Below are positions 1 through 64,000 of a stretch of 64,000 nt of DNA, one piece after another (positions within the stretch are counted from its first letter, which is position 1; each line of letters opens with the position of its first letter). Source of the DNA: Cochliopodium minus (Eukaryota > Discosea > Himatismenida > Cochliopodiidae); NCBI GenBank assembly GCA_024220525.1, contig JAMYWO010000064.1, forward strand, positions 107,804 to 171,803, read 5' to 3'. A program made the position numbers and the translations under genes. Below the pieces are notes generated by a model. The model was not told the DNA's origin. It made no database searches and worked only from the letters and a program-made list of their open reading frames with translations.

Positions 1-184
1 ATTATTGACATAATATTAAATTTCAATCAAAAATAATTTTAAAATTTTATATTTTTGTTTATATCAAGAGGATGATAGAATCAGATCATGATTTGTCAAA
101 TACTGTTGTAAAATTTTGAACATCTCTAATTAATCAATGAAAAAAAAAAAAAAAAATTGATATCTTTTGATTGATCTCAATCCA

Positions 185-1096
185 ATGAATGAAAAACCTT
201 GCTTTATAAAAATCCATGTTAAAGTGGCCCAAAACGAAATGATTGTTGAAATAGCCAAATTTGCCACCATCAGTGATCTAAAGAATTCATTGGAACAAAA
301 AACTCAAATCCCTGCACTGAATCAGAAGGTTAAATTAATTTAAATAAAGATTGAAATAATCAAACCAATTCATCTTTTTTGATCAAAAGATTATATTCAA
401 TGGTATATATTTTTGTTTTAAATGTTGCAACTAACATTGATTGCTTCAATAGGAAAGAGTAAATAAAAAATTTTTTTTTGATTCATATAATTGAAAATAT
501 CACAATATTTTAGCTTTGAAAGATGGGGATACATTTCATAAATTGAAAATAAAAAATGGGTAACAAAATATTGTTTAAGATTCAAATATTAAAGAAATAT
601 TTGTTAAATTTTCTGAAAAAGAGCAAGAATAGTGATGCTTGGATTAAAAAATGAAAAGATTCCAAAAACACATAATACCAATAATAATAACAATCCTCTT
701 CCCATCCAAGTTCAAAAAAAGAAGAAAGAGATCAATTCATATATAGGAGAGATAGAAGAATTCAAAGTCAAATCCAATCAATTGAAAGAAAATGCACAAA
801 AGGCTATCGAAGATACCACTGTTGAAGAAATAAAGAGAAAAACAAAACTTTTTTTAGAAAATGAAAAGAGAAATTTCTTCCTATTCAATCATTTGAACAA
901 CATCATGATGGATTTGGATGGCATCAAGCAAGATAACAGAGAGAGCTACGATAAAGACGAGTTGGGCAAGAGAATGATAAGAGACTGCAACAATATCTTG
1001 AACCATGTGGATAATCTCAAGCATCTATTGGAGGAGATAGTCTCCACTGAAGAAGAAAGTCAAGTATTTATTTTATACAAAAAATCTTTTCTGTGA
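185..1096 (+). CDS. BAG1-like co-chaperone: ubiquitin-like plus BAG domain
   Basis: Five exons (185-328, 390-402, 453-458, 514-559, 628-1096) join in frame to 225 residues. Residues about 5-75 form a ubiquitin-like fold with the signature IIFNGKTLKDGDTF, and the C-terminal 120 residues are a charged helical BAG domain (KELGKRM/LLEEIV-type helices). Known family role: the BAG domain binds the Hsc70/Hsp70 nucleotide-binding domain and promotes ADP release, while the ubiquitin-like part links the chaperone to the proteasome. The third exon is only 6 bases; it is needed to restore the N-G-K-T-L-K segment of the ubiquitin-like fold. The last exon may instead splice at about 1063 and stop a few codons later. 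The gene is convergent with the S17 gene, 70 bases away. ATG 185 was chosen because it gives a complete ubiquitin-like beta-1 strand. Confidence 0.85.
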
Positions 1097-1166
1097 AAAA
1101 TAATTAATTAAAAAAAAAATGTTTCACAAGTTTTGAAAATAATTAAATTGTTGTTTATTTTTAAAA

Positions 1167-2092
1167 TCAGTTTTTTTGAGTTTTCCTTTCTCTCCTCTTT
1201 TCTCTTTTTTCTACTATTTCTTCTTCATCATCTTCGACTTCTTTCTTTTGCTTTTTTTCTCTCTTAGGTTCAGTATTTGGGGCTTTCTTGGATTCTTCTT
1301 CTTCCAAACTCTTAATTTTGATGGATCTTTTGGCGTTGATACCATGTTCTACGCCTCTATCTTCATATACATCAAGTTTGAATTCTGGATTGTTGGCCAA
1401 AAATTCTGCATTTGGAGATCTTTGTACCCTATATTATAAATATGACAATTAAATGATAAAATATGAGCAGAATGATGGTATTAATGATTATTCTTGTTAA
1501 TTATATAAATTTGAGAATTATATTTATTTCTATCAACCAAAAATAGGATAAGGATGTATGATTTAGAAAATGTATGATTATTAAGAGAATTATTATATAT
1601 TTCTTATTTTCTATTACCATGCGCTAAATATCCAATGTTTTGTCTTTGAATATGGTCTTGATTTTTCGAATAATATCTTATCTCCCACAGCAGTTCTTTC
1701 CATTGGGTCATGTACGTGATATTTTTTGATACTTTTGAGGTATTTGGTTCTAAGCATTGGATGTTTTCTTCTATGTTTTACAACCACTGTTGCAGTTTTA
1801 GTCATTTTAGTTTTGACTACTATTCCTGTCCACCATCTAGATAATAAGTGATTATTTAATAAATTATTTTGAGGATAAAGAGATTATAAATATAATTGTG
1901 AATATTTGATAATCCATTAAAATGGGGAGCAAGATTCATAAATTTAAATTACCTTGGACCAAATAAATTAAAGTTATTTGGATGTTTTCTCATCAACAAG
2001 GCCACTCTAAAGGGAATTTTTCCTTCATAACCAACACCATAACTTTTGTATAATTTATCAATTTTCATTGGAACATGCTTTAATGTGGCCAT
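1167..2092 (-). CDS. Mitochondrial small ribosomal subunit protein uS17m
   Basis: Three exons (2092-1953, 1836-1618, 1428-1167) join to 206 residues. The core contains KTATVVVKHRRKHP, KYHVHDP and SRPYSKTKHW, the bacterial-type S17 signature (beta-barrel rRNA binder, 30S assembly). Residues 1-46 precede the GIVV start of the S17 fold and are basic, compatible with a mitochondrial targeting region. The last about 70 residues are a low-complexity lysine/glutamate tail not found in bacterial S17. It lies head-to-head with the first F-box paralogue, with 164 bases between start codons. The mitochondrial assignment is inferred from the bacterial type and the N-terminal extension in a nuclear, intron-bearing gene. 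Confidence 0.85.
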
Positions 2093-2256
2093 TTTTAATT
2101 TTTAACAATTTTTTTTATATTTCAAAAGTTCCAATTCCATTTTTGAATCATTTTTATAACAAAGAATTATATCTTATTGCCTCTTTCAAGCAAAAAATAT
2201 TGCTATTTTATTTTGATCAATTACTTTTGAAGAATATTAGAAAAAAAAAAAAATTA

Positions 2257-3763
2257 ATGGAAAAACTTCCAACCAATATTCTCTGTTTCATCTCTTCTTT
2301 TTTGGAAATCAAATCTATCTATAATTTTGGAAGGGTTTCCAAACAAATGAGCAAAGTAAAAAATTTAATGAAATATATAAAATGAGCTTAGAAATTCCTT
2401 ATTATTTTTTGAATTCAGATCCTCAATAATGAGTTGATGTGGAAAAAGATTGCAATAAGAGAATTCGGAGAAGAGATATCGAATGAAGAGTTAAAGGATT
2501 TAACTTGGAAGCAATATGTCAAAGATGGGTTTTTGGTATGGGATACCAATCTCATTCCTGGATCGAAAAAGAAGTTATTTGTAAATATTTTCATAAAAAT
2601 AAAATTCTTTTCAAAATTTCTTCAATATAAATCTATAAATACCAATTATTTCAATTCTCCACAATATCAATGTATATATCCTATTTTTTTTATTAAAGTT
2701 TAATTATTAAATATTTTTCCAGTTTTCTGAGAACAACAAAAAAGTAGAATTTCTTAAATCTCTTGATAGTGTCAATGAAGAAGGTGAAAAAAAATATTTT
2801 TCCATATACTATTAATGAATGAAAGTTATAATGATGAGCCTTTTAAAAATTTAGTTACACATTTTTTATTTTTATTTTTTTTTGTTAAACGTTTTGATGA
2901 TATTTCTGATACAGTTCCAGAGTCTCTGACTGTGACTACCATTATCACCAAAAACGTAGTAATGAGAATGGGAAATATATACGAAATAGTGCTTGAAACG
3001 TTGGGAATGACTAGTGGGTTTTCGAGCTATGGTAATTCTTTAATTACATATTTTTTTTTGTTATTATCTATTTATTTTATTTTACATTTTTTTATCTTTT
3101 CTTTGAGTTTATAAATTTTCGTTTAACTAAAATAAACAACATTATTTTTTTTTATTTTATAATTGTTATTTAACTTATTTGTTAAAAGGGATCACAAATT
3201 CTGATTACAACACACAAAATTTTTTTGTTTGTAGTGGACCTTGTTCTTTAGGTTACACTTGTGGGTATGTTGCTGGATCACCCAATTTGGGGTTGTTCAA
3301 TGGAAATGTAGATTTTACTGCAAAAGTTACCATTCTCCACTATATAGTTGGTAAAAGATATTCCTTAAAACAATTAAAATTATTTTAGAACTAAATGGCT
3401 AAAATAAATTAGAAAATATTTGGAATCATTAATGAAAAAATTATTTTACGAAATTAAAAATAAAAAATCGACTTTTTTAAAGATTTGGTTTCTATGAATT
3501 GGTTAACTAGATATGAATCTAATGGAGGAAGTAATGATTGTGAAATGGAGTTAATTAAGTTGGGAATCACTGATGGAGTGAAACTAGGAGTTTCTTTGTA
3601 CCACAACGATGATTACACTCGCATCATAAAGTTCCGAAAAGTTCCTTCAAAAGAAAGTGTCTTATGGTTTTCTCAAAGTTGCGTTCAAAAAACTCCCAAA
3701 GGTTCAGATCCTGTATTTTTGCCTCCTTCAAGCAACCCAAAAAGTGGATGCTCTTTGTTTTGA
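2257..3763 (+). CDS. F-box protein with C-terminal CaaX box, paralogue 1
   Basis: Six exons: 2257-2355, 2419-2580, 2723-2783, 2915-3031, 3189-3350, 3483-3763; all junctions are GT..AG and in frame, giving 293 residues. The N-terminus MEKLPTNILCFISSF is an F-box (Skp1-binding helices, known family role as SCF ubiquitin ligase substrate receptor). The remaining about 240 residues look like a beta-rich substrate-binding region with repeated motifs Y-E-I-x-L-E-T-L-G-M, GYTCGYVAGS and LVSMNW; I do not recognise the fold. The protein ends KSGCSLF, a Cys-aliphatic-aliphatic-Phe box typical of geranylgeranylation, preceded by a proline-rich linker. It is the first of five tandem paralogues. An A-rich stretch precedes the ATG, as in most genes here. 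Confidence 0.85.
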
Positions 3764-3818
3764 TTAATAATTGTATAAAGAAGAAAAAATTAATTAAAAA
3801 AAAAATTAAGTGAAATTA

Positions 3819-5212
3819 ATGGAAAAACTTCCAACCAATATTCTCTGTTTCATCTCTTCTTTTTTGGAATTGAAATCTATCTATAATTTTGGAAGGGTTT
3901 CCAAACAAATGAGCAAAGTAAAAAATTTAATGAAATATATAAAATGAGCTTAGAAATTCCTTATTATTTTTTGAATTCAGATCCTCAATAATGAGTTGAT
4001 GTGGAAAAAGATTGCAATAAGAGAATTCGGAGAAGAGATATCGAATGATGAAATTAAAGATATCACTTGGAAGCAATATGTCAAAGATGGTTTTTTGGTA
4101 TGGGATACTAATCTCATTCCTGGATCTACCCACAAGATATTGGTAAAATTTCAAAAAAATTTCTTTTAGAAAAATATCAAATATAATGCCCAAACTCAAT
4201 CATTTTTTGTTTTTTCTTTGTCAAAGACAACAAATAAATTACATTTAATTAAGGAACCTTTTGTAGTTTGCTGAAGGTCAAAAGTTTGTTGGATTTCTCC
4301 AAAGAGAAAAATGTGAGAAAAATTTACAAAATTTAAATTTTCTAAAAAATTTAAATAATTCTTATTCATTTTTTTTCTTCATATTTATGTTTGTTATTTT
4401 GCAGCTAATAAGTCATTGACTACCATTGTTTCGAAAAATGTAATGAAAATAGGCAATGTCTACGAAATAGAACTCGAAACTTTGGGTATGACTAGTGGGT
4501 TTTCGAGCTATGGTAATTCTTTTAAAACAGATATATTTCTTTTTGTTATTTTTTTTTTTACATTTTTTTCAAATTTTTTTTTTAAAAGCTATTACAAATA
4601 CTGCTTATAATACTCAAAATACTTTCGTTTGTTGTGGTCCAGGATCAGTTGGATACACTTGTGGATATGTGGCTGGTTCCTCCAATTTGGGAATTTTCAC
4701 TGGAAATGTTAATTTTACAGGAAAAGTTACCAATTTATATCTACTAGTCGGTAAAAAAATTTGATTAAAGACATTAATATTTTAAAAGAATTAAGGTACA
4801 AATTAATAATTTTTTCTATTAAATATATTTATATAACATTTTTTGAAAATTATTTTGTTTTCATTTCAAAACAAATTTTATTTTTTTAGATTTGGTTTCA
4901 ATGAATTGGATCACAAGGTATCATTTGGACGGCGAGACTAAACAATGCGAAATATCACTAAACAAGCTGGAGATTACTGATGGAGTCAAGTTAGGTGTAA
5001 CTCTGTATAACGGTAAAGATTACACTCGCATTTTGAAGTTTCGAAAAATTCGGTCGCTAGATTCGAGGAAAGATTTTTGTGAAAGAGATTTGACTAAAGA
5101 ACCTATCCCTCCCAAGAATTTACCTCTTCCTGTTGTTTATAAAAAGAAAGATCTTTTTGATCAAGCTGGGGAAAATCTTTCAAATAATAAAAGTGGATGT
5201 CTTTTGTTTTGA
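3819..5212 (+). CDS. F-box protein with C-terminal CaaX box, paralogue 2
   Basis: Exons 3819-3917, 3981-4142, 4267-4312, 4405-4512, 4589-4750 and 4890-5212 give 299 residues with the exon plan of its neighbours (99, 162, 46, 108, 162 bases, then a variable last exon). It has the F-box N-terminus and the conserved middle motifs (CCGPGSVGYTCGYVAG, GVTLYNGKDYTRILKF). It ends NKSGCLLF, a CaaX-type box predicted to be prenylated by GGTase-I. From about 4360 to 5120 exons and introns are nearly identical to paralogue 3, 1,810 bases downstream, so part of this gene has been recently duplicated or converted. It starts only 55 bases after the stop of paralogue 1. The target is unknown. Confidence 0.85.
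4360..5120 (+). repeat. Near-identical tract shared with 6170-6930
   Basis: Exon and intron sequence from the intron before exon 4 to the middle of exon 6 recurs 1,810 bases downstream with only scattered differences. Intron sequence, normally fast changing, is as similar as the exons. This indicates a recent tandem duplication or gene conversion between F-box paralogues 2 and 3. Confidence 0.8.
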
Positions 5213-5345
5213 TCAATAATGAAAGCAACATTCAAAAAATTTTTAAAAAATTAAAAAACATTCAACAAATTTGTTTTTTCAATTTTCAAAATTATGATTA
5301 GTGTAAATTTTGTTCTAACAAATTTCTTTGAATGTTTTGGGATAA

Positions 5346-5623
5346 ATGAATTGGATGGAGGAAAAAAATGTGAAATATAATACTTAACAAGCTTTGTTTT
5401 AGATTGAGTGAAACTTGGGGTCAGGACTCAAAACACAAAGATTTTTTTAAGTATAATCACTTGTCAAATTATGAAGAATTTTGTTGTTTGTAGAATTTTT
5501 AAATTTCTAAAAAGTAAAAAGAAATTGTCAAAAATACGTTCACTATTATTTTCCGTCTTAAAAACTGATTCTTTCTTTATGCCTCTTTCAAGCAACCCAA
5601 AAAGTGGATGCTCTTTGTTTTGA
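5346..5623 (+). pseudogene. Decayed last exon of an F-box paralogue
   Basis: The stretch carries recognisable pieces of the family last exon (ATGAATTGGATGGAGG, GTGAAACTTGGGGTCA) and ends with the CaaX-coding end AACCCAAAAAGTGGATGC... then TGA, as in paralogue 1. The reading frame between them is broken by indels and stops, and the five upstream exons are missing. It looks like the remnant of a deleted sixth family member, left between paralogues 2 and 3. Confidence 0.7.
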
Positions 5624-5685
5624 TCAATAACTGTTTAAAGAAGAAAAAAATAATTAAAAAAAAAAATTGAGTGAAAGTGAAATTA

Positions 5686-6947
5686 ATGGAAAAACTTCCA
5701 ACCAATATTCTCTGTTTCATTTCTTCTTTTTTGGAATTGAAATCTATCTATAATTTTGGAAGGGTTTCCAAACAAACCAGCAAAGTATAAATTTAAATGC
5801 AAAAATTTAAAATGAGCTTAGAAATTCCTTTTATTTTTTGAATTCAGATCCTCAATAATGAGTTGATGTGGAAAAAGATTGCAATAAGAGAATTCGGAGA
5901 AGAGATATTGAATGAAGAGATTAAAGATATAACTTGGAAGCAATATGTCAAAGATGGGTTTTTGGTATGGGATACCAATCTCATTCCTGGAAACCCCTCT
6001 AAGCTAATGGTAAAATTTCATCAAATTAAATCCAAATATTATAGGATATATCTAAATTTAATTAATTTTCTTTTGTAGTTTGCTGAAGGTCAAAAGTTTG
6101 TTGGATTTCTCCAAAGAGATGAATGTGAGAAAATATATAGAATTTTTATTTTTTCAAAATTTAAATAATTCTTATTCATTTTTTTTCTTCATATTTATGT
6201 TTGTTATTCTGCAGCTAATAAGCCATTGACTACCATTGTTTCGAAAAATATAATGAAAATAGGCAATGTCTACGAAATAGAACTCGAAACTTTGGGTATG
6301 ACTAGTGGGTTTTCGAGCTATGGTAATTCTTTTAAAACAGATATATTTCTTTTTGTTATTTTTTTTTTTACATTTTTTTCAAATTTTTTTTTTAAAAGCT
6401 ATTACAAATACTGCTTATAATACTCAAAATACTTTCGTTTGTTGTGGTCCAGGATCAGTTGGATACACTTGTGGATATGTGGCTGGTTCCTCCAATTTGG
6501 GAATTTTCACTGGAAATGTTAATTTTACAGGAAAAGTTACCAATTTATATCTACTAGTCGGTAAAAAAATTTGATTAAAGACATTAATATTTTAAAAGAA
6601 TTAAGGTACAAATTAATAATTTTTTCTATTAAATATATTTATATAACATTTTTTGAAAATTATTTTGTTTTCATTTCAAAACAAATTTTATTTTTTTAGA
6701 TTTGGTTTCAATGAATTGGATCACAAGGTATCATTTGGACGGCGAGACTAAACAATGCGAAATATCACTAAACAAGCTGGAGATTACTGATGGAGTCAAG
6801 TTAGGTGTAACTCTGTATAACGGTAAAGATTACACTCGCATTTTGAAGTTTCGAAAAATTCGGTCGCTAGATTCGACGAAAGATTTTTGTGAAAGAGATT
6901 TGACTAAAAGACCTATCCCTCCCAAGAGTTTACCTTATCCTAATTAA
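5686..6947 (+). CDS. F-box protein paralogue 3, CaaX box lost
   Basis: Exons 5686-5784, 5848-6009, 6079-6124, 6215-6322, 6399-6560 and 6700-6947 give 274 residues. The F-box and the middle region are intact and almost identical to paralogue 2 from exon 4 on. The frame closes at TAA 6945-6947, after a linker ending LPYPN. The former CaaX coding sequence (AATAATAAAAGTGGATGTC) can still be seen downstream at about 6997-7024 but is cut off by the stop and small indels. The protein is therefore predicted to be soluble, unlike paralogues 1, 2 and 5. It may be functional or an early pseudogene. Confidence 0.8.
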
Positions 6948-7170
6948 TACTCATGTTATTCTTTCTAAAATCTGACCAAGGTGGGGAAAATCTTCCAAAT
7001 AATAAAAGTGGATGTCTTTTGTTTGTTTAATTTTGAAATAAAGCAAAAAAAAAAAACATTCAATTTTTTAAAAAATTAAAAAAAAACATTCAACAAATTT
7101 TTGTTTTTTCAGTTTTCAAAACTGTGATTAATATAAATTTTGTTCTAACAAATTCTTTGAATGTTTTGGG

Positions 7171-7452
7171 ATAAATGAATTGGATGGAGGAAAAAAAATG
7201 TGAAATATAATACTTAACAAGCTTTGTTTTAGATTTAGTGTATCTTGGGGTCAGGACTCAAAACAAAAAAGATTTTATTAAAAATAATCACTTGTCAAAT
7301 TATGAAGAATTTTGTTGTTTGTAGAATTTTTAAATTTCTAAAGAGTAAAAAGAAATTGTCAATAATAAGTTCACTTTAACTTTCCATCTTAAAAACTGAT
7401 TCTTTCTTTGCCTTTTTCAAGCAACCCAAAAAGTGGATGCTCTTTGTTTTGA
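7171..7452 (+). pseudogene. Second decayed last-exon copy
   Basis: A degenerate copy similar to 5346-5623, with ATGAATTGGATGGAGG at its start and the CaaX-coding end plus TGA at 7450-7452. Frame is broken and upstream exons are absent. Its presence after paralogue 3, matching the remnant after paralogue 2, shows that the duplicated unit included a gene plus an already decayed exon. Confidence 0.7.
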
Positions 7453-7532
7453 TTAATAATTGTATAAAAAATTATTATTATTATCCTCAAATTTTTATTA
7501 TAAAAATAATTAAAAAAAATTGAGTGAAATTA

Positions 7533-8812
7533 ATGGAAAAACTTCCGACCAATATTCTCTGTTTCATCTCTTCTTTTTTGGAATTGAAATCTATCTATAA
7601 TTTTGGAAGGGTTTCCAAACAAACCAGCAAAGTATAAATTTAATGGAAAAAATTTAAAATGAGCTTAGAAATTCCTTATTATTTTTTGAATTCAGATCCT
7701 CAATAATGAGTTGATGTGGAAAAAGATTGCAATAAGAGAATTTGGAGAAGAGATATTGAATGAAGAGATTAAAGATATCACTTGGAAGCAATATGTCAAA
7801 GATGGGTTTTTGGTATGGGATACTAATCTCATTCCTGGATCTACCCACAAGATATTGGTAAAATTATATATATATATATAATATCATGATAAAAATCAAT
7901 ATTCTTTTAAAAAGAGATTTAATAAATTTTATATAGTTTTCAGAAGGAGACAAAAAAGTTTCATTCCTAGAAAGTGGTGATTGTAAAAAAAAATTTTCGT
8001 TTAAATACTGTTAATTTTTGACAAATTCATACTCAACTCATTTTTTTTTTAAAGTTCAAAAGTCGTTGACAACTATTATTACCAAAAACGTAGTAATGAA
8101 AGTGGGAAACATCTATGAAATAGAACTTGAAACATTGGGCATGACTAATGGTCTTTCAAGCTATGGTAATTAAATTAAATATATTTTCAATTTTTGTTAA
8201 ATATAATGTCAAATTTGTTTTCTTTTTTTTAAAAAAAACTCTTTTAAGGAATTTTTTTTTTAAAAGCTATCACAAATAGTGCTTATAATACTCAAAATAC
8301 TTACATTTGTTGTGGGCCTTGTGCAGTGGGTTACACTTGTGGATATGTTGCAAGTTCTCCGAATTTGGGGAAATATACTGGAAACATTAATTTTGTAGGA
8401 AAAGTTACCAATTTAAAGTTGACTGTAGGTAAAAAGAATTCTTTTTTATTTTTATTTTTATTTTATTATTATCTTAATTTTGTTTATTTTTATTTTTATT
8501 TTTATTTTTTTATATTATTATTTTTATTTTTATTTTAAATAATTTTTTTTTCTTGGTCTTTATTTATTTTTTTCGATTTAACAATTTTATGATTAAATTA
8601 TTTTATTATATTTTTTTATTTTACAAAAATTTTTTATGCAAGATTTGGTTTCTATGAATTGGATTACTAAATATGATTTGGATAAACAATGTGAAATAGA
8701 ATTAAAAACCTTGAAAATCACAGATGGAGTAAAGTTTGGAGTCACCTTGTTCCATGGCAAAGATTATACACGCATCATAAAGTTCCGCAAAGTCTTTTCA
8801 AAAGATAATTAG
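7533..8812 (+). CDS. F-box protein paralogue 4, shortened C-terminus
   Basis: Exons 7533-7631, 7696-7857, 7937-7982, 8055-8165, 8267-8428 and 8643-8812 give 249 residues. It has the F-box and the conserved middle motifs (GYTCGYVASS, LVSMNWITKY, DYTRIIKFRKV). The protein stops at TAG 8810-8812 directly after the last core motif, so linker and CaaX box are missing. The intron before the last exon (8429-8642) is an almost pure T/A low-complexity run. Predicted to be cytosolic or nuclear; role as an SCF adaptor is inferred from the F-box alone. Confidence 0.8.
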
Positions 8813-9324
8813 AATGGCTTTCGGAATTATTCCAAATAATAAAATAAAATTAAACAAAAACTTATTTGAGCTTACATAAAAGATTAAATAAAAGAGTCAT
8901 CCTTGATGATTTCTTAAAACCTATTAAAAGTCTTGTAGAGTTAGTTTTATCCAGTTGATATGTCTCAAGTTAACACTAGTTTGTAATTTGAGCTCAAATT
9001 ACTTTTTTTTTTTTTTGGGTTCAAAATAATTTGATACAAGAAAACTTAATTCATCATTATCAGAACAGTTCACAGAAGTTTATAAAAGAAGATAAATTCA
9101 CCAATGGGAATTCAAAGTTTTTCTATTGAATTTTTTTAGGAAATGAATGAAAGAATCATGTCATTGCCTTTTCTGCAGTAGCCAGTAAAAAAGTACACTG
9201 AAACAGGATTGTAGAGACTTGTCTTTAAAAAAAACAATTTACCTAAATCAAACCTTTTCTAACATTTGAATTCAAACAATTTATTCAACATTTTTTAAAT
9301 TAAAAAAAAAAAAATTGGAAGATT
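8813..9324. other. Intergenic spacer between F-box paralogues 4 and 5
   Basis: Five hundred bases with stops in all frames, including an 18-base T run near 9002. I see no exon of the neighbouring family, no RNA gene and no repeat. It presumably holds the terminator of paralogue 4 and promoter of paralogue 5. Confidence 0.5.
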
Positions 9325-10539
9325 ATGGAAAAATTGCCTATCAATATTCTTTGTTATATCTCTTCTTTTTTGGATTTGAAATGTATTTATAATTTTGGGA
9401 GGGTTTCCAATCATTTCAGCAAAGTAATTGCATTTTTCTATTGATAATTTGTGCAAATTTCTCCTGAATATTAATATTAAAATTGACATCTAATGATGAT
9501 TAATGAATAGATTTTAAATAATGAGTTGATGTGGAAAAAGATAGCGATAAAAGAATTTGGAGAAAAGATATTAAACGAAGAGATGAAAGATTCCACTTGG
9601 AAGGAATATTTTAAAGAAAGATACTTCGTATGGGATACAGATCTCATTCCCGGTGCAATGCACCAAGTATTTGTAAATTTTCACTAGAAATAATAATATA
9701 AAATTTCAGAGAAATATTGTTTTTTAATTTAATCTTTCTTCTTTAATTTGGTTAAATTCTAGTTTAGTGAAGGTGATAGACAAGTTGAATTTCTAGAAAA
9801 AGGAGATTGTAAAAAAAATTACTTTGTTATAAAAAAATTGACAAAAAAATAATTTCTTTCTACAGCTGTGAAGCACATGACAACAATACTTTCAAAAAAC
9901 CTCATGAAACCTGGAAACATTTATGAAATAGAATTGGAAACTTTGGGAATGTTGAGTGGTTATTCGAGCTATGGTTTTATTTTAACAAATTTTTAAAAGT
10001 TAATTTAGATTTTTAAATTAAGTTTCTTATTGTTTTTATTTTGTTATAAATTAAAAATCATCGATTATTGAATTTTAATCAAAGTTTTTTTGGAAATAAA
10101 TAATTTTTAAAAGGTATCACAGAGGCTTCATTCAAACATCAAAATTCATTTGTTTGTTGTGGGCCTGGTTCTGTGGGATACACTAGTGGATATGTTGCCG
10201 GGTCCCAAAATTTGGGGGTTTATAAAGGTAATGTTAATTTTTTTGGCAAGGTAACCATTTTAAAGTTGATCATTGGTAAACGAATCAATATAAAAAATAA
10301 GCTTCATTTTAAACTTTCATTTTTTGTGTTTAGATTTGGTTTCTATGAATTGGACAACTGTATATGATGTGAATGGCAAACCTAACGTTTGTGAAATTAG
10401 ACTCAAAAAGTTGAAAGTTTCAAAAGGTGTTAAACTCGGTGTTACTCTGTACCATAGCAATGATTACACCCGCATACTTAAGTTCAAAAAAGTTTCTTCA
10501 GGAGATCCCAAATCTAAAAGTGGCTGCAATTTATTTTAA
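9325..10539 (+). CDS. F-box protein with C-terminal CaaX box, paralogue 5
   Basis: Exons 9325-9423, 9511-9672, 9763-9808, 9866-9973, 10114-10275 and 10334-10539 give 260 residues. It is the most divergent of the five yet keeps identical intron positions and phases. F-box: MEKLPINILCYISSF. Middle motifs: CCGPGSVGYTSGYVAGS, GVTLYHSNDYTRILKF. It ends KSGCNLF, again a CxxF box but with a very short linker. Retention of the box in the most divergent member suggests that prenylation is ancestral and selected, not chance. Substrate unknown. Confidence 0.85.
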
Positions 10540-10899
10540 AATTCAGAATTAAATAATTAATTTAGATTTCTGCCCACAATTTAAAAGTCATTTTACTATT
10601 TTAAATTGAGGAGCATGTAACACAAAAGAGAAAAGCTTTTGTCACTACTTACTTAAATAATTGTGAAATTTAAAAACTTTTGACTCTAAAAAAAGAAATA
10701 TAAATCTCCCTGGTACAAAATAGCTAACAAAGTTAAGAAATATTTTTTCATTTTTCTTTAAATTCTAATAATACATTGTAAATATCAATTGTAAATTAGA
10801 AGATATATAAAAGAAAAAAAAGAAAAAAATTTCCCTTGTATATCTTATAGATTTTAATTTGATATATTTAAGAATCCTAAAAGTTTATTTGATTGTGGT
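10540..10899. other. Convergent intergenic region
   Basis: AT-rich spacer between the stops of F-box paralogue 5 (+) and the RCC1-repeat gene (-). No exon, repeat or RNA gene is visible. Confidence 0.5.
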
Positions 10900-13341
10900 T
10901 CACAAACAATACTTTATAATCTGGTAAATGATAGGTTTTGGGACTTTTATCTGGGATTTGTTTTGGAAAACCTTCAAAGCAAACAAAAAACTGTTGACTC
11001 TTTCGATAAAAAAGGGAGGGAACAGTTTGTGGTTTGCTGGGACCCATTCCACTTGTCTCTGACCTCCACCCAACAAGGTAATGGACGGGTCTATCAAAGT
11101 CATGGTGGGATTGGGAAGTGAATCTTTTCCTTCATATCCAAGTTGCCCATTTCTGAAAAAACAAAAAAATAATTAATGAGAAGACAAAAATAATAAGAAA
11201 AAAAATAATAAAAATAAACAATAAAATAACAAAATAAAAATAATAAAAAAATAAAAAAATTACGAATTTTCTCCAAATGAAATAAGTTCCCCATTTTTTT
11301 TGAGAATCATCCTGATACACAAAAAAAAAAATACTTTTAAAATTGAACAAAAAATAAACAAGTTCATACGTATTGTTGGCACCACACAAAATGTCTTTCA
11401 CATCAGGCTCGTTCATTAATAGGGTTGGATTAGAAGTGAACTCACCTTCAATACTTAATCCCAACTGTCCACGGTTGTTGTCTTTTGATGAAATAAGTAT
11501 TTAAAGTTGAATTTTTGATAGAATAAATTTTTACCTCTGAATAATTTAAAATGATTAAATGTAAGTCAATTTTTACATTATAAAAATAACAATTTTAAAG
11601 AAAAATAAATAAAAACTAATTCAATCGAAAAATTGAAAATTCATAACAAATTGATCGAAAAATTAAAAAATCTTAAAAAAAATGAACCCAAAGACAATAA
11701 TGTCTCCATTACTTTTGTAAAGAATCTTTAAACAAAAAAAAAAAAAAATTAAAATTCAGAAAGATAATAAAAGAAAAAAAAATTGCAGTGTGGTGGGTTC
11801 CACAGAAGACGGAAACAATCTTTTCGCCTTTTGGAAAGACAGTCGTAGGTTTTTCGATATTCTTTCTTCCAGTGTCTTTACCGCATTGCCCATAGTTGTT
11901 TTGACCTATTAAAAAAAAAATCATAAAATAAAAAGAATAGATTAAATTTATTTAAAAAAAAAATAATTTAACAAAAAAAAAAAATGAACCTATTGCCAAA
12001 AGTTCTCCATCCTCTTTAAGTATCATTCTTACCAAATTTTTTTTTTAATTTGAAAATTCTTTTTTTTAACAAAAAAAAACAACATACGTGTGATTAAACC
12101 CACAAGCAATTTTTTTGATGGATTTATCGTTCAGCAACAAGTGAGGTTTTTTTTGAAGGTTGATAGAGGAATCTAATCCAATTTGGGAATATCTATAAAT
12201 AAAAAAATTAAAAATAATTAAAAATAATTGAAAATAATTGAAAATGATTGAAAATAATTGAAAATAATTGAAAATAATTGAAAATAATTGAAAATAATTG
12301 AAAATAATTAAATAAAATACCCATTTGCACCCCAAACGAACAAATCTCCATTTTCTTTATAAAGGAGTATGTGTGCATATCCACTAAAGAATATTTAAAA
12401 AAAAAAATGAAAAAAATTTTTTAAAAAAAAATAAACATTACTGATAAACATTTTTTATGGTGAGATCGTTCATAATCACCAAAGGTTTGTTCACAAAATT
12501 ATTTCCATTATCAACACCTTTGAATGAGAATAAAAGATTTATTAAATAAATAAACAAAAAAATAATAAAAAGACCTAATTGCCCATAACTGCACTCCCAG
12601 TAATCAATTTAAAAAAAAAAAAAAATTTTTTTACTAATTAGATCCAAAACCTTTTTTAATTTTCACAATTAAAAAAATAAAAATAAAAATAAAATGAATT
12701 ACACTCCAAGTCACCATTATTTTTGTAAATGATGGTGAATTGTTCTCCTGTTCTTATAAACTTGATTTGTTTATCGTTTCTTTGAGAAATCAAAGTAATA
12801 TACAAGAAAAAAATATTTTTTTTTGATTTTACCTTATCAAAGAGAGAAATGCAACAGAGCTTTGATTTCCATTTCCTAATTCACCTAATAAGAGAGTTTT
12901 TATTGTATAAAATAAAAAAAAAAAATTTATTACCACATGAATTTAGTCCCATCCCAAAGAGATCTCCATTATTGACATAAATGAATGCATGTTCATATCC
13001 TATGCTCACAATTCTATTAAAAATCATTATTATCGATGTATGAAATTATAATCTTCCTTGCCTTATCTCTGGATTTTTGATCAACATTGTGGGTTTCCTT
13101 TGTGACATCACTTGCATCCCCAAACCCAATTGGAATGAAGTGTTATCACCAAAACACATCAGCTGAATATATTTTTAACAAAGATTATAATGAACCTATG
13201 ATTCATGTATTCAATATCACCTTTGATTCTTCTATATAAATTATAAATATTTGAAATAAATTTTTTTTTATGTGGTTATTCTTGAATTTGAATACCAGAT
13301 AAATAGAAACAAGAATTTGTTGGTAACTTGACATCTTCCAT
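10900..13341 (-). CDS. RCC1-repeat (beta-propeller) protein
   Basis: Multi-exon gene starting at ATG 13341 (MEDVKLPTNS) and ending at TGA 10900-10902. Exons each encode about one RCC1 blade: motifs include CFGDNTSFQLGLGM, GLN-CGELGNGNQSS, SYGQLG, GQNNYGQCGKDTGR and CGTHHTAI. At least six blades can be seen, so a complete seven-bladed propeller is likely. RCC1-like propellers bind chromatin or act as GEFs or scaffolds; which applies cannot be told. The C-terminus has KVPKPIIYQIIKYCL, a short hydrophobic ending. One intron (13061-13014) appears to use a GC donor. The junction near 12600-12720 could not be resolved. One intron carries a 10-base tandem repeat. Confidence 0.8.
12205..12310. repeat. 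10-base tandem repeat (AATTGAAAAT) in an intron
   Basis: About ten copies of a 10-base unit, with one or two base variants at the ends, lying within an intron of the RCC1-repeat gene. It contributes no coding sequence. Confidence 0.85.
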
Positions 13342-13433
13342 ATTAGAAATTAAGAGTATCAATATTTTTTATATTCATCAATTTATCAATAATGAAATTG
13401 ATATAATTACAATATATATAATCTTTCTTTTAA

Positions 13434-13830
13434 TCATTTGTTTTGCTTTTTGGAATTTTCATTTTGTTTGATGCAATCATGAACCTCATCCAAAAGATTC
13501 TGATCTATATTATTACGATAAAGATAGCAATAAGTTAGGGTTTTATTGTGATTCTGGAGGCAATTCAACAATTCTTGAGCTCCTTGATTTCCTATATTGT
13601 TTCCCCATAATGATAGAAAAGTTATTTTGGTGTCTTTTTTCAAATATTCAGCTATGATTTTGAATTGATCGTAACCTATCTCATTATTTTGGAACCATAA
13701 GGTATTGAGAGTATCACTTTGTTTTGAATATTCTATAATTTCATTAATTTGCTCGGAATCAAGCTTTTGATCCCATATTCTTTGAATGAAATTAATATTA
13801 AAAAACTGTTTATTTTTAGAAATTTGGAGA
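13434..13830 (-). CDS. Leucine-rich-repeat protein fragment (ribonuclease-inhibitor type)
   Basis: A continuous frame reads from about 13800 down to TAA 13434 and holds at least three LRR units of the ribonuclease-inhibitor type: LNTLWFQNNEIGYDQ, ITFLSLWGNNIGNQGAQELL and LTYCYLYRNNIDQNLLDEV. These repeats normally form protein-binding horseshoes. No convincing start or upstream exon was found: an ATG-bearing stretch at about 13885 (MSKFNWITKGG) does not splice in frame to the LRR exon. It may therefore be a 5'-truncated gene or a small LRR protein with an unrecognised first exon. Confidence 0.6.
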
Positions 13831-14142
13831 CCTCAATTGAGTATCAAAGACACACAAAAATCCTCCTTTGGTGATCCAATTAAATTTGCTCATTCAAGTT
13901 TTTTTTTTTTGAATTTATCAATCCAAACAAAATGTTGTGAAGTAAAAATGATTGTTCATTGGATCAACATAAACAATTGATAATATGATTATTTGGATCT
14001 CATTGATCAATTATGTAGTATCTTATCTTGAGATTTAAGAATTTATCCAATTTATATGTCGAAGATAAATTCTCACAAAAAAATTTTCAATTCATTACAA
14101 ATTTTGGAAATCTAAATTGTCTTTAATGGATATGTTTTAATT

Positions 14143-15166
14143 TTAATCATCATTAACAACAATTTTGTATTTCTCCAATAATCCATCAACTTCGTTTGTA
14201 GTTAAAATTTTAAATTTGATTTTTCCATTTTCACCTTTTGTAAGGGTTGCGAATTCAACTGAAAAAAAAATTGAGTAAATATTGTTTTAAAATTGAAAAG
14301 GTTATTACTTTTTTCAGAGTTTAGAGAAGTGCTATCCATGGTCTTGTTCAACACTTTGACTGCAAGAGCTAATGCCTCCTCCAAGGTTGGATCTTCTTTA
14401 TATTCGGTTTTGAGGATGGATCTAGCTGCTTGATTGTTGGATCCGATAGCAATAGCAGACCAACCACCATAATTACCAGAAGGATCACTAATAATTTGAA
14501 AATAAATTAATATAAAAGGCAAATAAACACTTTATTATTTTACCTTTTATACAATTGAAATCCATAATGTTCATCCCATCCTGCATAGAGGATTGATACT
14601 CCAAATGGACGAAGACCTCCATATTGTGTGACAGATTGTTTAGTATCACACAACCCTCTTACGAGTTGTTCTACTGGAATATTCTCTCCATATGTATATA
14701 AATATCTTTGGGAGGTCAATCTTGCATTGTTGATCAAAATATTAGCATCAGATGTGATACCAGCTACAACACAACAAACATGTTCGTCAATTTGATACAT
14801 TTTTTCACTTTCTTCATTCATATCGAGTAATTTGGATGTGACAGGCTTTTCTGCACAAAATACAATACCTTCTTTGGAAAGAATTCCAATTGCTGCTCCA
14901 GCATGGGTAATTGCTTCCATAGCATATTCTACTTGATAAAGTCTCCCTATTTATTTTCCAATTAAATATTTTTAGTATACAACAATTAAATTTTTTGTGC
15001 TAATAAGAATTAATTTATTTCTTATTATGTAATTATTGTTAATATTTTTATATCATCTACCTTCTGGAGAGAAAATAGTGGTTCTTGAATCATATCTTCT
15101 TGCCTATTGTAAATTATCAAATATTATTTCTCAATTATTCATTCATTCTCAATTGTAACTTACCAT
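14143..15166 (-). CDS. PSMA4: 20S proteasome alpha subunit (alpha3 / PSMA4 type)
   Basis: Exons 15166-15164, 15103-15061, 14946-14544, 14487-14309 and 14258-14143 give 247 residues. The N-terminus [20 protein letters not shown] is the proteasome alpha signature that forms the gate over the 20S core; downstream [31 protein letters not shown] and [13 protein letters not shown] are typical of the alpha-4 gene product. Alpha subunits are structural and gating, with no catalytic Thr. Exon 1 consists of exactly the ATG start codon, spliced directly to Ala-2. It is divergent from the VASt gene, with 215 bases between start codons. Identification is secure; the PSMA4 subtype is assigned from overall resemblance. 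Confidence 0.93.
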
Positions 15167-15381
15167 TCTCTTTTAAATTTTTTTTTTATTTTAGAATAAA
15201 TAAAAGACAAACAAAATTTTTCTTTTTGAATTCAAGATTTTTTTATTTGTTGTCCAATTAGAGATATAGACACTGTAAAAATTGAATACAATTCATTAAA
15301 AAAAAAGTCATTTGAACTATTTTATTCCCAATTCCAATCTCAAATCCCAATTTAAACTAAATTTGAGCAAAATAAAAAAAA

Positions 15382-16645
15382 ATGGTGAAAAATTATGAAG
15401 TTGTTTATGAATTGGATGGTATAGATCTGGAAGATTTTTACAAAATATTCTTTCTTGATGAAGATTTTTTGATAAAATTCCATGAAATAAGAGGTGATAT
15501 AGGTAAATAATATTTCGGTTGATAATGAAAATAAGAATCACAATAATATATTTTCAAAATCTTATTTAATAGATATAAGAGTATCAAAACTTGAAGAAAT
15601 GAATGCAAATGAATCGAGCAGAACAATCAGTTTTTCAACACCAATATCAAATAATAAATATATTCAAAATCTGGTGGGATCAATAGATACAAAAGCGGTA
15701 GAAACACAAGTATGTATAAAGAAAAAAGATAAAATAATGATAGAAGGAACAACAAAATTGGAGGGAAGTGCAATAGTATCAGCATTGAATGTGGTTTCGA
15801 AATATACAGTGACAAATAACAACAATAAATGCAAAGTAGAAATCAATATAGTGAATGATTATCAAGGGACAGGATATTACAAATTTATGAGGGGTGTGCT
15901 TGAAGGATTCGCATTTGATGAATCGAAGAAAGCATTTGATAGTTGGATACAACTGGCCACGAAGCATGTCACAATATATGTCGAAAACAAAAAAAAGAAT
16001 ATCTCATCCACTAAAATTGAAACAAAGGAATCAATGTCTAACTCCAATCTCACCATAGATAATCAAAATTCAATCTCCAATCTCACCATAGATAATAACA
16101 GTTTTCTATCCAGCAATGGTTATCATCACTATGAAGATTCCTCAGATTTCGACGAGACGAGCGAGATAGACGAAGATGATTTCCGCGACACTTCAACCTT
16201 CTTTGATATCAACGATGATCAATGCTCACCTATTTTGGTGGAGGCGTTTTTCGACATAGTCGACAAAGACTTGACTCAGATCGATTCTCAGCTTTCCTTC
16301 CGAGACCAACGCATCAACTCTCTCCAAAAGAAGATCCATACCAAACTCACTAGCAATAAGAAAGCATCTACTATGCCTGAGTTTGTTGTTCGTTTTGGAC
16401 ATATTTCCAATCAATACAAACAAGAGACCATCACTTTCACCCATTCTCTTCAGTCTTGTTTGAATGAGATCGATCGTGTCAAACAGAACATCAAATCCAT
16501 TCAGTCTTCCATTTCCACTGTTTTGCAGAAGCGCAACTTCTATCTCAAGATTTTCTTTTCCATCTTTCCCTTTACTTTTTCTTTTGTCTTTTTAATTTTG
16601 TATTATCTCTTCAAAATGAGGAAGAGTAAAATCCTATTTAAATAA
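15382..16645 (+). CDS. Tail-anchored VASt-domain protein
   Basis: Two exons (15382-15502, 15573-16645) give 397 residues. Residues about 1-180 resemble a VASt (START-like) domain: YEVVYELDGIDLEDFYKIFF, then an Ile/Thr-rich beta sheet and a final amphipathic helix (GVLEGFAFDESKKAF). A low-complexity Ser/Asn/Asp linker and a helical segment follow, and the protein ends in one membrane segment (about 365-388, FFSIFPFTFSFVFLIL) with a short basic tail, as in tail-anchored ER proteins. VASt domains of the GRAMD1/Lam family move sterols at membrane contact sites; sterol binding here is inference. No GRAM domain is present, unlike GRAMD1/Lam proteins. Confidence 0.7.
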
Positions 16646-16855
16646 ATACTTTTTTTTTTTGATTGTATTGTTGATCTCTTTATCATCAAAAAAAAAGAAT
16701 TCATTTTTTTTTAAATGAAGACAATCAAAAAGAAAGTCTCCTAATCATCAAAAAGAATTCAAGAATCATTCAAAAAAAAAAAAAAAAAAAAATTGGAATT
16801 GTTGAACAATACTTGATCCATTTATTCATTTCAACAGGATCTTTAAGATAGAAAA

Positions 16856-18686
16856 ATGAAAGATGTTCAACAAGAAATTAAGATAAAGGAAGAGAAAATC
16901 TTCTCCAGTTTGAAATACGAGACTGTCATTGATAACACAGAAGATTTTTTTACATTGATATCTGAGGTAACTATATCTAATATTAGGAACAACACCATTG
17001 CAAATTATAATATCTGAATATAAAAGAATTCAAATGTCCAATTCATTATTATATTATATGGATCAAAAATTATTATTTTTTATTTTTGGAAAGCATTTCA
17101 ATAAGGTTGATAAATCTGGTGAAGAAGATACCACCAGAAAAAAAATGCATCTATACAATAAAAATATAAAGATAAAGGAGACGTTGATGGATCATCCAGA
17201 ATTCATAATAGCGAATGATTCAAAGATGAGGAGCCCCTTACATTATGCTGTGGAATTGTTTGGAGAAGGTACCAATCTGACCACTATAGAAATATTGAAT
17301 TTTGAGAATCTATTGAATATACCCGCGATAAACCATGAAGGAAAGAATGCACTGCATAGTTCATTCAAAAAGGTTCAATGTTTGGAAATATTGAATTGCA
17401 TCATAAACACAGCGAAATCGATCAAAAAGAAGAAGATAGAGGTGGAGTTTGATCTATGCTTCCAATCCTCCTTGGGCAAAAACGCATTCCATTACTTTGC
17501 TGAAGATCTGAAGCCATTCACATGGTACAGACACGATCCGAAGCATACAATGTTGATCTACAATTTCTTGGTGGAGAAGGGAGGTACAGTGGGACAAAAA
17601 TTAAAAGCTTTAAGAATGGTGGACAAGAACGGAAATTCTCCGATACATTCTCTTTTATCCAACAAAGATTTTTGTAAGATTTGTCCAACTGAGATCGTAA
17701 AGGAGTTCACGTCCAACATGCATAAGGATGGGATACTTTTGAATTACATGGGTTATTCTGCTCTCCATTGTTTTGTGGCTAACCATTCTCCTAATGACAA
17801 CCATAATTGGAACTTCAGCTTTTTGGAGCCTCTTATTTCGAGCGATGTTTTAAAGCTTCAATGTTCGAATGGAAACACCATTGTGAGACTAATTTTATTT
17901 TGTTTTTTATTATTTTATTTTTTGTCTTTTTCAATCAAGGTCCACTTAGCAACGGAGAAGGGTTTCATATCGTTGATCAAATACTTGATGGACAACGGAT
18001 CTATTAAACCAGAAGAGTGGTTGGACACTCTTGAAATTCAGAATTATAAGGGTCAGTGCGCCATCCATCTCGCCTCTTCTCTTCAAAACGAAATTCTTAT
18101 CAAGTACTGTTCTTCCGACACTTCAATACGTATCAGAGATCACAAAGGGGAGTTGCCCTTACATTATTTCTTCAAAAAAAAACCTAGCGACAACATTTTT
18201 GATGTGAGGGGTTGTGTCGGCATGCTCATTGGAGATAAAAACTGGAGATTGATGGAGAAAATCAATTTTGATATCGGAAGTTCTCCTTTACACCATCTTT
18301 TTGAAGATATCAGCCCTGATGATAATGTTCCTTACTATTTGGAGGATCTTTTGACTGAAGATAATTTGTCTATTTTTGATTTCAAAGGTGTTTCTCCTGT
18401 TCACATTTGTAAGAATTTAAAGTTGTTCAAGTTAATCAGCAAAATTTTGGCTGACCCTCTTTTGGATTGCTCTGGAAAATCTTATCTTGATTACTACGAG
18501 GTTTGGGAGAAGGAGGGCAAAGCAAAGGTTGTCCCTCAGAAACTTAGGAAATATTATTTCAATAATTTGAAGAAGGGGAATGAGGTTTTTGATGATTTCA
18601 TCTTGAAAAACATCAAAAATGTTGGTAAGACTGAAGAAGTTCAAGATGTTGATTCTGAGGATGATCTTTCCTCTTCGGAAAATTGA
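16856..18686 (+). CDS. Ankyrin-repeat protein
   Basis: Exons 16856-16966, 17106-17882 and 17940-18686 fit a protein of 544 residues. Ankyrin-type units recur: SPLHYAVELFGEG, GKNALHSSFKKVQ, GNSPIHSLLSNK, GYSALHCFVANH, HLATEKGFISLIKYL, GQCAIHLASSL, GELPLHYFFKK and VSPVHICKNL. The spacing is irregular, so many repeats are degenerate. The C-terminus is acidic (DSEDDLSSSEN). The intron at 17883-17939 is 57 bases, in frame and free of stops, so a retained form would stay open; it interrupts an otherwise perfect GNT-(A/I)-HLA ankyrin motif, which supports splicing. It is a protein-interaction scaffold of unknown partner. Confidence 0.8.
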
Positions 18687-18842
18687 TTTTTTTATTGTGT
18701 AAATATTTATTAAAAAAAAAAAAAAAAAAAATTTAGCAAGCTTTTTAAAGGAACCTTTCTCATTTCCATATTCATCCATATATATTTGAACAATTTCTAT
18801 TTGCAGGATAATCAAATTAAATAAAATAAATAAAAAAAAAAA

Positions 18843-21800
18843 ATGGAGGATAAAAATGAGAAAAAAGCAGAGAAGAAAGAGAGGAGATCTTCAAGATTGA
18901 TCTCTTTTTTTACCAAGAATCTCAAAAAAGAAGATCCCAAAACGAGAAGGAAATCTACCTCGGTCCAGAAAGAGGAAGATGATCCAAATTCTCTCGAATC
19001 TAGTGGTTCTCTTTCATATAGGAGCACTAATTCCCCCTCCGAGGATAGGAGGAGTTATATATTGAAGAATATGACCTCTGCTGAAAATCTTTTGGATTCG
19101 AGAGAGAACAAGTTTGATTTTTTTTTTTATTATTTTATTTAAGAAATTTGACTTTCTTTTTCACATCTCATTATTTCAATCTATAATTGCAGCAAAAATT
19201 CGAGGCAGAATTTGAGTTCATCAATGCACGTAAAAATATAAAATTTATTTTATTTTGTTGACAATATATATAATGTCCTCAATCACTTATACAAATATTT
19301 GATTCTTTTTATTCTTGATGATTCTTTGATTGAAAAATTATCACACCTTTTAATTTCTTTTTTCGATCAGATAATGACCAAATATGAGATCAATTTCAAA
19401 GACTATTTAAATACAGAAAATTTAGACCCAATATTCGCATATCTATCTAATTATTCCATCACCTTGGATTCCATTCCTAATCTCTCAGAATATCTGGAGA
19501 ATATCCTTAAATTGACAGAGAGTGAGAAAAATAATATGGATTCCAACAATCTGGTGATTATAGGTTCCAATGATATCTTCAATAAGCCATGGCATATTTT
19601 GGAATCAAAGAAAATAAAGGATGATAAGGATATAGAGAATGCAAATGAGATTGATGAGAAATATCCCTTGGGGATTGTTAATAAAGGGAAACATTTAGAG
19701 AATATTGGGAAGATATCTGAATTCAACGATATAGAACAGCTCAAAGTCTTCACAGATATGCAATCCAAGTTTTTGTTCAGAAATACCATCTCTGAAGATC
19801 AAAAGAAGAATGAGATAATGAGAATACCTAATTTGAGAGAATCATTTTATACAGAACATTCATCGTAAAAAAAATATATATAATATGAAAATTATTATTT
19901 ATTTTTAAATACAAATTCTAAATTCAAAACATTTTCTTGATTCAATATCATTTTAAATAAGTGATCTTCAACCTTTCTCTTTCAATTTGAATTCAATAAA
20001 TTTCGGAGTATCCGCTAACAATGAGCCGATCAATCTCACTCTCTTCGTGTACGACCGTAACATGAAGCAGAAGCTGTGCGAAGAGTTCCACATTCGTTGT
20101 AATGCAAATGGTGCTATCGAAAAACACAAAAGCATCACTACATTTATTAACAAAAGGACACATGACGCTTGGATAATTATCATTGGAACGAAAATATTTA
20201 GGCCAAGCAATGACTATTCTATTTATACACAAACACTTGAAAGCAATAAAGAAAAAGAGAAATATGAAATGTACACTCAAAGAATCCTTGCTTCAGATTT
20301 GGTTCAGTGGGAGTTTTTCTTTTGGTCTGCTAAAAAACTTTTCATCAAGGAAGATCCTGTTGAAGGCGATGTTGATATCAAATTGTACTCCAACTTTCCT
20401 CAAAATTTGGATGAGTCAATTCAAAAATTGGAAAGCCAAAAGGATGTAAAACCCTTTTATTGAATTTTTCTTTTTTTATTGAATTTTTCCTTTCTTTATT
20501 TAGATTAAATTGTTAAAATTTAATCTATTACTCAAAATCGAAACAAACATCTACAAATCAAACCAAAGATTTATCAACGAAAACAAAATAGTAGATTCTT
20601 TTCACACACTCACAAAAATGCACCATTCTCTCAAAAACAGACTTCACATTTCCATTGTTTCTCTCAAAGGAATCAAAACGCCCTATAAAGTTTCCATAGC
20701 TTTCAGCATTATTGAATCTGAAGAAAAAAATGAGCCGATAGAGATGACTGGAAAACAACTTGTTGCCCCTGACATAAACACTAAAGAAAATTTTTTAGAA
20801 CCCGTCAAAGAAACTATGAACAAAGAGTTTTTCAGTCCTATTTTCACTATTGAACAAGCTTTTTCGGAAATTTCTTTGGATGTTCCTGTAAATACCAACT
20901 CCAAATACCTCCTCAAACTTGTTTTCTATTCCATCAACAAGATGGGAACTAGACAACCCGAGAAGATCATGACGATACCTCTTGTAAATAAAAAGGGAAC
21001 CATTATAGACAACGGGAGACACGTTCTCAACGATGATTTGTCTTCAAAGAACGCTCGTAAGCTCAAGAAGAAAGAAAAAGAACCTTTCGAGTTTGTTTAT
21101 GATCTCTATTTTTCTTCTTCATTCATGATTCAAAACGATCTTTTGATGTCTTTCTTGAGTGCAGTTAGGACATTGCGTATGTTGAATCCCATTGAAAATT
21201 TGACTAATAACAACTGGTTTATTGTGGCAATCACTAGTGTAAAAAAAAAATCATTTTTTAAAGATTCATTCAATTTAATCTCACAATTTACTTTCAACTT
21301 TTTAGATCAATAGAATGCACAACTCTGTTATCTCTCTCCACTTTCCTACCATGTTCGATCTTCTCATGAAACACACCTTTGAAATCACAGACAAATACCA
21401 AGTAGGCTTCATTTTGTTGATAGAATTACTCAAAAGGTTATTTTATTTTTTATAAAAAAGGTAATAAAAATTATTAATAATTTTTTTTTTTAATAAGATC
21501 TTCAACTGTTTTTGATTGTGAAAAATCTCAACATCCTGTTCTAAAATCATTTATCTATAACTGGTATCCATCCAAAAATACGCACGAGATAATCTTGGAA
21601 AATTTCAACAACTTGCTCATCAGGGAAAACAAATGTTTCGAAGGATTCAACATGTACTGGGTTTTCTTCGACTTGATCTACAAATCTGTTTGCAATGAGA
21701 AATACAATGTGATTGGCTCGGAGAGATCCATAGAATCTTCTTTTAAAAAAAAGTTTTTGGGGTTTTCTTATCATGTTCTGAAACATTGTGATTCAACCTC

Positions 21801-24800
21801 AGCAAGAGATTTTGCAACGTTGTATATAGACTTGTTTCAAGTATTGGACAGAGGCTATCTAATCAAAACTGTAAGAATTTTTTGTATATTTTTAGAGATC
21901 TAATTAAAATCTTATTAGTTGAACAACTCATGTTACAATGTTTTGAAAGATAACACCATCCAATCAATTAAAAATGTGTTCGTTTTTTATGATAAGATCA
22001 CAGACGCGCCCGAGTTCCTAACATTGAACATGCCAAAATTTATCAGCGCAAAAAGTTATGTTCAATCCTACATAGAAAATACCTCTCTTTGGAGAACAGT
22101 ATTTCCACTTGTGGGAGGATTTTTACATTGTATTGAACAAATACTCTCGAGTGATAGCGAGTCGCAAGCCTTTGAGATTTTGGTCAAACTTCTTAAGAGA
22201 CACGAAAAGAATATCCGTAACGAAGAGTCACTTCAAATAGTGGTCACTATGTATTTTCCTTTTGTGATGCAAGCATCCTCCTACGCTTTGAAACTCCTTA
22301 ACACTCACAAAAATCCAAGTTGGGCCTTGTGTTTCATCTATTGTCTCAAAAACTCAAGCAAACTCTATTTAGTCGAGTGGTGGAAAAGAGAAAGCACTTC
22401 TAACATAGGAAGCTTCCTTTTACTCCTCTCTTCATGCCCTAAGATCCTCACAGATTGCAAATTGGGCCTGGATCTCGAAGAAGAACTAAAGTTGGTCATT
22501 TATGATGTTTGTACCCTTTTCTCACAGACTTTTCACGAAAATCTTTACGGCGCCAAGTCTCCCTTTATCTCCACCTTTTTGTCCACCCTCAACAAACTTC
22601 TTTTCTTTTCAAAATCAGAGTTTCTCCAACTTGCTCTTCTCTCCTTTTTCTCCATTGTCGTCAAAAACTTTCCTGCTATGTTCGACAGCAAGAATACTTT
22701 CTGTGAAAACCTCATTGCCAACATTTTGCAGCTTTTCGAATCTAAGAACATCAAAATCAGAAACGAAGCCGTCTCCCTTTTGTTTTTGATGATTCAAATC
22801 AATCACAAACTCAAAGGAAATTTCAGCTTCATGAAAATGGCGACGAGTGTATCTCTTTCAAGATTATTATCAGACCAAGTAAGCTGATAAAAAATATTTT
22901 TCATTTTTTTTTTTATTTTTTTTAAAGGGATACAATGGAGTCGAGATTTTGGAACTGTCCCTCCAAAACTTGGCGGAAATCACCAAAGAAATGCAAGAGG
23001 AGCTCTATGTAGAAGTGTGCAACTTACAATTGAGCCTTTTGTCTGTCTGCGAGAACATCAAAAAGCTCAAGGCTCTGGACAACAATCCCGAACTGAAAAT
23101 AGAAATTTGTAAAGAAATCTCATTCGGTTATGCAAGAAGTTTGGATCTGAGAGTAAAATAACATTTTTTAAAAAAAATTTTAAAAAAATATTTTTTATTT
23201 ATTTAAAAAAATTAATCTTTCGATTTTTTTTTTAGGTCACTTGGTTAAACATGATTGCGGACATAAACATCAAGAGAAATTTGTTCGAAGAAGCCGCTCA
23301 GACGTATGTGGTGGTGGCATACTTGATCATCCAGTTCATCCAACACACCAAAAAGATCGATGTCAAAGTTAAACCTGTGTACAAAGTTTTGAACAAAATA
23401 TCTCCCAATATAGCACTTGAAGAATTTAAAATAATAAAAGATGATGTAGAAAATGTACAAAAAGATTTTTATTTTTATTTTTTTATTTTTTTATTTTTTT
23501 ATTTTTTATTTTTTATTTTTTTATTTTTTTATTTTTTTATTTTTTTAAGATTTTTATTTTTATTTTTTTATTTTTTTATTTTTTTATTTTTTTGTAGTTG
23601 AGATCTTCTTTTTGGAACTTGGAAGGACTTTGCACCTATCTCCAGAACGCAGCAGAATATTTTCAAAAAGTAAAATTGATTTGTTCGATTTAATTGAACA
23701 ACATCAATTTTTAAATCATTTATTAAATTTCTATTTTTTATTTTTTATTTTATTTATTTTATATTATTATTTTTTATTTTTTATTTTTATTATTTACAGG
23801 CAAAAGTGTATAAAGCTTCAATAGAAATTTACAATCAGCTCGTTTTGATCTACACAGAGTCATTCCAATACAACAAATTGAAGATGATCTACTCCAAAGC
23901 GTCGAACGTGTCAGAGTTTCTCTCCAAGAATGAACAGCCCAACGCTGCCAAGTTTTTTCGTGCTTCTTTTTATGGCAAGCGTTTTCATGAAAACAACGGC
24001 AAGAGTTTTGTGTATCGTGAGAAACTAGGAATGAGAATAGCTGATTTTAAAGACAAAATCCTTGTAATACTTATTTTATTGATAATTTTATTTATTTTTA
24101 TTTTCATTTTTATTTATTTTTTTTATTTTATTTATTTATATTTATTTTTTTTATATTTATTTTTTTTTATTTTTATTTTTATCATTTATTTTTGTTCATT
24201 TTTATTTATTATTTATTATTTTTTATTTTATTTATTTTTATTATTTATTTTTATTTATTTATTTATTTTTATTCATCACCATATTTACAGACAGTATTTA
24301 AATTATCAATCCAAAATTTAAATCATAATCATTATTTTTTTTTTTTATTCAATTAATATTTTTTTTTGAAAAAAATTTTTAATAATTTATTTTTTATTTT
24401 TTTATTTTTGAATTAATAATATTGTTTGAACAGTCTCAGTTTCAGTCCTTCGGAAAGTTGGAGGTGCTGGGGAATTTGGAAACAGAGCCCGAAAAGTTTT
24501 TGGAAAGTCAGGAAATTTGTTACGTTCAAACTGCAAACATAAATCAAGGTAATTATTTTTATTATTATTTTAATATTTCATTTTATTCATTTCATTTTTA
24601 TTTTATTTATTTTTGATTTTTTATTATTATTTTAATATTAATTTTAATTTTATTTTTTATTTTTATCATTTTATTTTATTATATTTTAATTTAATTTATT
24701 ATATTTTTCATTTTTTATTTTTTTAATTTTTATTTTTATTAAATTTTTTTTTGAAAAGTCTCCGAAAACAACTACTCATTGGATGTTGCACATTCAAACG

Positions 24801-25583
24801 AAAAGAACCAGCAGCAAAATGTGGCAAATCAAAGTCGCAAAATAATTTATTTCACCACCATGATCCCTTTTCCACACTTTAATAACAGAGTTGAGATTGT
24901 TGAAACGAAAGAGGTACCTCTTTCTTTTATAATTTTATTTATTTATTTTTTATTTTAATAATTATTGACATTTTTATTTTTTATAAAACTAAATTTTTGA
25001 TTTATTTTGATTTTAATATTTTTTATTTATTCAAATTTTTTTTATTTATTGATATTTTTATTAGCTTTTTTGATTTTTATTTTTAATTTTTTTTAAATTT
25101 ATTTTTTAATTTTTTTTTTAGGTCATTTTAAACCCTTTGGAAAATGCAGTGCAGCTTTTGGAACAAAGAGTCAAGGCTTTGGACAACGCTCTTCTTTCTC
25201 CCCAAGCCACCATATTATCTAACTTTTTGTATGGTAACGTGATGACTACTATTGCCGAAGGGCCTGAGGCCATTTGTTCTTCTTTTTTGCAAGAAAAAAA
25301 CGAGAAAGGTATTTTTTAAAAATTTTTTATTTTTTTATTTTTTATTTTTATTTTTATTAAAAATTAATCTTTTATATTAATTATCTTAGATAACATTGAA
25401 AAAACAGAAGATGAGGATCCAATGATTACAAAGCTTAAAAGTATGTTGTTGTTGTTCTTGAACCTTTCTGAGAAAGCACTCAACGAACACGAGTCCATCA
25501 TGGACCCTTCTATGGTTCCTTGGCAGTCTGCTTGCAAAGAAAGATTTCTCAAACTAAAAGATTTCATTTTGAAGTATATTTAA
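18843..25583 (+). CDS. DOCK-family Rho GTPase exchange factor (zizimin-like)
   Basis: About sixteen exons join to roughly 1,640 residues. Order: disordered basic N-terminus; an N-terminal region with KDYLNTENLDPIFAYLS; a region with INLTLFVYDRN; a C2-like DHR-1 (LHISIVSLKG, YKVSIAFSII, about 20640-20720); a long alpha-helical armadillo-like middle; and a DHR-2 catalytic region (FEEAAQTYVVVAYL, ASIEIYNQLVLIYTE, FYGKRFHENNGKSFVYRE, IPFPHFNNRVEIVETKEV, LYGNVMTTIAEGPEAICSSF). DHR-1 binds phosphoinositides and DHR-2 loads Rac/Cdc42-type GTPases. The final frame ends at TAA 25581-25583. Introns in the DHR-2 half are almost pure T/A runs. Exon borders of the smallest exons are approximate. Presence in this lineage suggests actin-driven motility, an inference. 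Confidence 0.88.
23460..23597. repeat. TTTTTTA low-complexity intron in the DOCK gene
   Basis: A run of T(4-7)A units fills this intron just before the exon beginning LRSSFWNLEG. Similar runs fill introns at 23731-23800, 24065-24300 and 24560-24750 of the same gene. Confidence 0.85.
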
Positions 25584-25814
25584 GAGAGTTGTTTAAAAAA
25601 AACGTTTGATTAAAAGTTTGTTAGATTATTTATTCAGTTTGGAAAAAAAAATAAAAATTTGATTTGTACCAAATCTTTATTAAGGATGAACACAAATACC
25701 TATTTATAAACCATTTATTTTAGCACAAAATTTTAAAATTGAGAAAATTTGGAGAATTTAAAATTATTGAATTCTTTTTTCAATCTTTTATAGTGGAATT
25801 TTAAAAAAAAAAAA

Positions 25815-28358
25815 ATGTTTGAGAAACAGTCGTTCTATTTGTTCAATTTCCAGAGGAATGATAAAAAGGAATTGAAGAGGGTGATTGAAGATAATGGTGG
25901 AAATGTGGTTTACATGTTGTCCAAGAAAATAACCAATATTCTCATAGGAGATGAATCTGTTATGATAGAAAAGAATATTGCCAAAATCCAACATTTTGCA
26001 CAATTAAATGTGAAATTTTTTTATTTAGTTGAAATTATTTAACATCAATATTTTGATTTTTAATCGATCCAATTAACCATTTTTTTAACTTTAACACAAT
26101 AGAAAGTTCAATTATTGAAAAGAGATTATATAACAGGGAGTATCTCGTCCAAAATTCTATTATCTCCGTCCAAATTTGTCTGGAATATAAATGGGAAAGA
26201 GCCCACATCGGAGAATCTTGGATCAGACATGAAGAATGGGGTGGATGAAGAACCACAGGAAGAGGATGAGGATGATATATTGAGGATGTTCGATGATGAT
26301 TCGCTCAATCAAGAATCGTCTTCTTCATTGGAAAAGCAATCAATTGATGAGGATTTGAAAACAGAGGGTAAATATTTGAATATTTTGAAAATTTTATATT
26401 CATAAAAAAATCAACCAAATAATAAAGTTCAATGAGAATTTCCAATAATAAAATTATATTATAAATTCACAAAACTCATGCTTTAATTTTTTTATTAAGA
26501 TATTGCGGAAGATATTCCCAACACCAAACCTTTGTGTGATTTATTTCCTTCTGTGATACACCCCAAAAAAATTGTTGAAGAGAAGATTGTCGAAGTAGAG
26601 GAAGATCTTGACGACGTCGAAGTCTATTACAAAAAATATGAAGTGAAATCAGACTACAGTATATTTAATTTGTTGGAAAAGTTTGAAAGAGAACATCAAG
26701 GTGTTTTTTTTTTAGTTTTTTTTCATTTTTTTTGTTTCAATAATTATTTTTAAAAATATTTATCAAAAATTAATTATAAATTTTTTTGAAGAAAAAATAA
26801 GAAAGAGAATAGAAGATAAAGAAAAAGAAAGACTTAAGGATCTTAAATTCGATCTAATGGAAGACGATGATTTGATCTACATGAAACCCAACTCTGAAGA
26901 CATTTCTTTTGAAGAGAGTAGGTTGCTGGATTACCAGTTTTATTACTTGAATCATCAAAAGAAGTTCAACAAAGCTAAACAAACCCAATTAATTGTCAAT
27001 GAGGGAATAGTTCTTGATTTCCCCAACACCTTGGGGGAAAACTCTGGTGACATATGGAGTTGGGGTGAATATAAATTTTTTTATTTTTATTTAATAATTT
27101 TTTTACAATGATTTTTATTTTTTATTTTTCAAAATTTTTCACAATTTTTTTATTTTATAATTTTTTTTGTTATTTTAGAATTATTTTATAATTATTTTTT
27201 TTCTTTAAATTTTATTTTAGGGTCTAGACAAACTGAAAATTTGTTGGGAAGGAAAAGAACTGCCAGCAAAAACGTTTTTGATTTATGCGGGAAAAACATT
27301 TCTTTGGTTTCTTCACACTCCTATCACACTCTTTGTCTTACGTCAGAAGGTAAACAAATTTTTAATTTTTTTTTTGAAACAATTTTGATACTTTTTAGGT
27401 GTCGTTTACTCTTTTGGTATGGGAACTTCTGATTCTAGGTTGGGAAGAAAAATCAATTATGACCCTACTATACCCAGGGTGGCCGAGATGATGTCTCCTT
27501 ACAAAGTCACCTTTTTGTGTAAAAAAAAAAACTTTTTTATTTTTTAATATTTTTTTTAAAAATTAAACTTAATTTTCTTCGATTAAAAACAAGCTACTGG
27601 GTCTACATTTTCTTGTTTTATTACTGGTAAAATTTTTTTTTTTTTTAATTTTAATGATATTAATTTTAAAAAAGTTTTCAAAATTTTTTATTTTTTTTAA
27701 TTTCAAAAAAGATTTGAAATATAAAAATTAAATTAAAATTTTTTTTAGTTGAAGGAAAGGTTTTTTCGTGTGGTATTGGAAACCATGGTGAATTGGGTGT
27801 TGGTAAAGATACTTTGTCCAGTGGTAATGAGATTCCTTGTGAATTGAAGGCTTTGCATGGAATCAAAATCGTCTACTTGTCTTGTGGAAAGAGTCATACT
27901 CTAGCATTGTGCGAAAATTCATTGGTGTATGGATGGGGAAATAATAGGCAAATTACTTTTACTTTTTTTATTTTATTTTTAATTTGAAAAATAATTTTTT
28001 AATTTAATTTTTAATTTTTAATTTTTATTATTTTATTTATTTTATTTTATTTATTTATTTTTTTTTATTTTTTTTTTAAATTTTTGTTTATTTTTTTTTG
28101 AATTTTTTTTTGAAATAAGTTTTGGACAATTGGGAATGGGCACCAACAAAAACATTTTCATTCCAAAACTTGTCAATAGCATGGTGGGTAAGAAAAGCGT
28201 ATATTTGTCATGTGGGAGGGCACATTCTGCGATTGTGACCAGAGACTTTAAATTGTTTATTACTGGGTAGATTTTTTTTTATTATTTATTTTTTTATTTT
28301 TTATTTTTTATTTTTTATTTTTTATTTTTTATTTTTTATTTTTTATTTTTTATTTTTT
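25815..28358 (+). CDS. BRCT-domain plus RCC1-repeat protein (3' end cut by assembly join)
   Basis: ATG 25815 opens a BRCT-type domain: SFYLFNFQRNDKKELKRVIE, then EDNGGNVVYMLSKKITNILI, and in the next exon LLKRDYITGSISSKILLSPS. An acidic linker (EEDEDDILRMFDDDS) and a coiled charged region (EKIRKRIEDKEKERLKDLKF) lead to RCC1 blades: GDIWSWGE, VYSFGMGTSDSRLGRK, VFSCGIGNHGELGVGK, CGKSHTLAL, YGWGNN-SFGQLGMGT and CGRAHSAIVT. BRCT domains bind phosphopeptides or DNA ends in repair and checkpoint proteins; RCC1 propellers often bind chromatin. A nuclear damage-response role is inference. One intron (27948-28119) has a GC donor. The frame runs into a T-rich stretch and the n at 28359, so the last blades are missing. 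Confidence 0.78.
28266..28358. repeat. TTTTTTA low-complexity run at contig end
   Basis: Regular T(5-6)A units run up to the ambiguous base at 28359. The run probably caused the contig to end here. Confidence 0.85.
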
Positions 28359-28359
28359 N
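28359..28359. other. Single ambiguous base marking an assembly join
   Basis: Left of the n lies an intron-like T/A run of the BRCT-RCC1 gene. Right of it the sequence starts abruptly in the middle of an exon of the SPRY/F-box family, at the same point as 29899. The two sides do not belong to one gene. Confidence 0.8.
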
Positions 28360-29145
28360 CAAGACGAAAATCTCGAAGCACTTCAAAAAGTGAACAATAT
28401 TTGTTGGATCATAATCTTTTCTTATGTTGTCAAAAAAGCAAAGGATCTCGTTGATTTGAGTTTGGTTTGCAAAAAATTCAATTTTGTGATATTCGAGAGG
28501 TGATTTACTTTTTACTATTCTTCTCAAAAAAATTAATTCATTTATGTTACAAAAGTACTTCTTCAAATCCGTTTTGGAAACATTATTCAATGAACCGGTC
28601 ATTTCTTTTTTAAAAAAAAGATTAATTTTTTCTCATTAAATGTTTCCCAAATAGATGGCCTTATCTCAAGAAAATAGAACCAAATATAAGGGTATGGGGA
28701 AAGTTTTTCAGAAAGAGAATCTCTCTTGAAAAGGTATCATTGATGGAAACACATCACATTGAAAACTGTGATCAAATCTGTTCAAAAGATTGTCCATCTA
28801 CTTGGGAAAATCTTCTTAAAGGTATTTTAAAAATTAAATAACATCTTTTTCCCTCTTTTTTTTCCAAATGAACACTTTTATTATTTTTTTAAAAAAGACA
28901 ATGAATCCCAAAAAGAATATGATCTTCATTGTAAAAGTTGCAAAAAAACTGTCTACTGGGAAAATAGTTTTGAACACGCAGAGAATAACATTAAAAATGG
29001 AAAGATCGTTTGCTTCCCTCCTCCTGGTCGTGTGATGAAACAAACTGTTGACTTTTTCAAGAAAGGAATTACAGGCTTTGAGTGGAGATCAAAAGAAGAA
29101 TATGATGAATCTGGACCATTCATCCTTATCAGAAAATGTTTTTGA
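28360..29145 (+). CDS. SPRY/F-box family member, 5' half missing
   Basis: The segment begins inside the family exon (QDENLEALQKVNNICWIIIF) and continues with an F-box-like helix set (LVDLSLVCKKFNFVIFER), an exon with NPFWKHYSM, then WPYLKKIEPNIRVWGKFF, and ends with a Cys-rich module: CDQICSKDCPSTWENLL, HCKSCKKTVYWENSFEHA and KNGKIVCFPP, closing at TGA 29143-29145. The SPRY half seen in the neighbour is missing because of the join at 28359. The final module resembles short bacterial zinc-ribbon-like domains with a CPxxWExL..CxxCxxxVYxC pattern. It is a probable ubiquitin-ligase adaptor. Confidence 0.7.
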
Positions 29146-29280
29146 AGTTTTATTAATTATTAAATTAAAATTAAAATTGAAATTTATTTTGTGTTGGAAA
29201 AGAATTTGTGGTTGGATTTAAAAAATAATTGAAAAATTTCAAAAGAGGAGTCAAATTTGGAACTTTTCAAAAAAAAAAAA

Positions 29281-30359
29281 ATGATAAAGGAGAATAAGAA
29301 ATGTGAATCCCTCCAAAGATGGGATGATTTATGCTTTTCCTCACTTTCATTGGATGGAGATCAAACCAATTTTATCTGTTGTAAATCTGATTTTTCGACG
29401 AGTAATTCTCTCAGAGCAAAAGAGCCCTTCAAATCAACACATTCTTATTATGAAATCGAAATTGAAGAAATACACGAGAATACAATTTTGACAATAGGAT
29501 TTGCTATCATGAATCCATCGTAAAAATTTTTTCAAAATATTTTGAAAAAATTTCCATCACATCTCTGAACCAGATACAATGAACTGGGATCGTTGGGAAT
29601 AATATTTGATAGTTTGAAAACGAAAGATAAGATAGGATTTGGATTGTTGGTAATCTTATTTACTTTAGATGAAAATATTTAATAATTTTTTTCTAATTTT
29701 TAGATTTTAGAAAAAGGATTTCAAGTTTACTCAACCAAAAACGGAGAATTACTCAAAAAGAAGGAGGATTTGTTTCATTTGAAAATAGAGGAGCTGTTTC
29801 CAACAATAACGATGAAAGGAGAAATAAAAGCGAAAGCAAACTTTGGATGCGACATAAACAAACCTTTTTCTTTTACTCCCTTAAAAAATTTTGACAAACA
29901 AGACGAAAATCTCGAAGCACTTCAAAAAGTGAACAATATTTGTTGGATCATAATCTTTTCTTATGTTGTCAAAAAAGCAAAGGATCTCGTTGATTTGAGT
30001 TTGGTTTGCAAAAAATTCAATTTTGTGATATTCGAGAGGTGATTTACTTTTTACTTTTCTTCCCAAATAAATTAATTGATTTATTTTATTTTACAAAAGT
30101 ACTTCATCAAATCCGTTTTGGAAACATTATTCAATGAGTAGGTCATTTTTTTTTTTCAACAGAAATTTTTTCTTATTAAATATTTCCCAAATAGATGGCC
30201 TTATCTCAAGAAAATCAACCCCAACATAAGGGTATGGGGAAAGTTTTTTAGAAAGAGAATCTCTTTTGAAAAGGAATCATTAATGGAAACACATCACATT
30301 GAAAACTGTGATCAAATCTGTTCAAAAGAATGTCCATCAACATGGGAAAATCTTCTTAA
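29281..30359 (+). CDS. SPRY plus F-box protein, 3' end missing
   Basis: ATG 29281 begins a SPRY domain: RWDDLCFSSLSLDGDQTN, SLRAKEPFKSTHSYYEIEIE, ENTILTIGFAI, then GIIFDSLKTKDKIGFGLL and GFQVYSTKNGELL. After this comes the F-box-like segment (NNICWIIIFSYVVKKAKDLV, SLVCKKFNFVIF) and exons matching the 28360-29145 member, with CDQICSKECPSTWENLL, up to the n at 30360. The last Cys-rich exon is missing. SPRY domains bind target proteins and F-boxes recruit Skp1-Cullin, so the architecture suits an SCF substrate receptor, although SPRY before F-box is the reverse of the common order. Exon borders in the middle are approximate. Confidence 0.75.
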
Positions 30360-30360
30360 N
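30360..30360. other. Single ambiguous base marking an assembly join
   Basis: Left: an exon of the SPRY/F-box family broken at its end. Right: a pure 9-base tandem repeat. The two sides are unlikely to be contiguous. Confidence 0.75.
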
Positions 30361-30525
30361 ATAAATAAAATAAATAAAATAAATAAAATAAATAAAATAA
30401 ATAAAATAAATAAAATAAATAAAATAAATAAAATAAAGAAAATAAATAAAATAAAGAAAATAAATAAAATAAATAAAATAAATAAAATAAATAAAATAAA
30501 GAAAATAAATCAATTAAATAAATAA
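30361..30525. repeat. 9-base tandem repeat (ATAAATAAA type)
   Basis: About eighteen units of an A/T-only 9-base repeat with occasional G substitutions, starting directly at the assembly join. Non-coding; it lies in what appears to be an intron of the next gene. Confidence 0.9.
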
Positions 30526-30618
30526 GTAATTAAAAAAATAAGTAATTAAAAAATTTTGACAAAAAAAAATAAAAATAAAAATAAAAATAAAAATAAATAA
30601 TATAAAAATTTATTTAAG

Positions 30619-31578
30619 GCAGTTCCTGTAGTTTCAAACACATATTTGCTTAAAAGAGATTTGTCAGACTTGTCCCTCTTTAGAGAGGAGAAACACCCAA
30701 ATTCAGATTGGAAAGTTGGACAATCTTTGCAGACGTCGAAATCTCCAAAGAACTCACTAAAAGTCATCTTTCCTCGATTAATCAACCAAAAGTAAAAAAT
30801 TTAATTTTTTTGATTTTTTAATTTTTAAATTTATTAATTCAAAATTTTTTTAATTTTTTTTATTTTTATATTTTTAAATGAAAAAAGGTCTTTTGGTTAT
30901 TACATACAAGACTACATCTTTCCTGACGGATATTTACTTTAAAAAACAGACACAGAATATTGGAAAAAAAAGAATATGTTGGTAAAAAAACTTTCATATT
31001 TTTATTAAATTTTTTATTTTTTTAATTAAATTTTTATTTTTTTAAATTTTAGTAAGTGATTCTCAATCCCAAAGTGTTCAGATCCTTCTAAAAGCAGAGA
31101 AACGTACCTTAGTAAATCGTTGTAACGCATTCACCAATGATTTTGTCAAAGATTTTTCAATTGAAAGTCTAGTAAAAAAAAGATTTCATTTTTGGTTTAA
31201 TTTATTTATTTTTTACTTAAAAGTCTTTGGGAACTACGTTGATAGAATAGAAACAACAGAAATCAAGAAAATTTCGAACAACTCTTGAAGACACTTGCAT
31301 TTAAAACTTGACTTTGTTAAAAAGTTCACAACCACAACGAGACCATCTTCAGCTTCGTCTCTAAAAACACTTATAACCCTCCTTCCTCTTCCTGTTGATT
31401 ATTCTGTCTGTCAAACTTTCCTTCTTCTTGTAAGGACGATTTGGCTCCTGGACAGATTTTGTCTAGAATGGCTGTTTGTGACAAGAACAATCGTTTTCCT
31501 TCTTTGCTTGTTAGAATTCAGTTGACCAAGGATCTCTTTCTTTGTCATTGTATGAATCCCAAAGATTTATTTATTTAA
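30619..31578 (+). pseudogene. Unrecognised gene, damaged or mis-sequenced
   Basis: Coding-like pieces follow intron-like acceptors: 30619-30791 (VSNTYLLKRDLSDLSLF, NSLKVIFPRLINQK), about 30889-30980 (SFGYYIQDYIFPDGYLL followed by a stop), 31053-31170 (LLKAEKRTLVNRCNAF) and 31215-31578 (DDLAPGQILSRMAVCDKN, FPSLLVRIQLTKDLF). Codon use in these pieces is less AT-rich than the surroundings, as in true exons. In-frame stops at about 30940 and 31401 and frame changes prevent one continuous protein. I do not recognise a family. The 5' part is beyond the join at 30360. It could be a real gene with sequence errors next to the repeat, or a pseudogene. Confidence 0.45.
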
Positions 31579-31835
31579 AATTTTAATCCAAATTAAGAAA
31601 TAAAGTATTTGAAACCAATTTATATTTTGATTTTAAGGCTTCTTTGTGTAGATACAAAAATCTGAAATGCCCTTTCCCAAAAAATTGAGTTTTTTTTTTT
31701 TAATATATTTTAATAAAACAAAAAATATCACTGACAACATTAAAAAGACAAGTAAGATTTTGTGATTGTGGAGGTAGGATTGTTTCTCAAACGAGAAATG
31801 AGAAATTTTTTAAAAAAAAAAATAATAAAGTTCGT

Positions 31836-34800
31836 TTAATTGATGGACTTGATAAGCTCCCAACTGTCAAGGACCTTATCAAGGTTCTCATCAACATCGT
31901 TGTCTTCTTGGGGAAGCTTGGTGGAAGTGAAGACGTTGCGGGGATCTTGGGGATTGATTTTAATCAGGTTTTTGTCGAGGGCCTTGAGCCAGATGGAGAT
32001 GTCAAGCTGTAAAATAGACAAAGAAGAAGTGGATGAACTTTTGAATTCGAAACTAAAAAATAAAAAATTATTATTTTTATTTTTTTATTTTTATTTTTAT
32101 TTTTATTTTTTATTTTTTATTTTTTATTTTTTATTTTTATTATTTATTTTTTATTTTTTATTTTTTGTTTTTTATTTTTATTTTTTATTTACCTTATGAA
32201 CCAGTCGTTCCCTTGTTTGACACAAGTCAAAAATAACAGGAAGATGTCACTGAACCAAGAAATACTGGCGAAAGCGGACTGAAAATAGTTGCTGTTGTTT
32301 TCTCTGTGGAAAATGTTTTGGAAAGGGAAATTTGACAATGATGAAAACAAATCAGTAAGATCCCCTAATTCAAAAAATTATTTCAAAAAAATTAAATTTT
32401 TTATTCAACATTTTTATTTTCTTTATAATTTACTAATTAAATTATTTTTTTATTTATATCTATTAATTTAATGCTAAAATTTCATTCAAATTTATTTATC
32501 ATTAATTTATTTATCATTTTTATATTTTTTGTTTATTTATTTTAAACTTTGAATTATTTTTATTATTTTTATTTTTAAATTCATTTCATTATTTTATTTT
32601 TTTATTTTTTTTTTGTTTTCTTTATTTTATTTATTTTTTCATTATTAAAATTTTAAAATCATTTTTTATTTTTACCATTAAAAGTGATGTATTGTTTGAA
32701 AGCAGCAGGGAACCTGTTCCATTGTTTGACGAAGTGGTGAGAGGTGCAGTAGAAACCATTGAGGTACTCATTGAAGAAAATTTCGTAAGGAGCGCAACTC
32801 TGAGGGTTTCCCTCCAAATACTTGGCAAATTGGTTTCCTCCTTTATCAAAAAAAAAAATGAAAAAATATAAAATAAAAAAAATATAAAATAAAAAAAATA
32901 AAAAATAAAATAAATAAAAAAATAAAAAAACAAATTTTTTAAAAAAATAATTAAAATATTTAATAAAATAAAAAATAATAAAACATTAACAATAAACAAA
33001 TAAATAAATAAAAATAAAAAATAATAAACAAATTTATTAAAAAAACAAATTAAAATATTCAATAAAAATAAAAAAATTAATAAAACAAAAATTAATAATC
33101 AACAAATGAATAAATAAAAATAAAAAAATAAAAAACAAATTAAAATGTAATGAAATAAATAAAAATCAAAAAAAGAGAAAAAAAAAAATAAAAAAAAAAT
33201 AAAAAAAAAATAAAAAAAAAATATAAAAAAAATTTTAAAAAAATTGTTTTTTTAGTATTTTACCTTCAGAACTGTTCTGTTCGTCTTTTGTACTTACTTC
33301 TTGGTAGAACAAAGTTACGAAAAAGGCGTTACGGGAGACGCTCTTCACCAGGAAGTTGGAGCTGAACTCCATGCTTTGGTTGGCATCAATTTGTTTGATG
33401 AATTCGAAGCATTGTGCCTTGCTGTTATCCGTGTACTTCATATTACCTAAAAGACAAAAAAAAATATTGAATCAATAAAATAGAAATAAAAATAAAATAA
33501 TTAAAAAATAATTAAAAAAAAAAAGCAAAATAAAATCAAAAATGAAATTAACAAAATTTAAAAAAAAGAAAATTAATTAAATGATATAAAAATTTATGTA
33601 AAGAAATAATCAAATAAATTAAAAATCAAAAAATGATTGAAAAAAAAAAAACAAAAATAAAAATCGACCAAAAAATAATTTAAAACCAAATAATGTAAAC
33701 AAGAAAATCTGAAAAAATAATTAAAAAAATAAAATAATTAAAAAAATAAAAATGAAAATAAAAATAAAAATAAAATAAAAAAATGTAAAACAATTTAAAA
33801 AACAATTTAAAAAATAATTTAAAAAATAATTTAAAAAAAGTAAAAAAATTACCTCTGTATGAAACAGTCAACTTTATTTTCTTAGCAGGGAAAAAAGTAC
33901 GGTTGGTAACTTTCGTAAACAAAGTGACACAACTAGTGGAAGAGTTGAAGAGATGATAGACCTCAACGTGCAAAGGGTCGGAACTTCCACTGACGATTTT
34001 GGGGCGGAGACTTTTTCTTTGGAGGTCGAGCGATTTGTTGGAGACCACTTGCATGTCGCTGAGCCCCGAAAGGGATTTGTTGTAGAAGACAAAGTAGGAG
34101 TCTGGAAAAATGTCTTGTGAGTTGAAAATTGATTCTTCGTTTCCTTTAAATCAAAAAAAAAAAATTAAAAAATTTTGTTTGAAATATTTTTGTTTCTTTG
34201 TTGTTTTTAAAACATTTTTTGTTTAAATATTTTGTTTTTTAAAATATTTTTTTATTTTATATATTATTTAAATACTTATTATTTATTTATTTTTTTATCT
34301 ATGATATTTTTCTAATTTTATTTTCACATTTTTATTTGAACATTTTTTAACATTTTAATTAAGTAAAATTTTTTGTTTATGTTTTATTGAATTATGTTTT
34401 ATTTTTCCTTTTAATTTTTATTCATCTATTAACTCTGTTATATAAAACATTTTTTGGTTTTTTTTTTTTTTGATCAAATTTTTAGATTAAACGCAATCAT
34501 GCGCCATATTTCATTTCCCACCAAACAAATACTTTAATTTTTTAAAAATGTTTTTTTTTTTACCAACACGGGGAAAATACTGTGAAATTTTGAGGTGACA
34601 AGGAAAGGTCTGATACTCACTGAAATCCCTCAAAAAATTAGCAGAAGTGCTGTGACTATAATTGACAAACCTAGAGAGGAGAGAATACTTTTCTTTATAC
34701 ACTACATCCTCGGTATGTTCCGCCATCATGCCGAGAAGGTCCACGATACGAGGGTACTTCTCCTTGCATTTGAGTCCCATCAGGAAGATTGTCTGGATCG

Positions 34801-37800
34801 ATATTATGTGTTCTGATGTTTGTGATCTTGGTGGAACTGGGTTTTCAAACTTTAGGTTTCCTGCTTCTGTGATCGAATGTGTATTTCCTAAAATGAAAAA
34901 TTAATAAAATTTTTGAAAATAAAAAAAAAATTTTGAAAATGAAATCAATAACACTCAAATGAATCAGATCAAGAAATAAATAATAAAATAATTGTTTTTT
35001 TTATTTTGAAAAATTATAATAATTTTGGATTAAATTAGAAAATAACTTATTAAAATTTTGAAAAATAAAAAATTTTCAATAATAAAATTGAAAAGAAACA
35101 AAAAATATTCAAAAAAAATTGTAAAAAAAAATTGTTAAAAAAAAAAAAAGGGATATTTTACCTTGAAAAAGCTCTCTGCTCTTGAATATTCTGTCATCCA
35201 AAAGCAAAAACAACTCGTTAGAATGAGAAGAAATCCTAGTATGATACTTGCAAACCAAAAAGCTGACCTGAGACAAAACAGAGTCAAGTTTGATCTTCTT
35301 GATAGACTTCATGATGTCATTAATAAAATCAGTGATTTGTTCATCATTGAGATATTGAAACAAGGTGTCGAGGAGGTAAACATATTGTTCTTGGAAGTTG
35401 TGCTGGCTGTTGTCCCAGGCGAGGGTGGTGGCGAGGAGGGAGTGGAGTCCCATGAGCTCTTGCTTTTGGATCTGGAAGAGGCTGTCTTCGGCTTTGGATG
35501 TCTTTTGGAATCTGTTGATTCCAACTTGCAATAAAGTCATTTTTATTTCGTTTTTATAAACCCAATTTTCTCTTTAAACATTAAAAATTAATGAATAAAA
35601 AGTATAAAAATGTATAAATGTAAAAATATAAAATTTTAAATGTGTAAATTTTAAAAAGAAAAAAGAACCAAAAAATAAAAATATTATGATAAAGAATAAA
35701 AATTTTGAAAGAACAAAGAAAATAAAAATAAATATTTTGAAAAAAGAAAAAATAAAAATTAATAAAAACATTTTACTCAGTGTCCCATAATGTTTGAAAC
35801 CATTTATTGATACGCAAATGATCTCCTACTGAAGTAAAATTGAATAATTTGTTGGATTCACCCTCCTTCTCGAGGGTCATGACATAATTCTGACTGTTTT
35901 TTTGAAAAAGAAGAGTGATGGTCTTTTTGAGGAGCTCCAAACGTCCTTTGTTGATGAGCAAAATCGCTCTGAAAATGTCAAAAATGAAGATGTTGAACAA
36001 ATTAAAGTGAATGTAAGAACACAATGAAAGTAAATTGGAGATGCATTCTCTGATGAGCGTGTTTGGAACAGAAAACCCTTTTAAAAAAAAATGTGGATAA
36101 GAAAAATTTAATGAGATTAAATTGTAAATTAAGAAAAAAAAATATATAAATAAAATCTTTTTACAAAAAATAGATGATAAATTAATAAAATTGATAAAAT
36201 AAAATGATGTGAATACAAATAAAAGTAAATAAATTTATTAACATGATTATTTTGTTGGTGAAATTACCTTTTAACAATGCTATATACGCATGCGCAACAG
36301 AGTAAATATGCTCCTTATTTCTGGTAGTGTCAGACTCGGATAGAAAGGTGACAACCTTCCCCACCTCCAACACCAGCTTCTGTTTGCCCGAAAGCAAGAA
36401 AGGAAGCAGCCTGTTCTTCAAAATTTTGTTCAAGAGGACCAAAGGAGGATCAACAAGATTGCTCGAGATCTCTTCATCTGTGTCTTGTGTTTTATTTTCT
36501 GTTTCTTTTGGTGTTTCTTGTACTGTATCTGAGGAGATGGCACCTGATTGGTACGACTTTGACTTGGAGATCTCGAGATCGCTTTCCATGAACTCGCTTT
36601 CTTCGATGTACTCGATCTTCTCGCCGCTGGCGATGATCTCTGCTTGATACTTCAAAAAACATATGATCGGGAAATACAAAGAAGGTTGCAAGGAGTCGTT
36701 GACGGAATTGATTCTCTTGATTATGAATGCTGATTGAATAAATGATTAGATCGGGAATGAGATGAACAAATTCATTATAAGAATGATTCAAGTATTAATC
36801 ATCATTCCGTTATGTTTATTGAATTTGATACAATTTATGTTTGAATTTGATAAAATTAAAAATTTTTTGGTAAAAAGATTGATAATAGGATCCATATACA
36901 AAGATTAAATGAAAATTTTTATCAAATAATTTAGTTAAGATATAAAAATTGATCCAAGATTCATTGACATAATTTTATTTGTTGATCATATAATAGGATA
37001 TATGATGTGATTTTATTTTTTTTATTGATTTGAGTTTACCTAACTTTGTCGGGCGAATATATCTGCATATAAAATCAACCAATTTAGAAAACTTCTTCTT
37101 AGGGCTGGTCTTTCCATCCTTGAACAAATCAGTGTCCTTCTTCCCCACATTAAACATCACCTCTCTGAATAACACGGTTAATTTGGACATGATGGAGATG
37201 AAAACCTCTATATTGGGCTCCTCCCACAACCTGATTATTATCTTCCTCAGCCAGATCCTCCCAAAGGTTTCTATGTGTTGATTTTCAAATTTATACAACA
37301 GGAAGGTGGTCATTGTTTCGATTGTTTCTTTTCTTACAGAGGGATGATCCGGCTTTTCCAACATTGAGAAAAATTGGATTCTCCCTGCTTTGAAATGGTC
37401 CTATAGATAATTGTCAAAAAAAGTAATTAATAAATTATTTATATAAGATGTATAAGGATGGAAATTGAGTATATGATATAATTAATCTCTTGAATAAAAT
37501 AATCATTATCTTTTCAATATTAAAATTTGATTTGTAAAGATTTTATATTCATCCCTTTTCTTGTTGATACTTTTGTTATTTACTTCTAATATTATAGGAG
37601 CAATTTATAAAGGAATATATGGAAATTTTCTTACATGTATTTTTCCCAATGGAATATATGCGAGCATTTTCAACGCACCTATTCTCAATTCAAAATTTTG
37701 ATCGTCAAGATCTTTCAACATTGAACCAACAACATTATCCCTTCAAAAAAAATTAAAATTTGTTTGAATATTTCAAATTATTTGTTATTAAAATTAAGAT

Positions 37801-38250
37801 TTGAATGTTAATTTTAGATTTTTACCATTTGTCACTCGAATCATGCCATATTTCATGCATATTTCTTAAAATATGATATGTAGTCAATCTCAAGGTTTTG
37901 TTACTTGAACTGAATAAACAATTCTATTGATGTTCATGTGAATGAAATATTAAAAAAAAGAAGAAAATTTGATTTAAAAATAATTTATAAATTTTTAACG
38001 ATCTTTTCTTAAAGATTTAAACTCTTTGAATGGTATAAAATTGATGTTTATTGTATATATTCTCATTTTATTATTTGTCTATAATTTTTACTTTGCATAT
38101 TATATCCAAATGTTGTTGAACATCCAATGGTTTTATAAATATAGTTGATAAAAATCTGGTTAATATGTCCAATTGTTTTTTTGGATCCCCACTATTCAAA
38201 TCTTCGATTATTTGTTTGCTGGAATTTGAAGGAAAGTTGGTATTTTCCAT
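31836..38250 (-). CDS. TPLATE-like subunit of the TSET membrane-trafficking complex
   Basis: Multi-exon gene from ATG 38250 (MENTNFPSNSSKQ) to TAA 31836. The N-terminal two thirds are HEAT-like adaptin helices (RDNVVGSMLKDLDDQNFELR, EPNIEVFISIMSKLTVLFRE). The C-terminal part matches the TPLATE appendage: GSSDPLHVEVYHLF, TNRTFFPAKKIKLTVSYRG, ISRNAFFVTLFYQ-type strand, then CAPYEIFFNEYL with FVKQWNRFPAAF, where plant TPLATE has a C-P-Y-K-I...EFFRLWPSLPA segment, and a final IWLKAL helix. TSET is an ancient adaptor complex related to COPI and AP complexes, with roles in endocytosis in plants and Dictyostelium, and is lost in animals and fungi. An internal Glu/Ser/Thr-rich insert lies at about 36480-36620. 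Several intron borders are approximate. Confidence 0.78.
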
Positions 38251-38494
38251 TTTTGATGTATATATGGGTTTGGTTATTGTTATTTACAATAATCTATCCT
38301 TTCAAATTTTTTTATATTTATTCAAAGAGCGAATAAAAAAAAATAATTTATAAAAAATTTTTTTATACTGATTTTAAATAAAATTTTGAACAAACAATAT
38401 TCTAATTAGATAGCGACTATCTACTCTTCTTTTTATTCTCCTTTTCAAATTCTTTTGATTTATTTTGACAAAAAAATACAGTAAAAATAAAAAA

Positions 38495-40781
38495 ATGAAA
38501 CAAAATATAACGAAGAGCGATGAGAAATTAAAGATCAAATCACTTCAAAGGTATTAAAATGTCAGATTTATCATTTCGCTTTGAAATCTTTTTATTTTTA
38601 GAGAAGAGATCTATAAAGAAGCAATAGAAACGAATGGGATAGAAATGATAACAATAAGATCATTGGCATTTCAAGGGATACCTGAAGGATTAGGATTTGG
38701 ATTAAGGGCAACTTACTGTAAGATAAATCGACAAAAAATTAATAAATCCTTTATTATATCGATCAATTTCTTTCAAATACAATCAAATGATCTATTTTAT
38801 AATCCATTGATCATTTGAATAGGGAAATTGTTGTTGAATTATCTTCCCCTCAAGAAATCCGATTGGGAAGAATCATTGAAATTGAATAGACAAACCTATA
38901 GAACATGGGTAAAGGAAGTATATATCAATCCAAGAGAGGTAAAAAAACAATAATCAAAAAAAAAAATAATACAAACACTTTTACCAAAGTAATTCTAATT
39001 TAAAAAATGTGAAATGAAATTTGGGTGCAAAATATAATATTCTTGAATTGTTTCGAATATGAATTCAAATGAAAAAAAGTTTAATTGAATAATATACAGA
39101 AAGTTTTTTCATAAAGTATAGATTCTCAAATAATTCTTAATTGACAAAAAAAAAGTTTATAAAAATATTATTTGATCGTTTTTTTTAATTTTAAACGAAC
39201 TTTTTTAAAATTTTTTTTTTATTTTTTTCTTTTCTTCATATTTTTATTTTTTACTTTTTTTATTATAAAAAGCAACAAAATAAAAACGAAGAGGAAGAAG
39301 ACATAGACCATCCTTTAAGCGTAAAAAAAACAAGCAAGTGGAACACATTCTTCAAGGACAACCAACAGTTGAACGAAATCGACAAAGACGTGCAGAGAAC
39401 CCTTCAAAATCTCAGTTTTTTCCATCAGGAATCTAATTATGAAGCTCTCCGTAGAATTTTATTTGTTTATGCTAAATTAAATCCTGGTATTGGATATGTA
39501 CAAGGTACGAATTGAAAATTTAAATTAATTTTATTTAATTTTAATTTTATTTAATTTTAATTTTATTTAATTTTAATTTTATTTTTCTTTATTTTTCTTT
39601 GAAATTTATTAATTATAATTTAATATTTTGTATTTTCTTTGTTTAATTAATTTAATTTTTTCTTTGTTTAATTAATTTAATTTTTTTTTTGTTTAAGGAA
39701 TGAACGAAGTATTGGCAGTTTTGTATTATGTTTTCGCAAAGGATGACCCGCAAAAGGAAATAGGGGATGACTTTATTTTGGTAGAAGCCGACACTTTCTT
39801 CTGTTTCACCACTTTAATGTCCGAAATTATGAATTTTTATTGTAAATCTCTTGACAATACTGAAATGGGAGTAAAAAAAAAAATAATTTTTTTTAATTAA
39901 TTTTTTTTAATTTAATTTTATTAATTTAAATTAATTATTAATTGATTTTCATTTATTATTTTTTTATTAAAGATAAATGCAGAAGTAAAAAAATTGGAAA
40001 ATTTGTTAAAAGTGAAAGACAAAGAGTTATGGAGTAATCTCGACGAAAAGGGCCTACACGCAAATTTTTACAGTTATAGATGGTTAATGTAAAATAACAA
40101 AAAATAATAAAAAATAATAAAAATAAAATAAAAAATAAAAATAAAAAATAACAAATAAATTTTTTTCTAATAAATTTTTTTATAGGTTATTGTTGTCTCA
40201 AGAATTTGTTTTGCCCGATGTATTGAGGTTGTGGGACTCTTTTCTTAGTGATGAAAAAAGATTCAAATTTTAATTTATTTCTGTTGTTCAATGATATTGT
40301 AAATTATTTAATTTTTATAATTTTTTATTTTTTTTTTTTTATTTTTATTTTTATTTTTATTTTTATTTTTATTTTTTTATTTTTTTATTTTTATTTTTTT
40401 ATTTTTATTTTTTATTTTTATTTTTTTATTTTTATATTTTTATTTTTTTATTTTTTTATTTTTATTTTATTTTTTATTTTTTATTTTTTATTTTTTTATT
40501 TTTTATTTTTTATTTTTTTTTATTTTTATTTTTATTTTTTTATTTTTTTATTTTTTTATTTTTTTTTATTTTTATTTTTTATTTTTATTTTTTTTTTTTT
40601 ATTTTTATTTTTATTTTTATTTTTATTTATTTTTGATAGAAATGTAAAGGATAAGATTATGCCATTGGACTTTGGTGAGGCATTGAAGATTTTGCAAGAG
40701 TATCCTGTCATCGACATACAGCCTATTTTGAAAATGGCAGAGGAAATGAGAATAATGGACAAGAAAAAACAAATTTATTAA
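38495..40781 (+). CDS. TBC1D13: TBC-domain Rab GTPase-activating protein (TBC1D13 type)
   Basis: Starts MKQNITKSDEKLK. The TBC domain reads IRSLAFQGIPEGLGFGLRAT, YWKLLLNYLPLKKSDW, then motif B NEIDKDVQRTLQN with the arginine finger (I-x-x-D-x-x-R) and GIGYVQGMNEVLAVLYY with the glutamine finger. The second half holds KGLHANFYSYRWLM, LLLSQEFVLPDVLRLWD and, after a long T/A intron, MPLDFGEALKILQEYP and a short tail ending KKKQIY. Both catalytic fingers are present, so GTP hydrolysis on a Rab-type GTPase is expected (Rab35 is the mammalian TBC1D13 target; the target here is unknown). It is divergent from the TPLATE gene, 244 bases between starts. Confidence 0.88.
40319..40636. repeat. T(4-7)A low-complexity intron in the TBC gene
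   Basis: More than 300 bases of T-runs spaced by single A bases separate two exons of the RabGAP gene. It ends in ...TTTTTGATAG just before the exon encoding NVKDKIMPLDFG. Confidence 0.9.
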
Positions 40782-41035
40782 ATTCTTTGAATAAAATTTT
40801 CATTTTTATTTTTATCGATCAAATTTATTCATTTTTTTTTATTTTATTTATTTTTATTATTTTTTTTAAACTTTTTTATTTTATATTAATAAATTTTATA
40901 ATTTGTTCCAATCTATATTTTTTAATCATTAAATTTTTTGTTGTTCTTTTCTTCATTTAAATTGTGGTTTGGCCACATATATTAAATGTTTCTTTCAAAT
41001 TTCCTCAATAATTAATAATTAAATTTAAAAAAAAG

Positions 41036-41888
41036 ATGATAAAGGAGAAAAAGAACAAAGAAAAAAAGAAATTCGAATCGTTCCAAGGCTGGGATGATTT
41101 ATGCTTTTCATCCCAACTATTGGATGGTGATCAAACCAATTTTATCTGTGCAAATACAAATGATCCGATGAATATCACCCTCAGAGCAAAAGCACCCTTC
41201 AAAACAATACATTCTTATTATGAAATCGAAATCGAAGAAATACACGAGAATACAATTTTGACTATAGGATTTGCCATCAAGCAATTTCCATCGTAAAAAA
41301 AAATTATTTTCAAAAAATGAGTTCATCTTGAACGAAGGATAGAACAAATTTTAATCTCCTTTTCAAATTATGCAAAATTTTTAAATTAAGTTTTAAAAAT
41401 CGTGAATTTAATGAAATTTCTTTTCATCAAATTTGAGATATGGCTTGAATTATTTATCCAAAAGTGAAAATTTAATATATGATACATCTACAATATCTTA
41501 CCATTCAAATCATTTTTTTTGGACTGATTCCTTTCTATGGATAATAAAAAATATCAAATTTTCTTTCAAAATTAGATTCAAATATGAACTGGGATCTATT
41601 CAAAAAACATTTGGAATTAAATTCGATACTTTGAAAACGAAAGATAAGATAGGATTTGGATTATTGGTAATAATTCTTATTTCCCTTTTTTTCTTCCAAT
41701 CATTACTTCATATTAAAAAAATTTTTTGTATTAGATTTTAGAAAAAGGATTTCAAGTTTACTCAACCAAAAACGGAGAATTACTCGAAAAGAAGGAGGAT
41801 TTGTTTCATTCGAAAATAGAGGAGCTGTTTCCAACAATAACGATGAAAGGAGAAATAAAAGCGAAAGCAAACTTTGGATGCGACATAA
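41036..41888 (+). CDS. SPRY/F-box family member, 3' half missing
   Basis: ATG 41036 starts MIKEKKNKEKKKF and continues as a SPRY domain nearly identical to 29281: GWDDLCFSSQLLDGDQTN, HSYYEIEIEEIHENTILTIG, FDTLKTKDKIGFGLL and GFQVYSTKNGELLEKK, up to ANFGCDI at the n in 41889. The family F-box and Cys-rich exons should follow but are cut off. The break lies 41 family bases before the point at which the 28360-29145 fragment begins, so these two halves may be one gene separated by wrong scaffolding. An extended intron lies at about 41297-41575. Confidence 0.72.
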
Positions 41889-41889
41889 N
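41889..41889. other. Single ambiguous base marking an assembly join
   Basis: Left: a SPRY/F-box exon broken in mid-codon. Right: an intron donor (GTAAAT) of the His/Gly-repeat gene. The two sides are from different genes. Confidence 0.8.
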
Positions 41890-41950
41890 GTAAATATCTA
41901 CTTAATATTTTTTTTTTGAATAATAATTATATTCCATCTGCTTTTAACAG

Positions 41951-42024
41951 AAGTTTTTACTCATGGACATCACCACGGACATCATCACGGGCACCATCAC
42001 GGACATCACCATCATTTTTTCTAA
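41951..42024 (+). CDS. Last exon of a His/Gly-repeat protein, 5' part missing
   Basis: After an acceptor AG at 41949-41950 the exon, entered in phase 1, encodes VFTHGHHHGHHHGHHHG and then HHHHFF before TAA 42022-42024. Upstream exons lie beyond the assembly join at 41889. Phase and composition match the two His/Gly-repeat genes just downstream, so it is a third member of the cluster. The HGHHHG pattern suggests transition-metal binding, an inference. Confidence 0.7.
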
Positions 42025-42228
42025 TAATTTTTCTAATAAATTTGAATTTTGATTAAAGAGTGTTTAAAAAACCAATTTTCCAAACTTTTATTGAAAAAAA
42101 TCAAAATCATAAGGAATTATAATTTCAAATTCTCTGTATTTTTGTTTGTTTTAAAACAAAAAAAAAAATAAATAAAAAATTAAAAATTTTTCTAAACTTC
42201 CTTCCATTAAAAAAAAATAAAAAAAAAA

Positions 42229-43338
42229 ATGTTTCATCATCATCATCGTAAACCCAACAATATTTTTAATTAGATTCAATTTATTTTTGAAATTTTGAAG
42301 ATGGACACCACGGGCATCATCATGGACACGGACATGGACATCATCGTATAAATATATATATTATAATTTCTATATGTACTAATTTCTTTTTTAAAGATGG
42401 ACACCACGGGCATCATGGACATCGTAAATAAAACCTTTTTATAAATTTTAAAAACTTTTTTTTGAATTAAAATCCCTTTCTTAAGATCGTAATATAATTT
42501 TTGATTCAAAATTCATTTTTACCTTATATCTTCATAATTCAAAAATAGATGGACGTAAGAAATCATAAATTTCCATTCTTCTTTAATAAAAATGAAATAA
42601 AATTATATCAAATTCGATTATCTTTTATAATATTCTTAATTTCAAAAATTCAGATGGACATGAAAATATCACCATCACAACAACAGGTAAAAATTTTTTT
42701 TTTTTCTTTTAAATGATTTATTTCTCAATTTATTTAATATTCCCTATCTTTTCCAACAAAATAGTCCCTCAACCTTATATCCAACCATACCCACAACAAT
42801 TTCCACCCCAACAGTATCCTCCACAACAATTTCAACCATACCAACAACCACAATTCATTCCTCAACCACGTAATAATTTTTTTGGAGCCAAAAATTTTTA
42901 TTTTCATTTTTATTTACCTATTTCATTTTTTTCTTTAGAAATTGTGATTCAAGAACGTAACTACCTATAATGTCCCTTTTCTTTTTTTTATTGAATTTAT
43001 TATCCTCTTTTATTTTAGAATTTCATGTTCATGGACATCGTAAAACCACCAATCTTTCAAATACTCTTTTTATTTTTATTATTTTACTCAATTTTTATTT
43101 CTTAACTTTTAATAAGATCGTAATTCTTTTTTTTGTTCAATATTTTTAAAAATTTAATCTTTTTAAACTTATTAACTTTGAAAAAGATGGGCATCATGGA
43201 CATCACGGACATGGTCACCATCATGGACATGGTCATCATCATGGACACCACCATCACGGACATCACCGTAATTAATTCCTTTTCTTCTTGTTTTATTTTT
43301 TAATTCTTTTTTACTAAAAAAAAAAAGATCACCATTAA
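42229..43338 (+). CDS. Micro-exon His/Gly-repeat protein 1
   Basis: Twelve exons: 42229-42247, 42301-42345, 42397-42423, 42486-42488, 42549-42554, 42654-42686, 42765-42869, 42939-42956, 43019-43039, 43117-43119, 43187-43267 and 43328-43338. They total 372 bases, an exact 123-residue frame. Every intron is GT..AG and in phase 1, usually after the C of a His codon. The product is MFHHHH followed by H-G-H blocks (GHHGHHHGHGHGHH), a Pro/Gln block (PYPQQFPPQQYPPQQF) and a long HGHGHHHG tail. Two exons are only 3 bases (ATC) and one only 6. No signal peptide or known domain is visible. Multivalent metal binding or low-complexity assembly is inferred. All internal exons are frame-neutral, so splicing could vary repeat length. 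Confidence 0.72.
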
Positions 43339-43646
43339 ATGCTTTCTTGTATTTGATCAATCTTAAATTTCATATTAAAAATTTTTCAATTCTAAATTTA
43401 TTTTTCATTTTTTTTTTTTTGATCTCCAAACAATTTATTTTTCTCCTCTTTCTCGAAAACTATCAGTTTAAAGGTATAATAATCATTCATTCATATCAGA
43501 TTTTTCTCTTAAATACATTTCCATCGATTAATATTTTTGTTTGTTGAAAAACAAATAATATAAATAATAAAATTTAAAATTCTTTGGAAACAAAAAATAA
43601 AATAAAAATAAAAAAAAAGAATTCTCTTTTTAAAAAAATACATTTA

Positions 43647-44402
43647 ATGTCACATCGTAAGAATCCTTTCTTTATAATTAGACTCAAATTCTAATGATAA
43701 AAATTAAAAACTTTTACTGCCCAGATCATCATCGTATGTTAAGATTCAAAGAATTACAATTTCTTTAAAACTATTTCTTTTTTTGTACTCTAGATCATGG
43801 ACGTAAGATCTTTTCAAAAATTATTTCCATTTAAGTCAAATTTGTTTTTACTAAAAGACGGTCACCATCATGGACANNNNNNNNNNNNNNNNNNNNNNNN
43901 NNNNNNNNNNNNNNNNNNNNNNNNNNNNNNNNNNNNNNNNNNNNNNNNNNNNNNNNNNNNNNNNNNNNNNNNNNNNAATGAAATTTTTATTATTCAAGAT
44001 CACATAATTCAAGGTACAAAAAATCACTTTTTTTTTTTCCATTTTAAAGTTTGAAATTTCCCACTTCAATTGAAAATCAAGATATCTTCAACCCACATGG
44101 ACATCACACTCACCACAATCATGGAAGCCATGGCCATCATCATCATGGAGGACACCAACACAATCATGGACATCGTAAACCTAATTCTTTTTCAATTATT
44201 TAACCTCTTAACTTTTTAAAACTTAGATCATGGACATGGACATGGACACCATCGTATTTATCTTTTTTTATTGTTTTGTTTTTTTATTTTTATATTTTAA
44301 CTCCCCTTTTAGACCACGGAGGACATCATCATCGTAACCCATTTTATTCTTTTAAATTTAATTTCTTAATTTTTTTTCCCTCAACTCAAAACAGATCATT
44401 AA
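43647..44402 (+). CDS. Micro-exon His/Gly-repeat protein 2 (interrupted by a gap)
   Basis: Exons 43647-43656 (MSH), 43725-43733, 43794-43802, 43858-43876 then a 100-N gap, 43999-44013, 44082-44174, 44227-44253, 44313-44333 and 44395-44402. As in the previous gene, all visible introns are phase 1, GT..AG, mostly splitting a His codon after its first base. Encoded pieces include HGHHHG, FNPHGHHTHHNHGSHGHHHH, GGHQHNHGH and HHGHGHGHH, ending at TAA. Two exons are 9 bases. The unknown gap prevents a full frame check. The product is again a His/Gly-rich low-complexity protein with likely metal affinity. Confidence 0.65.
43877..43976. other. 100-N assembly gap
   Basis: Exactly 100 N, the usual placeholder for a gap of unknown size. 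It lies inside an exon or intron of His/Gly-repeat gene 2. Confidence 0.95.
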
Positions 44403-44556
44403 ACTTTTTGCTGAGCTTTTAGCCAAGAGGCATTTAATTAAAACTTTGATTTTTAAAAAAATTTTTTTAAATCTGTTTTCTTTTTCGCATCTTTTGAATA
44501 ATGAGAAATAAAATAAAAAAATTGAAGATTTTAATTTTGAATAAAATAAGAGAGAA

Positions 44557-46276
44557 ATGGAAAAGGAATTGGGTTTTGATAAATTAGAATTTCTCCTTGA
44601 ATTACAAGATAATTTCGATAAAAGATTTAGTGAATTAGTATTGAGAGAAGCATTGGAGAAAAAGGATTTATCTTCATTGAAAGGTATTTTATTAATTCCA
44701 ATTTTCAATCTATTACAACCAGATAGACTTTTCTTTTATTTGAAATATTAATCTCAAAATTTGATAATTAATAGATGGTAATAGAACATTTCTTTATGTT
44801 GTATTTATGAATAAAGAAAAAAAATATGAGATTGAAAAGATAAGATTTCTGATTGAATACAAATGTGATGCAAATGCAAAAGAAAGATTTGAAGAAACTC
44901 CTTTTCATTTAGCATTTAAGATAGATGGAGAATATCCAATTGAATTATTAAAAGAGTTTTATTTTAATACAAGTCTTGTTGATTTGGAAGGAAATACAAT
45001 TTTACATTATGCATGTGAGTTCAATCAAAATTTAAAAGTAATAAAGTATTTGATATATGAAAAAAAAATGAATCATGATTTGAAGAACAAATATGGTAAA
45101 ACTCCCCTCATGTTTTCTGTCAAAAACAAAAATATTGAAATAATAAAGTATTTGGTTGAAGACTTGGGCTGCGATATAAACTTACAGGAAAGTACTGGCT
45201 TTAGTGTTTTACATCATTTTTGCAAAGTTAACGGTAATCTTGAAATTCTGAAATATCTGGTACAAAGAAAATGTAACTTAAATCAGAGAGACAAAAATTA
45301 TGATATAACTCCTCTTCATGAAGCTTGTTCCAATGGTTTAAGTTTTGAATGTATTAAACTTTTAGTTGAAAAAAAATCGAATGTCAACCATAAAAACAAG
45401 AATTGATATTCTCCTTTTCATAAAGCAATAATTTGGCATAATGATTTGAATGTAATGAAATTTCTTCTTGAAAATTCTACTTTCGAAAATGAAAAAGAAA
45501 GAAAAATTGTTCTGTTGCAGAGTTTGAAAAGTTCCAAAGTTGAAATTATTCAGTTTTTGTTAGATAAGGAAGATGTAGATTTCAATATTATTGACCCTAT
45601 TTTTGGAAACTATTTCTCGTGCATTTTTGTGAGAAATAATAACTATGAAATCATCAAATACTTGGTTGAAAGAAAATATTTTGATTTGGAATGGATCGAT
45701 CCTAATGGAAATTCTCTATTCAAAATATTTTGTCAAGGATATCCAACTTTTATTGTTTTTAAATATTTTCTTGATAAACATCATTTTGATTTGAATGAGA
45801 AGGATAATCTTGGAAAATCTAATCTTTATAACTTTTTGATAAAAGTCAATGGAAAAGATATCAAAGAAAATTTGGAACATTTTTTGATCTTGTCTTTGTC
45901 CAATGGAGCCAATTTTTTCATAAGGGAAAATGATACGATTTCCCTCCTTGATCTCTTAAAAAATTTTAAATTGAAAGATGATAAAGAATCAAAAGAGTTA
46001 ATTGAAAAATTTTTTGAAGATTTTGAAAGTGGAACTCTTTGGAAAGTTGCCAACCATTTTTTCTTCCCAAATAGAATCAAAGATATTATTTTCCATTTCA
46101 CCATCTCTTTGAAAATAGTTTCAAAAATAAAATTTGGAATCAAATTTCCTAAATATCTTGTTTACATAATCATTCAATACATTGTTTTTAATCTTCTCTC
46201 TAATGGAACAAAGTTAGTTGCAGAGAAGAGAGAAACTTATCAATCAATTAATAAAAGCAAAAGAAAACAGAATTAA
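44557..46276 (+). pseudogene. Ankyrin-repeat gene with an in-frame TGA
   Basis: Exon 1 (44557-44683) and exon 2 (44775 on) encode at least six ankyrin repeats: EETPFHLAFKIDGE, GNTILHYACEFNQNL, GKTPLMFSVKNKNIE, GFSVLHHFCKVNGNL and ITPLHEACSNGLSFE. At 45404-45406 a TGA interrupts the next repeat (NKN-stop-YSPFHKAI), where the consensus expects Gly, so a GGA to TGA change explains it. The same frame then runs open for 290 codons to TAA 46274-46276 with further repeats and a C-terminal FPKYLVYIIIQYIV. The break is recent, a sequence error, or read through. Without readthrough the product is about 252 residues. Confidence 0.75.
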
Positions 46277-46385
46277 GGAAATTACTAAATATTAAAAATT
46301 CTTGAAATGAAAAATTTCATGAAATTAAACTTTCATTTTCATTTTTTTTTTTTTTTTGATTAAAATATAAATATAAATATAAAAA

Positions 46386-47534
46386 ATGAACAATCCTTTT
46401 TTTATTGATCTTGTGGATGATGAAGATGATGAGAGAAAAATGATTGAGGAGAAAGATATTGAGATAGCTAGGAAGATGCAAGAGGAATGGGAACAAAATG
46501 AAGTGAGGGATAACAAAAGAAAGCGGGAGATGCAAGAGCAAGAAGAAAAAGATAATGAATATGCCAAGAAATTGCAAAGGAAATACAATAAAGAAAATAA
46601 AAGAAATGTAGTGTAAATATAAATTTCCCAATATAACAAATATATATTTTTGCTTGTTTATTATATATTTTTTTTGAAGAGAATATAATTTCTCAAAATA
46701 ATATAATTAAACTTATCATCAATAAATATTCATTACATACCACACTCTTCATTTATCATTTTTTAAATTTTTATAATCCCGCCATTATTTGAACACAATT
46801 TTCTTATTTAAAAAAAAAAATTTAATTAGACGGAGAGTAATCAGAAGAAATTACGTAGATGAAAGAAATATTGATGATAATGAACAAGAGATACATCACA
46901 TCCACCATCATGGAGAAAATAACAGAGAAGATTTAAATGCATTTAGGAGATTTTTTCTCCATGAATTAAGAAACGACTTTAATGGCGAAAATAATAATGG
47001 TAATGAAAACAACGGAGAAAATGAAAGAGAAGATCATTTCGGAGGCTTTTTCCCCTTCCCCCTTGTCAGACTTTTGAGACACCAAAACATCCATCGTTAT
47101 GAAAACGAAAATAATATTGATTTAAATGATTATGAATCATTGTTAAGATTAGGTAAAACAAAAATTCTTATCTTATTTTTTAAAAATAATTTTTTTTTCT
47201 GAATAAAATTTTATTCTCTGATTTATTTTTAAATTTTTAATAGATGAATCTATTGTAAAGAAGGGTGCTTCGGAAGAACAATTACAAAACAATCTTCATC
47301 ATACTAAATTTGTCAAAAGCAATGAAGGAGAGAACAATTGTCTCATCTGTTTAGATGATTTCGAAGAAAAGGAGGAAATAAAATCTCTTCCTTGTCTTCA
47401 CAAGTAAGAAATAAAAAAAGTTTTTTTTGTTTTATTAATTTTTAAATATAAAAAATAGATTTCATTCTCATTGCATTGTAAAATGGCTAGAAACTTCTAA
47501 ACTCTGTCCAATTTGTAGATACGAACTTAAATAA
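46386..47534 (+). CDS. RING-H2 ubiquitin ligase
   Basis: Exons 46386-46612, 46830-47152, 47244-47403 and 47459-47534 join in frame (261 residues). The C-terminus is a RING-H2 finger: CLICLDDFEE, then LPCLHKFHSHCIVKWLE and LCPICRYEL, with the C3H2C3 ligands in order. The N-terminus has two related helices, IARKMQEEWEQNE and EYAKKLQRKYNKE, resembling short ubiquitin-binding or coiled motifs often paired with RINGs. The middle is Asn/Glu-rich and low in complexity. E3 ligase activity follows from the RING; the substrate is unknown. It is convergent with the PIGN gene, 100 bases apart. Confidence 0.87.
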
Positions 47535-47634
47535 AATAAAAACTAAAACAATTTTATTTGCTATTTTCATCTTATTTTCATCTTTTTCCTTTTTTTTTTT
47601 TTTTGAATTTTATTTTAATAAATAATTTGTTGAA

Positions 47635-50600
47635 TTATTTCAAATGTAAAATGAACTTTCCTAGAGGAAACATCAACAGTTGAAAGATGATGTGCGCGTT
47701 GGATATCGCAAAATGACTGATAGACATTCCAATGTCTTTCCAGCTGCCTTCATCTCTCACAAAAAAAAGAAAGTTCAAGCTCTAAAAACAAAAAATTTAA
47801 AATAATAAATAAAAATAAAAATTTATAAAAGAAAAAATTTTTTACCATTACATTTGATAAGGCAATTACAATAAAAAAAGAATTGTATACAGCTGTTCCT
47901 ATGTAGTGATGTATCATTGCGTACGTGGCACTTACTGCGACAAAAGGGATCAAAAGTTTGAAAATGAGAAGGGTGCCCATGTAAAAAGGGTTGAAAACGA
48001 TTATGAATCGATAACACGAGGATATTTCGAAAGAACTGAATGAAGCGATATTACCAGTCCCAAAGAATGCAATGTATGTGAACAAAAGATAGAACAAAGC
48101 TAAAAAAATATTCAAAAAAAAATTTTAAAATAAAATTTTAAAATTACCAATTTAAAAAAAAATAAAAAATATTGGTTTAAAAAATTTAAAAATTTTATTT
48201 ACCAGATCTTATGTCATGAACGGAAAGAGAATTCTTTTTGGTTGTTGATCTAACTTCTCTTTCGATCAAAATCCAAGCCAACAACAACATTCCAAAAGAA
48301 AGGAAGAACATGCATTCGTAAGAGACGCAAAACATCAAGTAAATGGAACTCAAAATTACGAAAACATTGAAAAGAATTTCGTTTTGGCTTTTTTTTTTGT
48401 TTAAAAAAATGAGAGCGGAAATAAAAAAAATTAGAATGATCCAGTTTAAACTTTGGTTGAAGAGTGGCAACCCCTTTTTTTGTTGGAGCGAAAGTGAAGT
48501 GTAAACGATATTGAGTACGTTGATGATGCTTGTGATGAAAATGAGGGAGAATTTTGGGAATGATTTCATCAGAAAATAATTCACAAATATTTGAAACAAA
48601 ACAATCAATAATCCTAATTAATTCAAAAATAATTTTATTTTTAATTTAAATTTTTTTTTATTTTTTTTAATTATTTTCTATTTTAATTTATTTTAGTTTT
48701 TTTGTTTTGAAATTAACAGAATAATTTTATTTTTATTTTTAATTTGGATTTTTAATTTTTATTTTCAATTTTAATCTTGTTTTATTTTATTTTTATTTAT
48801 TTTTGAGAATTATACATTAAAGTTTTTTAATTTAATTTTTAAATGAATCTTTGAAAAAAATATTTTTTTTAATTTTTTACCACTCAAAGCAACCAAAAAC
48901 AAAGAATCACCATGGTCAGCAGGGAAAAGAGGAAAGACAGAAGTGAAAAGAGAAGCGACAATGAAAAAAAACTTGACACTGAAATTGTTAAGAGGAGAAA
49001 AAAAGCCCCACAAAGCAACAAAAAGAAAACAAAAGAAGAAAACTTCCCTCTGAAAATATCCGAACACGATGATTTCTAAGATGATCGGAGTTAGGATGAT
49101 TACGATGAGATTGTTTGTCTTTTTTAGGGAGTGGAAGATGTCTGTGAGGATCTTTTGGAAGAGGATCTTTTCGAGGATGATTTCTCTGGTGAAGTAGATT
49201 GGGAAGATCACGTAGAGGTAGTATGTTATTGGTGATTTTTCGAGGAATAAAAAGATGAAGAAAAGAAAGGTGAATCCTTATAAAATAAATAGAAATAATG
49301 TTTGATTAGATTACAAATTATAAAACAAAATCAAAAAATGAAACAATAAATAAAATGAATATAAATAAAAAGTAAATAAAATAAAAAAAATAAAATAAAA
49401 TAGTAAAATAATAAATAAAATAAAGATAAACAAATAAAAAAGCAAAAATATAATTAAAAATAAAATAAAACAGCAAAAATATTTTAGAAAAGTAAAAAAA
49501 ACAAACAAAATTAAAAAAATAACAAAAATAAAGTAAAAAGCCAAAAAATTAATTACCATAAAATGCATAGAAAAATAAATTACTATTATATTTACTTTTA
49601 GGATCAATTTTCACAAAAGAAATGCTCTTTTTCTCATCAGAAAAGTTCTTCTTCACCCAAACAGCCAAATAAACAATCCACAAACAATAAGCAGAACAAG
49701 TGAAAAAAAACAACATCAACCTGTCATAAGTCTGCAAATACCTCAACCCATTCAAACAAAGAAGAATCATTTCATTTGTTAAAGTCAAACTTTCTTCGTA
49801 CTTTTTCTCGGAAATTTTTTTTTCGATTTTTCCGATCAATATTTCGATTTTTTCGAAATTTTCATACTTTTGGTAGAAAAACTTTTTTTCTTGGTGCATC
49901 ACATCACCTCTATGAAACTGGCTGTATATTTGAAGAGCATTTTTGTAATATAGCTCTGCTTTTTTGTTGTCGGATGTGTTAAGGAATTTAATGGGCAAAA
50001 CACCAACATTGTTCACTTTAGTCATAAAAATAAAATTAAAAAAAAATTAATCTTTTATTTTTTCTACTTTTAAAATTTGTATTTTTATTTTTATATTTTT
50101 TATTTTTATTTTTATTTATTTTATTTTATTTTTATTTTTATTTTTATTTTTATTTTTATTTATTTTTCATTTTCATTTTTATTTTTTATTTCAATTTTTT
50201 ATTTTTTATTTTTTATCTTATTTTTACACTTTATTTTTTTATTTTACCTGGATTTGGTATGTTTAACAAACTGCTCATTAACGGAGCGATGTCTGCTTGT
50301 TCGATATCCACTCTCAAAAGATTATCCAAACCCCAATGCTTTGGAGAATTTTCTATGAATTTTCCACCTATTTTGTTCTCCAAATTTCTCAAATTATCTG
50401 AATTTCTTTTAATAGGTCCTCTTAATCCCTTTTAATTTTATATTTTTATTTAAATTTTAATTTAAAACTTTTTTTTTTGAAAATTTTTTTTTAGTTTTTT
50501 TTTTTTACTGAACCCCAAGTAATTATTGGTGTTTCTGTATTTTCGGGATTTCCATCACCATGAGAACCTACAATTTTATAAAACCTTGATTCAATAATTT

Positions 50601-52250
50601 TTAACAAAAAAAATTTGATGAAAATTAAAAAAAAATAAAATAAAATTAACAAAAATAACAAAATAAAATTAACAAAAAATAAAAAAATTTAGAAATAAAA
50701 ATAAAAAAAACAATAAAAAAGATATAAAAAATAAAAAATAAAAATAAATTTAGAAATAAAAAATAAAAATAAAAAAATAATGTTAATAATAAAAAAAAAA
50801 CAAGCAAAGAATAAAAGCAATTAATATCATTACCTTTCGAAGACATTCCATGATCAGATGTAAAAACATAAGATGTTTTCTGATCATTGTAATAATTATC
50901 AATGATAGCGGATATTTTTTTAATGCCTTCGTCCACCAAATGTATGGTGTTTAGGTATTCCTTAGAATGAGGTCTGTAAGCATGTCCCTGAGAGTCGATA
51001 CCCAATAAATGAAGGAAGAAGACGATGTTGTTTTGAGAGAGCAATTCATTCAAAGTGGAATTCTCTTTGCGTTTTGCGCTTTCGAAGAATTTTTCTACTT
51101 TTTCGAAAACCCAGGTGTCCAATTTATCTAAATCCGAGCCAAAATCTTCTTGTTCAGATTCATAAGTTTGTATTTCCACTGAAATTTTTTGAAATTTTAA
51201 AATTAAATTTAAAATATTTTTAAAAAATATTGAAAATTAAAAATTTTTTTATAATATTCAAAATTTTTAAAAAAATCGTTTAAAAACATTAAAACTTTAA
51301 TAAAATAAACAAATGAACTTGTTAAAATAAAAATATTGAATAGAAAACATTCTTTATTACAAATTTAAAACATTTGAAACATTGAATAAAAATCATTCTT
51401 TATTAAAAATAAAGTAAACAAATGAATTTATTAAAATAAAAAATTGATTGCAATATGAAAAAAACACTTTAAAAAAAAAATTTTTTTATATTCACCTTGA
51501 GGACTATCAATTGTAAACATAGGTAATATGTCAGGAGATCCCCATCCCCAGACATATCTGCTCCTGTTGAAGACAGAATCAAATCCCACAGGGTTGGTTT
51601 TCCACCCTCTCGTCACAGCACTCACATCCTCGTACATCCCTGCTATCATTGCCACATGTCCTGGCCTACTCTCTGTTGGAACTCTCGTTTGAGAGATTCC
51701 CCAAAGTCCTTTACATGTCAAAAAAAAAAAAATTTTTAATTTGAAGCTTAAAATGTCAAGAGAAACAAATTTTTTAAAGATAATAAGTGAATGATCTTTC
51801 TTTAAATTAGTTATTCTTCAACATTTATTTTGAATTTAGTTTAATATTTGAGTAAGTAAAATTAAATAAAATAAGAAAAAATTATTCTTCAAAATTTGGC
51901 TGTATTGAAGGTTTCATATAGATAAATTAGATTTCTTTTTCTCTATAATTTATTTATCTTTCTTTACCTTTTTCTTCTATTATCTTCCGCAAGAAGGGTG
52001 CATTAGATTTTCCTGTATTTTCGTTCAATTCAAAGGTTTTATCTGCTCTCAATCCATCTCCCACTATCAATACCAATCTCTTTGGATTATCCTCTCCATC
52101 TGAGAGTTTTGTGGGTTCTATAGGATCTATTCCATGAATAACTGGGCTTTTGAAATAAATATCGATAATAGAGATTATATATACTAAATGAAATGCAATT
52201 GCAAATAAAATGAGATGTGTAGTTGATCTTCCCACATCGAATCTTTTCAT
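47635..52250 (-). CDS. PIGN: GPI ethanolamine phosphate transferase 1 (PIG-N/Mcd4)
   Basis: Starts at 52250 with [20 protein letters not shown], a signal anchor. The luminal alkaline-phosphatase-like domain has [40 protein letters not shown] (catalytic Thr), [29 protein letters not shown] and THGDGNP-type [10 protein letters not shown], so all metal-binding Asp/His positions that I can see are present. The C-terminal half is a series of hydrophobic membrane segments ending KFILHLK. The known reaction is transfer of ethanolamine phosphate to the first mannose of the GPI precursor in the ER. About nine introns. Its start codon is only 41 bases from that of the divergent methyltransferase-like gene. 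Confidence 0.9.
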
Positions 52251-52291
52251 TTTATTTTAATTTTTTATCTAAATTATTTCCAAAAAAAAAA

Positions 52292-53776
52292 ATGAGTCAC
52301 CTCTTGTTGAGGAGAAAACATTTCCTTTATCTCATCTTTGGTATACACGTTCTATTCATGTTATATTTATTTTTTGGGTTGCAATCAACAGATAATAAAT
52401 CTGCAAACAAACAATCAATTCAAAAAATAAAAAAGAAAGGCAAGAATGCATTCAAACAAAAGTTATTAATATCAATCAACAATTGATTCATCCTTTCATC
52501 AATCTATTGATTTTAAAATTTAATTTGATGAAAAAAATAGTTGAAAGGAAATTAATAAAGCAAAAGATCATCAATGAGGAAGTTGATGAAATAAAATGGA
52601 AAATATTCAATAATACAAAAATAGAAACAGATGAAGAAAGAAGAGAAGGATGTTTCAAACTTCTCAATTTGTTGAATAAGAAAAGGATTGAAGCGTTAAG
52701 CAAGTTTGTCAAATGCAAAACAAAGTATACACATCAAGTGTTTAATCACTTTGTTAAACTATCTTACATTTTAAAGAGAGAAAAATCATGCAATACTACA
52801 AACCATTCATTCGATAGCTGCACAATGTATTTTAATGAAAATGAAGGAGATTTGGAATTACACAAGGAACAAATGAAATATTTCACTTGTAATGGAGTTA
52901 TTTTTCTTAAAAATTATTTTAATGGGTATAGAGAAATCCTTTTGAAATCAGATGTGTTGTTCAAAACTTTTGAACAATTGTCAGAATTGGCTATAAAAGT
53001 TACAAAGCTGACCAAATACCCCAAAAATCTCAAACTGATGGGTAAAAAGAAAGGTGATGGTAGTTGGCCGATAGATATTCAATTCTTAAATGAATTTTCC
53101 ACTCAATCCCTTAAAAAATGTAATGTAATGGCCTTTGGAATCAGTAATGATCATAGCTTCGAAGATGATTTAATAAAAGAAACAAATTGCGTTGTTCATG
53201 GATTTGATCCTACTGTCTCTTATCCTCCAAAAATTAATGAAAGATTTTTTTTCGAAAAAATTGGTATTTATGACGAAAATTCTGACAATAACAAAAGTAT
53301 AAAAAAATTTTAAAAAATAAAAAATAATAGTAAAATATATAATTTTTTTAAAAGAATTAAGAAGCATGCACGGAGGTAAAAAATGGAAGACCAGGACATT
53401 GCAAAATATTCTCAATAATTCTTTAGATTATGACTATTCATCTCCTTTCAAAGAAGATAATTTCAGAATTAATCTCTTAAAACTGGATATTGAAGGAAGT
53501 GAATGGAAAGTGTTCTCTTCTATGATAAAAGAAACTCCTGATTTATTTGATGTGATTGATAGAATTGCAATAGAATTTCATATGTGGGAATATAGTCCTG
53601 TATTTGAAACCCAATTCAATACTATTGTTGTATGGAGTGAAATTGTTTCTTTTCTTTTAAATATATACGATATACATTACTTTCATTTAAATCCAATGTC
53701 TACATGGAGTTACATTTATGCTTTCGATTTTCCGTGTTGTTTCGAGATTCTATTTATTAAAAAAGACTTGTATTAA
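52292..53776 (+). CDS. Membrane-anchored methyltransferase-like protein (METTL24 type)
   Basis: MSHLLLRRKHFLYLIFGIHV is followed by a hydrophobic stretch to about residue 31, a type II signal anchor. The downstream frame (from about 52483) has CNVMAFGISNDHSFEDDL, HGFDPTVSYPP and, after an intron at about 53297-53355, LLKLDIEGSEWKVF and IDRIAIEFHMWE. This pattern, with a D-I-E-G-x-E-W acidic loop, matches the METTL24/Methyltransf_22 family, a Rossmann SAM-binding fold without proven substrate. The anchor frame ends in TGA at 52486 and the main frame differs, so a small intron or a one-base error must lie at about 52440-52540; no good splice pair was found that keeps the anchor. Confidence 0.65.
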
Positions 53777-53895
53777 ATCTTATAAATTTTCAAAAATGAC
53801 CTTAATTTTCTTTGAAATATTTTTTGAAAATAAAAAATTATTAAAAATATTTTCCAAAGAAATTAAAAAAAAATCGATCCATTTTCTATTCGGGA

Positions 53896-55671
53896 ATGCC
53901 ACTATTAAAAAATTTGACCAATATTGAAGATTTGGATGAGGAGACTTTGATGGAACTAGAGAAGAATGGAATTAAAACAGGTAAATCCGATAAATATAAA
54001 TTTTATGTTGAAATATATTGGGCATGATTCAATTGATATCCACTCATTCCATTCTTTCTCTCGAAAAAATATAATTTATAATTAAAAAATTCAGCTGATA
54101 ATCTTGCAAAGTAAAGAATAAAATTTTATTTATAGCATGGATAAATAGATATTAGAATATCAATCAACATCATTTCCCAAATAGTATATTATGATGTTTT
54201 TTTTTTGAAATCACAATTAAATAAAATTTTTATTTTGAAAAAGTGGAATGCTTTCTATCATCGCCAAATATATCCAAAGCAAAAATAGAAAAACAAAAAA
54301 TGGAGAGGATCACAAAACAAATACAGCTGATCTATCAACCGATGCTATCGATGAACGCGCTCGACTATCTCCAAAAGATCGAGAAAGAGGAGAAGATCTT
54401 CCACATCAACGAGACGATAGATAAAATGATAGGTGGAGGGTTGAGCACGAAGGATATTTTGGAGATACAGGGTTCTAGTGGTACAGGGAAAACACAAATA
54501 TGTTTTTTGATAAGTTATGCTTTGAGTTATAAATACGAAAAAAAAGGTGAAATCACAAAATATTAATAAAAATTTTTATGTTCAAAAATCAAAAATTCTT
54601 ATAAAAAAATGAAACAAAATAAATAATAAAAAACTTTTTTAAAATGTTCAATTTAAAATGAAGAAATAAATTCAAAAAAATGTGACATAAGATGAAATAA
54701 AAAATAAATCCAATAAAAAATTTTTTAAAAAAAATACAAAAAATAATAAAAATTGAGTATATTTTTAAAGAAAAAATTAAATTAAAAAATATATTTTTAA
54801 TAGTGATTTATGTGGACACCAATAATTCCTTTGCTCCAAGTAGAATATTGGAAATAGTAAAAAAAGAGTTTTATGGGGTTTCTGTTGGGGAAGATGATAG
54901 TGACACAGTTTTAAAGGAGAGGGCTCAGGAGGTTTGTAATGATTATCAGAACAAATATTTGGACGCTTTGTCTCGGATCGATTGTCACAAAGTCTACGAA
55001 ATTTTTGAGTTAATGAATTTTTTGGAAAAAATAGAAAATAAATTGATAGAGGAGGTATTAAAATAAAATAAAATAAAAAATAAAAAAAATAATGAAATAT
55101 AAATAAATAAAATAAAACAAAATAAATAATAAAAAAAAAATAATATAATAATAAAATAAAAAATAAAAATAAAAATAAATAATAAAAATTTGATAAATAA
55201 ATAAAAAAAAAAAACAAAAAAACAAAAATAAAAGAATCAATAAAATTGTAAATAAAATAGAAGATAAAAAAATGTTAAAATTTTTTAAAAAATAAGAAAA
55301 ATAAAAACAGTGAAAACGAAACTTGTTTGATTATTATAGACTGCATAGCTTCTCTCCTCTCCCCCATTCTCTTTGTCAAACATCCCTCTTCTTTCTCTCT
55401 TATGAATGATTGTGCAAAAAGGCTGAAATACCTCGCCGTTCAATACAACGTTTCCATAGTCCTCACTAACTACACTGTACAAGAAGGTAAAAAGGCTGCT
55501 TTGGGTGAATTTTGGAGTTTCGTTCCTGACATTTCTTTGTTTATTGAGTCTGTCGATACAAAAGGAGACAGAAAGTGTATCACTGTTTCCAAATCCAAAA
55601 AATCCTCCAAAACTTTCAATTTTTTTTCAATAACTCAATTCGGCATAGTTTTTGACGAAGAAACCAAATAA
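53896..55671 (+). CDS. RAD51D: RAD51 paralogue, RAD51D type
   Basis: MPLLKNLTNIEDLDEET begins a small helical N-domain. After two short introns comes IDKMIGGGLSTKDILEIQ and Walker A GSSGTGKTQ. The next exons give VIYVDTNNSFAPSRILEI, KVYEIFELMNFLEKIE, then Walker B LIIIDCIASLLSP, RLKYLAVQYNVSIVLTNYTV and LGEFWSFVPDISLFIES. The FWSFVPD segment is characteristic of RAD51D rather than RAD51 or XRCC3. RAD51D works in the BCDX2 complex, promoting RAD51 loading in homologous recombination. Stop is at TAA 55669-55671, 63 bases from the end of the convergent C39-like gene. Exons at about 54095-54150 are uncertain. Confidence 0.88.
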
Positions 55672-55734
55672 AAAAAAAAAAATTTGATAGTTAAACTTTG
55701 TAAATAAAATTATCAAATAAAAACTTTTTTAATA

Positions 55735-56906
55735 TTAATTTCTTTTGGCCCTGTTGAGATATTTCACTGCGTCTTGTTTAGACATAGAGTTTTGTCTATT
55801 AATGTTGTACAATAAAATATCTGAAACATCTTGATAGATATAGGTATTTGTATTGAAGTTAGGATCATTAACCTAAAAAAAAAAATTAAAATTTTTGAAA
55901 AATAAAATAATAAATAAAAAAAACTCATGTTAAATAAAAAAAAACAAAGTTAAATTTTTTTTACGTATAATGTCAATGGATTATCACTATCAAATCCTTC
56001 ACAAAGTACAAAGTGAGTTTTATTTCTAACGTGAAGAATCATGATAGGATTTTCGTTCAAGATGTACTTCTTCATCACTTGGATGCTTGGTTTCTCTTTC
56101 TCCGAGAGAAAAGTAATTCCGTTGCTGATTTTATCAGGTGAATCTAAAACAAGATTGTCACAATCTCCATCGATACAAGTGTATCCTTTGTTATTTCTTT
56201 ATTTTTACGTTTAAAAAATTTTTGGCGCCAAAGAAAAAATTAATTTTTTTAAACCTGAGCCAATTATTGAATGTACCTGGATCAATGGTAACATTATTAG
56301 GCAATGTATATCCTTTTCCATTCATTGCCATTGATAATGAAGAAATAGCACTATATCCAAGGATTTATTAATTAATTGTAAAAAGGAGAATCTTTACTTT
56401 ATTTCTTTACCATCCTTGTTCACATCTATTTTATAAATTTAAAAATAATATCTATAATTGTCTTTCATTTCTTTTTTTACATCGTATCTCTTGTTCCATT
56501 CCCTTTTTATATTTTTATTTTAATCTCACTTCTAAATTAATTTTTCTATTTATTTACCTCCCTATCAAAAATGTTTTAATATATGAATTGGATATCTGTA
56601 TTTTTCAATTTTTATACCATATAATTGTTTGCCCATCTATCATATTGTGATTGTTCTATTAATAAACTCTTATAATGTAATATGGAAAATAAAATACCTT
56701 GGATCACATCTATATTATTCAAATTTACATTATTTAGTTTAAAAATCTTGTGTTTATCAGAATATTCTCATAATTATTGGAGAAATTAAAAAAATCTTAT
56801 TTTACTGGCTAAAGTGTGGATATTTATAAGGGATAACAGGAACAGATAATGAAGATTTTATTTGTAGAATGAAAATGAAAGCAAATACAAAGAAAACAAT
56901 TTTCAT
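55735..56906 (-). CDS. Secreted C39-like cysteine peptidase
   Basis: ATG 56906 starts MKIVFFVFAFIFILQIKSSL, a clear signal peptide, followed by a short VPVIPYKYPHF segment. Small exons then give CDPRWANNYM and, around 56415-56340, CEQGCAISSLSMAMNGKG with the catalytic Cys; later PGTFNNWL, HFVLCEGFDSDNPLTLYVND with the catalytic His and Asp, and VSDILLYNINRQNSMSKQDA at the end. The motif order DPRW..GCA.(T/S)S...M..N...PGT.N.WL...H(F/W)V..(N)DP is that of the Peptidase_C39-like family. The Cys-His-Asp triad is complete, so it is probably active outside the cell or in a lysosome. At least one exon is about 4 bases and several borders are unsettled. Confidence 0.7.
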
Positions 56907-57115
56907 CCTTATTTTATTTATTATAAATTTTTTATTTTTCAGATAAAAAAAAATTTATATATAAATTATTTCAAGACCAACAAATCAAATCTTTGAATTT
57001 ACAATAAAACAATTTGAAGATCAAAAATCAATTGGATCTTTTTATAAGCAAAATTACATCTAATTTAGTTGTTTTTTTTTATTAAAATTAAAAATTAAAA
57101 ATAAAAAAAAATAAG

Positions 57116-57962
57116 ATGCGTAATTTTCTCTTTTTTTTATATTTCATGTTCAATTAATCTTTCTTTTCAAAATTTTCTTCCAGATAATCAAATTCCAGGG
57201 CAACAAATTCCAGGACAACAAATGCCAGGACAACAAATGCCAGGCCAACAAATGCCAGTGCAACAAATTCCAGGTATAAAAAGTTTTTGAAAGAAAAAGA
57301 AAAGAAAATTTATATTTTTGGATCAATTATCTTCTTAATATCAAAATTTAACCATAATTTTAATTAGGTCAACAATCATACCCACCACAACAAGGTTATC
57401 CACCACAACAAGGCTATCCACCACAACAAGGTTACCCACCACAACAAGGATACCCTCCACAACAAGGTTATCCACCTCAACAAGGATATCCTCCACAACA
57501 AGGTTATCCACCACAACAAGGATACCCACCACAACAAGGATATCCACCACAGAATCCACCTCAACAAAATCAGACAAAATTAGGAAAAGATGGAAAAGAG
57601 AAAAAGAAAAAAGATAAAGAAGGTAAATTCAAATTTCATTCAAATCACATAATCAAATTCAAAATTATCTTTCGAAATTTCAAATTGAAATACTTTCATC
57701 CTTTAAATACCTTTACCTATAATAGGAAAAGAAAAAAAGAAAAAAGAAAAAGATAATAAAGGATATCCTCCACAACAAGGATACCCACCACAACAAGGAT
57801 ATCCTCCACAACAAGGAGGAATGCAAGGATACCCTCCACAACAAAATCCACCTCAATCATCATCATCTGGAAAAGAAGGTAATCCTCTTTTGATTTTTTC
57901 AAATTTTTTTAATTTATATCCTTTTTTTTTAAATAGGAAAAGAAAAGAAAAAGAAAAAATAA
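57116..57962 (+). CDS. YPPQQG-repeat low-complexity protein
   Basis: Exons 57116-57119 (ATGC only), 57184-57273, 57368-57622, 57726-57878 and 57937-57962; all introns phase 1. The product has six [10 protein letters not shown] units, about ten YPPQQG hexapeptides, a Lys/Glu-rich block ([13 protein letters not shown]), more YPPQQG units, PPQSSSS and a second Lys block ending at TAA. Such Tyr/Pro/Gln/Gly repeats occur in annexin VII N-termini and other condensate- or membrane-associated proteins, but no folded domain is present here. The 4-base first exon is needed to supply the start. A transcript or membrane-binding role is unknown. Confidence 0.75.
57377..57552 (+). repeat. 18-base coding tandem repeat (TACCCACCACAACAAGGN)
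   Basis: About ten copies of an 18-base unit encoding YPPQQG, with synonymous changes between copies. A shorter block of the same unit recurs at about 57760-57845. Confidence 0.9.
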
Positions 57963-58057
57963 TGAGAGCAATTGTAACAGTTAATTTTTGCAAAATTAAA
58001 CTTTTTTCAATTTGAACCTTAAATTCCATTACTCACTTCAAGTTTTTTTTAATTCTT

Positions 58058-59176
58058 TTATTTTGAATCTATTTCTTTTTGGACAAGGATATAACTTTCA
58101 ATTTTCTTCGAGATTTCTCCCCAATACTCTTTGTTTTGCTCTTTACACCAAGCGATATAAAAGATTATCTTCTTTGAAGCAACAAAACATTTTTTCTTTA
58201 GAGATTTATCAACACCCTTCTCCAATTTTGAACAATCTACCAATAGATTGTATAAATGAGATAAACTTCTTAGAGTATAATCAGGAACATTCAAAATACG
58301 TTTTATATCTTCCAGAATAGCCATCGAAAAGTATTTATCACCTCCCAGAAAAGAGGATCTCAGTATTTTGCCAAACAACGAATTAAAGATAGAGATTAAT
58401 GAATCGTGTATTGTATTGCTTTGCAGGACATCAGATAGCTCCATCACACATACACATATATTCACTTTCATTTTATCAGAAATGTCTCCATTATAAAATC
58501 TCCTCACAAAGGCATAACAGTAGATCGATTCGATTATATTGAAGATCAAAAGTGGATTAGGTTTCAATGATGATAATTTGGAAAATGTGGGTTGATTCAG
58601 GAGATGTGGAGGGATATCATTCATATATTTTTTGTTCACTGAAATTTCTTCAACTTTTCCTTCTTTGGATTCGATTTGATTGCATATCATTCCCTTATCA
58701 TCTTTGTTTCCTATTTCTTCAATCAATTTCTCCTTTTTCATCCACCAAGGTTCCCATAACTCAATTATATCTCCAAAATTCTTTCTCTTTATCAATTCTT
58801 GGAACTCCCTCTTCTGATTCTCTGTCAAATGATCCAAGATCTGAAGCATTCCCTCATCATTCTCTTCCTCAAGCAGATTCATCTCCTCTATCCTCTCCAA
58901 AGCCTCTTCATCCATTTCCCTTTCCTTCTCCTTATAATCCTCCCCATCCTCTTTTCCTATCCTATCCAATATCTCCTGCATCTTTTTCCTTTCTTCTTCT
59001 CCCACCTTTTCATTCTTCAACACTTGTGTCAATGATTCGTGCTGGAATTCATTCACGCAATTCACGTTATGTTGTTTGTAGCAAGTCAATGAACATGTAG
59101 GTATTCCACATTTTGGACATCTATATTTGCTGCATTGCTTTTCACATATCTTGCATATTTTATCTGTTGTTTCCAT
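58058..59176 (-). CDS. ZNHIT2: ZNHIT2-type HIT zinc-finger protein
   Basis: Intronless, 372 residues. The N-terminus is a HIT zinc finger: CKICEKQCSKYRCPKC, then PTCSLTCYKQH and C-V-N, with eight Cys/His ligands. An acidic coiled region follows (KMQEILDRIGKEDGEDYK), then the FGDIIELWEPWWMKKE segment typical of ZNHIT2 and a helical C-terminal domain (NPLLIFNIIESIYCYAFVRR, MELSDVLQ). Known role: ZNHIT2 binds RUVBL1/2 and links the R2TP/PAQosome to U5 snRNP assembly. It is divergent from the first F-box/histone-fold gene, 174 bases between starts, and convergent with the YPPQQG gene. Confidence 0.85.
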   Translation of the reverse strand: METTDKICKICEKQCSKYRCPKCGIPTCSLTCYKQHNVNCVNEFQHESLTQVLKNEKVGEEERKKMQEILDRIGKEDGEDYKEKEREMDEEALERIEEMNLLEEENDEGMLQILDHLTENQKREFQELIKRKNFGDIIELWEPWWMKKEKLIEEIGNKDDKGMICNQIESKEGKVEEISVNKKYMNDIPPHLLNQPTFSKLSSLKPNPLLIFNIIESIYCYAFVRRFYNGDISDKMKVNICVCVMELSDVLQSNTIHDSLISIFNSLFGKILRSSFLGGDKYFSMAILEDIKRILNVPDYTLRSLSHLYNLLVDCSKLEKGVDKSLKKKCFVASKKIIFYIAWCKEQNKEYWGEISKKIESYILVQKEIDSK

Positions 59177-59350
59177 TTATAATATATTCTTGTAAGAATG
59201 ATTCTCTATATACTTTGTTTGTGGTTTACCTTTTCGATTTTTTTTTTATATTCAATCAAGATAAATGAATAAATTTTAATTAACTATTCTTTGATGAATA
59301 GGGTGGTATTTTTTAATATATGTTTCTTCATTTAAAAATAAAAATTGAGA

Positions 59351-61238
59351 ATGAATAATGTTCCAAAATATATCTTGTAATTGTTCATAAACAAATAAAT
59401 ACTTTATTGATTTTTCAATTTAAAAAATTTTTTTCAAAGTCACGATATCCTCTCAGATTTTTCGAATTTCTTCCAAGATTATCTCAATTATCGACTTGTC
59501 TGTAAAAAATGGAATGAAATGATGAAATCTCCTCATTATTGGATGATCGTATTTAACAAGAATAAAATTCTTTTTGAAGAGAATGGATTGATCTCAAGAA
59601 ATGAAAGGATAGAAAAGAATGAGAATACGATAAAAGCATTGTTTCTTGAATTGAACATCAAAAAAGGGATTTATTTTCCAAATAAAAATCCACTGTAAAA
59701 AAAAAAAAAAATTTTAATATTTCAATTATTCTTTTTTAAAAGATATTTCAACAAAATTTCTGTACGAGGTTTGTGCCAAGATATATTAGATAATATAAGA
59801 TATGATCGAAAATTTAGTAGTGCCGCAGTATGTTTATTGCAAGAAGTGGTGGAAGATTCTTTCATTAAAGTATTCCGGAGCCAAACAGAAAACAATGAAG
59901 AATACAAGGAATCAGGGATACTGTTGAAGTGTAGATTTGATGGTGAATTAGATGAAAAAGTGAGAAAATATTTGAAGGGAAGTTCTAAAAGAGAAGATAC
60001 TGAGGAAGAAAATCAAACAAAAAACAAAAGAAGGAAAATAGATGATAAAGATGCAAATGAAAAAAAAAATGAAGAGAAAAAAGAAGATTTAGATTTGATA
60101 GATGATAGCACTGATGAAGATTATGTCCTTGATGAAAATGATGTTTTAGAAGGGGATATGGAATATGATGAGGAATCAAACAGTCAAGATTACACAGACG
60201 AAAGTGTAAAAAAAACTATTATTTATTATTCAGTCTTTTTAATCAATAAATTTTTTTTTTTTTTTTACATTAAAGACAGAAAGGGACTCTGAGGAAGAAA
60301 TAAAGTACCAAAAAAAGAGACAAAGAAAGATCAATGAAAATTTTGAAGTTGAACTCAATTCTGCTGAAGATTCTGATGACTGGGACACTTATTTTAAAAA
60401 CAAACATTTTGATCAGCCAAGAATGTTCAAACTCTTAAACTCATTCACTGAAATTTCAAGGTTAAAAAAAATTTTTTCAAAAAAAAACTCTTTTTATTTA
60501 TTAATCACAATTATTAGATTTAAAATTTCAGAGATATTTGAAGAGATCTTGTTGAACAAAGATGATTTCTTGTGGAATCATTTCGAAGAACAAGATTATG
60601 AAGATCACGTTTATGGGCTGATTGAGAAAGGAGAAACTAAGAGCAGAGACGGGGTTCCATACGCCATGTTAATTGCACATAATTATCCTGAATTATTAGA
60701 AGTAAAAAAAAATATTTTATTAAGAATTATTTTGTAATATATTTCTTTTTTTTTTTTGAATAAAAAAGAGAATTTGCCCAAATTGTGACTTTGGAAAGGA
60801 AAAAAAGCCTTACACAGAATACGAAACAAAGTTGTTCAAGTTTTTAGAAGAAAGAGATGAGAATGGAGACACCTTACTTTGTGTGGCCAACGAAATTGGT
60901 CCTGTGATTGAATATCTCGTTAACAAAAAAAGAAATTTGAATGTTCAAAACAATGACGGTGAAACTGCATTACATGTTGCAGTGATGGAAGGAAATTATG
61001 ATGTTGTTCATACTTTAACTGGGTAAGAAAATTTATAATAAAAAATTCTTTATTTTTTTTTTACAAAAATTTATTTTTTGATAGGTACATCAATGAAGTA
61101 GATCCTTTTATTAAAAGTAATGATGGTAGAACTCCTTTGGAACTTGCCCTTTATTTGAAGGAAATTGGTTCTTCATGTGGTTCCTTAAAGGACATAATTA
61201 CTATGATTCAGAACCTGGTAGAGGAGAAAAAGAATTAA
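59351..61238 (+). CDS. F-box / histone-H3-like fold / acidic tract / ankyrin protein, copy A
   Basis: Seven exons: 59351-59376, 59440-59694, 59743-60205, 60276-60460, 60518-60701, 60769-61022 and 61085-61238, exactly 506 codons. Residues 1-50 are an F-box (NVPKYIL...YLNYRLVCKKWNEMM). Residues 95-173 read SVRGLCQDILDNI, DRKFSSAAVCLLQEVVEDSF and IKVF..., closely following histone H3 alpha-1, loop L1 (D-x-R-F-x-S-S-A) and alpha-2 (LQE-x-x-E), then a basic alpha-3-like KVRKYLKG. Residues about 205-248 are strongly acidic (DDSTDEDYVLDENDVLEGD). A CxxC pair (RICPNC) precedes two ankyrin repeats (DENGDTLLCVANEIG, DGETALHVAVMEGN, DGRTPLELALYL). A chromatin-directed ubiquitin-ligase adaptor is inferred. 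Confidence 0.8.
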
Positions 61239-61358
61239 TTCAAATATTCCATTTGGTGAGCATCATTGCAAAACAACTGGATTGTTAATTTTTTTTGATC
61301 AAAGAATTTATTCATAAATTAAAAAAAATTAAAAAAATTGGTTTCTTTGATACTCAAA

Positions 61359-63253
61359 ATGAATAATGTGCCAAAATACATCTTGTAATTGTTCATATTC
61401 AAAAATAAAAAACTTATTTGGATATCAATTTCTTTCAGTTACGATTTCCTCTCAGATTTTTCGAATTTCTTCCAAGATTATCTCAATTATCGACTTGTCT
61501 GTAAAAAATGGAATGAAATGATGAAATCTCCTCATTATTGGGTGATGGTATTTAACAAGAATAAAATTCTTTTTGAAGAGAATGGATTGATCTCAAGAAA
61601 TGAAAGGATAGAAAAGAATGAGATTACAATAAAAGCATTGTTTTTTGAATTGAGCATCAAAAAAGGGATTTATTTTCCAAATAAAAATCCACTGTAAAAA
61701 AAAATATTTTTCAATATTTCAATTATTCTTTTCTTTTCAAAAAAGATACTTGAATAAGTTTAGATTTGGCGAATTGTGTCAGGCTATATTGGATAAATAT
61801 AAGAAATTTGCGAAGGATGGGAGATTTAGTAGTGCGGCAACATGTTTATTGCAAGAAGTAGTGGAAGATTCATTCATCAAAACTTTCAAGAATCAAATCG
61901 AAAACAACGAACAATACAAAAAAGCGGGAGTTTTGATGGAATTTGAACCATCAAATAAAGTTAACAAAAAAAGAATGAAAGAGTATTTGAAGGGAAACTT
62001 TTGGGTGGAAGATTATAATGAAGAGAATAAAATAAAGAACAAAAAAAGGAAATTGGGAGAGGAATGTATAAATGATAAAAACCTTGATGATAAAGTTAAA
62101 ATTGAAAGAAAAGTTGAAGAGAATGAAGATTTAGGTTTGATGGAAGATGACAGCAGTGATGAAGATTTTTTACTTGATGAAAAGGATATCTTGGAAGGGG
62201 ATTTGGAGTATGATGAAGATAATAAAAGTGAGGATAATAATAATGTGGAAAAAAATGTAAAACAAAAAAAAATTTTTTTTAAAAAATGATAAAATACCAA
62301 TTAAAAATTTTCTCGAAAATTTTTTTTAAAGGAGGGAAGAAATGTTTTCGAGGATTCTTTTTTTGAAGCAAAAAGAAAGAGGAAAGATCAAAAAACATTC
62401 TACCAAAGGAACTATTCTGAAGAAGACTCTGACGATATTGATAATTACTTCCAAAAGAAGAATTTTAATCAAATTAACTATCACAAACTAAACAATTCTT
62501 TCAGGGAAGTTGCTTTGTAATTCAAAAAAAAATAATTTTTTATTTTTTTTTAACTTTATTTTTCAATAGAACTCCCATTGAAAACAATTATGAGGATTAT
62601 GTTTTGGACGCTCACAATATTTTGTACGTTGGTTTTATTAAAAGTGAATATAAAACTGTTCTTACTAATTTAGTTGAGAAAGGAGAGACGAAGAGCAGGG
62701 AAGGAATACCTTATGCAATATTAATTGCTCAAAATTGTCCGGAATTGTTAGAAGTAAAATAACAGACAAAAATTAATAAATATATATTTTTTTAATGCTA
62801 ATTTTTTAAAAGCGAATTTGTGGTGATCATAATTCCATAAGTAAAGAAAAAGTACTCAAGTTTTTGGAAGAAAGAGATGAGAATGGAGACACCATACTTT
62901 CTTTCGCTGACGAAATTACTTCTGTGATTGAATTCCTCGTTGAAAATAGCCGGAGTTTGAATTTACAAAATAATGACGGAGAAACTGCATTGCATATTGC
63001 TGTGTTGGAAGGAAATCATGATGCTGTTAGAGTTTTGACAGGGTAAAAATTAAAAAAAAAAGAACTAAATTTATTTTTTCAAAACTTTTTTTTTGATAGA
63101 TATGTTAGCGAAGTGAATCCTTTTATCAAAAGCAATGATGGTAGAACTCCTTTGGAACTTGCTCTTCTTTTGAAGGAAATTGGTTCTGTTGATGATTCTT
63201 TGGGTGGAACAATCACTTTATTAAAAAACTTGGAGGAGCTTAAAAAAAAGTAA
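61359..63253 (+). CDS. F-box / histone-H3-like fold / acidic tract / ankyrin protein, copy B
   Basis: Exons 61359-61384, 61439-61693, 61746-62256, 62332-62516, 62570-62753, 62813-63042 and 63100-63253 give 514 residues. Intron positions and phases match copy A exactly, and the gene starts 120 bases after it. The histone-like region is the clearer one: RFGELCQAILDKYKKF, KDGRFSSAATCLLQEVVEDS, F-I-K-T-F, and a basic NKKRMKEYLKG. The F-box (FLSDFSNFFQDYLNYRLVCK), acidic tract (MEDDSSDEDFLLDEKDILEG) and ankyrin repeats (DGETALHIAVLEGNHDAV) are conserved. The CxxC pair of copy A is replaced here (RICGDH), so that motif is not essential. Middle regions differ more than F-box or histone-like parts. 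Confidence 0.8.
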
Positions 63254-63358
63254 AAAATAAGTAAAATAAAGGTTATTATGAGAGGAGGAACTTTCTATAT
63301 TTAAATTCCTTCCAATCAAAAAAAATTAAAAATAAAATAAAATTGATTTTGATTTAAA

Positions 63359-63999
63359 ATGGAATATTTGGCTTGGGAATTATTTTTTGTTGCATTATTG
63401 AGTTTTTTTGGATCCTTTCAGGCATTTCTCTCCACAACTATTTTGAAAGATCAACAATTCAGCTTGAAAAAAGATCAAGGTAAAATAAATTGATCTTTAT
63501 TCCAACCAATTATCATACCCCTTTAGATTTTCAAGAACATAAAGTCCATTTATAAAAGAACAAAATCCATTTATAATTGAATAGATTTATATTTTTAATT
63601 AACAATCAAAATTATACAATCCCTTTTGATTATATAGAATGATTATATGAATAATACAGTTTTCTAACATATCATTTTTTAATTAGCGCTATAAATATAT
63701 TCTTTCTTTATCCCTAACAAAATTATAAATTTTTTTTTTTAAAATTAGTTTCACCACTTGCAAGACATCTTTTCGGAGCATGGACATTAGTTGCATCATT
63801 TGTTAGACTCATTTGTTCATATCATATCCATGAGAAAGGTATTTATCTAGCAACGATTGTCACCTTCGTTATTGCCCTTTATATTTATTCTTATCAATGC
63901 TTTGTGGCAAGATCCATTCCAATAGTTAAAGCACTTCCACCATTCATTGTGGCAACAGGAAATCTTATTTGGATGATATCAGTACATAGATTATATTAA
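63359..63999 (+). CDS. ERG28: ERG28-like sterol-biosynthesis scaffold
   Basis: Two exons (63359-63479, 63749-63999) give 123 residues, normal length for the family. Four hydrophobic segments: WELFFVALLSFFGSFQAFLS, HLFGAWTLVASFVRLICSYH, IYLATIVTFVIALYIYSYQC and PPFIVATGNLIWMISVH. The LFGAWTL..RL..(A/S)YHI motif is typical of ERG28/C14orf1. In yeast Erg28 tethers the C-4 demethylation enzymes Erg25, Erg26 and Erg27 in the ER, so the organism probably makes its own sterols, an inference. It ends at TAA, one base before the window ends. Confidence 0.87.
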
Positions 64000-64000
64000 A

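Follow-up and report, generated by a model that had tools for sequence, protein, structure and literature searches.

F-box proteins with a histone H3-like stretch in Cochliopodium minus

What might an F-box protein do with a stretch that resembles histone H3? It is the half that binds the substrate which defines an F-box protein. The question is raised by a gene in the window (the whole stretch of DNA that was analysed, 64,000 nucleotides), in which an earlier note had seen an F-box, a fold like that of H3 or CENP-A, an acidic tract and ankyrin repeats within one frame across seven exons.

Gene models and paralogues

The window is the terminal part of contig C64; the assembly, eukaryotic and AT-rich, comprises 598 contigs and 44.65 Mb. 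It holds a tandem pair of intact genes with seven exons each, copy A (59351-61238) and copy B (61359-63253), whose introns are of the GT...AG type and 48-75 nt long. Splice sites were tried in hand-chosen ranges, within which two combinations for A and two for B stayed open over more than 400 codons. The alternative models differ, in copy A, solely at the exon 3/4 junction and, in copy B, solely in where exon 4 begins. The adopted models are fully open frames of 506 aa (copy A) and 514 aa (copy B), with the following features.

59351..59376, plus strand: copy A exon 1; start codon, first 8 codons and 2 bases, beginning of the F-box; in-frame splice model
59440..59694, plus strand: copy A exon 2; remaining F-box (until about 59545) and linker; splice model, Pfam F-box-like
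59695..59742, plus strand: copy A intron 2; 48 nt, phase 2, GT...AG
59743..60205, plus strand: copy A exon 3; H3-like stretch, then mixed basic/acidic tracts; 3' end at 60203 or 60205
59744..59875, plus strand: copy A H3-like core; residues 95-138, aligned with H3 61-104 (helix 1, loop 1, about half of helix 2)
60092..60205, plus strand: copy A acidic tract; residues 211-248
60276..60460, plus strand: copy A exon 4; start at 60276 or 60280; splice model
60518..60701, plus strand: copy A exon 5; splice model
60769..61022, plus strand: copy A exon 6; ankyrin repeats (Ank_2 E 7.4e-11)
61085..61238, plus strand: copy A exon 7; final ankyrin repeat and C-terminus
61359..61384, plus strand: copy B exon 1; splice model
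61439..61693, plus strand: copy B exon 2; F-box and linker; 247/255 bases the same as in copy A
61746..62256, plus strand: copy B exon 3; H3-like stretch, mixed basic and acidic tracts
61747..62004, plus strand: copy B H3-like stretch; 86 codons, loop 1 with a 3-residue insert
62332..62516, plus strand: copy B exon 4; start at 62332 or 62335; splice model
62570..62753, plus strand: copy B exon 5; splice model
62813..63042, plus strand: copy B exon 6; ankyrin repeats (Ank_2 E 2.4e-17)
63100..63253, plus strand: copy B exon 7; splice model

Splice model and Pfam matches agree with the layout described in the earlier note: exon 59743-60205 lies in the frame claimed for it, the GT...AG intron 59695-59742 links it to the F-box exon, and F-box, acidic tract and ankyrin repeats share one frame over seven exons. 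The surroundings hold other genes. A HIT zinc-finger protein of 372 aa lies in a single open frame on the minus strand at 58058-59176 (PF04438, E 2.3e-9), and an Erg28-like exon at 63718-63999 (PF03694, E 9.7e-17) reaches the end of window and contig. Further upstream are a Rad51-like ATPase exon (54225-54566; PF08423, E 2e-5) and, at 57364-57870, plus-strand frames with extended GYPPQQ repeats, which presumably belong to a single intron-containing gene.

Diverged paralogues with matching layout, C2 and C3, lie in a second cluster at the extreme start of contig C15 of the same genome. Over the full protein, identity to copy A is 61% for B and 34% for both C2 and C3. Genome searches with the domain of A and with that of C2 as queries reached the same five places and none beyond. 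The tandem array on C15 (1-5700; L032) begins at the contig start, which cuts copy C1; C1 and C2 do not differ at any of the 1640 bases compared, and the true array may extend beyond what was assembled.

The F-box-like model PF12937 was found in 4/4 copies, with 24.4 bits in C3, 24.3 in C2, 20.9 in A (E 3.2e-4) and 17.4 in B against a cut-off of 24.3; for PF00646 none of the four reached the cut-off of 20.5. Ank_2 was likewise found in every one of them, the value given for exon 6 of copy B being the best. NCBIfam matches were far under cut-off and those of copy A, among the matches listed, fall in the ankyrin part. A genome search with the F-box exon returned seven weak matches outside the family (E 0.0075 to 0.22). 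SKP1 gave 6 matches in the genome and cullin 29 exon-level matches.

Similarity to histone H3

Residues 95-173 of copy A had been said to line up with H3 without gaps. This holds for residues 95-138, whose match to H3 61-104 covers helix 1, loop 1 and roughly half of helix 2; beyond them the likeness weakens (H3 residues are given in human numbering; the H3 of this genome is shorter than human H3 by one residue). Identities to the genome's own H3 number 12/44 in A and in C2, 13/44 in C3 and 15/44 in B, with its loop-1 insert set aside. At seven positions every one of the four copies has the residue of H3 (K64, S86, A88, Q93, E94, E97 and F104), and five are fixed in the family yet unlike H3 (N63, S85, A87, C90 and K102). 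In H3 itself, E97 forms hydrogen bonds with the backbone at L61 and I62 (PMC11448003); in our alignment these two residues correspond to the start of the domain.

That the similarity is real, as the earlier note had supposed, is indicated by a profile of the four copies (A1). Its best match in the PDB reached E 7.6e-5 over profile positions 2-46, and the best 60 of its 154 matches (E up to 10) were all H3, whereas the reversed profile gave 2 matches, the better at E 0.54 and neither a histone. The profile scored 22.5 bits on the genome's own H3, and 500 column-shuffled versions attained a maximum of 9.2 bits. Aligned by hhalign to a profile of the own H3 and a centromeric H3 (cenH3) candidate, it matched over 44 columns with probability 54.6 and E 1.2e-4 (reversed control, 0.1). 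We also scanned 2554 six-frame stretches from both strands of the window and 61 loci (62 sources, a non-random sample, as 18 loci came from a histone search). In a ranking that leaves out family pieces cut by locus ends, the three H3 genes of the genome come immediately behind the family (E 1.3e-5, 1.4e-5 and 3.2e-5). The next-best frame, at E 0.021 (L043), is 42 codons long, lies upstream of the F-box of its locus and was taken as noise; on both strands of the fetched F-box loci, no H3-like frame did better than this value.

A likeness to CENP-A, and with it a CENP-A origin, did not stand up, as the profile gave 2.6 bits against 22.5 for ordinary H3 when compared with the cenH3 candidate, whose sequence was hand-joined across an intron. 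This candidate (C182:3008-3547; L018, L023) has a long basic N-terminal region, a longer loop 1 and an apparent intron within helix 2; the genome additionally has three ordinary H3 genes. The remaining histones of the organism scored 0.9 (H2B), -0.4 (H2A) and -0.9 bits (H4), and the weak histone-fold frames L029 and L030 reached 0.9 bits or less. The comparison supports a similarity specific to H3 and not to histone folds generally, and, judged by sequence, the H3-like domain probably descends from H3. The same specificity bears on what the domain might bind. A true H3-derived histone fold could have as its partner a histone chaperone or a non-core histone-fold protein of the TAF, NF-Y or CENP-S/X type, and the receptor would then act on transcription or kinetochore factors. 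With 22.5 bits for H3 against at most 0.9 for H2A, H2B, H4, L029 and L030, we regard this as rather unlikely, if the most serious of the alternatives.

Taken one at a time, the copies are less telling. The Pfam Histone model matched the isolated stretches of A (14.9 bits, E 0.032) and C3 (18.5 bits, E 0.0025) below its cut-off of 26.4 and did not match those of B and C2; within the full proteins it gave E 0.44 for A and E 0.039 for C3. DUF7698 overlaps the same stretch of C3 with a similar sub-threshold score (E 0.0018, full protein), and in copy B the families Tmpp129 and DUF7648 match below threshold. The best PDB match was H3.3 for A (E 0.16), H3 for B (E 1.0) and a histone for C3 (E 0.61), with no match for C2. 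An AlphaFold model has its helices in the order expected for a histone fold but at low confidence (pLDDT 55.5), and the top three rows of a structural comparison are non-histones. Convergence would mean that a linker of helix-loop-helix type, which binds substrates and has no kinship with histones, carries the motif SSAA..LLQE..E by chance. In its favour, single-sequence scores are sub-threshold, other families score alike in B and C3, 12-15 of 44 residues are identical, helix 3 is unmatched and the model has low confidence. We nevertheless hold convergence to be improbable, given the profile match with its reversed control and the rank of the own H3 genes directly after the family. Moreover, the top PDB match is a histone for 3/4 single copies, A and C3 share their register, and the scores of 6.0-10.3 bits that single copies obtained against the profile of own H3 and cenH3 candidate were rarely reached by shuffles (per 5000: 2 for A, 0 for B, 3 for C2 and 3 for C3).

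Resemblance to H3 fades past F104, where C2 and C3 are short of three residues. In the alignment, copy A has E, N and E at H3 L109, C110 and H113, which are H3-H3' contact positions, and E at R116. Loop 2 and helix 3 (KRVTIM.KD..LARRIRG) are conserved in none of A, B, C2 and C3, and this lack of a match to H3 leaves the basic helix that was said to follow weakly supported. The N-terminal tail and the alphaN helix of H3 are absent as well, and the F-box exon and linker directly precede the H3-like stretch. The family has in common with H3 the gapless helix 1-loop 1-helix 2 match of 44 residues and seven invariant positions, but the domain lacks the tail, alphaN and an H3-like loop 2/helix 3 and, in copies A and B, sits within a multidomain protein of 506-514 aa. 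Because tail and alphaN are missing and the H3-H3' contacts are replaced, it is not a nucleosomal H3 variant. Insertion into the nucleosome, proposed in the earlier note, is not supported, because the sequences of tail, alphaN and loop 2/helix 3 are absent.

Selection, recombination and the single frame

Over the H3-like stretch dN/dS is 0.21 between A and B (dS 1.54, near saturation) and 0.32 between C2 and C3, so that the stretch looks to be under purifying selection. The F-box exons differ in their history. Between A and B their dS is 0.06, against 1.5 for the H3-like stretch. C2 and C3 show no difference from 150 bases of 5' flank through exon 1 and intron 1 to exon 2; divergence begins in intron 2, and in exon 3 they agree at 234/299 bases. 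Homogenised F-box exons are found in the window at 59440-59694 and 61439-61693 and in L032 at 1477-1997 and 3425-3945, each next to a diverged H3-like exon. The F-box module has probably been homogenised by gene conversion in both clusters, up to near the H3-like junction.

The same pattern could be read as a sign of conflict. The proteins would be fast-evolving receptors against foreign or selfish chromatin proteins, such as the histones of large DNA viruses, and would arise by shuffling, with the homogenised F-box module joined to 3' modules that diversify; we rate this idea as very improbable. The abrupt loss of identity in intron 2 of C2 and C3, the contrast in dS between the F-box exons and H3-like stretch of A and B, and a large F-box family in the genome (at least 150 matches, scored among 469 candidates) would fit this. 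On the other hand, dN/dS in the H3-like stretch is below 1, and gene conversion in tandem arrays accounts for the pattern without conflict.

F-box, H3-like stretch, charged tracts and ankyrin repeats almost certainly form one splice-joined frame in four copies, as far as sequence can tell. In A, B, C2 and C3 the junction between F-box and H3-like part is a phase-2 intron of 48-89 nt; no in-frame ATG precedes the H3-like stretch in any of these four copies, and retention of intron 2 would bring a stop 4 nt beyond exon 2 in copies A and B. That the locus is instead two adjacent genes or has decayed, for which one may cite the early stop met by the frame of C3 (in the L032 array) within the ankyrin part and the truncation of C1 by the contig start, has next to no probability given the identical position and phase of the junction in all four copies, the short gap ahead of an H3-like stretch without its own start codon, the 506 and 514 codons open throughout in A and B, and purifying selection.

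Precedents and a possible role

The searches made in literature and protein databases uncovered no precedent for an F-box combined with an H3-like part, in line with the earlier note. No F-box/histone-fold protein was found described in the literature covered, outside which most subscription journals fall, and F-box, a histone-fold term and ankyrin together led to no paper. The F-box/H3 half of copy A found nothing at E <= 10 among 302 candidates in the protein database. The four-copy alignment also found none at E <= 10, which is a weak negative because the ankyrin and charged parts of the query were masked as X and only the best 8000 word-sharing candidates were compared. The full protein matched 11 proteins among the best 8000 candidates, all with ankyrin Pfam domains. 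Because no near-identical protein was among the matches, the searches suggest that the organism's own proteins are absent from this database.

An F-box receptor is a known kind of protein; the H3-derived module is the new part. Ligases acting on histones offer partial parallels. ASB9-CUL5 attaches polyubiquitin to H3 and H4 when these are free but does not do so on nucleosomes (PMC12154916); like the proteins described here ASB9 is a cullin-ligase substrate receptor with ankyrin repeats, but it uses a SOCS box and CUL5 instead of an F-box, and a histone-like domain is not mentioned in the text accessible. F-box proteins that act on CENP-A homologues include Rcy1, Met30 and Cdc4 of yeast and Ppa of Drosophila (PMC13079627, PMC12484383). 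They are SCF receptors with a variant of H3 as substrate; in contrast to our family, the portions seen of these papers describe no histone-like domain in them. BRCA1-BARD1 is a ubiquitin ligase with an ankyrin domain, which reads the H4 tail (PMC10639053); it is a RING ligase, and neither an F-box nor an H3-like part is mentioned in what was available of that paper.

On the precedents of ASB9-CUL5 with free H3/H4 and of F-box proteins with CENP-A, we therefore propose the capture of core histones for ubiquitylation. Our preferred reading, to which we give somewhat less than even weight, is that the proteins are lineage-specific SCF substrate receptors whose H3-derived docking module binds H4 or another core histone. 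The F-box would dock on SKP1-cullin, and the putative substrate half would consist of the H3-like domain, acidic tract and ankyrin repeats. Since it has neither tail nor alphaN nor the residues for H3-H3' contact, the H3-derived domain would pair outside the nucleosome, its partner being H4 (alone or together with H3) or some other core histone; further contacts to the basic histone may come from the acidic tract and the ankyrin repeats. The captured free histone would then be ubiquitylated, by analogy with ASB9-CUL5. More tentatively, the target may be H4 or H3-H4. The boldest version, in which H3 has been recast as an SCF docking module in a eukaryote lineage whose receptor family evolves in tandem, and a decoy H3 captures H4 or an H3-H4 intermediate and delivers it to the proteasome, is conceivable though doubtful.

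If the docking of a core histone by the H3-derived module is true, a substrate would be recognised through a piece derived from its own dimer partner, which would be a new route of recognition, and a helix pair of H3 would have been retained outside chromatin. Through these proteins the cell may be able to tag free histones for degradation.
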